DNA of 64,000 nt, taken from positions 8,804,001 to 8,868,000 of the forward strand of contig NZ_CP011533.1 of assembly GCF_001704275.1 (NCBI RefSeq), written 5' to 3'. The notes beneath the pieces were generated by a model, which did no database searches, was not told where the DNA came from, and saw nothing but the letters and a program-made list of their open reading frames with translations. Source of the DNA: Streptomyces noursei ATCC 11455. GTDB lineage: Bacteria; Actinomycetota; Actinomycetes; Streptomycetales; Streptomycetaceae. The translations under genes were made by a program, and so were the position numbers. Below are positions 1 to 64,000 of this stretch, piece after piece (position 1 is the stretch's first letter; each line of letters opens with the position of its first letter).

Positions 1-1303
1 GGAGATTCCGGAACGGCGTGAGCAGCTGACGCAGCCGGCCCGCGGCGAGATCCGCGGCCCCGGACCGCAGATGGACATAGTGGTCCAGGAAGGAATTCCA
101 GGACGCACACGCCTCTTCCACATGACCGAGACCCATGAGTATTTCCGCGTGCTGGGCAAAACTCAGCGCCATGCCCCGGTGGTCCTGGTCGGACCGGCGG
201 ACCAGCGAGTTGGCCAGGGCGGCGCGCGCGGCCGGCAGGTCGCCCGTGTACCGGAGGACCTCGGCGGTCTGGAATTCCAACGAGCCGGATGAATACGCGG
301 TGAAGGGCTCCGCCGTGCCGGCATCCTCGCCCCGCGCCAGCGCGTTCTCGGCCCGGCCGAGCGACTCCCGCGCGACCCGGTGCCGCCCGCACGCCGCCTG
401 CGCCACGGCGAGTTGGGACAGCAGGAACGCCCGGGCCGGACCGTCGGAAGCCCGGGTGGCGGCCGCCGCCTCGGCCGCGGACAGGGCGATCCGCCGGTGG
501 CCCAACGCGAGCCCCTGGGCGCTCAGCCCGCGCAGGACGACGGCGCGCGCCGTGGCGTCCCCGGACTCGTCGGCGAGCCGCAGAGCGGTGGAGAAGTGGC
601 GCTGGGCGAGCCCGTGCACGGACGCGTCCTGATACATCCGGGCGAGCAGGAACGACAGCCGGGACGCCTCCACCAGCAGCCCGCGGCGCTGATCGTGGCC
701 TTCCCGCTCGCGCAGCAACGGGGCGATGTCGTCCGCGAGGTACGCGGCCAGCGCCGAGCGCGCCCGGCGCCCGCCGTGCGCGTCGAAGGAGGCGGAGTAG
801 AAGCGCACCGCGAGCCGGACCACCCCGAGGTCGTCCCCGGCGTCCTGCTCCCCGCGCGGCGCCGGGGGCACCGGCGCCCGGTCCGCGGACCGGGCCGCGA
901 CCTTCGCCAACTCCGCTTCCCGGTACGGCAGCATCCGGGCCGAGGCCCGGCGCGCGGGGTCGTTCTCCATGCTGCACAGTTCGGTGAGGGCGGTGCTGAT
1001 CGGGATGCGGGAAAGGGGGAGCCGCCCGCCCGCCGGTGCGGACGGCTCCCCGACGAGCCCCGCCGCGGCGGGGGAGACCGAGCGGCCCAGCCGACGGGTC
1101 AGTGCCTCGGCGATCAACTCCGGCACCGGTGGCGCCGGGCGGGTCCCGCTGAGCCAGTGCGCGACGGCCGTGCGGTCGTAATTCAGGTCGAGATCTATTT
1201 CCGCCGCGAGGGCATTGACCGTGCGCGCCAGCGCCGCCTGCGTCCAGCGGGCCTCTGCCAGCAGGGCCCGCAAATTCTGATTGCGGCGGCGTGACGGCGA
1301 CAC
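1..1303 (-). CDS. HTH/TPR-type transcriptional regulator (3' end outside window)
   Basis: Predicted cytoplasmic regulator, 434 codons visible, running off the left edge. The N-terminal ~70 residues form an XRE-like helix-turn-helix (LLAEARWTQAALARTVNAL, then a DRTAVAHWLSGTRP-type recognition region). The rest is an alpha-helical, Ala/Leu-rich domain with TPR-like repeats. It is clearly paralogous to the divergent gene at 1730: the same DRTxVAxWLxGxRPxPPV block, the same HGGxxxRSALAxYLA block and the same C-terminal repeats. The GTG at 1303 is chosen because it aligns with the paralogue's start and has a GGGAG ribosome site 6 nt upstream. The ligand and targets cannot be read from sequence. 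Confidence 0.85.
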   Translation of the reverse strand, partial: MSPSRRRNQNLRALLAEARWTQAALARTVNALAAEIDLDLNYDRTAVAHWLSGTRPAPPVPELIAEALTRRLGRSVSPAAAGLVGEPSAPAGGRLPLSRIPISTALTELCSMENDPARRASARMLPYREAELAKVAARSADRAPVPPAPRGEQDAGDDLGVVRLAVRFYSASFDAHGGRRARSALAAYLADDIAPLLREREGHDQRRGLLVEASRLSFLLARMYQDASVHGLAQRHFSTALRLADESGDATARAVVLRGLSAQGLALGHRRIALSAAEAAAATRASDGPARAFLLSQLAVAQAACGRHRVARESLGRAENALARGEDAGTAEPFTAYSSGSLEFQTAEVLRYTGDLPAARAALANSLVRRSDQDHRGMALSFAQHAEILMGLGHVEEACASWNSFLDHYVHLRSGAADLAAGRLRQLLTPFRNL

Positions 1304-1729
1304 CTACGGCTCCCGGCGCGGCGGTTCGGGATCCGGACCGGCAGTCCCACCCGCATCATTCCACGTCAATTCCACGGTTGCGCCGTGGCCGCGTGGACGA
1401 GGGCAACCGGAGAAACGGAAGAGACGAAAGAAGTTCATGGGGAGTGATGTCCGTACCTGGTCGTGCCGTTGTGCCTCATCGGATTCCTACCCACGGCGGG
1501 CGGGGCCCTCGGGGTGTCCGCGTAATTCTTTCGGGGCAGTCTTCCCGTGGCCGGAAAGGCGCCTTGCGGACCATCGAGCCGTAGCCAACAACCGTCCACC
1601 AACGGAACCATGAATCGAGCCGGGGCGGAACGCCTGATCGCGGTGGGAAGCGTGAACGTGTTGAAAGGCCCGCGATCCCGGGCGACTCCCGAGCCGGAAA
1701 GCCCGACCAGTGAGCGAGGCACACAGATC
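1304..1729. promoter_or_regulatory. Divergent promoter region between two paralogous regulators
   Basis: A 426-bp gap with no convincing gene. It must hold the promoters of both flanking regulators. It contains a direct repeat, TTCCACG at 1359-1365 and 1370-1376, spaced 11 bp (one helical turn). The repeat lies about 55 bp from the minus-strand start and is a candidate operator for one or both paralogues. I see no unambiguous -35/-10 pair. Confidence 0.35.
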
Positions 1730-3079
1730 ATGACGCCCCCGCGCCGCCCCAACCGCATGCTCGCGGCACTGTTGGCCGAGGCCGACTGGACCGCCAGGGA
1801 CCTCGCCCGCGCCGTCAACGCCCTCGGCAGCGCCCAAGGTCTCCGGCTGCGCTACGACCGCACGTCGGTGGCCCGTTGGCTGGCCGGGGCACGCCCCCGC
1901 CCCCCGGTGGGGCACCTGATCGGCCAGGCGCTGAGCCGCCGCCTCGGCCGCCGGCTGACGCCCCAGGACGCCGGGTTCCCCGACCCCGACCTCACCGGCG
2001 GCGCGCTCAGCTCCGCGCTGCACGGCGGCGACCCCGTCCACCGGCTGGCCGCTCTCTGCCGCGCCGAGGCGGACTCCGCCCGCAGGGCCGAGCTCGCCCG
2101 CGCCGTCCTCTCCGCCCCGCCACCCGTCGTCGCCGACTGGGGGCGCCGACCCGTGACCCTGCCCCCGGCCGACCCGCGCGCCCCTCAGGCATCCGCCGCG
2201 GCCCCCGTGCGGCTGGAGGTCGTGGCGGCCCGCAGCGTCCTGCTGGGGGAGCGGCACGGCGGCGCCCACGGCCGGTCCGCGCTGGCGGGGTATCTGGCCA
2301 CGGAAGTGGTGCCGCTGCTCACCGCCCCGGCGCATCAGGCGGTCCGGCACGCCCTCCTCACCGGCGCCGCCCACCTGACCCTCCTCCTGGCCGGCCGCAC
2401 CTCGGAGACGGGCCACCCCGCCCTCGCCCAGCACTACTACGACATCGCCCTCGAACTCGCCCGCGCCGCCGGCGACCTGGGCTCCTACGCGATCGTGCTG
2501 CGCTGCCTGAGCGTGCAGGCGCACCAGTTCGGCGACCACCACCAGGCCCTGGCGCTCGGCGAGGCCGCCACCGAGATAGCCGGGTCGGCGGTACCCAGCG
2601 CCGTCCGCGCCTACCTCTACGCAGGGCGCGCCGTCGTCCGGGCCGGCGCCGGCGAGAGCCGCGCCGCGGCCGCCGACCTGCTCGCCGCGGAACAGCACCT
2701 GGCGCGCGCCACCGGCCCCGAGGGCCCCTTCACCAGCTACCCGGAGACCGCACTGTGCTACCAGCGCGCCGAGGTCCTCTCATGCCTCGGCGACCACAAG
2801 GCCGCCCTGGCCGAACTGGAGAACTCGCTCGCCAGTCGGCCGGCCGACCATCACAAGGCCCGCACCCTGCTGCACGCCCAGCTCGCGCACACCCTGCTCG
2901 CCCTGCACGACGTCGACGCGGCCGTGGACCACTCCTTCCAGGCCCTGCGCCACCACCGGCAACTCGCCGCGGGGTCCGTGCACGGCACCCTGCCGCGGCT
3001 GGCCCACCGTCTCGCGCCCTACCAGCGCAACCCCCACGTCAAGGCATTCCGGGAACGTCTGCGCACGACGGCCCGATGA
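1730..3079 (+). CDS. HTH/TPR-type transcriptional regulator
   Basis: 449-residue predicted regulator. An N-terminal helix-turn-helix (residues ~8-70, with MLAALLAEADWTARDLARAV and a DRTSVARWLAGARP recognition segment) is followed by a long helical domain with TPR-like A/L-rich repeats (about 190-440). It is a full-length paralogue of the divergent gene at 1303. The longer frame opens at 1547, but ATG 1730 is preferred because it matches the paralogue's N-terminus; a GCGAGG-type ribosome site lies about 12 nt upstream. The ORF has no stop or frame problem. The architecture resembles streptomycete developmental and antibiotic regulators with TPR domains, but no specific orthologue is claimed. 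Confidence 0.85.
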   Translation: MTPPRRPNRMLAALLAEADWTARDLARAVNALGSAQGLRLRYDRTSVARWLAGARPRPPVGHLIGQALSRRLGRRLTPQDAGFPDPDLTGGALSSALHGGDPVHRLAALCRAEADSARRAELARAVLSAPPPVVADWGRRPVTLPPADPRAPQASAAAPVRLEVVAARSVLLGERHGGAHGRSALAGYLATEVVPLLTAPAHQAVRHALLTGAAHLTLLLAGRTSETGHPALAQHYYDIALELARAAGDLGSYAIVLRCLSVQAHQFGDHHQALALGEAATEIAGSAVPSAVRAYLYAGRAVVRAGAGESRAAAADLLAAEQHLARATGPEGPFTSYPETALCYQRAEVLSCLGDHKAALAELENSLASRPADHHKARTLLHAQLAHTLLALHDVDAAVDHSFQALRHHRQLAAGSVHGTLPRLAHRLAPYQRNPHVKAFRERLRTTAR

Positions 3080-3420
3080 GGGCCGCACCGGCGTCCTCGC
3101 TCCCCGTCCCGCGCCGTCGCACGTCCGCCGAGCGGTGCTCCTCCCCCTCTCCCTCCGCGGGCAGCGCGGATAGGCGGCCCAGCAACGCCATCGCCATGTC
3201 CACAGGATCGGTCACAAGGCTATAAGGGGCAGGCGAGCGCGCATTTCGAATCCCGGCGCGCCCACCCGGTCGAACTGTTCACCCGGAAGCACGCAACCCA
3301 CCCGCCCCACCGGACCACGCCCCGGCCCTCCGGAACTCCGCCCCGGTGCAGGCAAATTACCGTGCTCCCTTCGCAGCACGCCGCCACCGCCGCACAGTTG
3401 CCCGGCATATGACAGGGCGC
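3080..3420. other. Intergenic gap between convergent genes
   Basis: 341 bp separating a plus-strand and a minus-strand gene that end facing each other. I found no believable coding frame and no long perfect hairpin. Some slightly AT-richer stretches occur (around 3219-3232 and 3355-3420). Confidence 0.4.
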
Positions 3421-4182
3421 TCAGCACACGGTCCCGTCCACGGGACCCGACGCCGCCCGGTCCAGATGGGCCCGCACGAGCGGCAGGGCGACGCTCTCCA
3501 ACCCGCCCTCGACGTTGATGACGGGATCGACATCGACCTCGAAGACGCAGTCCCCACCCATGACCGCGAGGTCCACCCCGCCGAACGGCAGGCCCAGGGC
3601 GCGGGTGGCGTCGACGGAGATCGCGGAGCGCCGGGCCGACAGCACCTCGGCGGGGAGGGGCGTCGAGTCGGCTCCGCGGGCTTCGTTGCAGGGCGCGTCG
3701 GGGTCGTGCTGCACGTGTGCGCAGACCCGCAGGACGCGGTCGCCGAGGACGACGTTCCGTAACTGGTGCCGGCGCCCACGGCGATCGACATTGCGGGCGT
3801 CCTCGGACAGCAGCCAGCTCTGACCGAGGTCGGCGTATAAGTCGGCGACCTCGACGAGCCGTTGAACGCCCGTGATGTGGAAGGCGTACTCGCCGCCGAC
3901 GCCGGTCGTGGGCCGGGCCCAGACATCACGCCCCAGCGCGGCGAAGGCATCGAGCACCTCCGCACGGCTCGGAGCGTCCAGGGCGAGGGTCGGGGCGTGC
4001 GGGATGCCCGCCACCGCGAACCGTCGGACGGCGCGCCGCTTGTCGGTCGCGGCCCGCCAGGCAGCGATGTCCGCCCCGCCGATGGTGGCGGTGTCGGTCG
4101 TGCGCAGCACGCTCTGGAAGCCCTCGAACCGGGTGCGGTCGGCCGGCGGGATCTCGTAGACGATCAGGGTGTCCGGTGCGAC
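3421..4182 (-). CDS. ATP-grasp (RimK-like) ligase, 5' end missing or uncertain
   Basis: Similarity to ATP-grasp enzymes runs from about 4180 to the stop. Visible are a linker (TDKRRAVRRFAVAGIPHAPT), an ATP-grasp lysine/strand region (DVWARPTTGVGGEYAF), and the C-terminal metal/ATP site (FGGVDLAVMGGDCVFEVDVDPVINVEG). Members normally have a further N-terminal pre-ATP-grasp domain. Upstream of 4180 the same frame is Arg/Pro-rich noncoding-like sequence containing the next gene's hairpin, so the gene is probably 5'-truncated. The first usable in-frame start is GTG at 4110 (229 residues). Such enzymes join an acid to an amine with ATP; the substrate is unknown. Confidence 0.65.
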   Translation of the reverse strand, partial: VAPDTLIVYEIPPADRTRFEGFQSVLRTTDTATIGGADIAAWRAATDKRRAVRRFAVAGIPHAPTLALDAPSRAEVLDAFAALGRDVWARPTTGVGGEYAFHITGVQRLVEVADLYADLGQSWLLSEDARNVDRRGRRHQLRNVVLGDRVLRVCAHVQHDPDAPCNEARGADSTPLPAEVLSARRSAISVDATRALGLPFGGVDLAVMGGDCVFEVDVDPVINVEGGLESVALPLVRAHLDRAASGPVDGTVC

Positions 4183-4214
4183 GCGCGGACGCTCCCGGAA
4201 CGCCCCGTTCGTCC

Positions 4215-4277
4215 GCTTCCCGGCACCGCCGTGGACGGGCGACGGAAGGTCACCCCGTCGCGGCGGTGCCGGGAAGC
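4215..4277 (-). terminator. Perfect 16-bp hairpin downstream of the maltokinase-cap gene
   Basis: The arms at 4215-4230 (GCTTCCCGGCACCGCC) and 4262-4277 are exact reverse complements with a 31-nt loop. The hairpin begins 37 bp past the stop of the gene ending at 4314, the right place for its terminator. It sits where an intact ATP-grasp gene would need its start. Confidence 0.7.
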
Positions 4278-4313
4278 GTCGGCGCGGTCGGCAGCGGCAC
4301 CGCGGGACGCGCG

Positions 4314-5051
4314 TCAGCGGTCCGCGGCGCCGAGGGTGGCGAACAGGCCGCGGGCTTCCGTGCCGTCGGCCGACTGCCAGACACCGGTGAGGGAACCCAG
4401 GCACTCCGGGGCGGCGCCCGCACGGCCGGTGGCACCCTCCTGGGCCAGCGGTTCCAGCACGCGCGCGATGTGCAGGGCGAGGGCGGCGGGAGCGTGCCCC
4501 GGCCGCCCGTCGGCCGCCGCCTCCGTGGTGGTGTTCAGGCTGAGGTCGGTGCCGCCCGGCCCGCTGACGACGGTCGCCGCCCCCACCATCCGCAACGAAC
4601 CGATCGCGGCTGCCTCGGCGCCCTCACCGAGGTGGTGGTGGACCGACTCGTCACGGGCGTCGGAGGCGTTCTGTGCCTGCGGTTCGGCGCGCCCCTGGAA
4701 GAGGGCGAGCAACTCGGCGGCGAGCACGGGGTCGTGGGCCCCGTCGTAGATCCAGCGCCGGCCCAGTATGCCGTGCTCCAGGGTGCCGACGAGGCCCTGC
4801 TCGGCACCGTCGAGCGGTGCCCCGCGGTAGGTGAGCGGGACGAAGTAGGAGACCGGCGCGTCACCGGACCGGTCGGTGACCACCAGGCACTCGATTCCCA
4901 CCTCGCCCTGCGGATCGTCCAGCCGGAAGCCGCCCACCCGGGCCAGCTGCGGCTCCCGGTCGGTGCCGCGGTACCAGGGCCGGCTCGGGAACCAGGTGGT
5001 GAGCAGCTCCAATTTGGTGGGTCTGAGGGTGGTGTTGTGTATGACGGCCAT
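4314..5051 (-). CDS. Maltokinase N-terminal cap-like domain protein
   Basis: 245 residues. The first ~120 residues carry the pattern of the maltokinase N-terminal cap domain: MAVIHNTTLRPTKLELL, then GGFRLDDPQGEVGIE, YRGAPLDGAE and GRRWIYDGAHDPVL. The kinase domain of true maltokinases is absent, so this is a stand-alone cap protein, often labelled glucan-branching-like in streptomycetes. The function is not established. ATG 5051 fits the family N-terminus. An AAAGGAGG site lies only 1-2 nt before it, which is unusually close, so ATG 5066 is an alternative. It starts 8 bp after the LysR gene's stop and is probably co-transcribed with it. Confidence 0.75.
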   Translation of the reverse strand: MAVIHNTTLRPTKLELLTTWFPSRPWYRGTDREPQLARVGGFRLDDPQGEVGIECLVVTDRSGDAPVSYFVPLTYRGAPLDGAEQGLVGTLEHGILGRRWIYDGAHDPVLAAELLALFQGRAEPQAQNASDARDESVHHHLGEGAEAAAIGSLRMVGAATVVSGPGGTDLSLNTTTEAAADGRPGHAPAALALHIARVLEPLAQEGATGRAGAAPECLGSLTGVWQSADGTEARGLFATLGAADR

Positions 5052-5059
5052 GCCTCCTT

Positions 5060-5986
5060 TTACCATCCGCTGCAGTCATCACCACTTCCGCGGGCCTGTC
5101 CCAGGCCGTCGCGACAGCACCGCACGAAGTCCTGCACGACCGCGTTGGTGTCGTCCGCCGGCGCCCAGGCGACGGCCACCCGACTGGGACTGACACCGGT
5201 GACCGGGCGGTAGGTGACGCCGGGACGGGCGTAGAAACGGGACGCGGACTCGGGAGCGAGCGCGATGCCATAGCCGTTGGCGATCGCGCTGAGCCAGTCG
5301 TCCGGCTGGTCGGTGACCGCGCCGACGCGGACCGGGCGGCCCTCGCGTTCGTCGGTGGCCAGCCAGTGGTCCCGCCACCCGCCCGTCTCCGCCGGAGCGG
5401 CCACGAACGGCTCGTCCCAGAGTTCCCGGAACGGGATGACCTCGCGGGAGGCCAGGGGGTGCGCATCGGCGAGCGCCACCCAGCGCGGCTCGGTGAGCAG
5501 CGGCACGAGGTGCACCGCGTCCTGGCCGGGGAACGGCAGCCGCACCAGGGCGACATCGACCTCCGCATCGGCCAGTCCGGCGGACGGGTTGGACCATGCG
5601 GCCTGCCGCATCTCCGCGCGCCAGCCCGGCCGGCGTCGCGCGAACTCCGCGACGATGCCTGGCGTCGCCTCGTTGGCGCCACTGGCCACGAAACCGACCC
5701 GCAGCGCGCGCTGCGCCCGGCTCGCCGCGGCCTTGGTCTCCCGCAGCGTCCGCTCCCAGTCGGCCAGCAGTGCGGGCACCCGCTCGGCCAAGGCACGCCC
5801 GGCCTCCGTCAACGCCATACCGGTCCGGGACCGGGTGAACAGGAGCACCCCGAGCTGTGTCTCCAACTGCTTGATCTGCTTGGTCAGCGCCGGCTGGGAC
5901 ACGAACAGCCGCTGTGCGGCATGGGCCAGGCTGCCGTCCTCCGCCACGGCGACGAAGTAGCGCAACAGCCGGGTGTCGACATCCAT
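5060..5986 (-). CDS. LysR-family transcriptional regulator
   Basis: 308 residues with the standard LysR layout. The N-terminal winged HTH (residues 1-60, including LLRYFVAVAEDGSLAHAAQRL and SQPALTKQIKQLE) is followed by a linker helix and a periplasmic-binding-like effector domain (about 90-300). It is divergently transcribed from the DoxX-like gene at 6137, the usual geometry for a LysR regulator and its target. It is also closely followed on its own strand by the maltokinase-cap gene. The effector is unknown. Confidence 0.92.
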   Translation of the reverse strand: MDVDTRLLRYFVAVAEDGSLAHAAQRLFVSQPALTKQIKQLETQLGVLLFTRSRTGMALTEAGRALAERVPALLADWERTLRETKAAASRAQRALRVGFVASGANEATPGIVAEFARRRPGWRAEMRQAAWSNPSAGLADAEVDVALVRLPFPGQDAVHLVPLLTEPRWVALADAHPLASREVIPFRELWDEPFVAAPAETGGWRDHWLATDEREGRPVRVGAVTDQPDDWLSAIANGYGIALAPESASRFYARPGVTYRPVTGVSPSRVAVAWAPADDTNAVVQDFVRCCRDGLGQARGSGDDCSGW

Positions 5987-5997
5987 GCCGTCAGGTT

Positions 5998-6011
5998 ATA
6001 GCCGCAGGTAT
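5998..6011. promoter_or_regulatory. Candidate LysR operator
   Basis: A small dyad, ATA-GCCGCAGG-TAT, lies 12 bp upstream of the LysR start in the 150-bp divergent gap. It resembles an AT-flanked LysR half-site pair, but the spacing is not the exact T-N11-A, so the call is tentative. Confidence 0.3.
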
Positions 6012-6136
6012 TGGACGTCGGGCGACGGTGCGACGAGCCTGGTCACCAGGTCCGGCGGCACCGCGTGGCCGTGACCGGCCGGCGGACCGGCCGCCTCGGG
6101 GGCTCGGAGCGGTATCGGAAAGGGAGGCGTCGGCTC

Positions 6137-6487
6137 ATGGACATGGCCTACGTGATCATCACCGTCATCACGATCGTGGCGAACGCGGGGATCGCGGTCG
6201 CGGATCTGGCGAGCGCCGAGTTCGTGCTCGCCAACTCCGCCGCGGTGGGGGTGCCGCGGTCCTGGCTCCCCTGGCTCGGCGCCCTCAAGGGCACCGGAGC
6301 GGTGGGGCTCCTGCTGGGACTCCTGGGAGCGGCTCCGCTCGGCACGGCCGCCGCCGGGGGGCTGGTCCTCTTCTTCGTCGGCGCGGTCGTCGCACACGTC
6401 CGGGTACGCGCCTACGCGACCTTGGCCGGGCCCGCCGGGTACTTGGGACTGGCCGTCGCCTCCCTCGTCCTGACGGTCCTGCGTTAG
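6137..6487 (+). CDS. DoxX-like small membrane protein
   Basis: 116 residues, nearly all hydrophobic, with about four membrane helices (residues ~3-20, 45-63, 70-88 and 96-114). The pattern GALKGTGAVGLLLGLLG and the size match the DoxX-like family. ATG 6137 has a GGAGG ribosome site 9 nt upstream. The divergent LysR gene is the likely regulator. Biochemical roles in this family are diverse (redox and quinone-associated proteins), so no reaction is assigned. Confidence 0.75.
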   Translation: MDMAYVIITVITIVANAGIAVADLASAEFVLANSAAVGVPRSWLPWLGALKGTGAVGLLLGLLGAAPLGTAAAGGLVLFFVGAVVAHVRVRAYATLAGPAGYLGLAVASLVLTVLR

Positions 6488-6556
6488 TGCCTGGCACGTC
6501 AGGAGGAGATCGGTGTCGGGCCGTACCGGTAGGGCGAGTTGGGTGGGGGCGGGCTG

Positions 6557-6694
6557 CTACTTCTCCAGGAGCGTCAGCAGCAGGGTGGCCACGACGACGC
6601 CGATACCGAGGGCGGCACCGAGCGCCGGGTTGTGGTGGGCGAGGTAGACGGCCAGGCCGCCGAGTACGAGCGCGAGGGCAGTGCGAGTGTCCAT
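6557..6694 (-). CDS. Small membrane protein (45 aa)
   Basis: A 45-residue product made of a short N-terminus and one or two hydrophobic helices: DTRTALALVLGGLAVYLAHH and an LGIGVVVATLLLTLLE helix. ATG 6694 has a GAGGG site 2-3 nt upstream; a longer frame opens at 6823 but its extra part looks noncoding. No family name is offered. Codon use and the clean hydrophobic pattern support a real gene. Confidence 0.5.
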   Translation of the reverse strand: MDTRTALALVLGGLAVYLAHHNPALGAALGIGVVVATLLLTLLEK

Positions 6695-6823
6695 GCCCTC
6701 AGGTCCCGTCGAGGCCGCCGGAAATTTCATCCGGCGGCCATGAAAAGACTCCGGGCGTCGACTCGTCCTCCTAGCGAGCCCGGGGCCACGGCTGCGGTTC
6801 CCGGTCATTGGAGAGGACGACAC

Positions 6824-7190
6824 ATGAGGCAGCTCTCAGGGGGCGGCGACGACTCCGGGGAGGCGCACCGCCGGCTGTCGAAGGTACGCGAGGCCGAGCT
6901 GATGGAGGAGGCGTTGAGGGCCGGTGCGGCCGTCGGCCTGGAATACCTGGAGCTGCTGGAGTCGGTGAAGACGGCGATCGCCGACGAACGGCAGGCCGCG
7001 GTCTGGGAACTCACCCACGTTTGGGGCCTGAAGGGCATCGAGATCGCCGAGCTGTTGGAGATCTCGTCGGCGACGGTCAGCCGTGAACTGGCCGCGGCCG
7101 AGGCCGGGCCTTGCCCCCGACCCGTCGCCCGAAGCTTGGTACGAGGACGGGCTCGACGCGGTACTGGGGCGATCGGTGGTGAAGTGGTGA
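6824..7190 (+). pseudogene. Sigma-like HTH protein with apparent frameshift near 7100
   Basis: ATG 6824 follows a GAGAGGA ribosome site. About 95 residues read well: a helical N-terminus (EAELMEEALRAGAAVGLEYL), then a sigma-region-4-like HTH (WGLKGIEIAELLEISSATVS). After AAAEAG (about 7103) the frame turns Arg-rich and runs to 7252. Skipping one base restores a coding-like tail, LAPDPSPEAWYEDGLDAVL, that stops at TGA 7188-7190. The intact protein would therefore be ~121 residues. The cause is either a real +1 frameshift or a sequencing error. Probably a small DNA-binding regulator. Confidence 0.6.
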
Positions 7191-7363
7191 GAGGCACCCT
7201 CCGCGTCGCCGGCCCCGGCATGCGTGTGCCGCCACAGCGGTTGCTCGTCTAGAGCGGCCGGTGCGACGGGTGGCGCGGCCGACATGGGGGGATTGGCCGC
7301 GCCGCCCGCGCCCGTCGCCGGCGGGCATCCACCCGGTCCCACCGTGAGTGGGTGCCGCCGCCG

Positions 7364-7810
7364 CTACCGGTCGGACGGTGCCGGAACCAGTCCATCGGAC
7401 ACCAGCCCGGCGAGCACCGCCTCGCCCAGTGCCTGGACGGCCGACTGCGGCCGGACCATCACCGTGATCTCCTTGATCCGGCCGTCCTGGGTTGCGTCCT
7501 CGTCGTGGTGCAGCAGGTCGATGCCGTGGATCTGCTTGCCGTTGACGGTGGCACGGAAGAGCAGCACGGAGGAGGGCGCCGTCGTGCCGTCCACGCTGGT
7601 CCGGGAACTGCCGGCGAAGTCGCCGACGTAGCGGAAGTCCTCGAAGGTGCGCAGCAACACGGTGAACAGGCCCATCACCGCCGGCTTGCCTTCGAAGGGC
7701 CGGAACTTCACCGGGCTGTAGAGGCGGATGTCGTCGGTGAACAGCGCCTCCAGGGCGGCGAGATCGCGGTTCTCTACGGCGGTGCGGAAGCGTGCGGCGG
7801 CCGTGGTCAC
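7364..7810 (-). CDS. SnoaL-like (NTF2-fold) protein
   Basis: 148 residues. The N-terminus FRTAVENRDLAALEALFTDD, followed by RLYSPVKFRPFEGKPAV and a C-terminal IHGIDLLHHDEDGRIKEITV-like strand, is the typical NTF2/SnoaL cone fold. Members act as cyclases, isomerases or small-molecule binding proteins. GTG 7810 has a GGGGA site 7 nt upstream; an in-frame ATG at 7894 would add an unconserved leader. A 28-bp palindrome lies upstream at 7883, overlapping the probable promoter, so expression is likely repressor-controlled. Confidence 0.75.
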   Translation of the reverse strand: MTTAAARFRTAVENRDLAALEALFTDDIRLYSPVKFRPFEGKPAVMGLFTVLLRTFEDFRYVGDFAGSSRTSVDGTTAPSSVLLFRATVNGKQIHGIDLLHHDEDATQDGRIKEITVMVRPQSAVQALGEAVLAGLVSDGLVPAPSDR

Positions 7811-7882
7811 GGTGAGTCCCCATTCCTGCTCGTCCTTCCGGCGCGTCGCGTACGCGGTCGGCCCGCGTCCCGCACCGGATCC

Positions 7883-7910
7883 CTGACTACTCATAAAATT
7901 GAGTAGTCAG
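7883..7910. promoter_or_regulatory. 28-bp palindromic operator
   Basis: A perfect inverted repeat: CTGACTACTC (7883-7892), 8-bp AT spacer ATAAAATT, GAGTAGTCAG (7901-7910). On the minus strand the spacer supplies a TTTTAT-like -10 for the SnoaL-like gene. TetR, MarR and HxlR dimers bind sites of this kind. No such regulator gene is adjacent. Confidence 0.75.
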
Positions 7911-8126
7911 AAGCATGAGTACCATGCGGATGCGCCCCTGGGTAGAGGGGGAGTCCGCCGCGAGGGAGGGGTGGGCCGGCGTGCTCCGTCACGGAATCCA
8001 TCAAGTGGTTGCATTCTCCCCGCCGTTGAAATGTGACGCGGATCACGTCCGTTATGCCGGATTACCGGGTCTCCCCGCCCCGCCATGATGCCTGGGAACC
8101 AAGCAACCCAGGAACGGAGTTCGCAA

Positions 8127-9584
8127 GTGGACGACAGTCGAAGAGTCGGTTCGTGGCGGGAACTCGGCAGCCATTTCGGTACCGCGGCGGTGCTGGCCGG
8201 GGGTGTGCTCATCGGCGCCGTCAACATCTATCTCGCCGCGAGCGTGTTGCCGACGGCGGTCGCGGACATCGGTGGTGAACGCCTCTACGCATGGAATGCG
8301 ACCGTCTTCCTGACCGCCCAGGTCGTCGCGACCATGCTCGTGAGCCGAACCCTCTCCCGCTACGGCAATATCGGCTCCTACCTGATCGGATTCGGCGTCT
8401 TCGCCGTCGGGTCGGCGGTGTGCGGGGCGAGCCCGGCGATGCCCGTGCTGCTGGTCGGCCGCGGTGTGCAAGGACTGGGGGCGGGCCTGTTGACCGGTCT
8501 GGGATTCGCCTTGATCTACTCGGCGCTGCCGCGTCGTCTGTGGGTGCGGGGCAGTGCGTTGATCTCCGCCATGTTCGGCCTGGGCAACTTCGTCGGTCCG
8601 GCTCTGGGCGGGCTGTTCGCCCAGTTCGGCTCCTGGCGACTGGCGTTCGTCGTGTTGGCCGTCGCCTCCGGAGCGATGGCGGTGTTCGTTCCTCGTGTGC
8701 TGCCGAGGAACGGCCGGGACGCGACGGACGCGGCCGAAGTGCCGCTGAACGCCTTGGTGTTGGTGGTGGGGGCCGCGGGCGCCGTGAGCGTCGCCGGAAT
8801 CCTCGCGAACAAGGCCCTGATGGTGGCGTTCATCGCGTTGGCTCTGATGCTGGTGATGGCGTTCGTGGTGACGGAGCGGCGGAGTCGGGTCCGAGTCCTG
8901 CCGCGTCAGACCTACCGGGCCGGATCCGCGTTGCGGTGGGTCTACCTGACCATCGTGTTCCTCGCGGCCGGCGTCGCGGTGGAGATCTTCCTGCCGCTGT
9001 TCGGCCAGCGCATGGGTGGACTGCCGCCGGTCGCTGCCGGGTTCTTCGGGGCGGCGTTGTCGCTGGGCTGGTCGGCGAGCCAGGTCGTCAGCTCCTCGGC
9101 GCGCCGGCAACGGACGGTCCGGCGGCTGCGGGTGGCGGGTCCGGCTCTCCTCGCGGCCGGCCTCGCCGTGCTCGCTCTCCTGCAAACGCGCGACGCGCCA
9201 CTGCTCCTGGTCATCGCGTGGCTGCCCGTGCTTCTCCTCGCCGGCACGGGGATCGGCCTGGCCATGCCCCACCTGTCCGTTGCCGCGATGAGCAGCACAC
9301 CGGACAAGGCGGAGGGGGAGAAGGCCGCCGCGGCGATCGCGACCGTTCTGACGATGGCGACGGCGTTCGGCGCGGCGGTCGCCGGCTTCCTGGTCAACCT
9401 GGGCGGCCCGACGATGCTCACCTCCGCGCGCTACCTGCTGCTCGGTTTCGCCGCCCTCTCCGCCCTCGGGGTGGTCACCGCGCTGCGCGCCGACCACCTT
9501 GCTCGACCGACGGAGCGGCGGCGCGAGTCGGGAGCCGAGGCCGGGTCCGGTACCGAGGCCGGGGACCACGAACGGCGCAGGTGA
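8127..9584 (+). CDS. MFS transporter
   Basis: 485 residues with about 12-14 hydrophobic helices starting at residue ~20 and a charged C-terminal tail. An MFS motif-C-like stretch (FGLGNFVGPALGGLFAQFGSWR) and a GRGVQGLGAGLLTGLGFALIY helix point to a drug:H+ antiporter-like exporter. GTG 8127 is chosen because ACGGAG lies 7 nt upstream; an ATG at 8085 is possible. A small stem (CCTGGG 8091-8096 with CCCAGG 8107-8112) sits just before the ribosome site. The stop overlaps the next gene's GTG (GTGA), so the two are translationally coupled. The substrate is unknown. Confidence 0.85.
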   Translation: MDDSRRVGSWRELGSHFGTAAVLAGGVLIGAVNIYLAASVLPTAVADIGGERLYAWNATVFLTAQVVATMLVSRTLSRYGNIGSYLIGFGVFAVGSAVCGASPAMPVLLVGRGVQGLGAGLLTGLGFALIYSALPRRLWVRGSALISAMFGLGNFVGPALGGLFAQFGSWRLAFVVLAVASGAMAVFVPRVLPRNGRDATDAAEVPLNALVLVVGAAGAVSVAGILANKALMVAFIALALMLVMAFVVTERRSRVRVLPRQTYRAGSALRWVYLTIVFLAAGVAVEIFLPLFGQRMGGLPPVAAGFFGAALSLGWSASQVVSSSARRQRTVRRLRVAGPALLAAGLAVLALLQTRDAPLLLVIAWLPVLLLAGTGIGLAMPHLSVAAMSSTPDKAEGEKAAAAIATVLTMATAFGAAVAGFLVNLGGPTMLTSARYLLLGFAALSALGVVTALRADHLARPTERRRESGAEAGSGTEAGDHERRR

Positions 9585-10059
9585 CGGACAATGCCGGGGG
9601 GACCCGACCCAGAATCCGTTTCGCTGCCTACGTGATCCGGTACCGAGCCGTTCCCGAACTCCTGGTGTCCACATCGGGATGCCGGAGGCCGGCACCCAGG
9701 TCCCGGCGGGCGGAGTCGAACCAGGCGAAGGGCGAGAGGCGACGGTGCTGCGAGAGGTTGCCGAGGAGACCGGTCTGCGGTCGGCCACCGTGGTCCGGCA
9801 GATCGCCGTGGAGGACAAGCCCCACCCCGACACGGGCGCGCCACGGCGAACCTGCTTCGTCCACCTCCGGGCGTCCGCAGACACTCCCGACGCGTGGGAG
9901 CACCGCGTCCACGGCGACGACGCCGGCCTCGCCTTCGACTGCCGGTTCCTCCCCCTTCCCCTGGAGCAACCACTGGCCGACGCTCAGGACGCCTGGCTGG
10001 GCCGCATCGACCCGCGCTGGAGCACCGTCACCGTCACCGTCACCGAGGACGGTCGGTAG
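9581..10059 (+). pseudogene. Nudix hydrolase, frameshifted near 9670
   Basis: A GTG at 9581 overlaps the exporter's stop by 4 bp and opens a frame reading RIRFAAYVIRYRAVPELLV, a normal Nudix first strand. That frame then degenerates. From about 9670 another frame continues with GMPEAGTQVPAGGVEPGE and a full Nudix box (GGVEP...REVAEETGL), ending at 10059. The two halves fit one ~160-residue Nudix protein with a short deletion or frameshift at the join. Nudix enzymes cleave nucleoside diphosphate-linked compounds. Either the gene is dead or the base call is wrong. Confidence 0.7.
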
Positions 10060-10062
10060 TCC

Positions 10063-10114
10063 GGTCGCCGAACCCGGTTGCCGAATCCGGTTGCCGAACC
10101 CGGACGTCGAGTCC
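10063..10114. repeat. Four degenerate 13-bp tandem repeats
   Basis: Units starting at 10063, 10076, 10089 and 10102 follow GGTTGCCGAACCC with a few changes, and the fourth is the most diverged. They sit just after the Nudix stop and before the shared terminator. Confidence 0.7.
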
Positions 10115-10162
10115 GCACGGCGAATCGACCGGCCCCGCGGGAGGGGGTTCGGACCCGGGCGT

Positions 10163-10212
10163 CCGTGACGTACGCCGAGGTCGCGTCGGCCTCGGCGTAC
10201 CGTCCGTCACGG
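10163..10212. terminator. Bidirectional terminator between convergent genes
   Basis: A strong stem: GTACGCCGAGG (10170-10180) pairs perfectly with 10190-10200, and the outer CCGTGACG (10163-10170) pairs with CGTCACGG (10205-10212). It lies between the Nudix gene and the aminotransferase stop at 10207. Confidence 0.8.
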
Positions 10213-11022
10213 CGAGGTCAGCGGTTCGGCCCGGTAGGCCCAGTGCAGCAGTTCGACGAAGGACGGCGCCGCGGGCAGGGGCACCGAGCCGATCCGGTGC
10301 ACCGCCACTCCCGGCGTCCACGAGTTCATCACCACGGCCCCGGCCAACCCCGGCAGCTCGTCGAGGGTGATCTCCTGGTCGCGCTGCGGGACCCCGAGGC
10401 GCTCCAGTTGGCGGCGGACGATGCCCATCGTCGTTCCGCCCAGCACCGCGGCCTCGGGCCACACCACGGCCTCACCGTCCCAGAAGGCCAGGTTCCAGAT
10501 CGTCCCCTCGCCGAGTCGTCCCCGCCGGTCCACGAAGACGGCGTCGTCGAAGCCCTCCGCGACGGCCCGGCGCAGGTAGTAGGTCTTGGCGACCTCGCCG
10601 ACGTGCTTGACGGCCGGGAGGACCCGTTCGTGGACGACGGGCGCCAGCGCGAGTGGGCCCTCCGGTGCGGACGCCGGCGGTCGCGTCCGGACCAGCAGCT
10701 CGGGCGCCCCCTCGCCGCCGCTCCGGGTGAACTCGCCCGCCGGTGAGAAGACCGTGGCCGTCAGCGAGAGGTCGGCCGGCCCGGACTCCAGCGCGGAACG
10801 CAGCCAGGACCGCACCCGGTCGTCCGGCAACGCCCGGCCGAACAACTCCACCGAGGCGGTGCGCAGCCGCTCCAGATGGAGATCCAGGCCCCGCACCCGG
10901 CCCCCGCGCACCTGCAGGGCGGTGAAGTGGGCATAGCCGGCGAACGCCAGCGGCGCCAGCTCCGCCGCGGTCGCCGTCCGGCCGTTGCGCTGAACGACGA
11001 ATCCCGTCACATCAGTTGACAT
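10207..11022 (-). CDS. Aminotransferase class IV family protein
   Basis: 271 residues, cytoplasmic, fold type IV PLP enzyme. Visible are the N-terminal substrate domain (FTALQVRGGRVRGLDLHLER), the PLP-lysine segment (KHVGEVAKTYYLRRA) and the cofactor-binding glutamate loop (LGEGTIWNLAFW). The family includes branched-chain aminotransferase, D-amino-acid transaminase and aminodeoxychorismate lyase; the substrate cannot be told. The start codon ATG 11022 lies in a divergent arrangement with the MerR gene, and a MerR-type operator sits between the two. MerR control of this gene is therefore likely. Confidence 0.85.
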   Translation of the reverse strand: MSTDVTGFVVQRNGRTATAAELAPLAFAGYAHFTALQVRGGRVRGLDLHLERLRTASVELFGRALPDDRVRSWLRSALESGPADLSLTATVFSPAGEFTRSGGEGAPELLVRTRPPASAPEGPLALAPVVHERVLPAVKHVGEVAKTYYLRRAVAEGFDDAVFVDRRGRLGEGTIWNLAFWDGEAVVWPEAAVLGGTTMGIVRRQLERLGVPQRDQEITLDELPGLAGAVVMNSWTPGVAVHRIGSVPLPAAPSFVELLHWAYRAEPLTSP

Positions 11023-11077
11023 CGCTGACCGCTCCCAGGTTCCGTTCCGACGTCGTGGTCACACCGACACCGTAGGA

Positions 11078-11095
11078 TCTGACATCGATGTGAGA
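11078..11095 (-). promoter_or_regulatory. MerR-type operator and long-spacer promoter
   Basis: The dyad TCTgACATCGATGTgAGA, with a perfect ACATCGATGT core, lies between the aminotransferase and MerR genes. Read toward the aminotransferase it is flanked by TTGCAT (-35) and TACGGT (-10) with a 20-bp spacer. This over-long spacer is the hallmark of MerR-activated promoters. A near-identical site occurs at 23993. Confidence 0.75.
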
Positions 11096-11120
11096 TGCAA
11101 GTGCCGGTGACGGGGATCAT

Positions 11121-11492
11121 GTGACGATGAAGATCGGGGATCTGGCGCGGGCCACCGGCGTCAGCCCACGCCTGCTGCGCTATTACGAGGAACAGGGGCT
11201 GCTCACCGCACACCGCGCGGGCAGTGGCGGCCACCGCCGGTACGCCGAGGACGCCCCGGCCGTGGTGGGGCACATCCGGGCCCTGCTCGCCGCCGGACTG
11301 TCGACCCGCGTCATCCGCGAGCTGCTGCCGTGCGTCGTGGGGCCGGGCCCGGAGTTCGAACACTGCGCGGCCGGCACGCTGCGGGAGCAACTCCGCGGTC
11401 TGGAGGACAAGATCACCACCCTGCAGGACGCCCGGTCCGCGCTCAGTGGGATCCTCGCCACCACCGTGCCGTCGGAGGGCCACCAGGGATAG
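11121..11492 (+). CDS. MerR-family transcriptional regulator
   Basis: 123 residues. The N-terminal MerR winged HTH (MKIGDLARATGVSPRLLRYYEEQGLL) is followed by GGHRRYAEDA, a dimerisation coiled coil and a short C-terminus with two cysteines (LLPC...FEHC). The start could be GTG 11121 or ATG 11127. It is divergent from the aminotransferase gene. By its position and the operator type it probably controls that gene, itself, and the quinone oxidoreductase operon near 23.9 kb. The inducer is unknown. The cysteines could sense thiols or metals, but no classic metal-binding motif is evident. Confidence 0.9.
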   Translation: MTMKIGDLARATGVSPRLLRYYEEQGLLTAHRAGSGGHRRYAEDAPAVVGHIRALLAAGLSTRVIRELLPCVVGPGPEFEHCAAGTLREQLRGLEDKITTLQDARSALSGILATTVPSEGHQG

Positions 11493-11717
11493 GGGAACCC
11501 GCTCGGCACGGGCGGGTCGGCGCTTTCCTGCCCGGCCACCGGCGCTGGGCCGGGCGGGTGACCCGCGGGCGGCCTGCGGATGCGATCACCGGGGCGCCTG
11601 CTTAGCGTCGGGAGGGCCGCGCGTCTCACGTGTGGGGACATGGCCTGGGCGTACGGGCGCAGAGGTGCGCCGGCACGCACGCGCGGGACGAACACCATTC
11701 CGATGAGGAGACGCGTC

Positions 11718-12473
11718 ATGCCCGCTCGTACGCTCAAGGACAAGGTCGTCGTGGTCGGCGGGGCCTCCAGGAACCTCGGGGGCCTGATCAGCCGGCAGCT
11801 CGGCGAGCACGGCGCGAAGGTCGTGGTGCACTACAACAGCGACTCCTCCCGCTCCGACGCGGAGGAGACGGCCGCCGCGGTCAAGCAGGCGGGCGGGGAC
11901 GCGGTGACGCACCAGGCGGACCTGACGCGGGTGGCCGGCGTCGAGGGACTCTTCGACGCCGCGATCGACGCGTTCGGGCGGGTGGACGCCAGCGTGAACA
12001 CCGCGGGCATGGTGATCAAGAAGCCGGTGACCGAGACCTCGGAGGCCGAGTACGACCGGATGTTCGCGGTGAACTCCAAGGCCGCGTACTTCATGATGCG
12101 CGAGGCCGCCAAGCGCATCGACCGCGACGGCTCGATCGTCACCGTGGTCACCTCGCTGCTGGCCGCCTACACCGGCCTGTACTCGGTCTACGCCGGCAGC
12201 AAGTCCCCGGTCGAGCACTTCACCCGCGCCCTGTCGAAGGAGCTCTTCGGCCGCAACATCAGCGTCAACAACATCGCCCCCGGGCCGATGGACACCTCGT
12301 TCTTCTACCCGGCCGAGACCGACGACTCCGTCGCGTACCACAAGTCCTCGTCCATGAACGGCGAGTTGACCAGGATCGAGGACATCGCGCCGCATGTGAT
12401 CTTCCTGCTCACCGAGGGCTGGTGGCTCAACGGGCAGACCCTCTTCGTCAACGGCGGGTACACCACCCGCTGA
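11718..12473 (+). CDS. SDR-family oxidoreductase
   Basis: 251 residues, a classical short-chain dehydrogenase. The dinucleotide-binding motif is the variant GGASRNLGG (residues ~14-22) instead of TGxxxGIG. NTAGM replaces NNAG. The catalytic Ser lies in VVTSLLAAYTG, and the Tyr-Lys pair in YSVYAGSK. The C-terminal NGQTLFVNGGY strand is typical. ATG 11718 has a GAGGAG ribosome site 7 nt upstream. NAD(P)H-dependent oxidation or reduction of an alcohol or ketone is expected; the substrate is unknown. Confidence 0.9.
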   Translation: MPARTLKDKVVVVGGASRNLGGLISRQLGEHGAKVVVHYNSDSSRSDAEETAAAVKQAGGDAVTHQADLTRVAGVEGLFDAAIDAFGRVDASVNTAGMVIKKPVTETSEAEYDRMFAVNSKAAYFMMREAAKRIDRDGSIVTVVTSLLAAYTGLYSVYAGSKSPVEHFTRALSKELFGRNISVNNIAPGPMDTSFFYPAETDDSVAYHKSSSMNGELTRIEDIAPHVIFLLTEGWWLNGQTLFVNGGYTTR

Positions 12474-12860
12474 CCTCGCCCCCCGTTCCGCCTGCTGCGC
12501 CGCTTCGGCGCTCCCGACACCCCGGCCCCGACGCCGTGCGCCCCCGAGGTCCTGGCCGGGCCGCTGCTCGTCGGCGACCTGCGGGGACCCGCCGTCCGAC
12601 GGCACCGCCCCGACCGAGGCCGGAGCGGCAGTCGCCCCCTTGCCGATCTCGCCCGGCCGTCACCGGTTCGAAGTGCATGCCATTGACAAGTATTGCAAAG
12701 CGCAAGAAAAACTACGTACAGCTCTCATCAAGCATGCCGTGATGGCGCGTCAGCGAGGGCGATGCGTGGTGAAGCTGGTGCCGGTGGAACGCGACCGCCC
12801 CGGCACGGGGGCCAGTGTGGTCGGCGCCGCTGCCCGCGTACCGTGAAAGGAGCGACGGCG
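12474..12860. other. Intergenic region with an AT-rich island
   Basis: 387 bp between the SDR and the narG relic. Most is GC-rich without clear coding. Bases ~12676-12740 are markedly AT-richer, with a TTGACA hexamer at 12683, a TTGC/GCAA dyad near 12693-12705 and a 21-codon ATG frame using codons rare in this genome. This could be a promoter region of the nitrate reductase or a scrap of foreign DNA. Confidence 0.35.
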
Positions 12861-14127
12861 GTGGTACGACGCGGTGCCCGTGAGGAAGCCGAACGGATCG
12901 CGGCGGTGGTCGCGGAGCAATTGCTGAAGGTGGGCACGTCCCTGCGCCGGTCTCCCACGACCTCGGACCTGCGGGCGGTGTACCGGACCGATCAGAGTGT
13001 CAATGACACGCCGTCCCGTGAGCGCTGGGCCCATGACCGGGTCGTCCGCTCCACGCACGGCGTGAACTGCACCGGTTCGTGTTCGTGGAAGGTGTACGTC
13101 AAGGACGGCGTCATCACCTGGGAGACCCAGGAGACGGACTACCCGTCAGCGGGCCCGGACCGGCCCGAGTACGAGCCGCGCGGCTGCCCGCGGGGCGCCT
13201 CGTTCTCCTGGTACACCTACTCGCCGACCCGGGTGCGCTACCCGCGTGTGCGCGGGGTGCTGCTGGAGCTCTACCGCGAGGCGCGCAGGCGCCTGGGGTA
13301 CCCGGTGGCGGCCTGGTGCGCATCGGATGGGACGAGGCCCTGGAGATCGCGGCCGCCGCCCACGTCCACACCATCGCCGCCCACGGCCCGGACCGGGTCG
13401 CCGGCTTCTCGCCGATCCCCGCCATGTCGATGGCCTCGCCCGCGGTCGGCGCGCGGTTCATGGCGCTGATCGGCGCGCCGATGGTCTCCTTCTACGACTG
13501 GTACGCCGACCTGCCCATCGCCTCGCCGCAGGTCTTCGGCGACCAGACGGGCGTACCGGAGTCCGGCGACTGGTGGGACGCGGCCTATCTGATGCTGTGG
13601 GGCTCCAACGTGCCGGTGACCCGCACCCCGGACGCGCACTGGATGGCCGAGGCCCGCTACCGGGGCCAGAAGGTGGTCGTGGTCTCCCCGGACTACGCGG
13701 CCGCGACGAAGTTCGCGGACGAGTGGCTGCACCCGCACCCAGGCACCGACGGCGCGCTGGCGATGGCCATGGGACATGTGGTCCTCACCGAGTGCTTCGT
13801 CCGACGGCAGGTCCCGTATTTCACCGAGTACGTCAAGCAGTTCACCGATCTGCCGTTCCTGGTCGAACTCCGGGAGCAGGACGGCGAGTTCGTCCCCGGG
13901 AAGTTCCTCACCGCCGCGGACCTGGGGCTCGACGCGGACGACGAGGCGGCGGCGTCCTGGAAGCCGGTGCTGCTCGATGCGGCCTCCGGGCGGCCCGTCG
14001 TCCCCAACGGCACCCTCCGCGATGGTGATGAACCTCGACAAGTGCATCGGCTGCCACACCTGCTCGGTGACCTGCAAGCAGACCTGGACCAACCGCCAGG
14101 GCACCGAGTACGCCTGGTTCAACTCAC
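12861..14127 (+). pseudogene. narG: Nitrate reductase relic: narG fragments fused to narH start
   Basis: GTG 12861 after a GAAAGGAG site opens a typical NarG N-terminus. It includes the HxxxCxxxC-type FS0 iron-sulfur motif ([19 protein letters not shown]), [20 protein letters not shown] and [16 protein letters not shown]. At ~13313 a short stretch is missing and the frame shifts, then NarG resumes ([54 protein letters not shown]) to ~14020. It then jumps straight into the start of NarH (VMNLDKCIGCHTCSVTCKQT ... GTEYAWFN), which stops being recognisable at ~14127. About two thirds of narG and nearly all of narH are gone, with no narJ or narI. It was once the molybdenum/Fe-S respiratory enzyme reducing nitrate to nitrite. 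Confidence 0.9.
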
Positions 14128-14325
14128 CTCCTCCGCATCGAGTCGAGCCGCGTCGGCGGACACGGAAGGCGCGTGGGAAGGCTCCGGCAACGCCGGTTCG
14201 GGTGAGGGCATGGGGACCGCTATACCGCCGGCACTCCCACAGTCACCCCCCTCGGCCCCCACCGGTGCCACCTCGCCGCGGCGGGGCACCCGTACCCCGT
14301 GCCGCCGCCGGCGGAAAGGGGCCGA

Positions 14326-15285
14326 TCAGCCCTTGCCCGCGGCCCTGTCGAGGAGGGTGGCGAGGATCGGTCCCGGGTCGGTCCACAGCAGGGAGCCGCC
14401 CGCCCCCGGTACGACATGGCGGCGCGCGCCGGGAATCCGGGCGGCGAGACGGGCCCCGTGGTCGGGGGAGTGACTGGCGTCGTGTGCGCCGTACCAGAGG
14501 TCCACCGGGACGGTGATCCGATCGAGGGCGAACGGCCAGCGGCTCATGGCGAGTACGGCGTCGCGGGCGTATCCGGCGGCGGCCCCCTGCGCGAAGCCCT
14601 CGTCGAGGGCCCGGCGGTACGCTGCCTCGAACCCGGGATCCTGGTACACGGCCAGGTCGCACGCCGGGCTGTTGGTCCGCACCAGGTGTGCCATCGCGTC
14701 CGCCGTGAAGCCGGCGAAGAACTCCTCGGCGCCCCTCGGGTCGGCGGCGGTGCGCTCGACGAGTTCCCGCACATGCGCCGGCACGGCCGCGGCGAACCCG
14801 GTCGCCGCCCGCTCGTCGGGTCGCCGGTCCTCGTCGGCCCGCGCACCCGATGCGGCCGCCGGGACGACGGCCGATGCGACATCGTCCGCCCCCGAGACGA
14901 CGGCCACCGCGGCGACCACGTCCGCCTCCGCGCAGGCCAACGCGAACGGCGCGCCCTGCGAGTTGCCGACGACCGGTGGACGCCCCAGGCCGCGCCGCGC
15001 CGCCAAGTGCCGGACGTCCGCGGCGAAATCGGCGAAGGTCCGCCCCGGGTGCGGGGTCGAGGCACCGAGTCCGGGGCGGTCCAGGGACACCAGTCGCAGC
15101 CCCCGCGCGGCCACCACGTCCGGTCCGAAGCCGAGCCAACGGCTCGTCGCCGCTCCCGGACACAGCAGCACCGGAACACCGTCCTCGGGTCCCCACTCGG
15201 CCCAGCCCATCAACCGCCCATCGGGCAGCGGGGTTTCTCCGAGTCGGGCGGGGGCGGTCACATATCTGTTCATGATCGCCATCAT
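14326..15285 (-). CDS. Alpha/beta hydrolase
   Basis: Up to 319 residues. Alpha/beta hydrolase features in order: PVLLCPGAATSRWLG (oxyanion region), SLDRPGLGAST, the nucleophile elbow GNSQGA (Ser about residue 110), the acid region DLWYGAHDASHS, and the C-terminal VPGAGGSLLWTDP. The usual catalytic His position (GxGHS) reads GAGGS, so the catalytic triad is doubtful or the His lies elsewhere. Three nearby in-frame starts (15285, 15282 and 15273) lack a strong ribosome site. Transcribed in the same direction as the next hydrolase, 79 bp away. The substrate is unknown. Confidence 0.8.
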   Translation of the reverse strand: MMAIMNRYVTAPARLGETPLPDGRLMGWAEWGPEDGVPVLLCPGAATSRWLGFGPDVVAARGLRLVSLDRPGLGASTPHPGRTFADFAADVRHLAARRGLGRPPVVGNSQGAPFALACAEADVVAAVAVVSGADDVASAVVPAAASGARADEDRRPDERAATGFAAAVPAHVRELVERTAADPRGAEEFFAGFTADAMAHLVRTNSPACDLAVYQDPGFEAAYRRALDEGFAQGAAAGYARDAVLAMSRWPFALDRITVPVDLWYGAHDASHSPDHGARLAARIPGARRHVVPGAGGSLLWTDPGPILATLLDRAAGKG

Positions 15286-15363
15286 GGCGGCCGGCCGGTC
15301 GTCGCCGCACGCGAATTCCGGCCGGCCCCCGCCCCCCTGTCGGGATGGCGGTCCGTCGGGCCG

Positions 15364-16287
15364 TCAGCCGGTGCGGCGGTCGACGGAGTCCATGAAGTCC
15401 AGCATCCTGCGGTTGACCACCTGCGGATGGTCGATCTGCGGTCCGTGGCCGGTGCCGGAGACGATCTCCGCGCGCGCTCCCGGTATCAGGCGCGGGACGC
15501 GCTCCACCTGCCGCTTCGGGTGCACCAGGAGGCTGCGCCTGCCGAGCACCAGGTAGAGCGGGGTGCGGATGGTGGCCAGCTCGGCGTCGGAGAGGGGGAG
15601 CGGGGCCGGGCGACGGATGCGGAAGGCCCGGACGCCCTTCCTGATCATCGTGCGCAGCTCCGGCACGACGAGCACCGGCTGCTCCAACCAGGCCGCCAGG
15701 CGCGGACGCAGCGCCTTCGGGGCGGAGGTCGCGAAGAGGCTGACGAAGATCCAGACGAAGAAGCGCAGCCCCACCTTCTCCAGGCCACCGGGGTCGAGCA
15801 GGGTGACCGAGGCCAGCCGGCCGGCCCCGCGGTGTGCCTGGTTCAGCGTGAGCCAGCCGCCGTAGGAGGAGCCGACCAGGTGGACGCTGTCGAGGCCGAG
15901 CGCGGCGAGCGACTCGTCCAACCACTGTGCGGCGCGCTCGGGTTGGTGCATGGGCACGCGGTGCACGCTGCGTCCCGGGTCGCCCGGGGTGTCGAGCGCG
16001 TACACCGGGCGCTCGGCGCTGAGGGCGGGGGTGTTCGGGTACCACATGGCGGAGCAGGATCCCGAGCCGTGCACGAGGACGACGGGGGTGCGGGAGCGGG
16101 CGGCGGGGTCGGCCGGTTCGTACCGGTAGACGTGGGTGGTGCCGAAGGAGGTCTCGACCTCCTGCTCCGCGGCCGCGGGCACCCCCAAGGCGTAGAGCGC
16201 GTCGCACGCCGCGAAGTACTCCTCGCGCAGCGCGTCGCTGACATAGCGGCCGATGTCGGCCTGGGGACGGGCAGTGGTCTGGGACAC
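15364..16287 (-). CDS. Alpha/beta hydrolase, TetR-controlled
   Basis: 307 residues. It shows PVVLVHGSGSCSAMWYP, the nucleophile elbow VGSSYGGW and the C-terminal GTGHGPQIDHP carrying the catalytic His. A hydrophobic lid segment follows GGLEKVGLRFFVWIFV. GTG 16287 is chosen because GGAGG lies 5 nt upstream. It is divergent from the TetR gene with a 38-bp palindrome between them, so TetR repression is very likely. It is distantly similar to the hydrolase at 46509. The substrate is unknown. Confidence 0.88.
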   Translation of the reverse strand: MSQTTARPQADIGRYVSDALREEYFAACDALYALGVPAAAEQEVETSFGTTHVYRYEPADPAARSRTPVVLVHGSGSCSAMWYPNTPALSAERPVYALDTPGDPGRSVHRVPMHQPERAAQWLDESLAALGLDSVHLVGSSYGGWLTLNQAHRGAGRLASVTLLDPGGLEKVGLRFFVWIFVSLFATSAPKALRPRLAAWLEQPVLVVPELRTMIRKGVRAFRIRRPAPLPLSDAELATIRTPLYLVLGRRSLLVHPKRQVERVPRLIPGARAEIVSGTGHGPQIDHPQVVNRRMLDFMDSVDRRTG

Positions 16288-16322
16288 GGCCACCTCCGGG
16301 GATCCGTTGTTCTCGGTCTTCG

Positions 16323-16360
16323 TGATACGAACGTACCATGAAGTTGGTACGGCTGTATCA
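16323..16360. promoter_or_regulatory. Extended TetR operator
   Basis: The core dyad CGTACCA-TGAAGT-TGGTACG (16332-16351) is embedded in outer TGATAC (16323-16328) and GTATCA (16355-16360). Total 38 bp with 13 of 16 positions per side paired. It lies between the divergent hydrolase and TetR starts. The length suggests two dimers side by side. Confidence 0.8.
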
Positions 16361-16423
16361 TCAAAATTGCCTGGCGTTGAGCGAGGCCCACACCGAAGCG
16401 ACCGACGAGGGAAGACGCGGCTG

Positions 16424-17062
16424 ATGCCCAAGCGCGTGGACCATGACGAACGACGTACCGAGATCGCCCAGGCGCTCCTCCGGGTCGCGGGGCGACGCGG
16501 ACTGCACGCCGTGGGAATGCGGGACGTGGCGGCCGAGGCGGGTGTGTCACTGCGGCTGGTGCAGTACTACTTCGAGACCAAGGAGAAGCTGCTGCTGCAC
16601 GGACTGCGACAGCTGACCGAGCGGTTCGGGGAACGCGTCGCAGCCCAGGTCAGGGCCGCGGGCGACCACCCGGGGCCGCGCACGGTGATCGAGGCGCTCC
16701 TGATGGCGTCCCTGCCCCTCGACGAGGAGAGCCGGGTCTTCCACCTCGTCTACACCTCGTACGCGGTGCTGTCCGTGACCGACCGGGCACTCGCCGAACA
16801 GCCCTTCATCCGGGACCCCGAGGCCGCCGAGGAGCGGCTGACCGCACTCCTGGGGCAGGCCGCGGAAGCGGGACTCACCCGCCCCGGGGTGGACGCCCGC
16901 ATCGAGGCCGTCGGCCTGCTCGCGCTCTCCGCGGGGCTGGGCACCAGCATCCTGGTCGGCCAGCGCAGCCCGCGGACCGCCGCCGAGGTCCTGGACCGCC
17001 ATCTGGACCGGATCTTCCAGGACCGCGGGGGCAGTTCGCTGGCGGAGCGGATCGCGCAGTGA
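16424..17062 (+). CDS. TetR-family transcriptional regulator
   Basis: 212 residues. The N-terminal HTH is clear: RTEIAQALLRVAGRRGLHAV, then MRDVAAEAGVSLRLVQYYFETKEKLL. The helical ligand domain follows and ends with a Gly-rich GLGTSILVGQRS segment. ATG 16424 has a GAGGGA site ~11 nt upstream. The divergent neighbour is an alpha/beta hydrolase, suggesting that the ligand is that enzyme's substrate or product. The palindrome at 16323-16360 is the presumed binding site. Confidence 0.92.
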   Translation: MPKRVDHDERRTEIAQALLRVAGRRGLHAVGMRDVAAEAGVSLRLVQYYFETKEKLLLHGLRQLTERFGERVAAQVRAAGDHPGPRTVIEALLMASLPLDEESRVFHLVYTSYAVLSVTDRALAEQPFIRDPEAAEERLTALLGQAAEAGLTRPGVDARIEAVGLLALSAGLGTSILVGQRSPRTAAEVLDRHLDRIFQDRGGSSLAERIAQ

Positions 17063-17170
17063 CGCCGCTGCCAGGGCGACGCCGGCTCCGGCCGGGCCGG
17101 CGTACGCGCTCTCCGTGACCTGGCCCGATCCGCTCGCGCCGGCCCGGCCCGCCCGGTCCGACGTCCCCGC

Positions 17171-17644
17171 TCAACCTCCCTGCTCTTGCTCGGCCGTGGC
17201 GGAAGCGCTGCCTCCGTAGACGCACAGCCCGTAGATGGCCAGCACGTCCAGCGCGATGATCATCACCGACCACACCGGGTAGGCGGGGATGAAGAACATC
17301 TGGGCGAAGGCGTTCAGCCCCAGCACCGCCACACCGAACCAACGGGCGGCTTCCGAACGCTTGGTGAGCACGCCGACGGCCGCGGCCGCCTGCAGGATCG
17401 CCAGCGCGAGCATCAGCCAGCCGAATGCCTGCATGTCTCCCAGGATCAGCGAGACATTGCCCAGGAAGATATGGGAGTTGACGATCGCCGCGATGCCGTC
17501 GAGGCCGTTGAACAGGGCCAGCAACCCCAACATGACCCCGGCGAACATCACCAGGCCGTGGCGCTCCGCTGTCTGTGGTGCGGTCGTTCTCCCGCCGTAG
17601 CCCGGGTGCGGTGTTCCGGTGGGGTGACCTGCTGCTGATGCCAT
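17171..17644 (-). CDS. DUF7144-type membrane protein
   Basis: 157 residues with about four membrane helices: VMFAGVMLGLLALFNGLDGI, LMLALAILQAAAAVGVL, WFGVAVLGLNAFAQMFF and MIIALDVLAIYGLCVYG. The N-terminus is Pro/Gly-rich and polar. This is the pattern of the actinobacterial DUF7144 family. ATG 17644 has GGAGG 5 nt upstream. Function unknown. Confidence 0.82.
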   Translation of the reverse strand: MASAAGHPTGTPHPGYGGRTTAPQTAERHGLVMFAGVMLGLLALFNGLDGIAAIVNSHIFLGNVSLILGDMQAFGWLMLALAILQAAAAVGVLTKRSEAARWFGVAVLGLNAFAQMFFIPAYPVWSVMIIALDVLAIYGLCVYGGSASATAEQEQGG

Positions 17645-17948
17645 GGGAACCTCCGTGAGTGAAGGGCGGCGCGCCGCGTGATCCCGGGGCCGGCCGGCGG
17701 GTGACCACGGCAATCGGCCGGGCCGCGTCGTCGGACTTCCGCGCCCCCTCGGGGACTTCGGCCGGAAGCACCGCCGCACCACCGGCGACGGTGACCCGGC
17801 GCCCGATGTCGGTGACCCTCGGCGGATGCGGCTCGGCGGCCGGACGCGACCGCGGGCGGGCAGCCGTCCATTTCAGCGTGGCAGGGACGGTCCGGAGCCG
17901 CCAGGCGAGCCGCCCGCGCGGCCCGAGCGGACCGCGCGCCACGGACCC
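17645..17948. other. Intergenic gap
   Basis: 304 bp between two minus-strand membrane protein genes. The open frame spanning it in the minus direction has no recognisable domain, and I see no clear hairpin or promoter. Confidence 0.3.
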
Positions 17949-18524
17949 TCACTGCTGCGGGTGCGGCCAGCGGGTGTCCAGCTCCGCCCACTCCTTCTCC
18001 CACTGGGCGTAGCGCCTGCGGTTCAGCAGACGGACACCGGCCTTCTCCGCGCCGTAGAGCAGCAGACCGGTGCCGGACGCGACGACGGTGCCCGCCACCA
18101 CGCTCTCGGCCAGGGAGTCGGTCGGGGTGCCCGGGTCCCGCACCAGCTTCCCGCTCCGGTCCAGCCAGACCGTCGTGTGGTCCCCGACGTGGACGCCGGT
18201 AGCCACGACCGTCTCGCCCGTCCGCACACTGTGGTCCGCTGCCGTCCAGCGCACGGTCGTCTGCACCCGGCTGCCCGTGCCGGTACCGCTGTCGACGTTG
18301 ACCCGGGCTGCGGGTTCCTTCGTCACCACCGCGGAGACCGGCTGCCAGTCGGCGCTCTGCCGATGGGCCGCCGCGTCCACCACACTGCCGGCCACCACCC
18401 CCGCGGTCGGGGCAGCCACGGCGATCAGCACGCCCGTGGCCAGGACCAGCCAGGACTGCGCTACGTCCGTACCCCGCCGGAGCGGGCCGTGCCGCCAGGG
18501 CGGACGGAGCTTCCCAAGAGGCAT
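17949..18524 (-). CDS. Rv1733c-family membrane protein
   Basis: 191 residues. An N-terminal membrane helix (SWLVLATGVLIAVAAPTAGV, residues ~24-44) is followed by an extracytoplasmic beta domain (VSAVVTKEPAARV ... TTVRWTAADHSVRTGE ... GDHTTVWLDRSGKLV). A second helix (VVAGTVVASGTGLLLYGAEK) and a cytoplasmic tail with RRRYAQWEKEW close the protein. This two-helix layout with a tail ending in a WxxEW-like motif is that of the Rv1733c family. ATG 18524 follows a GGGGG-type site. It is divergent from ftsH, 153 bp away. Function unknown. Confidence 0.82.
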   Translation of the reverse strand: MPLGKLRPPWRHGPLRRGTDVAQSWLVLATGVLIAVAAPTAGVVAGSVVDAAAHRQSADWQPVSAVVTKEPAARVNVDSGTGTGSRVQTTVRWTAADHSVRTGETVVATGVHVGDHTTVWLDRSGKLVRDPGTPTDSLAESVVAGTVVASGTGLLLYGAEKAGVRLLNRRRYAQWEKEWAELDTRWPHPQQ

Positions 18525-18677
18525 CACACACCCCCTTCGCCTGCACTTCGAGCGTCCCACACCTGGCCGCCCGACCCCACATCGCAGCGGTACCCACCCT
18601 GCGGAACCGGCCGGAAAAGCCGATCGTGGAAGGGGAGCGGAACCTGTCCGAGGAGTGCGGAACCGTAGGGAGCCGCC

Positions 18678-20630
<1,953 letters not shown>

Positions 20631-20736
20631 CCCGGTCCTCCAGGTCTCCCTCCCGCCACCGGGCCGCCCTCCCGCATCTGGGCGCCCGCCCGGCCTTCCC
20701 GCCCTCCCGCCGAGCCCACGGCGTCCGCACGCTTCC

Positions 20737-21066
20737 GCGGGCGGCGGTGCGCGGGAGGCCGGTTTGGACGAGTGCCGCGGTGAGGTCGGTGACGAACGCG
20801 GCCGTCGTGTCGGGGTCGGGACCGAGGTGCTCGATGGTCCGCTGCGCCGACGCGGGCGGCTGCGGCCTACGTCGGGCTCGGTGGCTGGTCGCGAACTGTG
20901 CCAGTTACGCGCGGTAGCGGGCGGGTCCGCCGTTGCGCGCGACCTCGCGGCTCACCGTCGAGGTGGGGCGGTCCAGGCGCCTGGCGATGTCGGCGTAGTT
21001 CAGGCGCTGCGCCAACCCGGCGGCGATCTGCTGCCGCTCGGCTCTCGTCAGCCTGCGTCCTGGCAT
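20737..21066 (-). pseudogene. GbsR/MarR-like regulator with nonsense codon and lost C-terminus
   Basis: ATG 21066 opens a 53-codon frame with an HTH: GRRLTRAERQQIAAGLAQ, then YADIARRLDRPTSTVSREVA and NGGPARYRA. It then meets TAA at 20905-20907. Coding-like sequence continues in the same frame after the stop (LAQFATSHRARRRPQPP ... TTAAFVTDLTAALVQTGLP) and dies out around 20737. The second HTH expected in this family is absent. So there is one in-frame nonsense mutation plus a 3' truncation. A short N-terminal HTH peptide might still be made. Confidence 0.7.
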
Positions 21067-21100
21067 CGGGTTCGGTTCCTCCGGTCGGGGCGTCTCGGCC

Positions 21101-21114
21101 CCAGTGTGCACTGG
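21101..21114. promoter_or_regulatory. Palindrome upstream of the broken regulator
   Basis: CCAGTG-TG-CACTGG, 6-bp arms with a 2-bp centre, 35 bp before the ATG of the GbsR/MarR-like relic. Plausible autoregulatory operator. Confidence 0.45.
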
Positions 21115-21338
21115 TCGCCGATCGTTGCAACATCCCCTCGCTCGGCGTGCATTGACCCGCACTGTCATTGCAATCGCCAGTTGCATGGCTGACCAGCACA
21201 AACAGCATGGTTCACAGGAGATCGACGTTGACCGGCCTTTCGACTCGTACCTAACGTTCGGCTCCGATCGCCGAACCGACCCACATCAGCGCACGGTGAG
21301 ACGCAGCAACAGATGTCGATCGATTGTCAGGGGCATCC

Positions 21339-22361
21339 ATGCGAGCCAGAGGCATCACCTACGACACCGGCTTCACTCCGGGTGGCAAGAGTTCTCGACC
21401 CGTCTTCGACGCCGACGCGGTACGCCGCGAGATCCGCATCATCGCGGACGAACTGCACTGCGACGCCGTACGGATCACCGGTGGCGACCCTGGGCGACTG
21501 GCCCTCGCGGCCCGGCACGCCGCCGACGCCGGGCTGGAGGTCTGGTTCTCCCCGTTCCCCTGCGAACTGTCCGCCGAGGAACTGCTGCCCTACTTCGCCT
21601 ACTGTGCCGATCGCGCCGAAGAGGTGGGAGCGGATGTCTTCGTCGCCGGCTGCGAGTTGAGCCTGTTCGCCGCCGGAATTCTCCCCGGAGAGGACAGCCT
21701 CGCCAGAATCGAAGCCCTGATCAGCGGCGCTCCCGACGAGACGACACTGGCCGCGCTCGCCGAGGTTCCCGCCCGGCTGAACTCCCTGCTGTCCGACATC
21801 GCGGCGACGGTCCGCTCACGGTTCCGCGGCAAGATCACCTACGCCTCCGGAACGTGGGAACAGATCGACTGGGCGCCCTTCGACATCGTCAGTGCCGACG
21901 CCTACGGCGATGCCAGTGACGCCTTCCGCCAGGGCCTGCGCGAGTATCTCCGGTACGGCAAGCCGCTCGCGGCGACCGAATTCGGCAGCTGCACCTACCG
22001 GGGCGCCGCCGCCCGCGGAGGCATCGGCTGGTGGGGCGTCGTCGACCACGACGCGGACCCGCCCCGCCTCGACGGCGACCACATCCGCGACGAAGACGAA
22101 CAGGCCTGCTACCTGCGCCAGCAATTGGACGTCTTCAACGAGGAAGGCGTGGACACCGCCTTCTGGTTCACCTTCGCCGGCTACACATATCCGCACCACG
22201 AGGATCCACGCTTCGACCTCGACATGGCCTCCTACGGAGTGTGCAAGGTCATGCCCGACGGCAGCCTGGCACCGAAGCGTTCCTTCCACGCCATGGCCGA
22301 GGCATACCGAACAGCAACGTCAGCGTTGCCACTCCCAGGTGAGGACAACCTTGGCCATTGA
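21339..22361 (+). CDS. TIM-barrel, glycoside hydrolase-like protein
   Basis: 340 residues, no signal peptide, so intracellular. Features in order: MRARGITYDTGF, DELHCDAVRITGG, AGLEVWFSPFPCEL, ADVFVAGCELSLFAAG, KITYASGTWEQIDWAPFDIV, GKPLAATEFGSCTYRG and VDTAFWFTFAGYTYP. The spacing of strands ending in acidic residues, with candidate catalytic Glu in AGCELS and ATEFGS, fits a (beta/alpha)8 glycosidase. ATG 21339 has only a weak GGGG site. Relatives are sometimes labelled abortive-infection proteins; nothing here supports a phage-defence role. Substrate unknown. Confidence 0.7.
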   Translation: MRARGITYDTGFTPGGKSSRPVFDADAVRREIRIIADELHCDAVRITGGDPGRLALAARHAADAGLEVWFSPFPCELSAEELLPYFAYCADRAEEVGADVFVAGCELSLFAAGILPGEDSLARIEALISGAPDETTLAALAEVPARLNSLLSDIAATVRSRFRGKITYASGTWEQIDWAPFDIVSADAYGDASDAFRQGLREYLRYGKPLAATEFGSCTYRGAAARGGIGWWGVVDHDADPPRLDGDHIRDEDEQACYLRQQLDVFNEEGVDTAFWFTFAGYTYPHHEDPRFDLDMASYGVCKVMPDGSLAPKRSFHAMAEAYRTATSALPLPGEDNLGH

Positions 22362-22485
22362 TGACATGCGCTTCCGGCTGCGGCCGGAGCGACTTGGCCG
22401 GCGTGGGAAGGAGAGGTGCGGGCCCCGGCCGCGTTCCGATGAACGCGGCCGGTTCCAGATCCGTCGGCGAAGCGCGCGATGTACC

Positions 22486-23364
22486 TCAGAAGGTGATGAG
22501 GACCTTGCCGAGGAGGCCGCCGGCTTCGAAGCGCTCGTGGGCGGTGCGGATGTCGTCGAGCGGGAAGCGGCCGGCGATCCGCAGCCGCAACTCATCGGTG
22601 TCGACGAGCTTGGTGAGGTGGGCGAGGTCGGTGGCGTTCTCCTGGACGTAGCTCTTGCGGGCGCCTGGCACGTCGGGCAGGGGGTGGTCGGCGATGGAGA
22701 CGAAGCGCCCTCCGGGGACGAGGGCCGCGGCCACGTCCGTGCCGGCGGTGTCGAGGACGGCCTGGTACCGGCCGCGGGGCAGGTCCTGCGGGCGGCGCCA
22801 GACCCGCTCCGCGCCGAGCTCCGTCGCTGCCTGCTCATGGTCGGACCGGGAGACCAGGGCATCGACGTGGGCGCCGGTCGAGCGGGCGAGTTGGACGGCC
22901 AGGCCGCCGACCGCACCGGCGGCGCCGACGACCAGAAGGCGCTCGCCGGCGCTCAACTCCGTGGCGCGCAGGGCCTGCAAGGCGGTCGTCCCGGCCAGCG
23001 GAAGGGCCGCCGCGTCCGCCAACGGCACCGCGGCCGGTGCGGGTGCCAGCAGGTGGCCGGGCAGGGCGACCAGCTCCGCCCAGGTGCCGCGGCCGGTGGC
23101 GATCTGCGCGGACATGGCGATCACTTGGGCACCCACCTCGTGGGCGGGGTCGTTGCTCGCGACGACCCGGCCGGAGATGTCCCAGCCGAGCGTGGCCGGC
23201 AGCGGCGGGCCGATCTCCCAGGCGCGGGTCTTCCAGTCCACCGGGTTGAGGCTGCTGGCCGCGGTGCGGATGAGGACTTCACCGGTGGCGGGTTCGGGTG
23301 GGGCGACCTCGCGGAGGGTCAGGACGTCGGGACCGCCGTGGCGGTCGATCTGGACAGCGCGCAT
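22486..23364 (-). CDS. NADPH:quinone oxidoreductase-like MDR protein
   Basis: 292 residues of the zinc-free medium-chain dehydrogenase family. An N-terminal GroES-like domain (MRAVQIDRHGGPDVLTLREV ... SSLNPVDWKTRAW ... LGWDISGRVV) precedes a Rossmann domain with VVGAAGAVGGLAVQLA. Family enzymes reduce quinones or enones with NADPH. It begins 39 bp after the wrecked MFS gene on the same strand. The only good promoter upstream is the MerR-type one at 23993, so this gene is probably the surviving product of that operon. Confidence 0.9.
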   Translation of the reverse strand: MRAVQIDRHGGPDVLTLREVAPPEPATGEVLIRTAASSLNPVDWKTRAWEIGPPLPATLGWDISGRVVASNDPAHEVGAQVIAMSAQIATGRGTWAELVALPGHLLAPAPAAVPLADAAALPLAGTTALQALRATELSAGERLLVVGAAGAVGGLAVQLARSTGAHVDALVSRSDHEQAATELGAERVWRRPQDLPRGRYQAVLDTAGTDVAAALVPGGRFVSIADHPLPDVPGARKSYVQENATDLAHLTKLVDTDELRLRIAGRFPLDDIRTAHERFEAGGLLGKVLITF

Positions 23365-23402
23365 GGTCAGAAGGAGCCTTCCGGGCAGAGTGGGTTCGGG
23401 GA

Positions 23403-23976
23403 TCAGACAGCGGTGCCCATCGGGACATTGCCGGTGGGCCGCGCGGTCCTGGTTCGGGGCAGGACCAGGTAGGTCAGGGCCGGGCCGCCGAGACTGAGTA
23501 CGGCGCCGGCCGGTCCGGCCCAGCGCAGCGCGCCGGCGGCGACGATGGCCCCACCTGGGGCGGAGCCGGCGGCGGCGCCGAGGTTGCAGGCACCGACGTT
23601 GGCCGCGATGGCCGCACCACGCTGGTGGCCATCACCAACGCCAACGCCACGAACGCCGCGTGGCTGAGTGAGGAGATCACCCGCCCGGCCGGCGACATCG
23701 TGAACGAGGGGGCCCAGGCACTGAGCGCGCTGCCCGAGGCGAACAGCAGCATCAGGCCGAGCGCCAGGGGCTTGCGGCGCAGCCGCGCGGTCAGCGCGGG
23801 CCCGCCGATCACCACGCCGAGCGCGTCGGCGGTCACCGCCTGCCCCGCAGTGCTCTGCGGCACCCGCAGATCCGCGCCGACCTCGGGCAGCGTGCCCGCG
23901 AAACCAGGTATTCCGACGTACCGACAACGAAGACGCTCGCGCACAAGGCCACGAGCGAGGCAGAGTTCCTCCTCAT
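23403..23976 (-). pseudogene. MFS (DHA1-type) exporter relic
   Basis: ATG 23976 starts a normal DHA1 N-terminus (NSASLVALCASVFVVGTSEY), with GAGGAGG in its first codons. The frame shifts about 25 codons in and resumes as GTLPEVGADLRVPQSTAGQA, VTADALGVVIGGPAL and RRKPLALGLMLLFASG, to ISSLSHAAFVALALV. The middle of the protein is then missing, and a last piece (AANVGACNLGAAAGSAPGG ... GALRWAGPAGAVLSLGG) reaches the stop at 23403. About half of a ~400-residue exporter is lost, so it cannot transport. It lies between the MerR-type promoter and the quinone oxidoreductase gene. Confidence 0.85.
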
Positions 23977-23992
23977 GCCGGGGAAGCTAGAG

Positions 23993-24010
23993 TCTTACAT
24001 CGGTGTGAGA
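23993..24010 (-). promoter_or_regulatory. Second MerR-type operator with long-spacer promoter
   Basis: TCTtACATCGGTGTgAGA matches the operator at 11078 in 16 of 18 positions. Toward the MFS/quinone reductase genes it is flanked by TTGACT (-35) and TAGCTT (-10), again with a 20-bp spacer. This suggests activation by the MerR protein encoded at 11121. Confidence 0.75.
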
Positions 24011-24103
24011 GTCAAGCGGCGCAACGGCCGACACCACCCGTTGCCGGCCGCCACGCACCCCGAGTAACGCTGCCACTGTCAACAACGTGCTGGCCGGCGA
24101 CAC

Positions 24104-25543
24104 CTAGTGCCACTGGAGCGGAGCGGACCCCAGCGGAGAACGCCAACCGGGCTGGGGGACCGAGCGCCCGCTGTACGCGAACGGCGTCGCCGGTTCGGTG
24201 AGCGGGCCGAAGTCGGTCCCGGTGGTCGACAGCGCGGCGAACGGGGCGCGTCCGGGCCGGGGCACGTCGAGTACGTCCTCCCGTGCCAGCAGCCCGAGTT
24301 CCCGCACCCAGTGACACACCCCGGCCAGGGTCACGCGGATTCGCCAGGAGCCGCCCTCCGCCGCACGTCGGCGCAGGGCCGTCGCGACGCCGGCGGCCCC
24401 GAGGTAGGCGGCGAGGTAGTCGTTGAGCAGGTAGGTCGGCGGCAGCGATGGCCGGTCGGTCCATTCTTCGACAGCGAACCCGGTTGCCGAGCAGGCGAGT
24501 TGGTCGAACCCGCCTCGTTCGCCCCAAGGGCCGTCGGCGCCCCAGGCGTGGTATTCGAGGGTGATGAGTCCGGGGCGGCGCCGGACGAGTTCCTCGGTCG
24601 AGGCCCCGTGCCGGGCAAGTCCCCGGTAGGCATGTGCGAAGACGTCCGCGTCCTGGAGCGCGTCGTGGAAGGCCGCCCGGTCGTGATCGTCGCGCAGGTC
24701 GCAGTAGGCGTTGCGCTTGCCGCCGCCGGTCATCGCGATCATCGGGATCGGGTCGGGGCGGTCGGGACGCGACAGGTGCAGCACGTCGGCGCCGAACTGG
24801 GCGAGGAGTCGCGCCGCGACGGGACCTGCGATGACATGGGTGAGATCGAGCACCCGTACGCCCGCGAGCGCCTCGTCCGCCTCACCGATCGGCTCGAAGG
24901 GCCGGACCGGCCCGTCGCCGACGCGTTCGATCTCGACGACCGGGCGCTGGGCCACATACCGCCCCGCGGGGTGCGCGAGCCACTCGTCGCGGGTGCGCCC
25001 CGCGCACGCGACGCCGCCCCGCGCGCAGATGGCCTCCTCCAGCGTGAAGGCGTCCCAGTCGGCCGCGGCCTGTGCGATCCCCACCTTGTCGAGCGGGCAC
25101 CGCAGTACGGAGGCGACGGCGTCCCGCAGATGCGGATAGGTGGTGATGATGAAGATCCACCGGCCGTCGCGCGCCCGGTAGAAGTCGTTGTTGCCGAGCA
25201 GCGCCGGATCTTCGAGCAGGACACCGATCGGGCGCCCCGACAGCGTCGTGTGATACGTCGCCATGAGCTGGTCGATCGCGGCCCCGGCCTGTACCTCCAC
25301 CTTCTGGTGCCGGTGACCGCGCTGTTCGCCGAGCGCCGCCGTCTGCCGTCCGAAGACACCGATCGCGGCGGACATGGCATCGGCGAGCCGGTGCACCGAG
25401 GGCACCAGGGGATCGGCCCCGACGACGGTGATGTCCTCGGCTCCTCGGGCCGGATCGGGGTCGCCGAGGGTGTGCAGCAGCCGGGAGACGATCTCGGACG
25501 CCGTCAGTGTCGCCCCGGTCGTGGTCAGCGTGTTCGAAGTCAT
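24104..25543 (-). CDS. CaiB/BaiF class III CoA-transferase
   Basis: 479 residues. Family III CoA-transferase features appear in the C-terminal half: GVRVLDLTHVIAGPVAARLLAQFGADV, then AHAYRGLARHGAS and the catalytic-Asp region GGFDQLACSATGF, followed by YLLNDYLAAYLGAAGV. The N-terminal ~200 residues form a second, less conserved lobe (DQLMATYHTTLSGRP, LLGNNDFYRARDGRW), as in the longer members of the family. The reaction is CoA transfer between carboxylic acids. The IclR gene is 69 bp upstream on the same strand, pointing to a regulated catabolic pair. Confidence 0.88.
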   Translation of the reverse strand: MTSNTLTTTGATLTASEIVSRLLHTLGDPDPARGAEDITVVGADPLVPSVHRLADAMSAAIGVFGRQTAALGEQRGHRHQKVEVQAGAAIDQLMATYHTTLSGRPIGVLLEDPALLGNNDFYRARDGRWIFIITTYPHLRDAVASVLRCPLDKVGIAQAAADWDAFTLEEAICARGGVACAGRTRDEWLAHPAGRYVAQRPVVEIERVGDGPVRPFEPIGEADEALAGVRVLDLTHVIAGPVAARLLAQFGADVLHLSRPDRPDPIPMIAMTGGGKRNAYCDLRDDHDRAAFHDALQDADVFAHAYRGLARHGASTEELVRRRPGLITLEYHAWGADGPWGERGGFDQLACSATGFAVEEWTDRPSLPPTYLLNDYLAAYLGAAGVATALRRRAAEGGSWRIRVTLAGVCHWVRELGLLAREDVLDVPRPGRAPFAALSTTGTDFGPLTEPATPFAYSGRSVPQPGWRSPLGSAPLQWH

Positions 25544-25612
25544 GCCGTGATGCTCGTCCCCAGCACTGCACGAGCGCCCGGATTCACGGATATCCGTGAA
25601 TCGATGCGGACG

Positions 25613-26350
25613 TCACCTCCGCGTCTCCTGGAGGTGCGCGAGGAGCCGGGCCGCCGCCCGGTCCAGGCGCAGCCGCTCCGAGCGGCCGCGACGCTGGTGG
25701 ATCAGGGCGAGGGCTCCCGTGACGACGGGGCCGTCGGTGACGGGGATCGCAAGTGCGCTGACCTCGGGGTCGGCCATCCCCTCGCTGCGGCTGATCCGCG
25801 ACGCACGAATCGCCGGAAGAGCCGAGCGGAACTCGGCGACCGCCTCGGGGTCGTGACGGGCGAGCTCGTCGAGCAGCCCCCGGCGCTCCGCCTCGTCGGT
25901 GAAGGCCAGCAGCAGACGGCCCGCGGCGGTGCGCAGCAGCGGCCGGGCCACGTGCTGGTCGGCGAGCGGCACGAGGCGGGGAATCTGGTTCTCGCCGCCG
26001 CGCGCGAGGTACACGGCGTCGAGTCCGACCCGCACCGTGAGCAGCACCGGGGTACCCGCGACACGGCTCAGTTCGTCGAGCTCGGCCTGACTGATCCGCG
26101 GGACGACCCGGCCGGCGATGAGGTTGAGGACGTGCGGGGCGGGCCCGAGTCTGAAGCGCCGATGCTGTTCCAGCAGAAAACCCGTCGCGACAAGGCCGTT
26201 GACCAGATCCTGCACCGAACTCGCCGGCGCCCCGACCGTCCTGGCCAACTCGGCCACGGTCACCCCGTCCGGCGTCCGCGCGGCGGCCTCCAGGATCCAC
26301 ACGACCCGGTCCACCGTACGGTGTCGCCGCCGCCTGCCGTGCTCGCTCAT
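25613..26350 (-). CDS. IclR-family transcriptional regulator
   Basis: 245 residues. N-terminal winged HTH (RTVDRVVWILEAAARTPDGV, TVAELARTVGAPASSVQDLV) and the IclR effector domain (LRTAAGRLLLAFTDEAERRG ... ADPEVSALAIPVTDG). ATG 26350 is chosen over a far upstream start because it sits at the family N-terminus with a G-rich site. It is upstream of, and probably co-transcribed with, the CoA-transferase gene that it presumably controls. The ligand is likely an organic acid, by analogy with the family. Confidence 0.9.
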   Translation of the reverse strand: MSEHGRRRRHRTVDRVVWILEAAARTPDGVTVAELARTVGAPASSVQDLVNGLVATGFLLEQHRRFRLGPAPHVLNLIAGRVVPRISQAELDELSRVAGTPVLLTVRVGLDAVYLARGGENQIPRLVPLADQHVARPLLRTAAGRLLLAFTDEAERRGLLDELARHDPEAVAEFRSALPAIRASRISRSEGMADPEVSALAIPVTDGPVVTGALALIHQRRGRSERLRLDRAAARLLAHLQETRR

Positions 26351-26642
26351 CCCGCCGCCCCCCTTGGCCTTCTCGTGCGCCGCCGGTCGCTCTCGCCGGC
26401 ACGGCCCGCCGATCCTTTCCCCCTCCGCCCCGACGAGCAAGTCGGCCCCGGCCTGCGCGTCCGTCACCAGCCGTGCAGCAGAGGGTGGTTCATGCCAAGG
26501 GGGAGGACAGACGTATCGATCACCAAAAGGAGTTGCCCGTGATCGTCGTCCACGCCTGGAATATGGCCGGGCCGCCCCACCGTCCACTCCCCATGACCAG
26601 TGCAACGGCCAACTGACCACGTAGGGCACGGTCCAAGAACTC
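26351..26642. other. Intergenic region with a gene-start stub
   Basis: 292 bp with no full gene. At 26527-26540 a good ribosome site (AAAAGGAG) precedes a GTG (26540) opening a 25-codon frame beginning IVVHAWNMAGPP on the plus strand. This may be the leftover start of a lost gene or chance. Confidence 0.25.
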
Positions 26643-27326
26643 CTACCGAAGAGCCTTCTCGGTGTCTTCTGGTTGCTCGTTTCTCGGTCCGGCGGCGTAG
26701 GCCAGCGGGGGTGCGATGGCCTGGGCGTCGGCTCCCTCGCCGACCCATAGCCCGATGAAGAGCGCGGCGGTCGCTTCCAGCAGTCCCGCTCGTTCGAGAC
26801 CGCCGCCGGCCACGGGCTCGCAGCCGACATGCCGCACCAGCTGGTGTACGAGCGCGAGGGCCGTTTCGTCGTCTCCGCAGACCGGAACGGCCAGCGGCCG
26901 CCCGTCAAAGACTGGCGGCGACATGCGCCACACGTCTTCATGGCAGAGATTGAACGCCTTGACCACATGAGTTCCCGGTGCCGCCGCGGCCAGGTGCTGT
27001 GCGGCCGAGAGGCCGCGCTGTGTCAGCAGCAGGAAGCCCGGACCGACCGGATTGGAACAGTCGATCAGCACCCTGCCGTCCAGGACCGCCCTCAGTTCCC
27101 GCGCCACGCTCGCGCCCGCGCCGAAGGGCAGCGCGGCCAGCACCACCTGACCGAACTCGGCCGCCGCACGCAGACTGGCCGGCTGCGCGCTGCCCCCGAG
27201 GCGCGTCGCGAGCCGCTCCGCCTTGTGCACGTCCCGTCCTCCGATGGCCACGTCGTGCCCGGCCCGCACCCAGTGGGTGGCGAGCGCATCCGCCATGTTG
27301 CCCGTGCCCAGTACGCCGATTCTCAT
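26643..27326 (-). CDS. NADPH-dependent F420 reductase-like protein
   Basis: 227 residues. Rossmann start RIGVLGTGNMADALATHW (GxGxxA), AIGGRDVHKAERLA, LPFGAGASVAREL and VLIDCSNPVG, followed by VVKAFNLCHEDVW. This is the shape of the F420H2:NADP oxidoreductase/FNO-like family. Such proteins move hydride between NADP and F420 or act on related cofactors; the exact donor is unproven. ATG 27326 follows GGGAGGG. It is divergent from an HxlR gene. Confidence 0.83.
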   Translation of the reverse strand: MRIGVLGTGNMADALATHWVRAGHDVAIGGRDVHKAERLATRLGGSAQPASLRAAAEFGQVVLAALPFGAGASVARELRAVLDGRVLIDCSNPVGPGFLLLTQRGLSAAQHLAAAAPGTHVVKAFNLCHEDVWRMSPPVFDGRPLAVPVCGDDETALALVHQLVRHVGCEPVAGGGLERAGLLEATAALFIGLWVGEGADAQAIAPPLAYAAGPRNEQPEDTEKALR

Positions 27327-27391
27327 TGCGCATTCCCTCCCAGGACCTGCTTGGACCGTTCGCAAGGACGTTAGAGGGCCTGTCGGGCACC

Positions 27392-27775
27392 ATGTGGTAC
27401 GTGACGACCGACGCCTTCCTCGCCGACTGCCGTGCCCGCCTCGCCTTCGACCTCCTCTCCAACACCTGGAACGCCGTTGTGCTCTGGGCACTGCGCGACG
27501 GCCCCAGGCGCCCGGTCGAACTACGCCGCCAGATCGGGGGAATCAGTTCCAAGGTCCTCACCGAGACGCTGCGGCGCTTGCAGTCCAACGGGCTGGTGGA
27601 CCGACAGGCACACCCCGGAGCGCCACCGCGCGTCGAGTACCAACTCACCGCCCTGGGGCGGACTTTGCTGGCACCCATCGACGCTGTCGGAGCATGGGCC
27701 TTCGAGCACGGCGATGAGCTCATGGCCGCCCAGGAAGCCGCATGCACCGCCACCCTCCAGTCCCGCTCGGAGTGA
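27392..27775 (+). CDS. HxlR-family transcriptional regulator
   Basis: 127 residues. HxlR pattern: DLLSNTWNAVVLWALRDGPR, LRRQIGGISSKVLTETLRRL, then NGLVDRQAHPGAPPRVEYQL and LTALGRTLLAPI. It lacks the frequent N-terminal Cys of redox-sensing HxlR proteins. ATG 27392 has no strong ribosome site. It is divergent from the F420-reductase-like gene across a 65-bp gap, and that gene is the likely target. Confidence 0.9.
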   Translation: MWYVTTDAFLADCRARLAFDLLSNTWNAVVLWALRDGPRRPVELRRQIGGISSKVLTETLRRLQSNGLVDRQAHPGAPPRVEYQLTALGRTLLAPIDAVGAWAFEHGDELMAAQEAACTATLQSRSE

Positions 27776-28008
27776 GCGCAGGCGCCGCCAGCGGATGAGC
27801 GCGCATCCAAGGGCGAGGAAGATGACGAGGGCCCCATCGGGGCTCGTACCGGGGCGCGGCGTCGTTGTCTCATAACGGCCGGTCGTCGCGGTCCGGCTGG
27901 TGCGGGGCACCGTGTAACCGCTCCGCGTTTGAGGCGTTAGGCCGCATAGGCCGGCCGGGGGAGACGACAGCCGGCCGTCAAACTCACGAGCAGCAGGAGG
28001 AGTTCATC

Positions 28009-28449
28009 GTGTTGACCGGTGACAGCTTCAGCAGCAGCACCTTTGCCATCGAGCTCGGCAAGTTCCAGGTGGAGACCGTCCAGTCCGTCTCAGGACTCCA
28101 GCTGGACCAGGACGTGGTGGAGGTCAGGGATGTCTCTCCGGCGGGGGAACTCCTGATCCGCAAGCAGGCGGGATCCCGCAGGACCGGCGAGATCACGATC
28201 ACTCGCGGCATGGACAAGAGCGCTGCCTTCACCGACTGGATCAGGGCCACTCTCATCAACGCCGACCTGGACGCGGTCCGTCAGAACATCACCATCGCCC
28301 TGACGGACGCGAAGAAGCAAACCGTCCGCCGCATCCACCTCACCAACGCCTGGGCGTCCCGCTGGGAGGGACCGTCCTTGGAAGCATCCGAAGCCGGGCC
28401 CGCCACGGAACAGGTGACGATCACATACGAAGACCTCATCGTCGAGTAA
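28009..28449 (+). CDS. Orphan phage tail-tube (T4 gp19-like) protein
   Basis: 146 residues. The pattern FAIELGKFQVETVQSVSGLQ, DQDVVEVRDVSPAGELLIRK and GEITITRGMDKSAAFTDWIR, then a C-terminal TEQVTITYEDLIVE, is that of the T4 gp19-type tail-tube family. The family includes inner-tube subunits of extracellular contractile injection systems (eCIS). GTG 28009 follows a perfect AGGAGG 7 nt upstream. No sheath, baseplate, spike or AAA+ gene is in the window, so it is an isolated gene between HxlR and DHFR. It may serve a tube encoded elsewhere or have its own role. Confidence 0.85.
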   Translation: MLTGDSFSSSTFAIELGKFQVETVQSVSGLQLDQDVVEVRDVSPAGELLIRKQAGSRRTGEITITRGMDKSAAFTDWIRATLINADLDAVRQNITIALTDAKKQTVRRIHLTNAWASRWEGPSLEASEAGPATEQVTITYEDLIVE

Positions 28450-28557
28450 CCGTGGAGTTCCGTACGGGGGATCACACCCGAAGCCGTAGCCGGATCGCGG
28501 CGACGAAGCCGGTGGGCCGCCCACCATGGCTCACGTGAGTCGGAGTGTGGGGTGCCT

Positions 28558-29061
28558 TCAGCGGGTGTATCGGCGGATGCGGTAGCGCAGCCCGGACGTC
28601 GAGGACTGCCAGCCCTTGTCCTCGGCAACTTTCCACGTCGGGCCCAGTACCGGGGCGTAGACGTCGCCGCTCACCGTCGAGTCGATTTCCGTCACCGAGA
28701 GCGTCGTGGCGTATTCCAAGGCTGCACGGTAGATTTCACCGCCGCCGATCACCCATGCCGCAGTAGGCGCGGTCGACTTCAGCGGCTCGGCCGCGAGTTC
28801 CAGCGCCTCGGCGACGGAACCAGCGCGCTCCGCGCCTTCGGCCACCCACCGTGGGTCGCGCGTCACCACGATGTTGCGCCTGCCGGACAGCGGACGGAAT
28901 CGCGGGGGCAGCGAATCCCATGTCCTGCGCCCCATCACCACAGGATGGCCGAGGGTGGTCGCCTTGAAATGCGCCATGTCCTCAGGCAGTCGCCACGGAA
29001 TCGCGTTGTCCGCGCCGATCACACCGTCAAGAGTCTGCGCCCAGATCAGCCCGACGTTCAC
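28558..29061 (-). CDS. folA: Dihydrofolate reductase
   Basis: 167 residues, complete. [31 protein letters not shown] gives the Met20-like loop and the substrate acid. [13 protein letters not shown] binds [14 protein letters not shown] and [13 protein letters not shown] complete the cofactor site, and the protein ends in [12 protein letters not shown] 29061 overlaps the thymidylate synthase stop by 4 bp (GTGA), giving translational coupling. It regenerates tetrahydrofolate after dTMP synthesis. Confidence 0.96.
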
Positions 29062-29855
29062 ACCGCCACCGGGGCCTTGATGGCGGGGTGATGCTGATAG
29101 CCGAGCACTTCCACATCGGAGTAGGCGTAGTCGAAGAGCGAATCGGCCTGGCGCAGACGCAATGTGGGGAACTCGAACGGAGTGCGTGAGAGCTGCTCGG
29201 TGACCTGCTCGATGTGGTTGTCGTAGATGTGGCAGTCCCCGCCGGTCCAGATGAAGCTGCCCGGCTTGAGGCCGGCCTGCTGCGCCACCATGTGCGTGAG
29301 CAGGGCGTAACTGGCGATGTTGAACGGGACGCCGAGGAACAGGTCCGCGCTGCGCTGATACAGCTGGCAGGACAGCTTGCCGTCGGCGACGTAGAACTGG
29401 AACAAGGCGTGACACGGCGCGAGCGCCATGTTGGCCAGCTCGCCGACGTTCCAGGCGGAGACGATCATTCGGCGGGAGTCCGGGTCACTGCGCAAAGTGG
29501 CGAGGACCTCGCTGATCTGATCGATGTGCCTGCCGTCCGGGGCGGGCCAGGAGCGCCACTGCGCGCCGTACACCGGACCGAGCTCGCCGTTCGCGTCGGC
29601 CCACTCGTCCCAGATGGTGACACCGTGCTCGCGCAACCAGCCGACGTTTGAGTCGCCGCGCAGGAACCACAGCAGCTCGTACACGATGGACTTGAGATGC
29701 ACCTTCTTGGTGGTGACCAACGGGAACCCCTGCGAGAGGTCATAGCGCAGTTGGTGCCCGAAGATGCTCCGGGTGCCGGTGCCCGTCCGGTCGGCCTTGG
29801 CCGTCCCGGAGGTGAGTGTCAGTTGCAACAGGTCTTCGTACTGGGTGTCCACCAC
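29058..29855 (-). CDS. thyA: Thymidylate synthase (ThyA type)
   Basis: 265 residues from GTG 29855. Diagnostic blocks: [52 protein letters not shown] and the catalytic Cys in [17 protein letters not shown], then [20 protein letters not shown] and a C-terminal [14 protein letters not shown]. It methylates dUMP with methylene-tetrahydrofolate, producing dihydrofolate for the overlapping DHFR gene. GTG 29855 matches the ThyA N-terminus and lies 8 nt after a TAGACT -10, so the transcript may be leaderless; a longer frame opens with TTG 29903. Confidence 0.95.
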
Positions 29856-29863
29856 AGCCGTCG

Positions 29864-29869
29864 AGTCTA
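29864..29869 (-). promoter_or_regulatory. Leaderless -10 element of thyA
   Basis: TAGACT on the minus strand fits the TANNNT actinobacterial -10 and ends 8 nt before GTG 29855. No Shine-Dalgarno sequence precedes that GTG. The -35 is not recognisable. Confidence 0.5.
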
Positions 29870-29923
29870 CTGGTCCCCGGGGCGCGCTCGAGACGTCGAT
29901 CAAGGTCGTGGAACGAACGCGAG

Positions 29924-30100
29924 ATGACGCGTGGAGACCTGGCAGTCGACCAGTGGCTGCGTCTGAAGCGGTGTTGCCGCCGCTGTCGAGACGGGGACGC
30001 GGGCCGTGGGACCGCCGTCAGGTCTTCGACGGGATCGGGTGGCGGCCGCGAACCGGATCGCCATGGCGGGACTTGCCGGAGCGGTACGGACCGTACGCCG
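29924..30100 (+). mobile_element. IS5-family transposase relic (5' fragment)
   Basis: ATG 29924 begins [17 protein letters not shown], matching the DxQWxRLxPLLPP start of DUF4096/IS5 transposases. After a frameshift at ~29973 another frame continues [20 protein letters not shown] and RTGSPWRDLPERYGPYA, the next conserved block of that family. Similarity ends near 30100. The DDE catalytic part and both clear terminal repeats are missing, so the element is dead. It lies in the 435-bp gap upstream of thyA. Confidence 0.75.
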
Positions 30101-30338
30101 GCGCGGTGCGAGGGCGACGTCCGGATCGTCGCCGGTGCCCTCCCGCGAGGTGTCCACACAGACGGACACAGACAGACACGGACGGGCACGGACGGGCCCG
30201 GCCGGGCGGGGCCGCCGCCGCTCACCGCCAGCATGCGCCCGCCCGGCGACGGCGCGCGAGAATCGACGTGAGGGCACCCGTGCGGATGCCGCCCGCTTCA
30301 GGGCCCGTATCCGCCCGGTGCCGGGAAGGAGAGGTCCC
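30101..30338. other. Intergenic remainder after IS relic
   Basis: No gene seen. Bases ~30160-30215 are a degenerate GACGGACACAGAC/CACGGACGGG repeat tract. A good ribosome site (AAGGAGAGG) at the right end belongs to the SHOCT gene. Confidence 0.4.
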
Positions 30339-30674
30339 ATGTTGTTCTGGTACCACCACCACGGTGGCGCCGGGTGGGGCTGGCTCGCGGCCACGGTCGG
30401 CATGGTCCTGTTCTGGGCACTGGTGATCACGGTCGGCGTCCTGCTCTTCCGCGCCCTGGTCCGTCCCGGCCCGTCCGGCGGGGGCGGGCCCGGCCGCCGC
30501 TATCCCGGTTGGCACCACGAAGGTCCCCCGCCCGGCGGGTCGTCCACGGCGGAGCAGATCCTCGCCGAGCGCTACGCCCGCGGGGAGATCGAGGACGAGG
30601 AGTACCAGCGGCGGCTGGCCGTGCTCCGCTCCGCACCGGGCGGACCGAAGCAACCGGACGCCCCGGGACCCTGA
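30339..30674 (+). CDS. SHOCT-domain membrane protein
   Basis: 111 residues. N-terminal WYHHHGGAGWGW, one long membrane helix (LAATVGMVLFWALVITVGVLLF), a Gly/Pro linker, then a SHOCT motif (ILAERYARGEIEDEEYQRRL) at residues ~72-93. ATG 30339 follows AAGGAGAGG. SHOCT segments are thought to mediate oligomerisation of small membrane proteins; function unknown. Confidence 0.88.
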   Translation: MLFWYHHHGGAGWGWLAATVGMVLFWALVITVGVLLFRALVRPGPSGGGGPGRRYPGWHHEGPPPGGSSTAEQILAERYARGEIEDEEYQRRLAVLRSAPGGPKQPDAPGP

Positions 30675-30763
30675 CCGGGACGGTGACCGGGACGAGTCCT
30701 ACCCGTCCCGTACGGCACCGGTGACGTGCAGTTCCGCGGCCTCCCCGGCCCCGGGGCTCGCCC

Positions 30764-31300
30764 CTAGTGCTGTAGCTGCGCCTTGAGGAGCACGATCACC
30801 AGGCCGAGGATCAGGTTCACGACGGCCGAGGCCACCACCAGGGCACGCGAGGCCCCGGCACGGGTCGCGGCCCTGGTGGCCCAGCCGATCTGCTCGGCCA
30901 CGGCGACGGCGAGCGCGAACCACGCGGTGTCCTGGAGGCTCAACCGCAGCAGCGGGCTGATCGCCACCGCGACGGCCGGTGCCAGCGCCGCCTGCGCGAT
31001 CGGCCACTCGTGGACCGCCACATGACGGACCCTGTTCCACGTCAGGTGCCGGTAGGTCGCCAGCTCGCCGACGAGCCGCGCGTAGACGTGCGCGATCCAG
31101 AAGACCAGCCCCGTGACGAGCAGCAGGAGCACCAGTCCCACCCGGGGGAACGGCCCGAACGTGGCGGCGCCGGCCACGACGGACGCGGCCTGCAGGGAGC
31201 CGTAGACCGCACCGTCGTAGTCGGTGGGTACCGCCGGCGGCTCGTCCGGCCGCCGGAGGGCTTCCCGGCTCTGGTCGTCCGCGCCCGCACCATCCGCCAT
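30764..31300 (-). CDS. Hypothetical four-helix membrane protein
   Basis: 178 residues. A polar N-terminus is followed by TDYDGAVYGSLQAASVVAGA, VGLVLLLLVTGLVFWIAHVY and WPIAQAALAPAVAVAISPLL, and the C-terminal helices WFALAVAVAEQIGWATRA and ALVVASAVVNLILGLVIVLL. No family name is offered. ATG 31300 has a nearby GGGG; a longer frame opens at 31423. It lies just downstream of the SixA-like phosphatase gene on the same strand. Confidence 0.7.
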   Translation of the reverse strand: MADGAGADDQSREALRRPDEPPAVPTDYDGAVYGSLQAASVVAGAATFGPFPRVGLVLLLLVTGLVFWIAHVYARLVGELATYRHLTWNRVRHVAVHEWPIAQAALAPAVAVAISPLLRLSLQDTAWFALAVAVAEQIGWATRAATRAGASRALVVASAVVNLILGLVIVLLKAQLQH

Positions 31301-31397
31301 GCCCCACAGAATCGCCGCGGACTCCCCGGCCCGCACGGCGGGCTCGTGCGGCGTCGGACCATGGGGGTGAAAGGTCGCCCGACGGCGGCCGGGTCGC

Positions 31398-31994
31398 TCA
31401 GTGGTCGCCCGGCGCCGGACCACGGGGCACGGCGAAGGCGGTGAGCGCCGCGGCGCCCGGCTCCAGGCGGGCCCATCCGCCGGGCAGCGTCAGCACCGCC
31501 ACCGCTGAGGTGGGGAACTTCCCACCGGCCCGGTCCAGCGCCTCGCCGTCCCCCTCGCCGGCCAGCGCCAGGACCAGGTCCTGCACGGCCGGCTGGTGGC
31601 CGATCACCAGAGCGGTCCGGCACCGCTCCGGGATCCCGCTCAGCACCTCCAGCACGGCGGACGCGCTCGCCGCGTAGATCCGGGGCTCGAAGACCACGTC
31701 CGGGGCCACGGGGGCCACCGGGGCCGCATGGTCCCCTCGGGTCGCCGGTGGCGCATACTCCGGCTGGAGCTCCCCGGCGACCAGCTCCCAGGTCTCTCGG
31801 GTCCGCCGGGACGTCGAGCAGATCACCAGGTCGGGCACGCAGCGCTGCTGCCGCAACCACCGGCCGGCCGCCGGCGCGTCCCGCCGTCCCCGGCCCGCGA
31901 GCGGACGCTCGTGATCGGAAACACCCTCCGGCCAGGCGGATTTCGCGTGCCGCAGCACGATCAGGCGGGTGGACGTGTCATCGGAGGCATTCAT
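31398..31994 (-). CDS. SixA-like histidine phosphatase
   Basis: 198 residues, phosphoglycerate-mutase-like histidine phosphatase. The catalytic RH-motif is LIVLRHAKSAWP (residues ~11-22). DLVICSTSRRTRETWELV and the second catalytic His in TALVIGHQPAVQDLVL complete the active site. An Ala/Pro-rich insert (APVAPVAPDV) is low complexity. Relatives dephosphorylate phosphohistidine or small phosphoesters; the target is unknown. Confidence 0.9.
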   Translation of the reverse strand: MNASDDTSTRLIVLRHAKSAWPEGVSDHERPLAGRGRRDAPAAGRWLRQQRCVPDLVICSTSRRTRETWELVAGELQPEYAPPATRGDHAAPVAPVAPDVVFEPRIYAASASAVLEVLSGIPERCRTALVIGHQPAVQDLVLALAGEGDGEALDRAGGKFPTSAVAVLTLPGGWARLEPGAAALTAFAVPRGPAPGDH

Positions 31995-32131
31995 GCAACA
32001 ACTCGCTGGAGTAGGGCCGACACCCGCAGGCTACCCGGCCCGGCGCGGCACTGTCCCGGGCATCCGCGGCACCGCTCGGCCCGCTGCCCGTCCGCCGCCG
32101 TCGGGGTGCCGCACTGCTTCGGCCCGACCCG

Positions 32132-32329
32132 CTACTTCTGCGCGTGCGACCCCAGATAGAACAGCAGGGCCATGAACCCCAGGAGGAGATGGCTCCCGGC
32201 GATGTAGAGGAAGACCCGCACGGATGCCCCGCGTTCCTTCCGGGCCTCCGACATCCCGCCGCCGAAGGAGGGATCGGGCGCGGACGACGCCGCGTCGGTG
32301 GGCCGTCCGGTGCTGTGGTCGTCGGTCAT
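32132..32329 (-). CDS. DUF6126-like small membrane protein
   Basis: 65 residues. A polar N-terminal half, then SVRVFLYIAGSHLLLGFMAL and LLFYLGSHAQK, the pattern of the streptomycete DUF6126 family: one helix with a conserved VRVFLYIAGxH. ATG 32329 lacks a strong ribosome site. In other streptomycetes relatives often lie beside XRE regulators; none is adjacent here. Confidence 0.75.
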   Translation of the reverse strand: MTDDHSTGRPTDAASSAPDPSFGGGMSEARKERGASVRVFLYIAGSHLLLGFMALLFYLGSHAQK

Positions 32330-32466
32330 GGCGTGCTCGTGCTGTCCGTATCCGGGAGCCGGGCAGCGCGGTCGTGGTCGGTGGGACCGGCCGGACCTGC
32401 CCCTCCCCGTCCTCCGCCCGCGACCGTCCCCCAGGCATGAGAGAAGAATGGCGAAACCCCGCAAGT

Positions 32467-33204
32467 CTAGGACACGGCGGGGAGCCGGCGGGGCTCGATG
32501 CGCTCCTCCACCGCCGCGTCGCCGTCGCGCGTGACGATGTAGGCACCCTTGCCCGGGACCTCGGTCACGGCCTCGACCAGCTCGGTGCCGCGGTAGACCA
32601 GCCCCACACCGTCATCCGTGCAGTGCGCCACCGGCAGGGTGCCGTCCGCCACCAGCCGGTGGGTGAGCGGCCGGCGGCCCCGGTCGACGTCGTAGTGCAC
32701 GCCGTTGCCGTAGGGCAGGAAACCGAGGGCGTTGGTGACGGGCCGCAGCTCCGGTCCGAACGAGTCGGTCGCGCCCCCTTGGAACCAGCACAGGGAACCC
32801 GCGCTCACCCCGCTCAGCACGACCCCGGCCTCCCACGCCCGCCGCATGACGCGGTCCAGTCCGTGCACGCGCCACACGGCCAGCAGATTGGCCACCGAGC
32901 CGCCCATGACCCAGACGACGTCCTGATCGAGGACGGCGCCCTCGACGTCGTCGAGATTGGGCATGGGGAACAGGTGCAGCGGCGTCAGGTCGAACCCGGC
33001 CACCCGGGCGGCCTCGGTCATCCGGGAGGTGAAGTGCTCGGCGTCCCCGATGGCCGTGCCGACGTACATGACGCGGGGGCGGCGGCCGTGGGCGCCGGAG
33101 AGCTCGACGGCGTGGTGCACCAGGGAGTTGAACGTCACCATGGTGCGACCACCCGTGCGGTGCCCTCCGGAGGTGGCGAGAACGGTCGGTGTCGGTGCGG
33201 CCAT
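32467..33204 (-). CDS. Peptidase E-like (S51) protein
   Basis: 245 residues. VLATSGGHRTGGRT, PRVMYVGTAIGDAEHF, DVVWVMGGSVANLLAVW and the nucleophile elbow SGVSAGSLCWF identify the S51 Ser peptidase family (dipeptidase E, cyanophycinase relatives). The candidate His is in NGVHYDVD. ATG 33204 has weak ribosome-site support. The probable role is cleavage of N-terminal Asp dipeptides or a related amide bond. Confidence 0.88.
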   Translation of the reverse strand: MAAPTPTVLATSGGHRTGGRTMVTFNSLVHHAVELSGAHGRRPRVMYVGTAIGDAEHFTSRMTEAARVAGFDLTPLHLFPMPNLDDVEGAVLDQDVVWVMGGSVANLLAVWRVHGLDRVMRRAWEAGVVLSGVSAGSLCWFQGGATDSFGPELRPVTNALGFLPYGNGVHYDVDRGRRPLTHRLVADGTLPVAHCTDDGVGLVYRGTELVEAVTEVPGKGAYIVTRDGDAAVEERIEPRRLPAVS

Positions 33205-33459
33205 GATCACGACCTTAGTGGTGGGTGCCGGGGCGACGCCACGGCCCCACCTCAAATCGGTTGCGGGGAAGGCCGCTTGCCCCGCTCGCCGCACGGCGGG
33301 ACGCGCCGGGCGCGCAGTGCGGTGGGACGAACGCCGCGGCACCGCACCGTGCCGCACCGCGCCGCGCCGCGAAAAAGCGTTGGCCCGGTCGCCCCGGTCC
33401 GGGAGAAAGTGCCTGCGATCCGTGCGGAGTTCGTGAGTCTGGGAGGCGGGAGAGCTGTG

Positions 33460-33954
33460 GTGACCGGGGCGGTGCTGTCGGTGGGCGGCGAAGTGCACGT
33501 CACGCTGGTGAAAGGGGGGCGGACCAAGGTGCGGTACCCCGCAACCGTCGTGCACGACGACGGCGTGCACGCCGTCGTGCGGGCCCTCTGGGCGCGGCCC
33601 ACCGTCCGGGACTTCGGCTTCGTCCGGTTCGAGCCGGGCGATGTCTTCACCGAGCACTACTGGCGCGACCGCTGGTACGCGGTCAAGGAGGTCCGGGCCG
33701 GCGACGGCACGGTCAAGGGCTGGTACTGCGATGTGACGCGCCCCGCGGAGATCGGCCCGGGCAGCATCGCGGTCGAGGACCTGGACCTGGACCTGTGGCA
33801 GTCGGCAGACGGCGCGACCGTGCTCCGCCTGGACGAGGACGAATTCGCGCAGAGCGGTATCGAGCACCGCGATCCGGCAGCGGCGGCCCGGGCGCGGCAG
33901 GCCCTGGACACCCTCGAAGACCTCGCCCGCGCCGGAAGGTTGGACACGCCCTGA
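33460..33954 (+). CDS. DUF402 (FomD-like) protein
   Basis: 164 residues. Family pattern VHVTLVKGGRTKVRYPATVV, FGFVRFEPGDVFTEHYWRDRWY, then GWYCDVTRPAEI and DLDLDLWQSADGATVLRLDEDEF. DUF402/FomD proteins are metal-dependent nucleotide or phosphate-ester hydrolases. GTG 33460 has GGGAG 7 nt before it and aligns with the family start; GTG 33409 would add 17 residues. The upstream 255 bp is GC-rich with a short GCCGC repeat tract near 33350-33370. Confidence 0.85.
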   Translation: MTGAVLSVGGEVHVTLVKGGRTKVRYPATVVHDDGVHAVVRALWARPTVRDFGFVRFEPGDVFTEHYWRDRWYAVKEVRAGDGTVKGWYCDVTRPAEIGPGSIAVEDLDLDLWQSADGATVLRLDEDEFAQSGIEHRDPAAAARARQALDTLEDLARAGRLDTP

Positions 33955-34003
33955 CCGGGCCGGCCCGCCGCCGGTCCGTCGACTTGCGCAACGGCCGAAG
34001 CTG

Positions 34004-34052
34004 TGCCTGGTGCCTGGTGCCTGGTGCCTGGTGCCTGGTGTCTGATGCCTGC
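34004..34052. repeat. Heptanucleotide tandem repeat TGCCTGG
   Basis: Five perfect TGCCTGG units (34004-34038) and two degenerate ones lie in the 364-bp gap between the DUF402 and DUF3040 genes. The rest of that gap shows no gene. A 7-bp unit in noncoding DNA is prone to slippage. Confidence 0.9.
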
Positions 34053-34318
34053 TGTTGTGGTCTCGATGCCGGTGCGGAGGCCCGTGCGAGGGGCGCCGTC
34101 GGCCCACTCCGTTGCCGCGGTCGGAATGGTGTCGTCATGAGCCTGTGACGGCGGTATCGGCGCAGGTCACAGCCGTTGCGGCGATGCCTGGCCGGGCGCC
34201 GTCCGGCACCGGGCGCGGGGCGGTGGCCGGGGCGCACCGATTGCCTGGTCGGCGGGCCGGGCTCACAGTGGGAGGCAGCGTGGAAGGAGCGGGGGCGGTC
34301 TCACGGAGGAGTACCGCT

Positions 34319-34657
34319 ATGACTGAGGCACTCTCCCGCCGGGAGCAATTCCTCCTGGCACAGATCGAACAGGACCTGCGTGCGGAGGACACGGAGCTGG
34401 ACCGGCGCCTGACGACCATGCGATGGGACGTCCCGCCGCCGCAGGAACCGCAGTCGGAAGGGCAGGGCGGCGCTCCTGCCGTGCGTGCGCTGGGCGTGCT
34501 GTTGCGGGGCCTGTTGGCCTCCGCCGCCACGGCCTCCATGACGGCGATGACCTCGGTGTGCGCGTCGCTCTGGAGCCTCACGCTGGCCTGCCTGGCCCGG
34601 CTCGTGGGCCGGTGGGCGAGGCCGCTGAGCACCGACGATCCGGAGCCGGCGGACTGA
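34319..34657 (+). CDS. DUF3040 protein
   Basis: 112 residues. The N-terminus LSRREQFLLAQIEQDLRAED and LDRRLTTM is the DUF3040 signature. A hydrophobic stretch (ALGVLLRGLLASAATASMTAMT ... LWSLTLACLARLVG) follows. ATG 34319 has GGAGGAG 7 nt upstream. DUF3040 proteins are small actinobacterial membrane-associated proteins of unknown function. Confidence 0.85.
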   Translation: MTEALSRREQFLLAQIEQDLRAEDTELDRRLTTMRWDVPPPQEPQSEGQGGAPAVRALGVLLRGLLASAATASMTAMTSVCASLWSLTLACLARLVGRWARPLSTDDPEPAD

Positions 34658-34673
34658 CCGCGGGGCCATAGGC

Positions 34674-34697
34674 GAGCGCCGAGCGCCGAGCGCCGAG
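34674..34697. repeat. Heptanucleotide tandem repeat GAGCGCC
   Basis: Three perfect GAGCGCC units plus a partial fourth, just after the DUF3040 stop and before a convergent gene. A second, unrelated 7-bp tandem within 700 bp of the first. Confidence 0.8.
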
Positions 34698-34716
34698 GAC
34701 CGAAGGGCCAACCGCG

Positions 34717-35043
34717 TCAACGGCCGAGGGCCCTGCGCAGTTCCTCCTTGTTCATCGACGACCGGCCGTCGATGTGCCGCCGTCTGGCCTCCTCGTACAG
34801 CTGATCCTTCGTGGGCCCCTGGGCGCCCTGGTGCGAGCGCTCGCCGCCGCGCTGCGAGGCGGACTTGGGGTCCTGGGTCGAGACTCGGCTCGCGGTCCGG
34901 GATTCGCCGGCACGTGCCCGTTCCTTGTTCACCGTCCGCGCCGCGATCTCCTTGGCACGCTCGGGGGACTCGCCCCTCCGCTCCGCGCTCTCCTTGATGT
35001 GTTCGTACTGACGCTCACGCTTCCTGCTCGAACCGGCGGGCAT
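34717..35043 (-). CDS. Small basic, stress- or plasmid-stabilisation-like protein
   Basis: 108 residues, highly charged and probably partly disordered: GSSRKRERQYEHIKESAERR, ERAKEIAARTVNKERARAGE, then Gln/Gly/Ser-rich sequence. The C-terminal TKDQLYEEARRRHIDGRSSM and NKEELRRALGR resemble a Rho-N/SAP-like helix pair. Similar streptomycete proteins are loosely labelled plasmid stabilisation proteins. ATG 35043 follows a GAGGAGA site. Nucleic-acid binding is plausible, unproven. Confidence 0.75.
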   Translation of the reverse strand: MPAGSSRKRERQYEHIKESAERRGESPERAKEIAARTVNKERARAGESRTASRVSTQDPKSASQRGGERSHQGAQGPTKDQLYEEARRRHIDGRSSMNKEELRRALGR

Positions 35044-35320
35044 GGGAATCTCCTCGCGCTGTCTGTGATGTCCGGGACCGGCGACGTCGGCCGGCGCCGG
35101 AGGATGTCCGGGGTCTGCGGCCGGGCTCTGCGGTCCGGCTGCTGCCCGGTGTCCGGTCCGTGCCTGGCGCCGTTGTCGCGCGACCGCGATGCCCGGGCGC
35201 CGCGCCCGACCGGCGGGCAGTGCCCCGCATCAGTTCACCGCCGATGGTGGGGTGGCGCTACTCCAGGCGGCGTCCGAGGGGGCTGGCCGGGCGATGCGCT
35301 GTGTCGGAGTACGTGGGGCT

Positions 35321-35602
35321 TCACGCGCGAGGCGTGGGGAGGACCTCGAAACCGCTCAGGCGCTCCGGCTCCTCGTCCCGCACCGCGACCTTCGTCACGG
35401 CCGCGGCCGGGGGTCCCTGGTGCGCCCAGTCGACCATCCTCGTGACATGGTCCTCAGGGCCTTCGAAGACCGCTTCGACGTCCCCGTCGGGAAGGTTGCG
35501 CACCCACCCGGTGACGCCCTGTGCAACAGCGTTCTGGCGGCAGGTGTCCCGGAAGAAGACTCCCTGCACCCGCCCCGACACGATGACGTGCTTCCGCACC
35601 AT
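35321..35602 (-). CDS. acyP: Acylphosphatase
   Basis: 93 residues, the usual length. The phosphate cradle VSGRVQGVFFRDTCRQNA carries the catalytic Arg, and GWVRNLPDGDVEAVFEG the catalytic Asn. ATG 35602 is the family start; a longer frame opens at 35644. Hydrolyses acyl phosphates in the cytoplasm. Confidence 0.95.
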   Translation of the reverse strand: MVRKHVIVSGRVQGVFFRDTCRQNAVAQGVTGWVRNLPDGDVEAVFEGPEDHVTRMVDWAHQGPPAAAVTKVAVRDEEPERLSGFEVLPTPRA

Positions 35603-35752
35603 GGGCAGGACTTTAGGGCAACGGGCCGGGCGGGAGTACGACACCGCGGCGACCGGCGTGCCTCCGGCTGCCTGTGGGGACGGTCTGCCGGGGATGCGGC
35701 CGAGGGCCTGGACGGGGTCGTCCAGGCCCTCGGCGAGGAGGTGGGGGAAGCG

Positions 35753-36130
35753 TCACCGTTCGGTGCCGGCCGGCGTCACGTGTTTGGTGTAGGCCGCGTC
35801 GAGATCGCGGACCTCGACGGAGGCGTGCACGGTCAGCTGCGTCGCCGCTGCCGTGTGGGCGCGTACCAGGTCCAGCACCGCCTGGCCGAGTGCGGTCTTG
35901 GTCTCCGTGGTGCGGCCCGGCAGGATCGCGAAGTCCACGTGGATCAGGGCCTGTTGGGGAGCGTCATGGGCGATGACCACCTCCTCGACGCAGCGGAAGC
36001 GGGTCTTGCAGCTGTCGATGGTGATGCCGTCGACGGTCTTCGCGGCGAGCGCGTGCAGCTCGTGCGCGAAGCGGCGGGTGTCCAGGAACTCGCGCAGGGT
36101 CGCGTCGTGGTCGACGAGGATGTGCGGCAT
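35753..36130 (-). CDS. CHMI-type tautomerase (5-carboxymethyl-2-hydroxymuconate isomerase family)
   Basis: 125 residues starting MPHILVDHD, with Pro2 as the expected catalytic base of the tautomerase superfamily. FRCVEEVVIAHDAPQQALIHVDFAIL and GRTTETKTALGQAVLDLV follow the CHMI (HpaF) pattern. ATG 36130 has AAGGAG 7 nt upstream. It is last in the strand order after prephenate dehydrogenase (62-bp gap). No homoprotocatechuate genes are near, so in this setting it might tautomerise an arylpyruvate such as 4-hydroxyphenylpyruvate. That role is inference. Confidence 0.78.
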   Translation of the reverse strand: MPHILVDHDATLREFLDTRRFAHELHALAAKTVDGITIDSCKTRFRCVEEVVIAHDAPQQALIHVDFAILPGRTTETKTALGQAVLDLVRAHTAAATQLTVHASVEVRDLDAAYTKHVTPAGTER

Positions 36131-36191
36131 GGGGATCTCCTTCCGAGGGGGCGGGTGGGGAGTGGCGCGGACGGATGCCGTGGCTGGGGCG

Positions 36192-37304
36192 TCAGCGGAC
36201 CGCCCAGCCGCGGTTGCGGAGGGCTTCGGTGAGCGGGCGTGCCACGTCCGGGGCGACCTTGAGCCGCACGGAGCCGGACGGGGCCGACGGGGACCGGGGG
36301 CCCGGAATGGTCGCGCCCTCCAGGTCGAGCCCTTCCAGGTGCAGTTGCGCCTCGTCCACGTCGTCGAGAAGCCGGGCGAGCGGCCGGCCGTGGTCGCCGA
36401 GGGCGACCGAGAGCACGGTGTGGGGGTGTGCCGCGGTGCCGCCGTACGACGGCGCGATGCGGGCACGCCCCTCGACGCCGCGGCGCAGCAGCGCCGTCAG
36501 GTCCGCCAGTGCGTCGGCCGTGGCGTCCGGCTCCCGGTCGGCGGCGGACAGGCGGGACAGGGCGTGCGCGGCGGTCGCCAGGTCCGCGCTGAGCTCGGTC
36601 AGGAGCGGGGTGAGGGCGGCGGCGTTGGCGGCGAGGATGTCGGCCCAGAGCCCGGCGTCGCCGGACGCGACCCGGGTGGCGTGGCCCATGCCGCGCCCGG
36701 CGAGCCGGACCGCGTACTCCTCGCCGTCCCGCAGCCGGGCGGCGGTGAGCGCCGCCATGAGGTGGGGGAGGTGGGAGACCAGGGCCACGGCGCGGTCGTG
36801 GTCGGGCGGATCCAGCAGCACCGGTACGGCGCCGCAGAGCGAGACGAGTTCCAGCGCGCGGTTGAGGGCGGACTCACGGGTCTCCGGGGTGGGGGTGAGC
36901 ACCCAGTGGTGGTCCTGGAAGAGGTCGGCGCGGGCCGCGAGCGGGCCGGAGCGTTCCCGGCCGGCCAGCGGGTGCCCGCCGATCAGGGTGGTGGTGTCGC
37001 AGCCGAGGGCCAGGCACTCGGCGTGCGGCAGGGCCTTGACGCTCGCCACGTCGGTGTAGACGCGGGCCAGTCCGGCCTTCTGGTGGTCGGCGAGGGCCCG
37101 GGCGGTGTGCGACGGCGGGACGGCGATGACGGCGACGTCCACCGGTTCGGACGGGGGCCCGGGGATGCCGGCGCCGCGCGCGGCGGCGATCCGGACGCGG
37201 TCGGGATCGTGGTCGATCAGATGGGTGGTCACTCCGCGCGCGGTCAGTGCCAGGGCGATGGAGGTACCGATGAGACCGGTGCCGACGACTGCGGCGGTGT
37301 CCAA
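36192..37304 (-). CDS. tyrA: Prephenate dehydrogenase
   Basis: 370 residues. The NAD-binding VVGTGLIGTSIALAL is at the N-terminus. VYTDVASVKALP, IGGHPLAGRERSG and LVSHLPHLMAAL (catalytic His) follow, and an ACT-like C-terminal segment (VLSVALGDHGRPLARLLDDV) may bind an aromatic amino acid. It converts prephenate to 4-hydroxyphenylpyruvate. The frame starts at TTG 37304, preceded by GAGGAG. It lies directly downstream of the hydroxyphenylglycine genes, where it would boost precursor supply; a hairpin at 37361 separates it from eamA. Confidence 0.93.
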   Translation of the reverse strand: MDTAAVVGTGLIGTSIALALTARGVTTHLIDHDPDRVRIAAARGAGIPGPPSEPVDVAVIAVPPSHTARALADHQKAGLARVYTDVASVKALPHAECLALGCDTTTLIGGHPLAGRERSGPLAARADLFQDHHWVLTPTPETRESALNRALELVSLCGAVPVLLDPPDHDRAVALVSHLPHLMAALTAARLRDGEEYAVRLAGRGMGHATRVASGDAGLWADILAANAAALTPLLTELSADLATAAHALSRLSAADREPDATADALADLTALLRRGVEGRARIAPSYGGTAAHPHTVLSVALGDHGRPLARLLDDVDEAQLHLEGLDLEGATIPGPRSPSAPSGSVRLKVAPDVARPLTEALRNRGWAVR

Positions 37305-37360
37305 GGTGGCGCTCCTCGGCCGTGAGGGGGAGGGTGGCGGAGCAGGGCGGTGTTGCGGGT

Positions 37361-37402
37361 GTCCCGGGCCCGGCCGGGACGGCGGACGGGCGGGCCCGGG
37401 AC
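37361..37402 (-). terminator. Hairpin between the exporter and prephenate dehydrogenase genes
   Basis: GTCCCGGGCCC (37361-37371) pairs perfectly with 37392-37402, 15 bp past the exporter stop. It could be a terminator or partial attenuator within the larger gene run. No clear promoter for prephenate dehydrogenase follows. Confidence 0.55.
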
Positions 37403-37416
37403 GGTCGGTGCGCGGT

Positions 37417-38355
37417 TCAGCGGTCGGCCGGGGCCGGTGCCGCGGGCTCCTGGGCCGGAGCCGGTCTGCCGGTCACCCGCCGGACCAGCGACGGGTTGAC
37501 GACCATCACGAGGTTGCCGAGGAGGATCAGCGCGACGCCCGCCAGGTCCCGGGCCGTCCAGGTGAACTTCTCGAAGACCGTGGACAGCAGCAGCGCCACG
37601 ATCGGGAAGAGCACCATCGCGTAGGCGGCGCGCTCACCGCCGATCCTGCCGAGCAGGGTGAGATAGGCGCCGAAGCCCACCACCGACCCGAAGACGGCGA
37701 GATAGAGCAGTGAGCCGGTGTACTTCAGGGTGGGCTGGAACAGCGCGCCGCCCCCGAAGATCGCGGCGAACGGGGCCATCAGCAGCGCCCCGTACGCCAT
37801 GGCGTAGCCGGTGCCCTGTACCACCGGGATGCCCGCCGCCTGGGTCTTGCCGGAGACCACGTTGCCCAGGCAGAAGACCAGGGTGCCGATCACCGAGAGG
37901 ACGACGCCCTGGCCCGAACCGGAGGACAGGCCGAAGTTCTGGAACTCCGGCCAGAACACCGTGACGATCCCCAACAGCCCGACGGCCCCGCCGACCAGCA
38001 TCTTCGCGGTGATGGTGCGCCGGAAGAAGACCCGGGCGAAGACCATGTTCACCAACAGGGACATGGCGAAGATGATCGACACCAGTCCGGTGGTCAGATG
38101 CTGTTCGGCGAAGTAGAAGCAGACGAAGTTGGTGGAGAACATCAGCGCGCCCATGAGGACGAACTGGCCGTGCACCCGCAGCGGATAGCGCAGCGGCAAC
38201 CCCCGCAACCGGGCCCAGGCCAGCAGGATCACGGCGGCCAGCGCGAAGCGGTAGGCGATCGATGCCGTGGGGTGCACGTCCCCCAACTGCCCCTTGATGG
38301 CCAGCCAGGTGGAGCCCCAGATCAACACCGTCACGACATACAGGACGGCGTTCAT
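37417..38355 (-). CDS. EamA/DMT-family transporter
   Basis: 312 residues with ten membrane helices in two EamA repeats. It starts VLYVVTVLIWGSTWLAIKGQ with the typical WGST motif; repeat two begins near YAMAYGALLMAPFAAIFGGG. The protein ends with a short cytoplasmic Pro/Ala tail. ATG 38355 overlaps the aminotransferase stop by 4 bp, so it belongs to the same translationally coupled set. The family exports amino acids and metabolites. Context suggests efflux of 4-hydroxyphenylglycine or its oxidised derivative. Confidence 0.9.
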   Translation of the reverse strand: MNAVLYVVTVLIWGSTWLAIKGQLGDVHPTASIAYRFALAAVILLAWARLRGLPLRYPLRVHGQFVLMGALMFSTNFVCFYFAEQHLTTGLVSIIFAMSLLVNMVFARVFFRRTITAKMLVGGAVGLLGIVTVFWPEFQNFGLSSGSGQGVVLSVIGTLVFCLGNVVSGKTQAAGIPVVQGTGYAMAYGALLMAPFAAIFGGGALFQPTLKYTGSLLYLAVFGSVVGFGAYLTLLGRIGGERAAYAMVLFPIVALLLSTVFEKFTWTARDLAGVALILLGNLVMVVNPSLVRRVTGRPAPAQEPAAPAPADR

Positions 38356-39671
38356 CCGCAGCTCCGTTCCAGCAGCCCGGCCAGTCGGCGGGCGCCCTCG
38401 GCCACTTGATCCGGCGTCAAATAGCTGAGGGAGAGGCGCATTTGGTGACGGCCGCCGTCACCCTCGGGATAGAAGTAGCTCATCGGTGTCCAGATCACTC
38501 CGTGCTCGCGGGCGGACTCTTCCAGCAGTGCATTGTCCGCCGGAACCGGGAGGTTCAGGGTGAGGAAGAAGCCACCCGCCGGAGAGTTCCAGCTGATTCC
38601 GGCCGCCTCGCGCCGGTCCCGGGGCAGCAGCCGGTCGAGGTTGTCGAGCAGGATCCGCAGGTTGGACTGGTAGAAGTCGGCGGCGGGCTTGTTGGCCTCC
38701 CGCAGCCGGTAGTCGTGGCTGACCAGCATGCCGCCGATGACCGCCTGGCTGAGCGCCGGGGTGTTCACCGTCACCATGCCCTTGATCTTCGACAGTTCGT
38801 CGGCCAGCAGGGTGCGGCTGCCGTCCGGGGCCTGAACCTGCTGGTCGGCGATCACATAGCCGACCCGGGCACCGGGGAAGCAGGTCTTGGCGAACGAACC
38901 GAGATAGATCACCCGTTGCCGGTCGTCCAGCGCCTTGAGCGTGGGCAGGCCGCTGCCCGTCGGCGTGAAGAACCCGTACGGGTTGTCCTCCAGGACGAGC
39001 AGGTCCTCGGCGTCCGCCGCTGCCAGCAGCCGGCGGCGCCCGGCGACCGGCAGACAGGTGCCGGTCGGGTTGGAGAAGTCGGGCACCACGTAGAAGGCCC
39101 GCGGACGCTTCCCGGCGGCGCGCAGCTCGGCGACCGTCCGCCGCAGGACGTCCGGATCACACCCCTCCGGGCCCTCCGGGACGTGCACGGTCTCGATGTC
39201 CAGCAGCCGGGCGGCGCCGGTGATGCCGACGTAGCACGGCGAGGAGACCAGCAGGACGTCCGCGGGGTCGGCGAACAGGGCGCGCAGGACGAGGAACATC
39301 CCCTCCTGGGCGCCCACCGTGACCACCAGGGACTCCGGATCGGCGGTGATGCCCTCGTCGTTGCGCAGGGCGCGGGCGACCAGTTCGTGGATCTGGCCGT
39401 TGGTGCGCCCGTACTGGAAGAGCAGGGTGCGGACCTGGTCCGGGGAGCAGCCGCGCTCCTCGGTGAGGTACCGCTGGTAGGCGGTGAGGTAGTCGCCGAT
39501 CTGCTCGACCTCGAAGAGCCCCTCGTACGGGCGGCCGGGGCCGAAGGAGATCGCCTCCGGGTAGCGGGAGGTGACCTCGTTGAGGAAGTTCATCACCTCC
39601 ATCAGCGGATCGGCGAGCGAACCGTGCAGGCCCTGGGCCGGCAGCACGGTGGTGGGAGGTTCCTGGCTCAC
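38352..39671 (-). CDS. hpgT: HpgT-like PLP aminotransferase
   Basis: 439 residues, fold type I aminotransferase. ISFGPGRPYEG, LFQYGRTNGQ and VTVGAQEGMFLVLRAL appear first. NPTGTCLP, LVLEDNPYGFF and the PLP lysine in LGSFAKTCFPGARVGYV follow, and near the end SPAGGFFLTLNLP and MRLSLSYL. GTG 39671 overlaps the dioxygenase stop by 4 bp (GTGA). Between hydroxymandelate oxidase and the exporter, its expected job is transamination of 4-hydroxyphenylglyoxylate to L-4-hydroxyphenylglycine, with an amino donor such as tyrosine that returns 4-hydroxyphenylpyruvate to the cycle. Confidence 0.85.
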   Translation of the reverse strand: MSQEPPTTVLPAQGLHGSLADPLMEVMNFLNEVTSRYPEAISFGPGRPYEGLFEVEQIGDYLTAYQRYLTEERGCSPDQVRTLLFQYGRTNGQIHELVARALRNDEGITADPESLVVTVGAQEGMFLVLRALFADPADVLLVSSPCYVGITGAARLLDIETVHVPEGPEGCDPDVLRRTVAELRAAGKRPRAFYVVPDFSNPTGTCLPVAGRRRLLAAADAEDLLVLEDNPYGFFTPTGSGLPTLKALDDRQRVIYLGSFAKTCFPGARVGYVIADQQVQAPDGSRTLLADELSKIKGMVTVNTPALSQAVIGGMLVSHDYRLREANKPAADFYQSNLRILLDNLDRLLPRDRREAAGISWNSPAGGFFLTLNLPVPADNALLEESAREHGVIWTPMSYFYPEGDGGRHQMRLSLSYLTPDQVAEGARRLAGLLERSCG

Positions 39672-40594
39672 CTGGCGTCCTCCCACAGGACCGGGCAGAA
39701 GTCCGGGTCGGTGTAGTCGGGGTTGCCGCCCGCGTCCTTCCGGACGAGCACGTCGTTGTTGTAGACCACCAGGTCGCCGCCGGACAGCTGGTAGGGGCGC
39801 CACTGGTTGGTGCGGTCCTGGAGGTGGAGGGAGATGGCGCGGCGGGGCCGGTCGCTGACGTTGTAGCCGCTGCCGTGGTAGGTGCGGCAGTGGTGGAAGC
39901 TGATGTGTCCCTTGGGGATGGTCACGGGCACCTTGCGGACCTCCGCGTTGTTGAAGGCGGCGTTCTCCGCAAGCATGTCCTCAAGTTCGGAACGGTCGCG
40001 ATCGGCGAAGTGGCGACTGGTGGAATCGTCGCCGCCGGTCTCCTTCCAACGGTGGCTGCCGTCCACCATCGTGATGGTCCCCATCTCCTCACCGCAGTCG
40101 TGGAAGGGGATGAAGGCGGTGAGCATCTCGTCGGAGGAGCAGGTCTGCCAGTAGTGGCGGTCGAAGTGCCAGGGCACGATGTTGCGCTCGTCGTCCATCC
40201 GCTGCGGCTTGTGGATCAGGGTGCTGTTCCACAGCCGTATCTGGCCGGTCTGCGCGATCCGCGCCGCGACCGCCGCGATGAGCGGCTTGGAGAGGATGGA
40301 GCGGATGGTGTCGTCCTCGTAGAAGATGTAGTCGTTGTGCCGGTGCACATCGCCCTTCTCCGGTTCCCAGTAGGCCAGCCGCGGCGGGCGGGTCGGCAGG
40401 GTGCGGTCCCGGTGGCCGGCATAGAAGCGGTCGGCCGCGGAGTCCAGCAGATCGACCTCCTCGTCGGTGAGCAGCTTCTTGGACAGGTACCAGCCGTGCT
40501 CCTGGTAGAACCGCACCTCCTCTTCGGTCGGCAGCAGTTCCTGCTCGGCGGGGGTCAGCGTGAAGCGGGTGTCGTTCGGCGCGGTGTCGGTCAT
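39668..40594 (-). CDS. Phytanoyl-CoA dioxygenase-family Fe(II)/2OG oxygenase
   Basis: 308 residues. The PhyH-fold iron ligands are visible: HxD in VPWHFDRHYWQT (residues ~150-160), the distal His in HHCRTYHGSGYN, and the 2-oxoglutarate Arg in SDRPRRAISLHLQ. GWYLSKKLLTDEEVDLLDSA is a typical PhyH N-terminal segment. ATG 40594 overlaps the hydroxymandelate oxidase stop by 4 bp, so it is part of the cassette and not a bystander. Standard 4-hydroxyphenylglycine pathways have no such enzyme. It may hydroxylate or otherwise oxidise an intermediate or the final amino acid; the substrate cannot be read from sequence. Confidence 0.88.
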   Translation of the reverse strand: MTDTAPNDTRFTLTPAEQELLPTEEEVRFYQEHGWYLSKKLLTDEEVDLLDSAADRFYAGHRDRTLPTRPPRLAYWEPEKGDVHRHNDYIFYEDDTIRSILSKPLIAAVAARIAQTGQIRLWNSTLIHKPQRMDDERNIVPWHFDRHYWQTCSSDEMLTAFIPFHDCGEEMGTITMVDGSHRWKETGGDDSTSRHFADRDRSELEDMLAENAAFNNAEVRKVPVTIPKGHISFHHCRTYHGSGYNVSDRPRRAISLHLQDRTNQWRPYQLSGGDLVVYNNDVLVRKDAGGNPDYTDPDFCPVLWEDAR

Positions 40595-41751
40595 GCCAGT
40601 TCCCTGTCGTCGTCGGTGAGGTGGGGGGAAAGGTGTGCGGAGCGGTGGAGCAGGTCCGGGGCGATCGCGTCGAGGCGGGGCCGGCCGGTCAGTGCCATCG
40701 CCTCTTCCAGTTCTTCCCGGAGGGCGGACAGGACCTGCGTGGCGCCGGCCTCGCCGTCGACGGCCAGGCCCCACAGGACGGGACGACCGACCAGGACCGC
40801 GCGGGCCCCGAGCGCCAGTGCCTTGAGCACGTCGCTCCCGCGGCGGACGCCGCCGTCGACGAGCACGTCGCACCGGTCGCCGGCCGCCGCGACGACCTCC
40901 GGGAGTGCCTCCAACGCCGGTACGGCACCGTCGAGTTGGCGTCCGCCGTGGGTGGAGACGATCAGGCCCGCCACCCCGAGTCCGGCCGCCCGTCGGGCGT
41001 CCTCCGCGGTCAGGACGCCCTTGAGCACCAGTGGCAGATCGGTCAGCGACCGCAGCCACGCCAGGTCGTCCCAGGTGAACGCGGCGTCGTGGTGCCGGGC
41101 GGCGTGTGCGGCGAGCGTGGAGCTGCCGGAACTGCCCTGGTACAGCCCGGGATCGTGGTCCTCGTCGAAGTTGGCGGGGCGGATGTGCGGGGGCAGACGG
41201 AAGCCGTTGCGCAGATCCCGCTCCCGACGGGCCATCCGCGGGGTGTCGACGGTGACCACCAGGGCCTGGTAGCCGGCGGCCTCGGCCCGGCGCACCAGGG
41301 ACGCGGTGACCTCCCGGTGGCGCATCACGTACAGCTGGAGCCACAGCGGTCCGGCGGCGGCCCCCGCGATCTCCTCCAGCGAGATGCTGGAGAAGGTGCT
41401 GGCGATGGTGAGCGCGCCCACCGTGCCGGCCGCGCGCACGGTGGCGGTCTCACCGTCCGGGTGGACCAGCTGGTGGTAGGCCATGGGCGCGATGCCCACC
41501 GGAAACGCCACCGGACGGCCGAGCAGGGTGGTCGCCGTGTCGCAGCGGGAGACGTCGACCAGGGCGCGGGGGCGCAGTCGGTAGCGGTCGTAGGCCGCAC
41601 GGTCCTCGCGCAGGGTGACCTCGTCGCCGCTGCCGCCGGCGATGTAGTCCCACACCGGCCGGTCGAGCCGGGCGCGGGCCGCCGAGGCGTAGTCCCGCGG
41701 GTTCAGCAGCAGTTCGGGTCGGGTGGCGCGGGAGGCGGTCGGCGCGGTCAC
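40591..41751 (-). CDS. hmo: 4-hydroxymandelate oxidase (FMN-dependent alpha-hydroxyacid oxidase)
   Basis: 386 residues. FMN alpha-hydroxyacid oxidase marks: WDYIAGGSGDEVTLREDRAA, PVAFPVGIAPMAYHQLVHPD, TVDTPRMARRERDLRNGFRL, PLVLKGVLTAEDARRA and the active-site His in VSTHGGRQLDG, with DGGVRRGSDVLKAL for phosphate binding. GTG 41751 overlaps the hydroxymandelate synthase stop by 4 bp. Given the neighbour it should oxidise 4-hydroxymandelate to 4-hydroxyphenylglyoxylate. Confidence 0.92.
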   Translation of the reverse strand: MTAPTASRATRPELLLNPRDYASAARARLDRPVWDYIAGGSGDEVTLREDRAAYDRYRLRPRALVDVSRCDTATTLLGRPVAFPVGIAPMAYHQLVHPDGETATVRAAGTVGALTIASTFSSISLEEIAGAAAGPLWLQLYVMRHREVTASLVRRAEAAGYQALVVTVDTPRMARRERDLRNGFRLPPHIRPANFDEDHDPGLYQGSSGSSTLAAHAARHHDAAFTWDDLAWLRSLTDLPLVLKGVLTAEDARRAAGLGVAGLIVSTHGGRQLDGAVPALEALPEVVAAAGDRCDVLVDGGVRRGSDVLKALALGARAVLVGRPVLWGLAVDGEAGATQVLSALREELEEAMALTGRPRLDAIAPDLLHRSAHLSPHLTDDDRELA

Positions 41752-42845
41752 CCGCCGACCCTCGCCGCGGCGCCCGCCGGTACGGCGGTGTCGGCGCGCT
41801 CCCGCTCGACGGCCTCGTAGAGGGCCTTGATGTTGCCGCTGCCGAAGGTGCGGGCGTCGAGCCGCTGGATCAGCTCGAAGAACACCGTGCGGCGGGCGTA
41901 GGGGGAGCGGGTGAAGACCTGCACCAGCTGGCCCCACTCGTCCCGGTCGGCCAGCAGGCCGAGGTCCTGGAGGACCGCCGGGTCGATGCCCACCTCGATG
42001 CCGCGCGCGGCCAGCGAGGCGTAGTAGCCGGCCGGGGTGGAGAGCAACTCCACGCCGGAACCGCGGAGTTCGCGGGCGGCGGTGACGATGTCGTCGGTGC
42101 CGTAGGCGACGTGCTGGACGCCCGGGCCGTCGAAGCCGTCGAGGAAGTCGTTGAGCTGTCCGCGGTTGCTGGTCGGGTCGGGCTCCACCATGGTGAAGGT
42201 GATGCCCCGGGTCGCGTCCTGGACGACCTTGGAGGCCATGGCCTGGCCGCCGACGACGATGTACTCGTCGTAGGTGTGCTTCAGGCCGAGCGCGCGCCCG
42301 TAGAAGTCGACCATGGTGTCCAGCGAGCCGGGGCGCAGGCACATGGCGAGGTGGTCGACGGAGCGCAGCAGCCCGGGGTCGGGCGCTCCGTCGTCGACGG
42401 GCAGGTACCGCTGCGGCAGGAACGCCCCTTCGGGGTCGTCGCGTTGGACGAAGGTGTGCACCAGGTCGTTGGTCGCGGCGATGGTGGCCCGGACGACCCG
42501 GCCGCCGGCGTCCTCGAACGTCTCGGGCTCGGACACCGCGTCGGCGCCCGCGGCCACCGCGGCCGCGAAGTCGCCGGCCGCGTCGGTGGACCGCAGGGCC
42601 ACGTCCCGCACGCCGTCGCCGTGCTTGCGGACGAAGTGCGAGGCGGCGTGGTCGGCGTGCAGGGCCGAGGTCAGCACCAGGCGGACCCCGCCGTGGGCCA
42701 GGACCAGCGAGCGGGCGCCGGCGAGCCCGGTGAGCGGGCCGGCCTCGGCCACCACACGGAATCCGTAGGTGCCGCAGTAGTAGTGGGATGCCTGGTTGAC
42801 GTCTCCGACGAAGAACTCGACGTGGTCGACGGAATGGGCGGTCAC
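41748..42845 (-). CDS. hmaS: 4-hydroxymandelate synthase
   Basis: 365 residues, two vicinal-oxygen-chelate domains. The Fe(II) ligands are expected at His in HSVDHVEFFV-like and VDHLAMCL segments and at Glu in RRTVFFELIQRL. FGSGNIKALYEAVERER closes the protein. The fold is shared with 4-hydroxyphenylpyruvate dioxygenase; coupling to hydroxymandelate oxidase and an HpgT-like gene, and the C-terminal RTFGSGNIKALYEA pattern, favour mandelate synthase. It turns 4-hydroxyphenylpyruvate into 4-hydroxymandelate. GTG 42845 has only a weak GAGAG site. Confidence 0.9.
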   Translation of the reverse strand: MTAHSVDHVEFFVGDVNQASHYYCGTYGFRVVAEAGPLTGLAGARSLVLAHGGVRLVLTSALHADHAASHFVRKHGDGVRDVALRSTDAAGDFAAAVAAGADAVSEPETFEDAGGRVVRATIAATNDLVHTFVQRDDPEGAFLPQRYLPVDDGAPDPGLLRSVDHLAMCLRPGSLDTMVDFYGRALGLKHTYDEYIVVGGQAMASKVVQDATRGITFTMVEPDPTSNRGQLNDFLDGFDGPGVQHVAYGTDDIVTAARELRGSGVELLSTPAGYYASLAARGIEVGIDPAVLQDLGLLADRDEWGQLVQVFTRSPYARRTVFFELIQRLDARTFGSGNIKALYEAVERERADTAVPAGAAARVGG

Positions 42846-42891
42846 ACTGATCCAATCTCTCGTGCGGGAGGGGTGGTGGCGCACCGGGCCG

Positions 42892-42914
42892 CCCCGCGGC
42901 GGAATGCCGCGGGG
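42892..42914 (-). terminator. Hairpin between dhaL and hydroxymandelate synthase
   Basis: CCCCGCGGC (42892-42900), loop GGAAT, GCCGCGGGG (42906-42914): a perfect 9-bp stem 15 bp after the dhaL stop. It may end dhaL transcription, in which case the cassette has its own promoter in 42846-42891. Confidence 0.6.
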
Positions 42915-42928
42915 AGCCGGCCACGAGG

Positions 42929-43645
42929 TCAGGGCGAGGGGTTCGCCGGTGTCCCCGCCGCTTCGGCGAGGGCCCGGAAGACGTAGCAGGCCGAGGTGGC
43001 GCCGGGATCCTGGTGGCCGATGCTGCGCAGCCCCAGGTAGGAGGCCCGGCCCTTCCGGGCCTGGAGCGGGATGGTGGCCTGCATGCCGGCCTCGGCGGCC
43101 TGGGCCGCGGCGCACGCGGCGGCGGGCAGGCCGGCGCCGGCCTCCGCGGCGGCCCTGAAGGCGCCGATCGCGGGGGAGCAGGCATCGATCATGGTCTTGT
43201 CGCCGGGCACCGCCGCGCCCAGGCGCTGCATGGTGGCCAGCGCGGCGGTGAGGCCGGCGGCGAACCGGCGGGTGCCGACCTCGGGTTCGGTGCCGAGGGC
43301 CGCTCCCAGTGTGCGGAAGGCGCCCCCGTACAACGGCCCGGAGGCGCCTCCGACGGTGGAGATCAGCGTCTCGCCCGCGGTGAACAGTGCCGCGCCGGGC
43401 GAGGTAGGCGGTTGTGACGGGGCGTCGAGGGCGACGCGCACCGCCCTGAAGCCACGAGCCATGTTGGCCCCGTGATCCCCGTCCCCGATGGCGGAGTCGA
43501 GGCGGATGAGGTGGTCCTGATGCTGATGCATGGCCGTGCTGACACACCGCAGCCAGGCGAGAACGAGGGGGTGGTCCAGCGCGTCCCGGCCGGGCGCATC
43601 CGCACGGCCGTGTAACGTGCCGCGGTCCCTCTCAGGCTCCCGCAT
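42929..43645 (-). CDS. dhaL: Dihydroxyacetone kinase subunit DhaL
   Basis: 238 residues. Nucleotide/Mg-binding DSAIGDGDHGANMARGF with the Asp cluster (residues ~50-66), then ISTVGGASGPLYGGAFRTLG and SYLGLRSIGHQDPGATSACY. An N-terminal ~25-residue extension is unusual. ATG 43645 has GAAGGAG 7 nt upstream. DhaL binds ADP/ATP and passes phosphate from DhaM to the substrate held by DhaK; no dhaK is present in the window. It lies on the same strand between the IclR gene and the hydroxyphenylglycine cassette. Confidence 0.9.
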   Translation of the reverse strand: MREPERDRGTLHGRADAPGRDALDHPLVLAWLRCVSTAMHQHQDHLIRLDSAIGDGDHGANMARGFRAVRVALDAPSQPPTSPGAALFTAGETLISTVGGASGPLYGGAFRTLGAALGTEPEVGTRRFAAGLTAALATMQRLGAAVPGDKTMIDACSPAIGAFRAAAEAGAGLPAAACAAAQAAEAGMQATIPLQARKGRASYLGLRSIGHQDPGATSACYVFRALAEAAGTPANPSP

Positions 43646-43981
43646 GGCAGGTGCTCCTTCGATCCCCCGTGCCGCAGCAATCGACGGCTACTGGATTACC
43701 AACGCATTACCGAAAGGCGTTCGGCATTACCGAATGCCGATAGGAAGCAAAACGCAGTGCCCCCGGTTGCGTCAAGGTTTTCCCGTACAAGCGAGCGGAG
43801 GCTTAACGGATCGGAAGGTGAACGACGGCCGGTGGAAGGCGAGTTGGTGAATCAGGGGTGACGTGGGGGAGCGGCGGGCCCGGGTGGGGTGGAGCGGCCG
43901 GGTGGGCGTCGATCGGGTGCGCCCCGCCGGCTGTCGGCCCCGCGGCCCGTGTCCGGTGGCCCGTTCACCCGGCGTACGAGC
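43646..43981. promoter_or_regulatory. dhaL upstream region with repeated ATTACC boxes and palindrome
   Basis: 336 bp without a gene. It holds three related boxes, GATTACC (43694), CATTACCG (43705) and CATTACCG (43725). The last is inside a perfect 7+4+7 palindrome, CGGCATT-ACCG-AATGCCG (43722-43739). On the minus strand a TTGACG hexamer occurs near 43770. The boxes are AT-rich against the background and lie 50-95 bp before the dhaL start, a good place for the IclR protein to bind. Confidence 0.65.
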
Positions 43982-44758
43982 TCAATTGCAGGCCCGCAGG
44001 CCGGCGTTGCGCGGAGCGCCGAGATCCCTCGACAGGCTGCGCGCGACCTCGCGCACCGAAATGGCGTGTTCCTGGCGTGCGTTTTCGGCCAACAGTCTCT
44101 CGATCGGGCCCACCAGCCCCAGTCCGCCGACCACCTCACCGGTGCGGTCGAAGACCGGCGCCGCGATCCCCGCGTCACCGAGCGTCAACTCGTTCTCATC
44201 CACCGCGTACCCGGTCTCCCGCACCCGGTCCAACTGCGCCTGGAGTTCCGCCGGGTCGTCGAGACTGGAGCCGGTGACCCGCGGCAACTCGCCCGTCAGC
44301 AGTGCGGTGCGGCGTTCGGCGGGCAGGAAGGCGGCGATCGCCTTGCCCAGCGCGCAGGCGTTCCACGGCAGACTGGCCCCCGTCTCCAGCACCTGCATCG
44401 CCCCACCGGGCCGGAACGCATGGTGCACCACCAGCACATGACTGTCCGTCAGAATGCCGGTCCAGACGGCCGCGTCCGCCTGGGCGGCGAGCCGGTCGGC
44501 CCAGGTCGCCGCGCGAGTGCGCAGCTCGTGCGAGTCCAGGTAGGCGTTGCCCAGCGTCACCAGGCCAGGCCCCAGTTGGTACTTGCCGGACTCGCGGTCC
44601 TGGACGACCAGCCCCTCCGCCTCCAGGGTGCGCAGCAGCGCGTGGGCGGTCGGCTTGGCGACTCCGATCCGGTCGGCCAGTTCCGTCACGCCCAACCGCG
44701 GGGTCGCCGTGGCGAGTTCCCGCAGCACATGGATCGCCCTGTGCACCGCCTGGACCAT
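43982..44758 (-). CDS. IclR-family transcriptional regulator
   Basis: 258 residues. HTH: AVHRAIHVLRELATATPRLG, VTELADRIGVAKPTAHALLR. Effector domain: LPWNACALGKAIAAFLP, TGYAVDENELTLGDAGIAAP and VGGLGLVGPIERL. ATG 44758 has GGAGCGG upstream. It stands between divergent dhaM and downstream dhaL plus the hydroxyphenylglycine cassette. Related dyads occur on both sides (43722 and 44784), so it probably controls both. Confidence 0.93.
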   Translation of the reverse strand: MVQAVHRAIHVLRELATATPRLGVTELADRIGVAKPTAHALLRTLEAEGLVVQDRESGKYQLGPGLVTLGNAYLDSHELRTRAATWADRLAAQADAAVWTGILTDSHVLVVHHAFRPGGAMQVLETGASLPWNACALGKAIAAFLPAERRTALLTGELPRVTGSSLDDPAELQAQLDRVRETGYAVDENELTLGDAGIAAPVFDRTGEVVGGLGLVGPIERLLAENARQEHAISVREVARSLSRDLGAPRNAGLRACN

Positions 44759-44778
44759 GAACCGCTCCTCGGTCAGTA

Positions 44779-44807
44779 TTGCTGAACGGCGTTCCGAACC
44801 GTAGGGT
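44779..44807 (+). promoter_or_regulatory. dhaM promoter with embedded IclR-like operator
   Basis: -35 TTGCTG (44779-44784), 17-bp spacer, -10 TAGGGT (44802-44807), then 8 nt to ATG 44816 with no ribosome site: a leaderless promoter. The spacer contains the dyad GAACG-G-CGTTC (44784-44794), positioned for repression. Confidence 0.65.
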
Positions 44808-44815
44808 CCTTGTTC

Positions 44816-45208
44816 ATGACACCGCTGGTTGGCATCGTACTTGTGTCGCACCGTGCGGAGATCGCCCTGGGGGTACGGTCCCTGGTCGCCGAACTGGCCG
44901 GCGCCGGGGTCATGGTGGCCGCGGCGGGCGGCACCGACGACGGCGGTACCGGTACGAGCTACGCCCGCATCCTGGACGCCCTGCACAGCACCGCCACCGA
45001 CGCCGGCGTACTGGTCCTGCCGGACCTCGGCAGCTCGGTGCTCACCACGCGCCTCGTGTTGGACGACCACCCCGGCATCCGTGCCGTCCTCGCCGACGCC
45101 CCGTTCGTCGAAGGCGCCGTCGCCGCCGCCGTCACCGCCGCGACGGGCGCCGCCCTGCCCACCGTCGCCGAGGCCGCGGAGCAGGCCCGCCGCATCAGCA
45201 AGTTCTGA
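44816..45208 (+). CDS. dhaM: DhaM-type PTS phosphocarrier (EIIA domain)
   Basis: 130 residues, the single EIIA-man-like domain. The phosphorylatable His is in GIVLVSHRAEIALGV (residue ~11). AAAGGTDDGGTGTSYARIL and VLVLPDLGSSVLTTRLVL match DhaM, and APFVEGAVAAAVTAATGA closes it. It receives phosphate from HPr and rephosphorylates DhaL-bound ADP. ATG 44816 follows a leaderless-type promoter. It is divergent from the IclR gene; its partner dhaL lies beyond that gene and dhaK is missing. Confidence 0.92.
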   Translation: MTPLVGIVLVSHRAEIALGVRSLVAELAGAGVMVAAAGGTDDGGTGTSYARILDALHSTATDAGVLVLPDLGSSVLTTRLVLDDHPGIRAVLADAPFVEGAVAAAVTAATGAALPTVAEAAEQARRISKF

Positions 45209-45259
45209 CGGGAGCGCCGGACCGCACGGACCACCGACGCCGCCCCGCCGTGCGCGCCC

Positions 45260-45988
45260 GTCATAGACGGCATCAATGATCGCCATCGGAACCGCGTCAT
45301 GGCGCACGCCACGGCGTCCGGCACCCGGGCCATGCGGGCACAGGTCGATGTGGTCCCCGCCTGCGGGCCGGCCGCCCTCGAAGGCGTCAACGAGGCGCGG
45401 ACCGCACTCGCCGGCGTCCTCGACGTCCAGATCGTCGGCTTCCCCCAGCACGGTCTGCGCCAGGCACCCGGCACCGACGCGCTCCTGGAGCGAGCCGCCC
45501 GCGAGGGCCTGATCGACCCCGTCGGCGGCATCGACCCCGCGGGATTCGACGCCGCCCCCGACCAGCTGGAAACCGTCTTCGGCCCCGCCGAACGCCACCG
45601 CCTCGGAGTGGACATCCCTCTGCACGACCGCGGCGACCGGGGCCTGGTACCGCTGCGCGAGATCATCGCCCGCACCCGGGCCCTCGACATGGGCGGCCAC
45701 GCCACCGTCAGCCACACCTTCTGCGTGCCCGAACTGGCGCCCAGGGAGCTCGACGCGCTGGCCGGGGAACTGGCCATGACCGGCGTCTCCCTGACCACGG
45801 TCGCCCTCGACTCCACCTCGGTCCTGCCCCACCGGCGGCTGCGCGCCCACGGCGTGCGGGTCGGCATCGGCTCCGACGGCGTACGCGATGCCTGGAGCCC
45901 GTTCGGCACCGCGGACATGCTGCACCGCGCCCATCTCCTCGGCTACTGCACCGGTGCCCGTCTCGACGAGGAACTCGACGCGCGCTTC
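45260..45988 (+). pseudogene. Amidohydrolase (cytosine deaminase-like) relic
   Basis: A ~243-codon internal fragment. VIDGINDRHRNRVMAHA, RAMRAQVDVVPACGPAALEG, then DVQIVGFPQHGLRQAPGT. Metal-site pieces remain in DIPLHDRGDRGL and HATVSHTFCVPEL, and GIGSDGVRDAWSPFGTADML holds the metal Asp. The N-terminal strand with the HxH motif and about the last 100 residues are missing, and there is no proper start. The family deaminates or hydrolyses cyclic amides such as cytosine. The 3' break coincides with two 17-bp tandem repeats. Confidence 0.85.
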
Positions 45989-46019
45989 CCGACTCTCCAA
46001 CCTTCCCGACTCTCTAACC
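45986..46019. repeat. 17-bp tandem duplication at the pseudogene break
   Basis: TTCCCGACTCTCCAACC (45986-46002) is followed immediately by a copy with one change (46003-46019). The tract is pyrimidine-rich and marks the end of amidohydrolase similarity. Confidence 0.85.
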
Positions 46020-46029
46020 TTCCTTACTT

Positions 46030-46074
46030 TCCGCAAAATGCTCTATGTTTCTGCGGAGTGGGGAATGTTAGGGT
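46030..46074 (+). promoter_or_regulatory. Leaderless promoter with upstream dyad
   Basis: An AT-rich tract for this genome. TCCGCA (46030-46035) and TGCGGA (46052-46057) form a dyad around the expected -35. The -10 TAGGGT (46069-46074) lies 6 nt before ATG 46081, and no ribosome site is present. Confidence 0.6.
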
Positions 46075-46080
46075 ATTTTC

Positions 46081-46512
46081 ATGAGTGATCGCTTCTACTC
46101 CGTCGAGCAGGTGGCCGAGCACCTCGGGCTGCACGTGCGCACCGTCCGCAACTACGTGCGCGACGGGCGGCTCCCCGCCGTCCGGATCGGCAAGCAGTAC
46201 CGCATCGCGCACGAGGACCTGGAGACCTTCACCGGTCGCCCGATGCCCGCGCCCGATGACGGAACGGTCGTGCGGCAGCGGCACACCGAGGTGTCGAGCA
46301 TCGTGGAGATCGAGGACGTCGACTCCAGGACAGTCGACCGCCTGACCTCGCTGCTGATGACCGCGGCCGCGGGTCGCGGCCCGGGGGAGCGTCCGCTGCG
46401 GATCGAGACGGTGCACGACCGGGACCGGGCCCGGCTGAAGGTCATCGTCCTGGGCGGAGTGGCCGACACGGCCCGGCTGTTGGACTGCATGGAGGCGGTG
46501 CTCGCATCGTGA
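46081..46512 (+). CDS. Excisionase/MerR-like HTH DNA-binding protein
   Basis: 143 residues. The N-terminal HTH of the excisionase type is textbook: FYSVEQVAEHLGLHVRTVRN, YVRDGRLPAVRIGKQYRIAHED (residues 3-45). The C-terminal half is a small alpha/beta domain (VEIEDVDSRTVDRLTSLLMT ... LKVIVLGGVADTARLLDCME). No integrase is nearby, so this is a transcriptional regulator rather than a phage excisionase. It is probably expressed from a leaderless mRNA, and its stop overlaps the hydrolase start by 4 bp (GTGA). Confidence 0.88.
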   Translation: MSDRFYSVEQVAEHLGLHVRTVRNYVRDGRLPAVRIGKQYRIAHEDLETFTGRPMPAPDDGTVVRQRHTEVSSIVEIEDVDSRTVDRLTSLLMTAAAGRGPGERPLRIETVHDRDRARLKVIVLGGVADTARLLDCMEAVLAS

Positions 46513-47489
46513 GCACGAGCGAGACCGCAGACAAGGGCATGGGGACAGAGATGGGGGCAGACATGGGGACTGGCACGGGAACAGGCGTGGGGATGGGGAA
46601 GGGGGCGGACGCGAGCGTGGACCTGAGCGCGGGCGCGAGCGTGCTCTACAGGTCCGAGGCCGGGGCGAAGGAGATCCTGGGGCGCTATCGGGCGGCGCTG
46701 GATGCCTGGCCCGTCCCGGCCGAGCACCTGCGGGTGCCGACCCGTCAGGGGGAGACGTTCGTCGTGGTCTCCGGGCCGCCGGACGCACCGCCCCTGGTGC
46801 TGTTGCATGGTTCGGGCGCGAACACGTCGATGTGGTGGGACGACGTGGCCACCTGGTCCAGGCACTTCCGCATCTACGCCGTGGACGTCATCGGCGAGCC
46901 GGGCTTCAGCGCGCCCGCCCGGCCGCAGCTGGCCTCGGAAGCCCCCGCACAGTGGGTGGACGACGTGTTGGACGGGCTCGGCATCGCGCGGGCAGCCATC
47001 GTGGCGACCTCCCTCGGCGGGTGGTGGGCACTGGACTACGCCCGCCGCCGACCGGAGCGGGTGACGCAGCTGGCGCTGCTGTGCCCGGGCGGCCTGGGAC
47101 GCCAGAAGACGGGCTGGCTGTTCAAGGCACTGCTGCTGCGCGCCCTCGGACGCAAGGGCGTCGGCCGTTCGGTGCGCATGGTGACCGGCCTTCGAGACCC
47201 GAAACTCCAGCCCGTCCTCGACACCGTGATCCTCACCTTCACGCACTTCAAGCCGCGGACCGAGCGGCTGCCAGTCGTCCCGGACGAGGCGCTGCGCCGC
47301 TTCGCCATGCCGATGTTGGTCATCGCCGGGGCGCGCGACGCCCTGTTCGACTCCGCGGAGACCGCCCGACGGGTGCGCAGGTGCGCACCGCACGCGACGG
47401 TGCGCCTCCTGCCGGAGGCCGGACACGCCCTCCTCGGGCAGACCGACACCGTCCTGGAGTTCTTGCGGGGGTCGGCGGCCGGGCGGTAG
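46509..47489 (+). CDS. Alpha/beta hydrolase coupled to HTH regulator
   Basis: 326 residues from GTG 46509. The first ~45 residues are a low-complexity Met/Gly/Thr run (GMGTEMGADMGTGTGTG) coded by degenerate repeats; the domain proper starts near LYRSEAGAKEIL. PLVLLHGSGANTSMWWDD, VDVIGEPGFS, the nucleophile elbow VATSLGGWWALDYA, MLVIAGARDALFDS (Asp) and LLPEAGHALLGQ (His) complete the triad. The start codon overlaps the HTH gene's stop, so the two are co-expressed. The true N-terminus may be nearer 46640. Substrate unknown. Confidence 0.87.
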   Translation: MSTSETADKGMGTEMGADMGTGTGTGVGMGKGADASVDLSAGASVLYRSEAGAKEILGRYRAALDAWPVPAEHLRVPTRQGETFVVVSGPPDAPPLVLLHGSGANTSMWWDDVATWSRHFRIYAVDVIGEPGFSAPARPQLASEAPAQWVDDVLDGLGIARAAIVATSLGGWWALDYARRRPERVTQLALLCPGGLGRQKTGWLFKALLLRALGRKGVGRSVRMVTGLRDPKLQPVLDTVILTFTHFKPRTERLPVVPDEALRRFAMPMLVIAGARDALFDSAETARRVRRCAPHATVRLLPEAGHALLGQTDTVLEFLRGSAAGR

Positions 47490-47554
47490 GCGGCCTGGGG
47501 CGGCCACGGAAAACCGGCTGTCGACGCAGGGGCGCAACAGGTAGAAATGTGGTC

Positions 47555-48037
47555 ATGACGGTCTTTTACTGCGCGAAGTGCGCCGCGCAACTCACCACGG
47601 AACTCCAGCGGCTGCCCGCGGTTCCGGAGGTCTCGATTGACGAGAGGGACCGTGACAAGCAGACCTTCCTGGCGCCGTCGACGGTGCCGCGGGGCCAGTA
47701 CGCGATCGACCCGGAGCCCTGGGGCGCGCCTTTCGAACCTGCCGGGCACGAGCCCGGACGTTCGGCAGGTGATCGATCTCTGATGACCCCGTCGGGCTGG
47801 GGCGACGTGGTCTCCGCCGGTCCCAGGCACTCCGCGATCGTCCACCCGGAAGACGTCCCGACCCTGACCCTGGCCGACTGCGACCGACCCCATCAAGGCT
47901 GTTGCGGCCCCCTGGGCACCGGCGGCCGCAACATGGCCTGCACCTGCGGGACCCTCGTCGCCACCCTCGTCGCGGACTGTATGGGGCCGCACGAACTCCA
48001 TCTCGATCCGATACGGGTGTATGCCTGGGACGGCTGA
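47555..48037 (+). CDS. Cys-rich hypothetical protein
   Basis: 160 residues, family not recognised. FYCAKCAAQLT gives an N-terminal CxxC. CDRPHQGCCGPLGTGG and MACTCGTLVATLVADCMGPH form a C-terminal cysteine cluster, so zinc or Fe-S binding is plausible. ELHLDPIRVYAWDG ends the protein. ATG 47555 lacks a ribosome site; TAGAAAT 7 nt before it may be a leaderless -10. Cytoplasmic. Confidence 0.75.
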   Translation: MTVFYCAKCAAQLTTELQRLPAVPEVSIDERDRDKQTFLAPSTVPRGQYAIDPEPWGAPFEPAGHEPGRSAGDRSLMTPSGWGDVVSAGPRHSAIVHPEDVPTLTLADCDRPHQGCCGPLGTGGRNMACTCGTLVATLVADCMGPHELHLDPIRVYAWDG

Positions 48038-48153
48038 CTGGTGGCGTCGTACCTCGCGGGGCCATCGGCCACGGACCGGACTGGCGCGGACGACAGTGGG
48101 TCGCGTGCCGGCAGTCATGCGCCCCCTGCGCACCCGCGCACCCCGGAGGCTCT

Positions 48154-48183
48154 CTGGACGCGCCCGCGCTCCGCCCTTAGCGT
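48154..48183 (+). promoter_or_regulatory. Leaderless promoter of the P450 gene
   Basis: -35 CTGGAC (48154-48159), 18-bp spacer, -10 TAGCGT (48178-48183), 8 nt to GTG 48192. No Shine-Dalgarno sequence is present. Confidence 0.55.
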
Positions 48184-48191
48184 CACGCATC

Positions 48192-49415
48192 GTGACTAGC
48201 ATCCCGCAGCCTCCTGACATCCTGTCACCAGAGTTCGCGATCGACCCCTACTCGGCGTACCGCGTGCTGCGCGAGCACTATCCGCTGCTGCACCACAAGG
48301 GCACCGACAGCTATCTGCTCTCCCGCTACGAGGACGTGGAACGGGCCTTTCGCGAGCCGGTGTTCACCAGTGACAACTACTCCTGGCAGCTCGAACCCGT
48401 CCACGGCGGACGCACACTGCCGCAGATGAGCGGTCGCGAACACGCCGTTCGCCGCGCCCTGGTGGCGCCGGCCTTCCGCGGCCGGGAACTGCGCGAGACG
48501 TTCCTGCCCCTCATCGAGCGGAACGCCCGGGAACTGATCGATGCCTTCCGCGGGGCGGAAGAGGTGGATCTGGTGGCGCAGTTCGCCACCCGCCTCCCGA
48601 TCAACGTGATCCTCGACATGCTCGGACTGGACCGGGCCGACCACGACCGTTTCCACGGCTGGTACACCGCGGTCGTCGCTTTCATCTCCAACCTCGCCCA
48701 GGACCCCGGGATCGCGGCGGCCGGCCGGCACGCGGGCGACGAACTCGCCGCGTATCTGCACCCGATCATCCGGGAACGGCGTGCCGCGCCAGGTGACGAC
48801 CTGCTGTCCAGGCTGTGCACCGCCGAGGTCGAGGGCGTCCGGATGACCGACCAGGACATCACCTCGTTCGTCAGCCTGCTGTTGTCCGCGGGCGGCGAAA
48901 CCTCGGACAAGGCCATCGCCCTGCTCGTCCGCAACCTGCTGGCGCACCCCGATCAATGGGCCGCGGTACGCGCCGACCGTTCGTTGATACCCGTCGCCTT
49001 CGCCGAGACGCTGCGCCACACCCCACCGGTCCAGATGATCATGCGTCAGCCCGCCGCGGACGTCACCCTCAGCGGCGGCACCGTACCCGCGGGCGCCACC
49101 GTCGTCTGCCTGATCGGTGCCGCCAACCGCGACCCCCGCCAGTACTCCGAGCCCGAAGCCTTCGACGTCTTCCGCACCGACCTCAACCCGGACAGTGCCT
49201 TCAGCGCCGCCGCACAGCACGTCGCCTTCGGCCTCGGCCGGCACTTCTGTGTGGGCGCCCTGCTCGCCAGGGCCGAGGTCGAGACCGGGATCAACCAACT
49301 CCTCGACGCCTTCCCCGACCTGCGGTTCGCCGACGGTGCCGCACCCGGCGACGCGGGCGTCTTCACCCGCGGGCCGCAGCAGTTGCGGCTACGCCTCCGG
49401 GCCGGCGCGCCCTGA
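48192..49415 (+). CDS. Cytochrome P450
   Basis: 407 residues, soluble bacterial type. The oxygen-binding I-helix is LLLSAGGETSDKAIALL, the ExxR motif is in AETLRHTPPVQ, and the haem loop is HVAFGLGRHFCVGALLAR with the Cys ligand. SGREHAVRRALVAPAF is the C-helix haem-propionate region. GTG 48192 matches the promoter and the family start (ILSPEFAIDPYSAYRVLRE). No ferredoxin or reductase gene is adjacent, so electrons must come from elsewhere. The next gene, an LLM oxidoreductase, may act with it. Substrate unknown. Confidence 0.95.
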   Translation: MTSIPQPPDILSPEFAIDPYSAYRVLREHYPLLHHKGTDSYLLSRYEDVERAFREPVFTSDNYSWQLEPVHGGRTLPQMSGREHAVRRALVAPAFRGRELRETFLPLIERNARELIDAFRGAEEVDLVAQFATRLPINVILDMLGLDRADHDRFHGWYTAVVAFISNLAQDPGIAAAGRHAGDELAAYLHPIIRERRAAPGDDLLSRLCTAEVEGVRMTDQDITSFVSLLLSAGGETSDKAIALLVRNLLAHPDQWAAVRADRSLIPVAFAETLRHTPPVQMIMRQPAADVTLSGGTVPAGATVVCLIGAANRDPRQYSEPEAFDVFRTDLNPDSAFSAAAQHVAFGLGRHFCVGALLARAEVETGINQLLDAFPDLRFADGAAPGDAGVFTRGPQQLRLRLRAGAP

Positions 49416-49466
49416 CAGACCCCGCAGCCGGCCACCGGGGACGCACAGGCATCGCACCGACCGCCT

Positions 49467-49518
49467 GGCCGCCCACGGGTCCACCGGGCTCACCCCGGCT
49501 GCCCGGCCGTGGGCGGCC
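49467..49518 (+). terminator. P450 terminator
   Basis: GGCCGCCCACGG (49467-49478) pairs exactly with 49507-49518 about 50 bp past the P450 stop: a 12-bp GC-rich stem. Confidence 0.65.
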
Positions 49519-49605
49519 GGCAGTCGGCCCGTCCGTCGACGCGTCGGTCCCCGTCGGGGATGTTCGCCTCCCGCGGAACGGCTTTCAGCCGCCCGGCGGT
49601 GATCC

Positions 49606-49611
49606 TAGTGT
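49606..49611 (+). promoter_or_regulatory. Leaderless -10 of the LLM gene
   Basis: TAGTGT ends 6 nt before ATG 49618 and no ribosome site is present. The -35 is weak (TTTCAG near 49583). Confidence 0.45.
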
Positions 49612-49617
49612 TCGACC

Positions 49618-50547
49618 ATGTCGACACCAGTGGTATCAGTACAGGCGGTGCCCCAAGACGGCCCTTCCTGGGCGGCATTGGCCGCCCGCGTGGAAGCGGC
49701 CGGATACGACGCACTGCTCGCAGCAGACCATCCTGGCGCGGTCGCTTCCCCCTTCGTCGCCCTGGCCGCCGCCGCGGCCGTCACCGAGCGCATCGGTCTC
49801 GGCTCCTATGTCTCCCAGGCAGGAATCCGCGAACCGCTGTTGCTCGCGTCGGACGTCGCGACCTTGGACGTCCTCTCCGGCGGACGCGCACGGCTGGGAA
49901 CGGGAGCAGGCCACACCCCCGCCGAATGGGCCATGTTGGGGAAGGAGCGGCCCGACGTCGCCGGACGCGTACGCCGCTTCGTGGCCGTTGCCGAAACCTG
50001 CCGGGCACTTCTCGCGGGCGAGACGGTCACCCTCGACGGCCCCGAAATCCGCGCGCACCGAGCCCGGCTCACCGCCCCCCTGCCGATCCAGCAACCGGTG
50101 CCCTTCACCTTCGGCGGCGGCAACTCCACCCTTCTTCGATGGGCCGGAAAGCATGCGGACGTGGTGGCACTGAGTGGACTGGGCCGCACGCTGTCCGACG
50201 GCCACAGCCATGAAGCGCGGTGGAACGGCGAGGACATCGACAAACAAGTGGCCATCATCGAACAAGGAGCCAGCGGCCGGGCGACGCCCCCCGTCCGTGA
50301 AGCACTCGTCCAGATCGTCGAGGTCACCGACGACGCCGAGGGCGCCGCACACCGGCTCGCCCAGCTCTACGACACCACCGCAGCCAACGTACTGGAGTCG
50401 CCCTATGCCTGGGTCGGCACGGCGGCGGAAATCGCAGCCGCCATAGCCACCCACGAACGCCGATGGGGCATCACCCGCTACGTCGTACGGGAACGCCATC
50501 TGGACGGTGCCGACCGCGTCTTCGCTCATCTCTCCCGAGGCCGGTGA
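49618..50547 (+). CDS. LLM-class (luciferase-like) oxidoreductase
   Basis: 309 residues, (beta/alpha)8 luciferase-like monooxygenase family. GYDALLAADHP, IGLGSYVSQAGIREPLLLAS, TLDVLSGGRARLGTGAGHTP and FTFGGGNSTLLRWAGKHADV are typical cofactor-pocket segments. Short SGGR/GTGAGH motifs are common in F420-dependent members. It follows the P450 gene but has its own leaderless promoter. Substrate unknown. Confidence 0.88.
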   Translation: MSTPVVSVQAVPQDGPSWAALAARVEAAGYDALLAADHPGAVASPFVALAAAAAVTERIGLGSYVSQAGIREPLLLASDVATLDVLSGGRARLGTGAGHTPAEWAMLGKERPDVAGRVRRFVAVAETCRALLAGETVTLDGPEIRAHRARLTAPLPIQQPVPFTFGGGNSTLLRWAGKHADVVALSGLGRTLSDGHSHEARWNGEDIDKQVAIIEQGASGRATPPVREALVQIVEVTDDAEGAAHRLAQLYDTTAANVLESPYAWVGTAAEIAAAIATHERRWGITRYVVRERHLDGADRVFAHLSRGR

Positions 50548-50642
50548 GCCACTCCGCCGTGATCCGTATGAGCACGCCCGCCTGCGGGTTTGAGTAGTCG
50601 CACCGATGCGCGGACCCGCCTCGGCACATTTGGCTCTGGTCC

Positions 50643-50981
50643 ATGAACGCAAACCCGGGCGGACCGCAGCGCGACCCGCGGTGGTGGTTGCCACCACTGC
50701 TGGGCGCTTCCGCGCTCTTCCCCCTGTTCTTCGTCGACTTCTTCTTCTACAGCTTCAGCGTCATGTACACCGACTCGTGCGGCCCCGACCAATGCCCCAC
50801 GAGCGTGACCATGCCGCTCACCGCGGCACCGGTGCTCTACGGAGCCGGAATCGTGCTCGTCCTGCTGTCGGCGCTGCTGCCCTGGTGGCCCGTGATGCGG
50901 CCGGCCCGCATCGCACTGGCAGCGACCGGAGTCACGTCCGGCGCGGCCGTGGTGCCGCTGCTGCTCACGATCCACCGCTGA
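50643..50981 (+). CDS. Hypothetical small membrane protein
   Basis: 112 residues with three hydrophobic helices: PPLLGASALFPLFFVDFFFY, VLYGAGIVLVLLSALLPWW and IALAATGVTSGAAVVPLLLT. A short extracytoplasmic loop has two Cys (DSCGPDQCPTS) that could form a disulfide. ATG 50643 lacks a strong ribosome site. Family not recognised. Confidence 0.65.
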   Translation: MNANPGGPQRDPRWWLPPLLGASALFPLFFVDFFFYSFSVMYTDSCGPDQCPTSVTMPLTAAPVLYGAGIVLVLLSALLPWWPVMRPARIALAATGVTSGAAVVPLLLTIHR

Positions 50982-51178
50982 GACGGCACCGCCCGAGCAC
51001 TCACCGGCAGCCGCACCACGCGGCGCTGCGACGATCGGCGCGGCGTTGTACGCGGAGCCGGCGGCCCGACGGCGGACACGACCTGGGTGCTTGCACGGCC
51101 CCGCCATCGGGATCAGAGTGGCGGGATCGTATCAGCGTCCGATTTTCCTGGTCTGTCCGTGTCGGTGGAGGAGTGCCC

Positions 51179-52063
51179 ATGCCGGAGTTCGAGCAGTGGG
51201 ACATCGTCACCGGGGTGGGGCTGACCGCACTCGGCGTCGCGGCCGGGCGGGCGCTGGAGACCGAACGTGCCGACCGCCTGGTCAGCGACCCCTACGCCGA
51301 CGCCTTCCTGGCGGCGGCGGACGCGCCGGTGCCGGTGCCGCGGCGCAGGGCGGACGCCGCGCGGCTGTCCGCCGTCGCGCGCGACATGTGGACCTCGATG
51401 GCGGACTACCTCGGCGTCCGCTCCCGGTTCTTCGACCGCTTCCTGATGACGGCGGCGGCCGGTGGCATCACGCAGGTGGTGGTGCCGGCCGCCGGCCTGG
51501 ACGTTCGGGCCTTCCGGTTGGAGTGGCCGCCGGGCGTCGAGTTGTTCGAGATCGACCAGGCACGGGTGCTGGAGTTCAAGGACGGCGTCCTCGACCGCCT
51601 CGGCGCCCGGCCCCGCTGCGGCCGGCACGTGGTCCCGGTCGATCTGCGGGACGACTGGCCGGCCGCCCTCCGGGACGCCGGATTCGACCCCGGCCGGGCG
51701 ACCGCATGGCTGGCCGAAGGGCTGCTGCCCTTCCTGCCCTCCGCCGCCGAGCGGCTGTTCTTCGACCGCATCGGCCGGCTCTCCGCGCCCGGCAGCCGGC
51801 TGGCCGCCGAGCACCTCGCGCCGAGCGTCCGACCGCTCGTCGAGGACCCGGCGTTCCGCGCGGCCACCCGTGCACTGGGCGTCGACCTCGCCGATCTGTG
51901 GCACTTCGACGGCAAGGCGGATCCCGGCGGGGCGCTGACCGCCGACGGCTGGGACGTGCGGTCCGTCCCGGCACACCAGGTCGCCGCCGCGTACCGGCGG
52001 GAGCTCCACGGCATGATGGGGCGCACCGTGGAGCACAGCCGCTTCCTCACCGCCGAGCGGTAG
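51179..52063 (+). CDS. SAM-dependent methyltransferase (LCM/TIGR00027-like)
   Basis: 294 residues. Pattern: DIVTGVGLTALGVAAGRALE, DPYADAFL, VRSRFFDRFLMTAAAGGITQ, QVVVPAAGLDVRAFRLEWPP (SAM site; A replaces the more common G), FEIDQARVLEFKDGVL and LAEGLLPFLPSAAERLFF. This is the leucine carboxyl methyltransferase-like family common in actinobacteria as O-methyltransferases. ATG 51179 has GGAGGAG 5 nt upstream. Substrate unknown. Confidence 0.9.
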   Translation: MPEFEQWDIVTGVGLTALGVAAGRALETERADRLVSDPYADAFLAAADAPVPVPRRRADAARLSAVARDMWTSMADYLGVRSRFFDRFLMTAAAGGITQVVVPAAGLDVRAFRLEWPPGVELFEIDQARVLEFKDGVLDRLGARPRCGRHVVPVDLRDDWPAALRDAGFDPGRATAWLAEGLLPFLPSAAERLFFDRIGRLSAPGSRLAAEHLAPSVRPLVEDPAFRAATRALGVDLADLWHFDGKADPGGALTADGWDVRSVPAHQVAAAYRRELHGMMGRTVEHSRFLTAER

Positions 52064-52109
52064 CGCGCGCCGGCGAGGAAGCGCCCCGGCCGAGGCCCGG
52101 CCTCAGCGG

Positions 52110-54434
52110 TCAGACCCGGGCACCGCTGTCCCGCCGGTCGCGTCCGCCGCGCCGCGCCGTGCGGCGGGCCGTCCGCCGCGGCGACGCCCCGTCGTGCCGC
52201 TCCAGGACGACCGCCAACGGGGTCGCGGTGAACACCGACGAATACGTGCCGACCGTGATGCCGATCAGCAGGGCGAGCGCGAAGTCGGTCAGCGAGTCGC
52301 CGCCCAGCGCGGCGAGCGCGGCCAGGATGAACACCGCTCCCATCCCGGTGTTGACGGTGCGCGGCACGGTCTGCAGCACCGCGGCGTTGGCGAGGTCCGG
52401 GAACGGGGCGCCGCGCGCGCCGGCCCGGAGTTCGCGGATGCGGTCGAAGACCACCACCGAGTCGTTGACGGAGTAGCCGATGACGGTCAGCAGGGACGCC
52501 AGGAAGACGCCGTCGAGGGACTTGCCCAGCCAGGCGAACACCCCGACGAGGACGAGGACGTCGTGCGCCATGGCGACGACGGCCGACAGCGCGAAGGTCC
52601 ACCGGAAGCGCACCGCGAGATAGACCAGCTGCGCGGCGAGGGCGAGACCGAGGGCCACCAGCGCACCGCGGCGCAGTTCGTCGCCCAGGCTCGGGCCGAT
52701 CAGCTCGTCCCGCACCTTCTCCGCTCCGCCGCCGAGCTCGTCGACCACCCGGTCCGCGGTGCGCAGTTGCGCCGCGGAGAGCCGCTCGGTGCGCACCGTC
52801 AGGGCGTCGTCGCCGGAGGTGGTGACCTGGGCCCGGTCCAGGCCCGCGGTGCCGAGTGCGGCGCGGGCCCGCTCGGCGTCCACCGGCCGGGTGGTGGTGT
52901 ACTCGATCATCCGCCCGCCGGTGAACTCCACGCCGTAGTCGAGACCGCGGACGGCGATGCCGGAGACGGCGAGGAGCAGGGCGGCGCCGCTCAGCGCCAG
53001 CCAGCGGCGCCGGTGGCGCAGCAGGTCCGGTCGGCGTCGGGCGAGCCAGGACCGGACCCGGCCGAGCCCGGCCAGGCCGGTCAGGCGCGGGCGGCGCCGG
53101 ACCGGCGGCAGCGCGACCGCGCACTCCGCCAGCACCCGGGTGATCAGCAGCGCGCTGACCATCGACGCGGCCACACCGATGCACAGGGTGACGCCGAAGC
53201 CGCGCACCGGCCCGGAGGCGAAGAAGAACAGCAGCACCGCGGCGAGCAGGGTGGTGACGTTGGAATCGGCGATGGCGCTGAAGGCGTTGCGGAAGCCGGC
53301 CGCGAGGGCGCTGCGCAGGGTGCGCGGACGCGCGGGGGGACCGGCGGCGTACTCCTCACGGGCGCGTTCGAAGACCAGCACGTTGGCGTCCACGGCCATG
53401 CCCACCGCCAGCACGAAACCGGCGAGGCCGGGGAGGGTGAGGGTGGCGCCCAGGGCGAGCAGCGCCGCGTAGGAGATCAGCGCGTAGCAGGCGAGGGCCA
53501 GCGTGGCGAGCGCGCCGAGCAGACGGTAGACGACGGTGATGAACACGGCCGTGAGGGCGACCCCGAGGACCGCGGCCTGGGCGCTGGAGGTGATCGCCAG
53601 GGCGCCCAGGGTCGGGCCGACGGCGCGCTGTTCGACGATGTCCACCGGCACCGGCAGCGCCCCGCCGTTGATCAGCAGCGCCAGCTCCTGCGCCGCGCGC
53701 TGGTCGAAGCCGCCGGTGATCCGCGTCGTCCCGCCGGTGATGCCGACACCGCAGGCCACGGACGACTCGACCTGTGGCGACGAGATGATCTTGCGGTCCA
53801 GGACGATGGCCGCGCGGCGGGCCGGATCGTGCGGCGCGGCGCAGGCCGCCGTGCCGGTCAGCCGGGCCCAGGCGCGCTCGCCGGTGCCGCGCAGGCTGAG
53901 CCCGACGGACCAGCCGCTGCCGCTCTCGGCGTCGAACTCGGCCTCGGCGCGCTGCACTTCGGCACCCGTCAGGGCCGGCGGCCCCAGTCGCAGCGGAGTG
54001 CCCGTGTCGTCGGTGAGGACGGTGCCGGCGCCGGGGTCGGCGGGGGCGGACCGGGGACCGAGGCCGGTGCCCAGGACCGGGTGCACGGTGAGCTGGGCGG
54101 TGCGTCCGAGGACCGCGGCGGCCTCGTCGGGGTCGTCGAGGCCGGGCAGCTCGACGACGATGCGGTGGTCGCCGGCGCGGGCGAGGTGCGGTTCGCTCAC
54201 CCCGAGGGCGTCCACGCGTCGGCGGAGCACCTCCAGCGTGCGGTCGGTGGCGTCCCGGTCGGCCTTGGCGGTGGGGGAGTCGCGGGTCTCCAGAACGAGT
54301 TGGGTGCCGCCGCGCAGATCGAGACCGAGCCGTACGGGCTGGGTCAGCGCGAGGAACGTGGACAGGGCGAGGATCGCGAGCGCGAGCAGCGCCCGCACCC
54401 TTGTGGCGCGGGTCAAGGTGCCTCCAGCAGGCAT
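52110..54434 (-). CDS. secDF: Fused SecDF protein translocase subunit
   Basis: 774 residues. The SecD half has TM1 (ALLALAILALSTFLALT), RLGLDLRGGTQLVLET, a large external domain and TM2-6 with TLPGLAGFVLAVGMAVDANVLVFE. The SecF half has LDYGVEFTGGRMIEYTT and MAHDVLVLVGVFAWLGKSLD, then LLTVIGYSVNDSVVVFDRIREL and TVPRTVNTGM. Signature Asp residues are present in both halves. Many streptomycetes have separate secD and secF plus such a fused paralogue. It uses the proton gradient to help secretion and membrane insertion. The start is ATG 54434 or TTG 54416, the latter with GGAGG 4 nt upstream. Confidence 0.93.
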   Translation of the reverse strand: MPAGGTLTRATRVRALLALAILALSTFLALTQPVRLGLDLRGGTQLVLETRDSPTAKADRDATDRTLEVLRRRVDALGVSEPHLARAGDHRIVVELPGLDDPDEAAAVLGRTAQLTVHPVLGTGLGPRSAPADPGAGTVLTDDTGTPLRLGPPALTGAEVQRAEAEFDAESGSGWSVGLSLRGTGERAWARLTGTAACAAPHDPARRAAIVLDRKIISSPQVESSVACGVGITGGTTRITGGFDQRAAQELALLINGGALPVPVDIVEQRAVGPTLGALAITSSAQAAVLGVALTAVFITVVYRLLGALATLALACYALISYAALLALGATLTLPGLAGFVLAVGMAVDANVLVFERAREEYAAGPPARPRTLRSALAAGFRNAFSAIADSNVTTLLAAVLLFFFASGPVRGFGVTLCIGVAASMVSALLITRVLAECAVALPPVRRRPRLTGLAGLGRVRSWLARRRPDLLRHRRRWLALSGAALLLAVSGIAVRGLDYGVEFTGGRMIEYTTTRPVDAERARAALGTAGLDRAQVTTSGDDALTVRTERLSAAQLRTADRVVDELGGGAEKVRDELIGPSLGDELRRGALVALGLALAAQLVYLAVRFRWTFALSAVVAMAHDVLVLVGVFAWLGKSLDGVFLASLLTVIGYSVNDSVVVFDRIRELRAGARGAPFPDLANAAVLQTVPRTVNTGMGAVFILAALAALGGDSLTDFALALLIGITVGTYSSVFTATPLAVVLERHDGASPRRTARRTARRGGRDRRDSGARV

Positions 54435-54840
54435 GCACGGGCCGCGGGTGCGGCCCCGAGGGGTGGATGTGCGGCTGAGCTGGAGACGGGGGCGGGGCAC
54501 GGTCCCGGCACCGGCCGGCGTAGGTGGTCGCATCGGCGGTGACGGTGCCGGGCGGCGCGGTGTGCGGCGCGGGGCGCGACGGGCCCACGCGGGGGAGCAG
54601 GGGCAGGGTGCCGGGTGCCGGCGCGGGGCCCGGGAGGTGACGGATCGTCGGGCAGGCGAGGTGGGGGAGGCCGTGGTCGGCGGTGTCCCGGGGTGCGGTG
54701 TGGTGCACGCAGGCCACGCCGGAGGTGGCCGCGTCGGCCGCCGCCGGCGGTGTGCCGGCAAGTCCGGGGAGGAGCAGAACGACCGCGGCCAGGAAGGCGA
54801 GCAGGGCGGATCGGCGCCGCCGCGCCATATGAGCAGACAC
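54435..54840 (-). CDS. Putative small secreted protein upstream of secDF (C-terminus unclear)
   Basis: GTG 54840 or ATG 54828, 11 nt after a GGGAGG site, begins a clear Sec signal peptide: RRRRSALLAFLAAVVLLLPGLAG, then PPAAADA. A Pro/His/Cys-bearing mature part follows (SGVACVHHTAPRDTADHG, GTLPLLPRVGPSRP). The frame has no stop before entering secDF (it runs to 53356), so the true end is uncertain; a frameshift near 54450-54500 would explain this. The end given here is only where secDF begins. Confidence 0.4.
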
Positions 54841-55037
54841 AGTACGCAAACCCTCCCTTAGCGACACTCTGCCATGGATGCCGCTCCCGGTGTCCGCCGG
54901 GGCCGGCCCCGGCGCACCGCGGCGCGGAGCGGCGCAGCGGTGGACGGCCGACGCTCCGGGCGCCCTGCGGTCAACGCACTAGGGTAGAAAGGGAAGTTGC
55001 GCGACCGCGCGCCAGCACGACGGAAGGTGACCAGGAC

Positions 55038-55880
55038 ATGGCGGTGCCGGAGGACTGGATGGGGGCCCCGCCCCAGCAGCCGATCGATCTGCACACGGAC
55101 CGGCCGCACGCCGCCCGTGTCTACGACGTGCTGCTCGGCGGCAAGACCAACTATCCGGCGGACCGGGAGGCGGCGGAGAAGACACTGGCGGCACTGCCCA
55201 ACGCCGGCACCATCGCCCGCCAGAACCGCGCCTTCATGCACCGCGCCGCCCGCTATCTGGCGGTCGAGGCCGGCATCGGGCAGTTCCTGGACATCGGCAC
55301 CGGCATCCCGACCTCCCCCAACCTCCACGAGATCGTCCAGGCGACCGTTCCGCGGGCCCGCGTCGTCTACGCCGACAACGACCCGATCGTGCTGGCGCAT
55401 TCACGGGCCCTGCACACCAGTCACCCGCAGGGCCGGACCGCCTACATCCAGGTGGACCTCGGCCGCCCCCAGGAGATCCTGCGCAACCGGACGCTGCGGG
55501 AGACGCTCGACCTCACCCGGCCCGTGGCCCTGACGCTGATCGCCGTCCTGCACTGGCTCCCGGCGGACTGCGATCCCTACGCCGTCGTCCGGGAGCTGCT
55601 GGACGAGCTCGCCCCGGGCAGCTTCCTGGCCCTGACGTATGTCACCGGTGACTTCGAGCCGGAGGCGCTGCAGGAGGTCTCGGAGAACTTCGAGGCGAAG
55701 GGGTCCCACGTGAACGCCCGGACCAGGGCCGAGGTACTGCGCTTCTTCGACGGCCTGGACGTCGTGGACCCGGGCCTGACCGTGGTCCACCGCTGGCGCC
55801 CCGACGCCGTGGAACTGGGCGCCGACGCCTGGTCCGACGCGGACATCCCGCTCTACGCAGGGGTCGGTCGCAAGGGCTGA
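55038..55880 (+). CDS. DUF574 SAM-dependent methyltransferase
   Basis: 280 residues of the actinobacterial DUF574 (Methyltransf_19) family. PHAARVYDVLLGGKTNYPAD, AGIGQFLDIGTGIPTSPNLH (SAM loop), VVYADNDPIVLAHSRAL and PVALTLIAVLHWLPAD, ending DIPLYAGVGRK. ATG 55038 has GGAAGG upstream. Streptomycetes carry many paralogues, often beside DUF397/XRE genes, as here about 360 bp further on. The acceptor is unknown. Confidence 0.93.
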   Translation: MAVPEDWMGAPPQQPIDLHTDRPHAARVYDVLLGGKTNYPADREAAEKTLAALPNAGTIARQNRAFMHRAARYLAVEAGIGQFLDIGTGIPTSPNLHEIVQATVPRARVVYADNDPIVLAHSRALHTSHPQGRTAYIQVDLGRPQEILRNRTLRETLDLTRPVALTLIAVLHWLPADCDPYAVVRELLDELAPGSFLALTYVTGDFEPEALQEVSENFEAKGSHVNARTRAEVLRFFDGLDVVDPGLTVVHRWRPDAVELGADAWSDADIPLYAGVGRKG

Positions 55881-55902
55881 CCCGCCGCCCCGGCACCGCA
55901 GC

Positions 55903-55919
55903 GACGCCGTCGCGGCGTC
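55903..55919 (+). terminator. Short hairpin after DUF574 gene
   Basis: GACGCC-GTCGC-GGCGTC, 6-bp stem about 20 bp past the stop. Weak candidate terminator. Confidence 0.4.
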
Positions 55920-56136
55920 ACTCAGCGGCCGGAGGGGCGGACGGCGTGCGCGTCGAGCGGGATCCCGCGTGGCGCCTGGGCGAGCAGGTGGCCGAGGGCC
56001 GGGCGGGGAAGAAGTCGGCCGCCGTGCCTGCCGGGTGAGTTGCCATCACGAACTCCGGGGCGCCTCTCGGGCCTTCGTCGCGGAAGGGTGATCCAGAACC
56101 ACTATCCCCGGCCGTCACTGGCGCTGCAAGTGCATC

Positions 56137-56167
56137 TGCAATTACATTCGAGTCGAACGTAATTGCA
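56137..56167. promoter_or_regulatory. 31-bp AT-rich palindrome
   Basis: TGCAATTAC (56137-56145) and GTAATTGCA (56159-56167) enclose a second dyad, TTCGA-G-TCGAA. Only one position per side is unpaired. This is far more AT-rich than the surroundings. It lies in the 364-bp gap before the DUF397 gene and 7 bp from another palindrome. Confidence 0.8.
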
Positions 56168-56174
56168 TCAGTAA

Positions 56175-56198
56175 GTGCAGCCGCACGTGCGGCTGCAC
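56175..56198. promoter_or_regulatory. 24-bp perfect palindrome
   Basis: GTGCAGCCGCAC directly followed by its reverse complement GTGCGGCTGCAC, with no spacer. It sits 47 bp upstream of the DUF397 start codon, next to the 31-bp palindrome. The remainder of the 55920-56136 gap shows no convincing gene. Confidence 0.8.
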
Positions 56199-56244
56199 AT
56201 GATGCCTGGTCAGACACCTGAGCACGGAGCAAGGGAGTGGCGTG

Positions 56245-56481
56245 ATGCAGCAGTTCGACAACGGCGTGGCCGCGGACCTGATCGAGGGTGCGGTCTGGAG
56301 GAAGAGCCGGCGCAGCGCGCCCGGGGGCGACTGCGTCGAGGTCGCCCGGCTCGCCGACGGCGGCTTCGCCGTCCGCAACTCCCGTGATCCGCACGGGCCG
56401 GCGCTGATCTACACCCACGCGGAGCTCGCCGCGTTCGTCGGGGGCGCCAAGGACGGCGACTTCGACGGCCTGCTGAGCTGA
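56245..56481 (+). CDS. DUF397 protein
   Basis: 78 residues. The family signature is WRKSRRSAPGGDCVEVARLADGG, then VRNSRDPHGPALIYTHAELA and AAFVGGAKDGDFD. ATG 56245 is preceded in frame by GTG 56242 and by a GGGAG site. DUF397 proteins pair with XRE/DUF5753 regulators as toxin-antitoxin-like or developmental modules in streptomycetes. Here the partner is at 56625 on the same strand, with a terminator between. Confidence 0.93.
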   Translation: MQQFDNGVAADLIEGAVWRKSRRSAPGGDCVEVARLADGGFAVRNSRDPHGPALIYTHAELAAFVGGAKDGDFDGLLS

Positions 56482-56502
56482 CCCGAGCCGAACCGGACGG
56501 AT

Positions 56503-56540
56503 GCCGGGGCGGGCCCACCGCGCGGCGGGCCCGCCCCGGC
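56503..56540 (+). terminator. Strong terminator after DUF397
   Basis: A 14-bp perfect stem: GCCGGGGCGGGCCC (56503-56516) with 56527-56540, 10-nt loop, 22 bp after the DUF397 stop. It separates DUF397 from its XRE partner. Confidence 0.8.
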
Positions 56541-56624
56541 AACGAGCCGATGGCGCATTTCTGTACCTGACGGCCGGTAAATGCGACACTTGAGGTATCA
56601 ACACTGTCGCTCACGGGAGTTGGG

Positions 56625-57536
56625 ATGACCGCCATGATGCGGCCGGACGGCGAGCTGTCGATAGCGCGTTACCTCAAGGAGCCGCAGGTGGGGCCCACCG
56701 CCGCGCGGATCGTGCTGGGGGCCCAGCTCCGGAGGCTGCGCACCGGTGCCGGCATCTCGCGCGAGGACGCGGGCAGGGCGATCCGTGGTTCTCACGCCAA
56801 GATCACCCGGCTCGAAAGAGGACAAGTCGGCTTCAAGAGACAGGACTTGGTCGATCTGCTGACGCTGTACCGAGTGCTCACCCCGGAGCGCCGGGACGAC
56901 TACTTCGAGCTCGCGGACCAGGCCAACTCCGCCGGCTGGTGGCACGAGTACAGCGATGTCCTGGAGGACTGGTTCGAACTCCACCTCGGCCTGGAGGAAG
57001 CCGCCGCGCTGATCCGCACCTACCAGGTGCAGTTCCTGCCCGGCCTGCTCCAGACCGAGGAGTACGCCCAGGCCGTCACCCGCATCGGCTACCCCAACGC
57101 CCCACAGGAGAAGGTGGACCGGCTGGTCGCGCTGCGGATGGAGCGCCAGAAGCTGCTGACCAGGACCGATGCCCCGCGGCTGTGGGCGGTGGTGGACGAG
57201 GCCGTGCTGCGTCGGCCGTTCGGCGGCACCGAGGTGATGGTCGCCCAGCTCCAGCACCTGCTCAAGGCCGTGCAGATGCCGAACGTGACGCTGCAGATCG
57301 CGCCCTTCAGCGTGGGGGCCAACGCGGCGGCCGGCGCGCCGTTCAGCATCCTGCGGTTCGCCGAACCAGAACTGCCCGACAAGGTCTATCTGGAGCAGCT
57401 GACCAGCGCCCTGTACCTCGACAAGCAGGAGTCGGTCGACCAGTACACGGCCGTGATGGACCGGCTGTGCACCGAGGCCAACACACCACAGGAGACCGCC
57501 GACTTCCTGCACCGGCTGATCGACCAGCTCGGCTGA
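56625..57536 (+). CDS. XRE-family regulator with DUF5753-type C-terminal domain
   Basis: 303 residues. HTH at residues ~28-85: LGAQLRRLRTGAGISREDAG, RAIRGSHAKITRLERGQVGF. Then the DUF5753 ligand-type domain: WFELHLGLEEAAALIRTYQV, FLPGLLQTEEYAQAV, LPDKVYLEQLTSALYLDKQE. ATG 56625 follows GGGAGTTGGG. It partners the DUF397 gene just upstream. Such proteins resemble the BldB/WhiJ-type regulatory pairs of streptomycetes; the specific target is unknown. Confidence 0.93.
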   Translation: MTAMMRPDGELSIARYLKEPQVGPTAARIVLGAQLRRLRTGAGISREDAGRAIRGSHAKITRLERGQVGFKRQDLVDLLTLYRVLTPERRDDYFELADQANSAGWWHEYSDVLEDWFELHLGLEEAAALIRTYQVQFLPGLLQTEEYAQAVTRIGYPNAPQEKVDRLVALRMERQKLLTRTDAPRLWAVVDEAVLRRPFGGTEVMVAQLQHLLKAVQMPNVTLQIAPFSVGANAAAGAPFSILRFAEPELPDKVYLEQLTSALYLDKQESVDQYTAVMDRLCTEANTPQETADFLHRLIDQLG

Positions 57537-57577
57537 GCAGGCTGCCGGTCACGGCCCCGCGCGGCCGGCCCACCCCA

Positions 57578-58699
57578 TCATGCGCCCCCGCCCAGGAAGC
57601 CGTACCACTCCTCCAGTCGGTCGGCCACCGCCGCCAGGGAGAACTCCGCGGCGATCGCGGTCCGTCCGGCCGCCGCCCGGCGCTCCCGCAGCGCCCGGTC
57701 GTCCAGGAGCCGCAGCACCGCCTCGGCCAGCTGTTCCGGCGACCCGTCGGTCACCTCGGCCGCCCCGTGGCGGCGCAGCGCGGCGGCGATCCCGCAGCCC
57801 TCCGTGCAGACCACCGGGGTGCCCACGGCCAGCGACTCCAACACGCTCATCGGGAACGGCTCGTCGACGCCGGGCAGCACGTACACGGTGGCCCGCGCCA
57901 GGCGCCGCACCGCCGCGTCGTGATCCAGCGCGCCGCCGTACGCCACCACCCCGCCCAGCCCCTGCTCGGCCACCACCTGTCCGACCGCGGCCAACCGCCC
58001 CTCGTCCGCGCCGTAGACGGCGAACGACACCTCCGGATGCTTGGCGTGCACCAGGGCCGCCATCCGCACGAACGCCTCCGGCCGCTTGCGGGCCTGGAGA
58101 CGGGCCAGGAACAGCACCTCGGTCGGGCTCCGCTCGGCGCCGCCGGGCTCCGGGATCCGCACGCCGTTCGGCAGCCGCACCAGGCGCGGGCCGCCCGGTC
58201 CGAGCACCTCCCGCAGCCCGGCCTCCTCCTCGTCGGTCAGCACCAGTACCGCGGCCGCCCGCCGCAGCAGGGGGACGTAGAGCCGGTCGAAGAGCCTGGC
58301 CAGGGCCGTTCGGCGGGGCCGCACCATGCCGTGCGTCTGCGCCAGGAACGGCCGGTGGCGGGCCACGGCCACCGACAGCGCCGCCAGCGACACCAGACCG
58401 CGCCCGGCGTGCAGCTGGAGCACCTCGGCGCGGCCGACCCGCCGCCACAGCAGCGGCAGCAGACCGGGGTGGAACAGGCCGAGGAAGCCCTGCCCCGGTA
58501 CGAGGGTGCGGGCGGGCCGGGCGCGCAGCGGCACTCCGTCCACGGTGCCCGGCGGCGGCCCCGCGCCCCGCCACAGCGCGAGCAGTTCGACCTCGTGACC
58601 CCGCGCGGCCAGCTCGCCGAGCTGACCGGTGGCCACGCTCACCGGACCGCCGTGGGCGCCGTCCCGGCTGACCAGGGTGACGACATGGGTGATCCTCAT
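57578..58699 (-). CDS. GT4-family glycosyltransferase
   Basis: 373 residues, GT-B fold. The N-terminal RITHVVTLVSRDGAHGGPVS and LAQTHGMVRPRR, then LPNGVRIPEPGG at the domain hinge. The nucleotide-sugar site is in VLFLARLQARKRPEAFVRMA and VYVLPGVDEPFPMSVLESLA, with the EPFPMSVLE acid motif. ATG 58699 is the family start. Convergent with the XRE gene and alone, without a capsule or polysaccharide cluster. Sugar donor and acceptor unknown. Confidence 0.9.
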   Translation of the reverse strand: MRITHVVTLVSRDGAHGGPVSVATGQLGELAARGHEVELLALWRGAGPPPGTVDGVPLRARPARTLVPGQGFLGLFHPGLLPLLWRRVGRAEVLQLHAGRGLVSLAALSVAVARHRPFLAQTHGMVRPRRTALARLFDRLYVPLLRRAAAVLVLTDEEEAGLREVLGPGGPRLVRLPNGVRIPEPGGAERSPTEVLFLARLQARKRPEAFVRMAALVHAKHPEVSFAVYGADEGRLAAVGQVVAEQGLGGVVAYGGALDHDAAVRRLARATVYVLPGVDEPFPMSVLESLAVGTPVVCTEGCGIAAALRRHGAAEVTDGSPEQLAEAVLRLLDDRALRERRAAAGRTAIAAEFSLAAVADRLEEWYGFLGGGA

Positions 58700-59061
58700 C
58701 GGCCGCCCCCGGTGGTGCGCATGGCTCCCGGCGGCCCGTGTGCCTCCGGCCCGCATGGCGGATCCTCCGGCCCGGCGGGAGGCACGGTCCCCCGTGACGC
58801 GGCAGCTCCGAACAACCCCATGGCCCCCCACTCGGTCGTCCCGCATGTCCGGCGCGGTCGGCCCCCCGGTACGCGACCGCCTCCGTGATGGAGCTGAACG
58901 CTAGAGCACGGTGCGCCGCACGGCTGCTGTTTACCTAATTTGGGGACTCCTGTGGCTTGTTGTCGGCGGGTGTGCGGTGTCCGGATGTCGGCGCGTACGT
59001 GTGGCGGTGGCGCATCGCACCGGTGCGCGGCGGACCGCGACCGCTCAGCGCACCCACCCCA
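58700..59061. other. Intergenic gap upstream of the glycosyltransferase
   Basis: 362 bp. It contains a short AT-richer tract near 58928-58950 and, on the minus strand, a possible -10 (TAGCGT near 58901-58906). The 70-codon plus-strand frame at 58911 has a hydrophobic start but a random-looking tail, so I do not call it. Confidence 0.35.
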
Positions 59062-60066
59062 TCAGCGCACCCACCAGATCAGCGCACCGCCGAGGACGAG
59101 CAGCAGGCAGACCCCGAGGTTGACCACCTTGTGAGCCAGGAACACCGCGGCGAACTCGCGGATCGTCGCGCTCGGCCAGAAGTACGCGGCGGTGGGGGAG
59201 CCCACGACCTGGCCGTTGACGCCGGCCTTCCGGGCCATCAACGCGGCCCGGAACGCGTGGTAGTTGTTGGTGACCACCACGCACCGGTAGTCCGGGTTCG
59301 CCTCCTCCATGAGCGCCCGGCTGAACCGCAGGTTCTCCTCCGTGGTCCGCGAACGGTCCTCGCGCACGATCCGGTCCGCGGGGAACCCGCGCTCGACGAG
59401 GTAGTCGGCCATCGCGTGCGACTCCGGGAGCTTCTCGTCCGGCCCCTGGCCGCCGGAGGTCAGCAGCAGCGGTGCGGACCCGCGGGCCACCAGCCGCTCG
59501 TACACCGTGCGCCCCCGCTCCAGCCGGCTGGCCAGCAGCGGCGGCACCTTCGACCCGCCGATCAGCCCGGAGCCGAGCACCACCACGTAGTCGGCCTGCC
59601 GCCGCACCGGCAACCGCCCGTAGAGGAAGGCGTATCCCACGAAGCAGAGGAAGAGGAACGCCACATAGCCGACCAGCCCGACGGTGGTCGCCGCGATCAC
59701 CAACAGGCCGGCCGTCTGCCGGACCACCGCGGTGATGAGCAGCGCGATCACGCCGAGGATCCCGAGCCCGGCGAGCAGCGACAGCAGATTGGCCGGGCGG
59801 CGGCCCTCCTTGCGCACCATCGTCACGCCGTTGGCGATCAGAAAGCCGGCGAGGACGACCGTCCCGAGCGCCGGCAGCACGAACAGGGCCACGCCGGCGA
59901 CCAGTCCCCACAGGGGGTGCGACCGGCCGAGGGTCCCGACCGCCGCCAACAGCCCGAAGACCACGGCCAGTCCCAGATGGACGGCGTTGCCGAACCGCCG
60001 GCGGTCGCGGCGCACGCCGAGACAGAAGAAGAGGAAGAACAACCCCGCGGGGGCGTAGGCCAACAT
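59062..60066 (-). CDS. DUF218 (YdcF/SanA-like) membrane protein
   Basis: 334 residues. The N-terminal ~150 residues hold about five membrane helices (e.g. LGLAVVFGLLAAVGTLG, VALFVLPALGTVVLAGFLIA, GYVAFLFLCFVGYAFLYG). The DUF218 domain follows: DYVVVLGSGLIGGSKVPPLL, LLLTSGGQGPDEKLPESHAM, ADRIVREDRSRTTEENLRFS and VVTNNYHAFRAAL. A last helix (LGVCLLLVLGGALIWWV) closes the protein. The family is linked to envelope maintenance; no reaction is known with certainty. Confidence 0.9.
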   Translation of the reverse strand: MLAYAPAGLFFLFFCLGVRRDRRRFGNAVHLGLAVVFGLLAAVGTLGRSHPLWGLVAGVALFVLPALGTVVLAGFLIANGVTMVRKEGRRPANLLSLLAGLGILGVIALLITAVVRQTAGLLVIAATTVGLVGYVAFLFLCFVGYAFLYGRLPVRRQADYVVVLGSGLIGGSKVPPLLASRLERGRTVYERLVARGSAPLLLTSGGQGPDEKLPESHAMADYLVERGFPADRIVREDRSRTTEENLRFSRALMEEANPDYRCVVVTNNYHAFRAALMARKAGVNGQVVGSPTAAYFWPSATIREFAAVFLAHKVVNLGVCLLLVLGGALIWWVR

Positions 60067-60277
60067 GCCCGCATCGTAGACAGCGTACGCGGGTACATGA
60101 TCCTTTCGTTACCGGACGCGGACCAGTTGCCGCCCACTCGTGACACCCGCGCACGGGCCCGGCCCGGCAACGACCGTCGGCGCCCATCCCAGGCATCCGG
60201 TGACCAGCAGGCGGACGCACTTATTACAGTGATCGCATCAGACCGGCGATCCATGACCAAGAGAGGTAATCGCGAAC

Positions 60278-62179
60278 ATGCCGACCGAAACGTTTGAGTT
60301 CCAGGTAGAGGCCCGTCAGCTGCTCCAGCTGATGATCCACTCGATCTACTCGAACAAGGACGTCTTTCTCCGCGAGCTCGTCTCCAACGCCTCCGACGCG
60401 CTGGACAAGCTGCGGCTGGCCGCGCTGCGCGACGACGCACTCGACGCCGACGTCTCCGACCTGCACATCGAGCTCGAGATCGACAAGGAAGCCCGCACCC
60501 TCACGGTGCGCGACAACGGCATCGGGATGTCGTACGACGAGGTGGGCCAGCTCATCGGCACCATCGCCAACTCGGGCACGGCCGAATTCCTCCGCGAGCT
60601 GCGCGAGGCGAAGGACGCGGCCGGCGCCGAGGGGCTGATCGGCCAGTTCGGCGTCGGCTTCTACTCCGGCTTCATGGTGGCGGACGAGGTCACCCTGCTG
60701 ACGCGGCGTGCGGGCGAGACGAAGGGCACCCGCTGGTCGTCCCGGGGCGAGGGCACGTACACCCTGCAGGAGGTCGACGACGCGCCGCAGGGCACCTCGG
60801 TGACGCTGCACCTCAAGCCGGCCGACTCCGACAACCAGCTGCACGACTACACCTCGGTGTGGAAGATCAAGGAGATCGTCAAGCGGTACTCGGACTTCAT
60901 CACCTGGCCGGTGAAGCTGGTCGGGGAGGCCGCGGGCGAGGGGGACGCGCCGGCCGAGCCCGAGACGCTGAACTCGATGAAGGCGCTGTGGGCGCGGTCG
61001 CGCGACGAGGTGTCCGAGGACGAGTACCACGAGCTGTACAAGCACATCAGCCACGACTGGCGCGACCCGCTGGAGACCGTCCAGCTGCAGGCCGAGGGGA
61101 CGTTCGAGTACCAGGCCCTGCTGTTCGTCCCGTCGCACGCCCCGCACGACCTGTTCACGCAGAACTTCCAGCGCGGGCTCCAGCTGTACGTCAAGCGCGT
61201 GTTCATCATGGACGACTGCGAGGCGCTGCTGCCGCCGTACCTCCGCTTCGTCAAGGGCGTGGTCGACGCCCAGGACCTCTCGCTCAACGTCTCCCGCGAG
61301 ATCCTGCAGCAGGACCGGCACATCCTGATGATGCAGCGGCGGCTGACGAAGAAGGTGCTGGCGTCGGTCAAGAGCATGAAGGCCGACGACGCCGAGCGCT
61401 ACGGCACGTTCTGGCGGGAGTTCGGCGCGGTGCTCAAGGAAGGGCTGGTCACCGACTCCGACAACCGTGACGCCCTGCTCGCGGTGGCGTCGTTCGCGAC
61501 CACGCACGGCGAGGACGAGCAGGTCACGCTGGAGCAGTACGCACAGCGGATGCCGGACGAGCAGGAGGCCATCTACTACATCACCGGCGAGTCCCGGCAG
61601 AGCATCGACAACTCCCCGCATGTGGAGGCGTTCCGGGAGCGGGGCATCGAGGTGCTGCTGCTCACGGACCCCGTCGACGAGGTGTGGGTCGACGTGGTGG
61701 GCGAGTTCCAGGGCAAGCGGCTGCAGTCGATCGCCAAGGGGGAGATCGACCTCGGTGCGCAGGGGGACGAGAAGTCCGAGGACGAGCGGGAGAAGCAGGC
61801 CGAGGAGTTCGCGGGCCTGCTCGGCTGGATGACCGAGCAGCTGGCCGAGGACGTCAAGGAGGTGCGGCTGTCGTCGCGCCTGACGGTGTCGCCGGCCTGC
61901 ATCGTCGCGGACGCGGACGACCTGACGCCGGCGCTGGAGAACATGTACCGGGCCATGGGGCAGGAGGTGCCGCGCACCAAGCGGATCCTCGAACTCAACC
62001 CCGCCCACCAACTGGTGAAGGGCCTGAACCAGGCGCACGGGGAGCGCGAGGACCGCTCCGACCTCACCGAGACCGCCGAACTGCTCTACTCCTTGGCCGT
62101 CTTGGCCGAGGGCGGCCGGCCGACCGACCCCGCGCGCTTCGTGAAGGCGGTGGCGGACCGCCTGGGTCGCAGCCTGTGA
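60278..62179 (+). CDS. htpG: Molecular chaperone HtpG (Hsp90)
   Basis: 633 residues, full length. [20 protein letters not shown] and [15 protein letters not shown] form the N-terminal GHKL ATPase, with [11 protein letters not shown] and [12 protein letters not shown] as nucleotide-binding loops. The middle domain carries [12 protein letters not shown] and [14 protein letters not shown], and the C-terminal dimer domain ends near [15 protein letters not shown] 60278 has AGAGAGG ~10 nt upstream. Cytosolic ATP-dependent chaperone. A strong terminator follows. Confidence 0.97.
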
Positions 62180-62194
62180 GCACGCTCCGCGCAT

Positions 62195-62240
62195 GAGGGC
62201 GTCCGCCGGTGGGCTCGATGGCCTGCCGGCGGACGCCCTC
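62195..62240. terminator. Bidirectional terminator after htpG
   Basis: A 15-bp perfect stem, GAGGGCGTCCGCCGG (62195-62209) with 62226-62240, lies between htpG and the convergent DinB-like gene. Confidence 0.88.
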
Positions 62241-62256
62241 CCGCGTGCACCGACGC

Positions 62257-62814
62257 CTATCCCATGCTCTTGGCGCCGTCCAGGGACTCCCGGATGATGT
62301 CGGCGTGGCCGGCGTGCTGCGCGGTCTCGGCGACGATGTGCATCAGCACCCGCCGGGCCGACCACTGCACGCCGGGCTCGAACCAGGGGGCCTTCGGCAG
62401 CGGCCAGGCAGTGCTCAGGTCGGGCAGGGCGACGACCACGTCGTCGGTCCGGCGGGCCACTTCCTCGTAGTCGGCCAGCACACCGGCCAGCGTCTCGCCC
62501 GGCAGCATCCGGAACTGGTCCGCCCGGCGGGCCCAGTCGTCCTCGGTCATCGCCGTGAAGTCCGGCAGCGCCGACGGACCGTGCAGGATGAAGTCCACCC
62601 AGAGCCGCTCGACGGCGGTGACGTGCTTGATCAGGCCGCCCAGGCACAACGCGCTGGCGGTGCTCCGCCGTCCGACCTCCTCGTCGCTGAGGTCACGGGT
62701 CGGGAAGCGCAGGAAGTGCCGGTGCCTGGCCAGCGTCTCAAGCCATTCGGCGCGCTCGCCGGTGACGGCCGGGGCCTCGGACTGGTCGCGGGTGGACGCC
62801 TCGATGTCGGTCAT
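62257..62814 (-). CDS. DinB-like (DUF664) protein
   Basis: 185 residues, four-helix DinB fold. ERAEWLETLARHRHFLRFPT, LGGLIKHVTAVERLWVDFIL with the first metal His, and VLMHIVAETAQHAGHADIIR with the HxxxH-type metal site. DUF664/mycothiol-transferase-like members bind a metal and may use mycothiol, the actinobacterial thiol. ATG 62814 is the family start. Substrate unknown. Confidence 0.9.
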   Translation of the reverse strand: MTDIEASTRDQSEAPAVTGERAEWLETLARHRHFLRFPTRDLSDEEVGRRSTASALCLGGLIKHVTAVERLWVDFILHGPSALPDFTAMTEDDWARRADQFRMLPGETLAGVLADYEEVARRTDDVVVALPDLSTAWPLPKAPWFEPGVQWSARRVLMHIVAETAQHAGHADIIRESLDGAKSMG

Positions 62815-62902
62815 GGTCTTCGCCTTTCGGTGTGCTCGTTCCGCCGATGAGGACCACGCTAGGGGCGGAGTAGGTCAGTTTCTGTCCTAGTCGTGATTGT
62901 TC

Positions 62903-62968
<66 letters not shown>

Positions 62969-63094
62969 GCGCGGGGCGGTGGCAGTGCGGCGGCGCCCCC
63001 GCGCGCTTCTCCCGCCCCGCGCGACACACGCCCGCCATGATCCCGTGACAGACATCCGGGAATCAGACGCCAACCCGCGCTGTTTCCCAGCGAT

Positions 63095-64000
63095 ATGACC
63101 GTTGGAGTTGCACTCAATCCGATCGACCCCACCAACCAGATCGACGCGAGCGTGGAGCTCGCCAAGGAGGCCGCCGCCGCGGGGCTGCGGTCCGTCTGGT
63201 TCGGCCAGACCTTTGGTGCGGACTCGCCCCAACTCGCCGCGATCGCCGGCCGCGAGGTGCCCGGACTGCAGGTCGGGACCTCCGCAATCCCCATCTTCGG
63301 CCGGCACCCGCTGGTCGTCTCCAGCCAGGCGCAGACCGCGCAGGCGGCCACGCACGGCCGCTACCACCTCGGACTCGCCCTCGGCACCAAGTTCCTGACC
63401 GAGGGCGGCTTCGGCATCCCCTTCGAACGACCCATCGCCCGCCTGCGGGAATTCCTCACCGCACTGCGGCAGTTGACCGAGACCGGCAGCGCGGACTTCC
63501 ACGGCGAACTCCTCACCGCGACCACGCCGGTCCCCGCCCGGGTGCCGGGCGCGGAGTCCGGCGTCCCGCTGCTCGTCGCCGCGATGGGCCCGCAGGCGCT
63601 GCGGGTCAGCGGCGAGCTGGCGGACGGCATCCTGCCGTACATCGCCGGCCCCCGCGCCCTCGCCGAACACATCGTCCCGGCCGTCACCGTCGCCGCCGAG
63701 GCCGCCGGGCGCCCCGCGCCCCGGATCGTCGCCCTCGTCAACGGCGTGGTCACCGACGACGTCGACGCGGTCCGCGCCAAGGTCGCCGAGAACCTGAGGT
63801 TCTACGAGCAGGTCCCCTCCTACGCCAGGGCCATCGAGCAGTCCGGCGGCCGGCATGCCGTCGACGTCGCGGTGGTCGGCGACGAGAAGACGGTCGCCGC
63901 CGAGGTGCAGCGCTATCGGGACGCCGGGGCGACGGAGGTGGTGTTCGCGGGGACCGAGGTCGCCGGTGATGCCGACCGGCGCCGCACCTGGGAGCTCCTG
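63095..64000 (+). CDS. LLM-class F420-dependent oxidoreductase (3' end outside window)
   Basis: 302 codons visible; the gene runs off the right edge. ATG 63095 starts TVGVALNPIDPTNQIDASVE. GLRSVWFGQTFGADSPQLAA, VGTSAIPIFGRHPLVVSSQA, TAQAATHGRYHLGLALGT and LRVSGELADGILPYIAGP fit the F420-dependent LLM (MSMEG-type TIGR03564-like) family. It shares the fold, but little sequence, with the LLM gene at 49618. No strong ribosome site. Substrate unknown. Confidence 0.9.
   Translation, partial: MTVGVALNPIDPTNQIDASVELAKEAAAAGLRSVWFGQTFGADSPQLAAIAGREVPGLQVGTSAIPIFGRHPLVVSSQAQTAQAATHGRYHLGLALGTKFLTEGGFGIPFERPIARLREFLTALRQLTETGSADFHGELLTATTPVPARVPGAESGVPLLVAAMGPQALRVSGELADGILPYIAGPRALAEHIVPAVTVAAEAAGRPAPRIVALVNGVVTDDVDAVRAKVAENLRFYEQVPSYARAIEQSGGRHAVDVAVVGDEKTVAAEVQRYRDAGATEVVFAGTEVAGDADRRRTWELL

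Follow-up and report, generated by a model that had tools for sequence, protein, structure and literature searches.

A compact operon of Streptomyces noursei ATCC 11455 appears to encode a self-contained pathway whose product, we hold with moderate confidence, is an exported, oxidised arylglycine and not plain 4-hydroxyphenylglycine (Hpg). It lies in the 64-kb window that we analysed (positions 8,804,001-8,868,000 of the complete 9.8-Mb genome; coordinates below are those of the window), and the nine proteins of the cassette are 95-100% identical to those of S. noursei A-2-1 (locus L086). As far as sequence can carry it, the case is built on the family-level identities of the genes, the residue signature of the 4-hydroxymandelate synthase (HmaS), the structure and conservation of the operon, the lack of a linked nonribosomal peptide synthetase (NRPS) and the pairing of HmaS with an oxygenase of the PhyH family.

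All of these genes are on the minus strand. That for HmaS (41748..42845) is followed by genes for an FMN-dependent alpha-hydroxyacid oxidase, the probable 4-hydroxymandelate oxidase (HMO; 40591..41751; Pfam FMN_dh); a PhyH-family Fe(II)/2-oxoglutarate oxygenase, the signature enzyme of the cassette (39668..40594; Pfam PhyH); an HpgT-like PLP aminotransferase (38352..39671; Pfam Aminotran_1_2); a predicted exporter of the EamA/DMT family (37417..38355; two stretches matching Pfam EamA); a prephenate dehydrogenase for 4-hydroxyphenylpyruvate supply (PDH; 36192..37304; Pfam PDH_N/PDH_C, and above the cut-off of the NCBIfam subfamily model NF005112); and a CHMI-like tautomerase (35753..36130; Pfam CHMI). 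The Pfam scan covered ten window genes. Four 4-bp overlaps link HmaS, HMO, PhyH, HpgT and EamA, and the chain is more than chance, since 11 of 12 window-type relatives share the full set (of L086-L096 and L082, only L094 differs, with three of the four). An earlier note on this DNA had placed the HmaS, HMO, HpgT-like, EamA and prephenate dehydrogenase genes correctly; its gene list omitted the oxygenase, third in the chain, and the 4-bp overlap that it claimed after each of the first five genes holds for the first four, EamA and PDH being separated by a gap of 112 bp.

Upstream of HmaS lie a DhaL-like (Dak2) protein (42929..43645; Pfam Dak2, and above the NCBIfam DhaL cut-off) and an IclR-family transcriptional regulator (43982..44758; Pfam HTH_IclR and IclR_C), both of which form part of this block in many relatives, the regulator keeping its position in many of the window-type ones. 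A 15-bp palindrome, TTCGGTAATGCCGAA (43720..43734, minus strand), is likely to be the IclR operator: its pattern recurs upstream of dhaL in all 11 dhaL-bearing loci, the window included, at a distance of about 90 bp here and in the nearest relatives and of as much as about 350 bp elsewhere, and it occurs once in the window and in none of 100 shuffles. DhaL is found in 9 of 12 window-type relatives and the CHMI-like gene in 8 of the 11 named ones; since DhaL, IclR and CHMI are missing from some window-type loci, the roles that we infer for these three in the operon would be accessory.

The earlier note had allowed that the synthase might be an ordinary homogentisate-forming dioxygenase. HmaS is told from 4-hydroxyphenylpyruvate dioxygenase (HPPD) by replacement of the Pro and Asn of PLNEP and by Ile in place of the Phe of GNFKAL. 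The window protein reads TFTMVEP and GNIKAL, unlike the HPPD that this genome encodes at 5.844 Mb, which is 40% identical to it and reads PLNEP and GNFKAL; this residue signature supports an assignment to HmaS rather than HPPD. Its closest solved chains, 3zgj and 2r5v, which we take to be the HmaS proteins of S. coelicolor and Amycolatopsis, both share the HmaS pattern. An NCBIfam model labels the window protein as HPPD, and the PDB name of 3zgj reads 4-hydroxyphenylpyruvic acid dioxygenase. Among 85 PhyH-linked HmaS sequences, 69 carry both residue patterns, 10 the first with the second not found, five the second alone, and one has Val for Ile; among eight NRPS-linked control sequences three carry both, one the first alone and four neither, so that the two-pattern test is narrower than the HmaS family.

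For the FMN oxidase the family is clear and the substrate is not separated by score, as lactate oxidase (2e-104, with two copies in one chain) and glycolate oxidase (1e-99) match slightly better in the PDB than the 4-hydroxymandelate oxidase 5zzp (2e-93); its probable role as HMO is assigned from gene context. The HpgT-like protein is 55-59% identical to the HpgT of eight control loci, where that enzyme is flanked by HmaS, HMO and adenylation (A) domains, and only 34% identical to its closest paralogue in the same genome; by this measure it groups with the aminotransferases that have HmaS and HMO as neighbours. One genome, G089, has an isolated HpgT, 77% identical to that of the window, with no HmaS, HMO or PhyH.

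The PhyH-family enzyme has the HxD...H iron ligands and the 2-oxoglutarate-binding Arg, so that its metal and cosubstrate residues are intact, and at least 97% of 84 HmaS-linked sequences retain H143, D145, H240 and R251. Its closest solved relatives are of the SnoK/SnoN type (E 1e-10 to 1e-12 over about 180-245 residues). In the pathway that we propose, PDH would convert prephenate to 4-hydroxyphenylpyruvate, HmaS would take this to 4-hydroxymandelate and HMO would take that to 4-hydroxyphenylglyoxylate, which HpgT would aminate. PhyH would oxidise this C8 skeleton too, with the mandelate stage as the likeliest point because the phyH gene occurs as a partner of hmaS or joined to it, and the end product would then be an oxidised Hpg, either hydroxylated on the ring or dearomatised; the substrate and reaction of PhyH, and the order of the steps, are put forward on this footing, and the enzyme could act on something else. 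EamA would move the amino acid out of the cell and IclR would control the operon.

Related cassettes emerged from a search of a species collection for PhyH, in which 80 of 119 loci were retained; these are the named loci of this account. Eleven of these are of the window type (type A). Six others (type A') have HmaS-HMO-PhyH-HpgT-PDH together with LuxR, alcohol dehydrogenase, PhzF-like, MFS and what from sequence looks like a RidA-like gene, all conserved in 6 of 6, and three have the bare five-gene form HmaS-HMO-PhyH-HpgT-EamA, one of which (L133) has an HmaS that is placed elsewhere in the tree. Ten loci, in Streptomyces, are accompanied by ligase, ACP and ketosynthase genes (type B); two further genes matched in seven of the ten we take to be CreE-like and CreD-like, the CreD-like gene of L036 scoring as a nitrosuccinate lyase above the curated cut-off and the FAD enzyme that is its CreE-like candidate matching no NCBIfam model. 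Three have ATP-grasp ligases and a luciferase-like monooxygenase (type C), and 46, mainly in Micromonosporaceae, have ligases, ACP and ketosynthases (type E); in all six type-E genomes checked HMO and HpgT adjoin each other on the contig that carries PhyH, at about 13-16 kb from it. One of the 80 is a short contig. The HmaS-PhyH pair thus spans at least five architectures, among them free-standing, ATP-grasp and ketosynthase/ACP forms.

The company of related HmaS-PhyH sets, near ATP-grasp ligases, ketosynthase/ACP/ligase genes or NRPS genes, raises the alternative that the oxidised arylglycine is an intermediate from which a ligase or synthetase encoded elsewhere builds a larger product. We think this unlikely for the window, since no such conserved partner stands beside the window-type or bare five-gene loci and an exporter gene shares the operon. 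EamA presumably exports the pathway product here; it was matched in just 14 of the 80 named loci, the other 66 having none within the fetched flanks, so that export of the free product would be confined to one branch at most.

It might also be asked whether the operon simply makes L-4-hydroxyphenylglycine and secretes it as such, with PhyH as a side or supporting enzyme, given that the three known Hpg steps, the precursor supply and an exporter gene are all present. The place of PhyH within the chain of 4-bp overlaps speaks against this, as does its tie to HmaS. HmaS adjoins PhyH or is one gene away in all 80 named loci. In a wider, partly redundant set of 106 loci (80 named, 25 others and one plasmid, with at least 11 genomes counted twice) the two are close together in 103, without exception in the same orientation, the remaining three (L049-L051) having more distant PhyH proteins, 40-60% identical. 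In Micromonospora lupini the two form a single 665-aa open reading frame, the only fusion among the 106. In the distant architectures, moreover, PhyH is the enzyme that most resembles its window counterpart: in types B, C and E it is 64-71% identical, against 41-49% for HmaS. Across 295 genomes of the same genus HpgT was matched in 108, whereas PhyH was matched in 24, the window's own included; most Hpg pathways of the genus are therefore without PhyH, and Hpg synthesis itself does not require it. When PhyH is present, HpgT lies within 20 kb in 22 of the 26 genus-set matches (none in three, and on different contigs in G183). With PhyH inside the operon and its gene so regularly found with that of HmaS, a further oxidised compound is the likelier product, and secretion of plain Hpg seems to us quite unlikely. 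The earlier note had proposed the free amino acid or a modified form as the product; a modified, non-NRPS product agrees with what we find, and it is plain Hpg that the PhyH gene in the operon argues against.

The PhyH-linked HmaS sequences do not form one clade, those of L045, L047, L048 and L133 falling among the NRPS-linked controls, in a tree that has several long branches and carries a warning of false joins. We accordingly dropped a single vertical origin for the whole HmaS-PhyH set; going by these sequences the pairing seems to have been assembled more than once, or its partners swapped, which argues for a functional tie. PhyH relatives on plasmids of Planktothrix, Paraburkholderia and Burkholderia (35-43% identity) give no functional clue, and no HmaS was found among the annotated genes in three of the four records.

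A third possibility is an ordinary Hpg supply operon serving one of the genome's NRPSs in trans. A Pfam search for condensation (PF00668) and A domains (PF00501) found no match inside the 64-kb window, in agreement with the earlier note. The genome as a whole has 20 condensation-domain matches (at 2.87-2.89, 8.31, 8.41-8.43, 9.04-9.05 and 9.16 Mb), the closest about 198 kb from the cassette, and it is these that speak for a supply in trans. Specificity codes were read from its 65 PF00501 matches minus three short ones, about a dozen distant ligases giving a partial code or none; 19 proved to be NRPS-type A domains whose code could be read, and not one of the 19 had an Hpg code, by a method that gave a clear Hpg code in only one of eight control loci. 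Those controls were chosen by hand among the HpgT loci that have no PhyH, and each of them has HmaS and HMO, together with A domains, at no more than about 20 kb. One A domain yielded DVFHLGLLC, which we take to be the Hpg specificity code, and a second came close (DMFHMGLVW); with a clear code in one control locus of eight, the method may overlook some codes, or these may fall beyond the sequence that was read. After these searches we rejected an NRPS acting in trans, and regard Hpg supply of this kind as very improbable.

An NRPS just beyond the block in relatives, which the earlier note had suggested looking for, was likewise rejected. Flanks of about 10 kb gave no A-domain match at any of 20 named loci (L086-L104 and L133), and there was none at the plasmid locus L082 or in the window. 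Wider flanks of G090, G194 and G219 (about 38-50 kb on each side) and of G175 (26 kb to the contig end, about 45 kb on the other side) held no full A domains. Such domains were met in G146 alone, where the flanks covered were likewise about 38-50 kb on each side; they start 12 kb off and have the codes DPFRVGGVY, DVYVIAGIL, DALWLGGVF and DASDVGLVD, none of them for Hpg, and one weak partial match. At the type-D loci, which lie near NRPSs, none of 11 A-domain matches (one not of NRPS type) had the canonical Hpg code, which was clear in just one of the eight controls. The recurrence of the cassette's gene order with no A domains nearby makes a non-NRPS product likely.

A degradative or benzoate-forming route would oxidise and decarboxylate 4-hydroxymandelate, with the CHMI-like gene as a sign of aromatic ring breakdown. 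It would draw on the name of the CHMI family, on IclR regulators, which frequently govern aromatic catabolism, and on the precedent of CloR, an iron oxygenase that has a hydroxymandelate as its substrate. It is nonetheless highly unlikely, as the unit includes HpgT and a biosynthetic-type prephenate dehydrogenase, the Pfam scan of ten window genes shows no ring-cleavage gene, and CHMI is missing from 3 of the 11 named window-type relatives.

Hpg is known as a feedstock of peptide antibiotics, and a conserved, NRPS-free operon with an exporter gene and an oxygenase of unassigned function points to a free amino-acid natural product, of a kind that peptide-centred genome mining would miss. The HmaS-PhyH pair offers a search handle for further gene-cluster families in Streptomyces, Micromonospora, Dactylosporangium and Catellatospora. 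Going beyond our preferred reading of an exported, oxidised arylglycine, one might imagine HmaS-PhyH as a recurrent two-enzyme unit for a new, possibly dearomatised arylglycine, secreted free as an antimetabolite by the window operon and plugged into ATP-grasp, ketosynthase/ACP or NRPS pathways in other actinobacteria; a reactive, non-aromatic product of this kind would fit with the CHMI-like tautomerase of the window, and with the PhzF-like isomerase and RidA-like gene of related cassettes. We offer this wider scheme tentatively, and as a whole it is rather doubtful.

In the open literature, with most subscription journals outside its scope, we found no description of this gene set or of a known compound from it; nor did we find there a paper on a phytanoyl-CoA dioxygenase together with hydroxymandelate, or one on the biosynthesis of forphenicine. 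Forphenicine and anticapsin are free amino-acid antimetabolites and, like the proposed product, small modified amino acids made without a large peptide synthetase. The SnoK/SnoN-type tailoring oxygenases share with the window PhyH its family and, in alignment, the iron-site histidines, but the match is distant and the pathway and substrate are different. The phenylglycine (pgl) operon of pristinamycin producers is likewise a short arylglycine operon with an HpgT-like aminotransferase; it differs in reaching the glyoxylate by other chemistry and in feeding its product to an NRPS. Another close system is the HmaS-HMO-HpgT route to Hpg in glycopeptide, CDA and nocardicin-type clusters, which uses the same three enzyme families, often with a prephenate dehydrogenase. 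In contrast to these, the cassette has no NRPS partner, carries PhyH between HMO and HpgT, and has its own exporter and regulator.

Expression of the window operon may be under IclR control: a 15-bp palindrome, TTCGGnAnTGCCGAA, lies upstream of the DhaL-like gene dhaL (window 43720-43734), is conserved at that place in 11 of the 11 loci that possess dhaL, and is a putative IclR operator. In Streptomyces angustmyceticus an operon of the window type is plasmid-borne, on a record of 616 kb (NZ_CP104318.1; locus L082). An ISL3 transposase was also seen near this copy. A solitary HpgT aminotransferase, 77% identical to that of the window, is encoded in genome G089 (L195:18714-20033) among apparently unrelated genes, with matches to HmaS, HMO and PhyH all absent within the 40 kb read.

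The variant cassette A', kept in all six of its loci (L097-L101, L104), comprises LuxR, HmaS-HMO-PhyH-HpgT-PDH, an alcohol dehydrogenase, a PhzF-like protein, an MFS transporter and a RidA-like protein; both it and the window-type operon are found together in S. nigrescens HEK616 and in NRRL S-337. In a further set of loci (L106, L109, L112, L034, L035, L037 and L040, in which two genomes are entered twice), HmaS-HMO-PhyH-HpgT-PDH is accompanied by ATP-grasp ligases, three in most cases, and a luciferase-like monooxygenase, most also having an MFS transporter, and these are possibly non-NRPS peptide clusters.

Type E, with 46 loci in the range L111 to L165, combines the HmaS-PhyH pair with a ketosynthase/ACP/ligase cluster that is repeated across many species of Micromonospora, Catellatospora and Dactylosporangium. 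In M. lupini the two are joined in a single 665-aa open frame (L120:8912-10909). After this frame come a DUF3050 protein and E1 alpha/beta dehydrogenase genes. At L036 and in type B loci of Streptomyces, HmaS-PhyH-PDH is adjoined by an FAD enzyme and a nitrosuccinate lyase (above the curated cut-off at L036:5083-6525), which suggests nitrous-acid or diazo chemistry.
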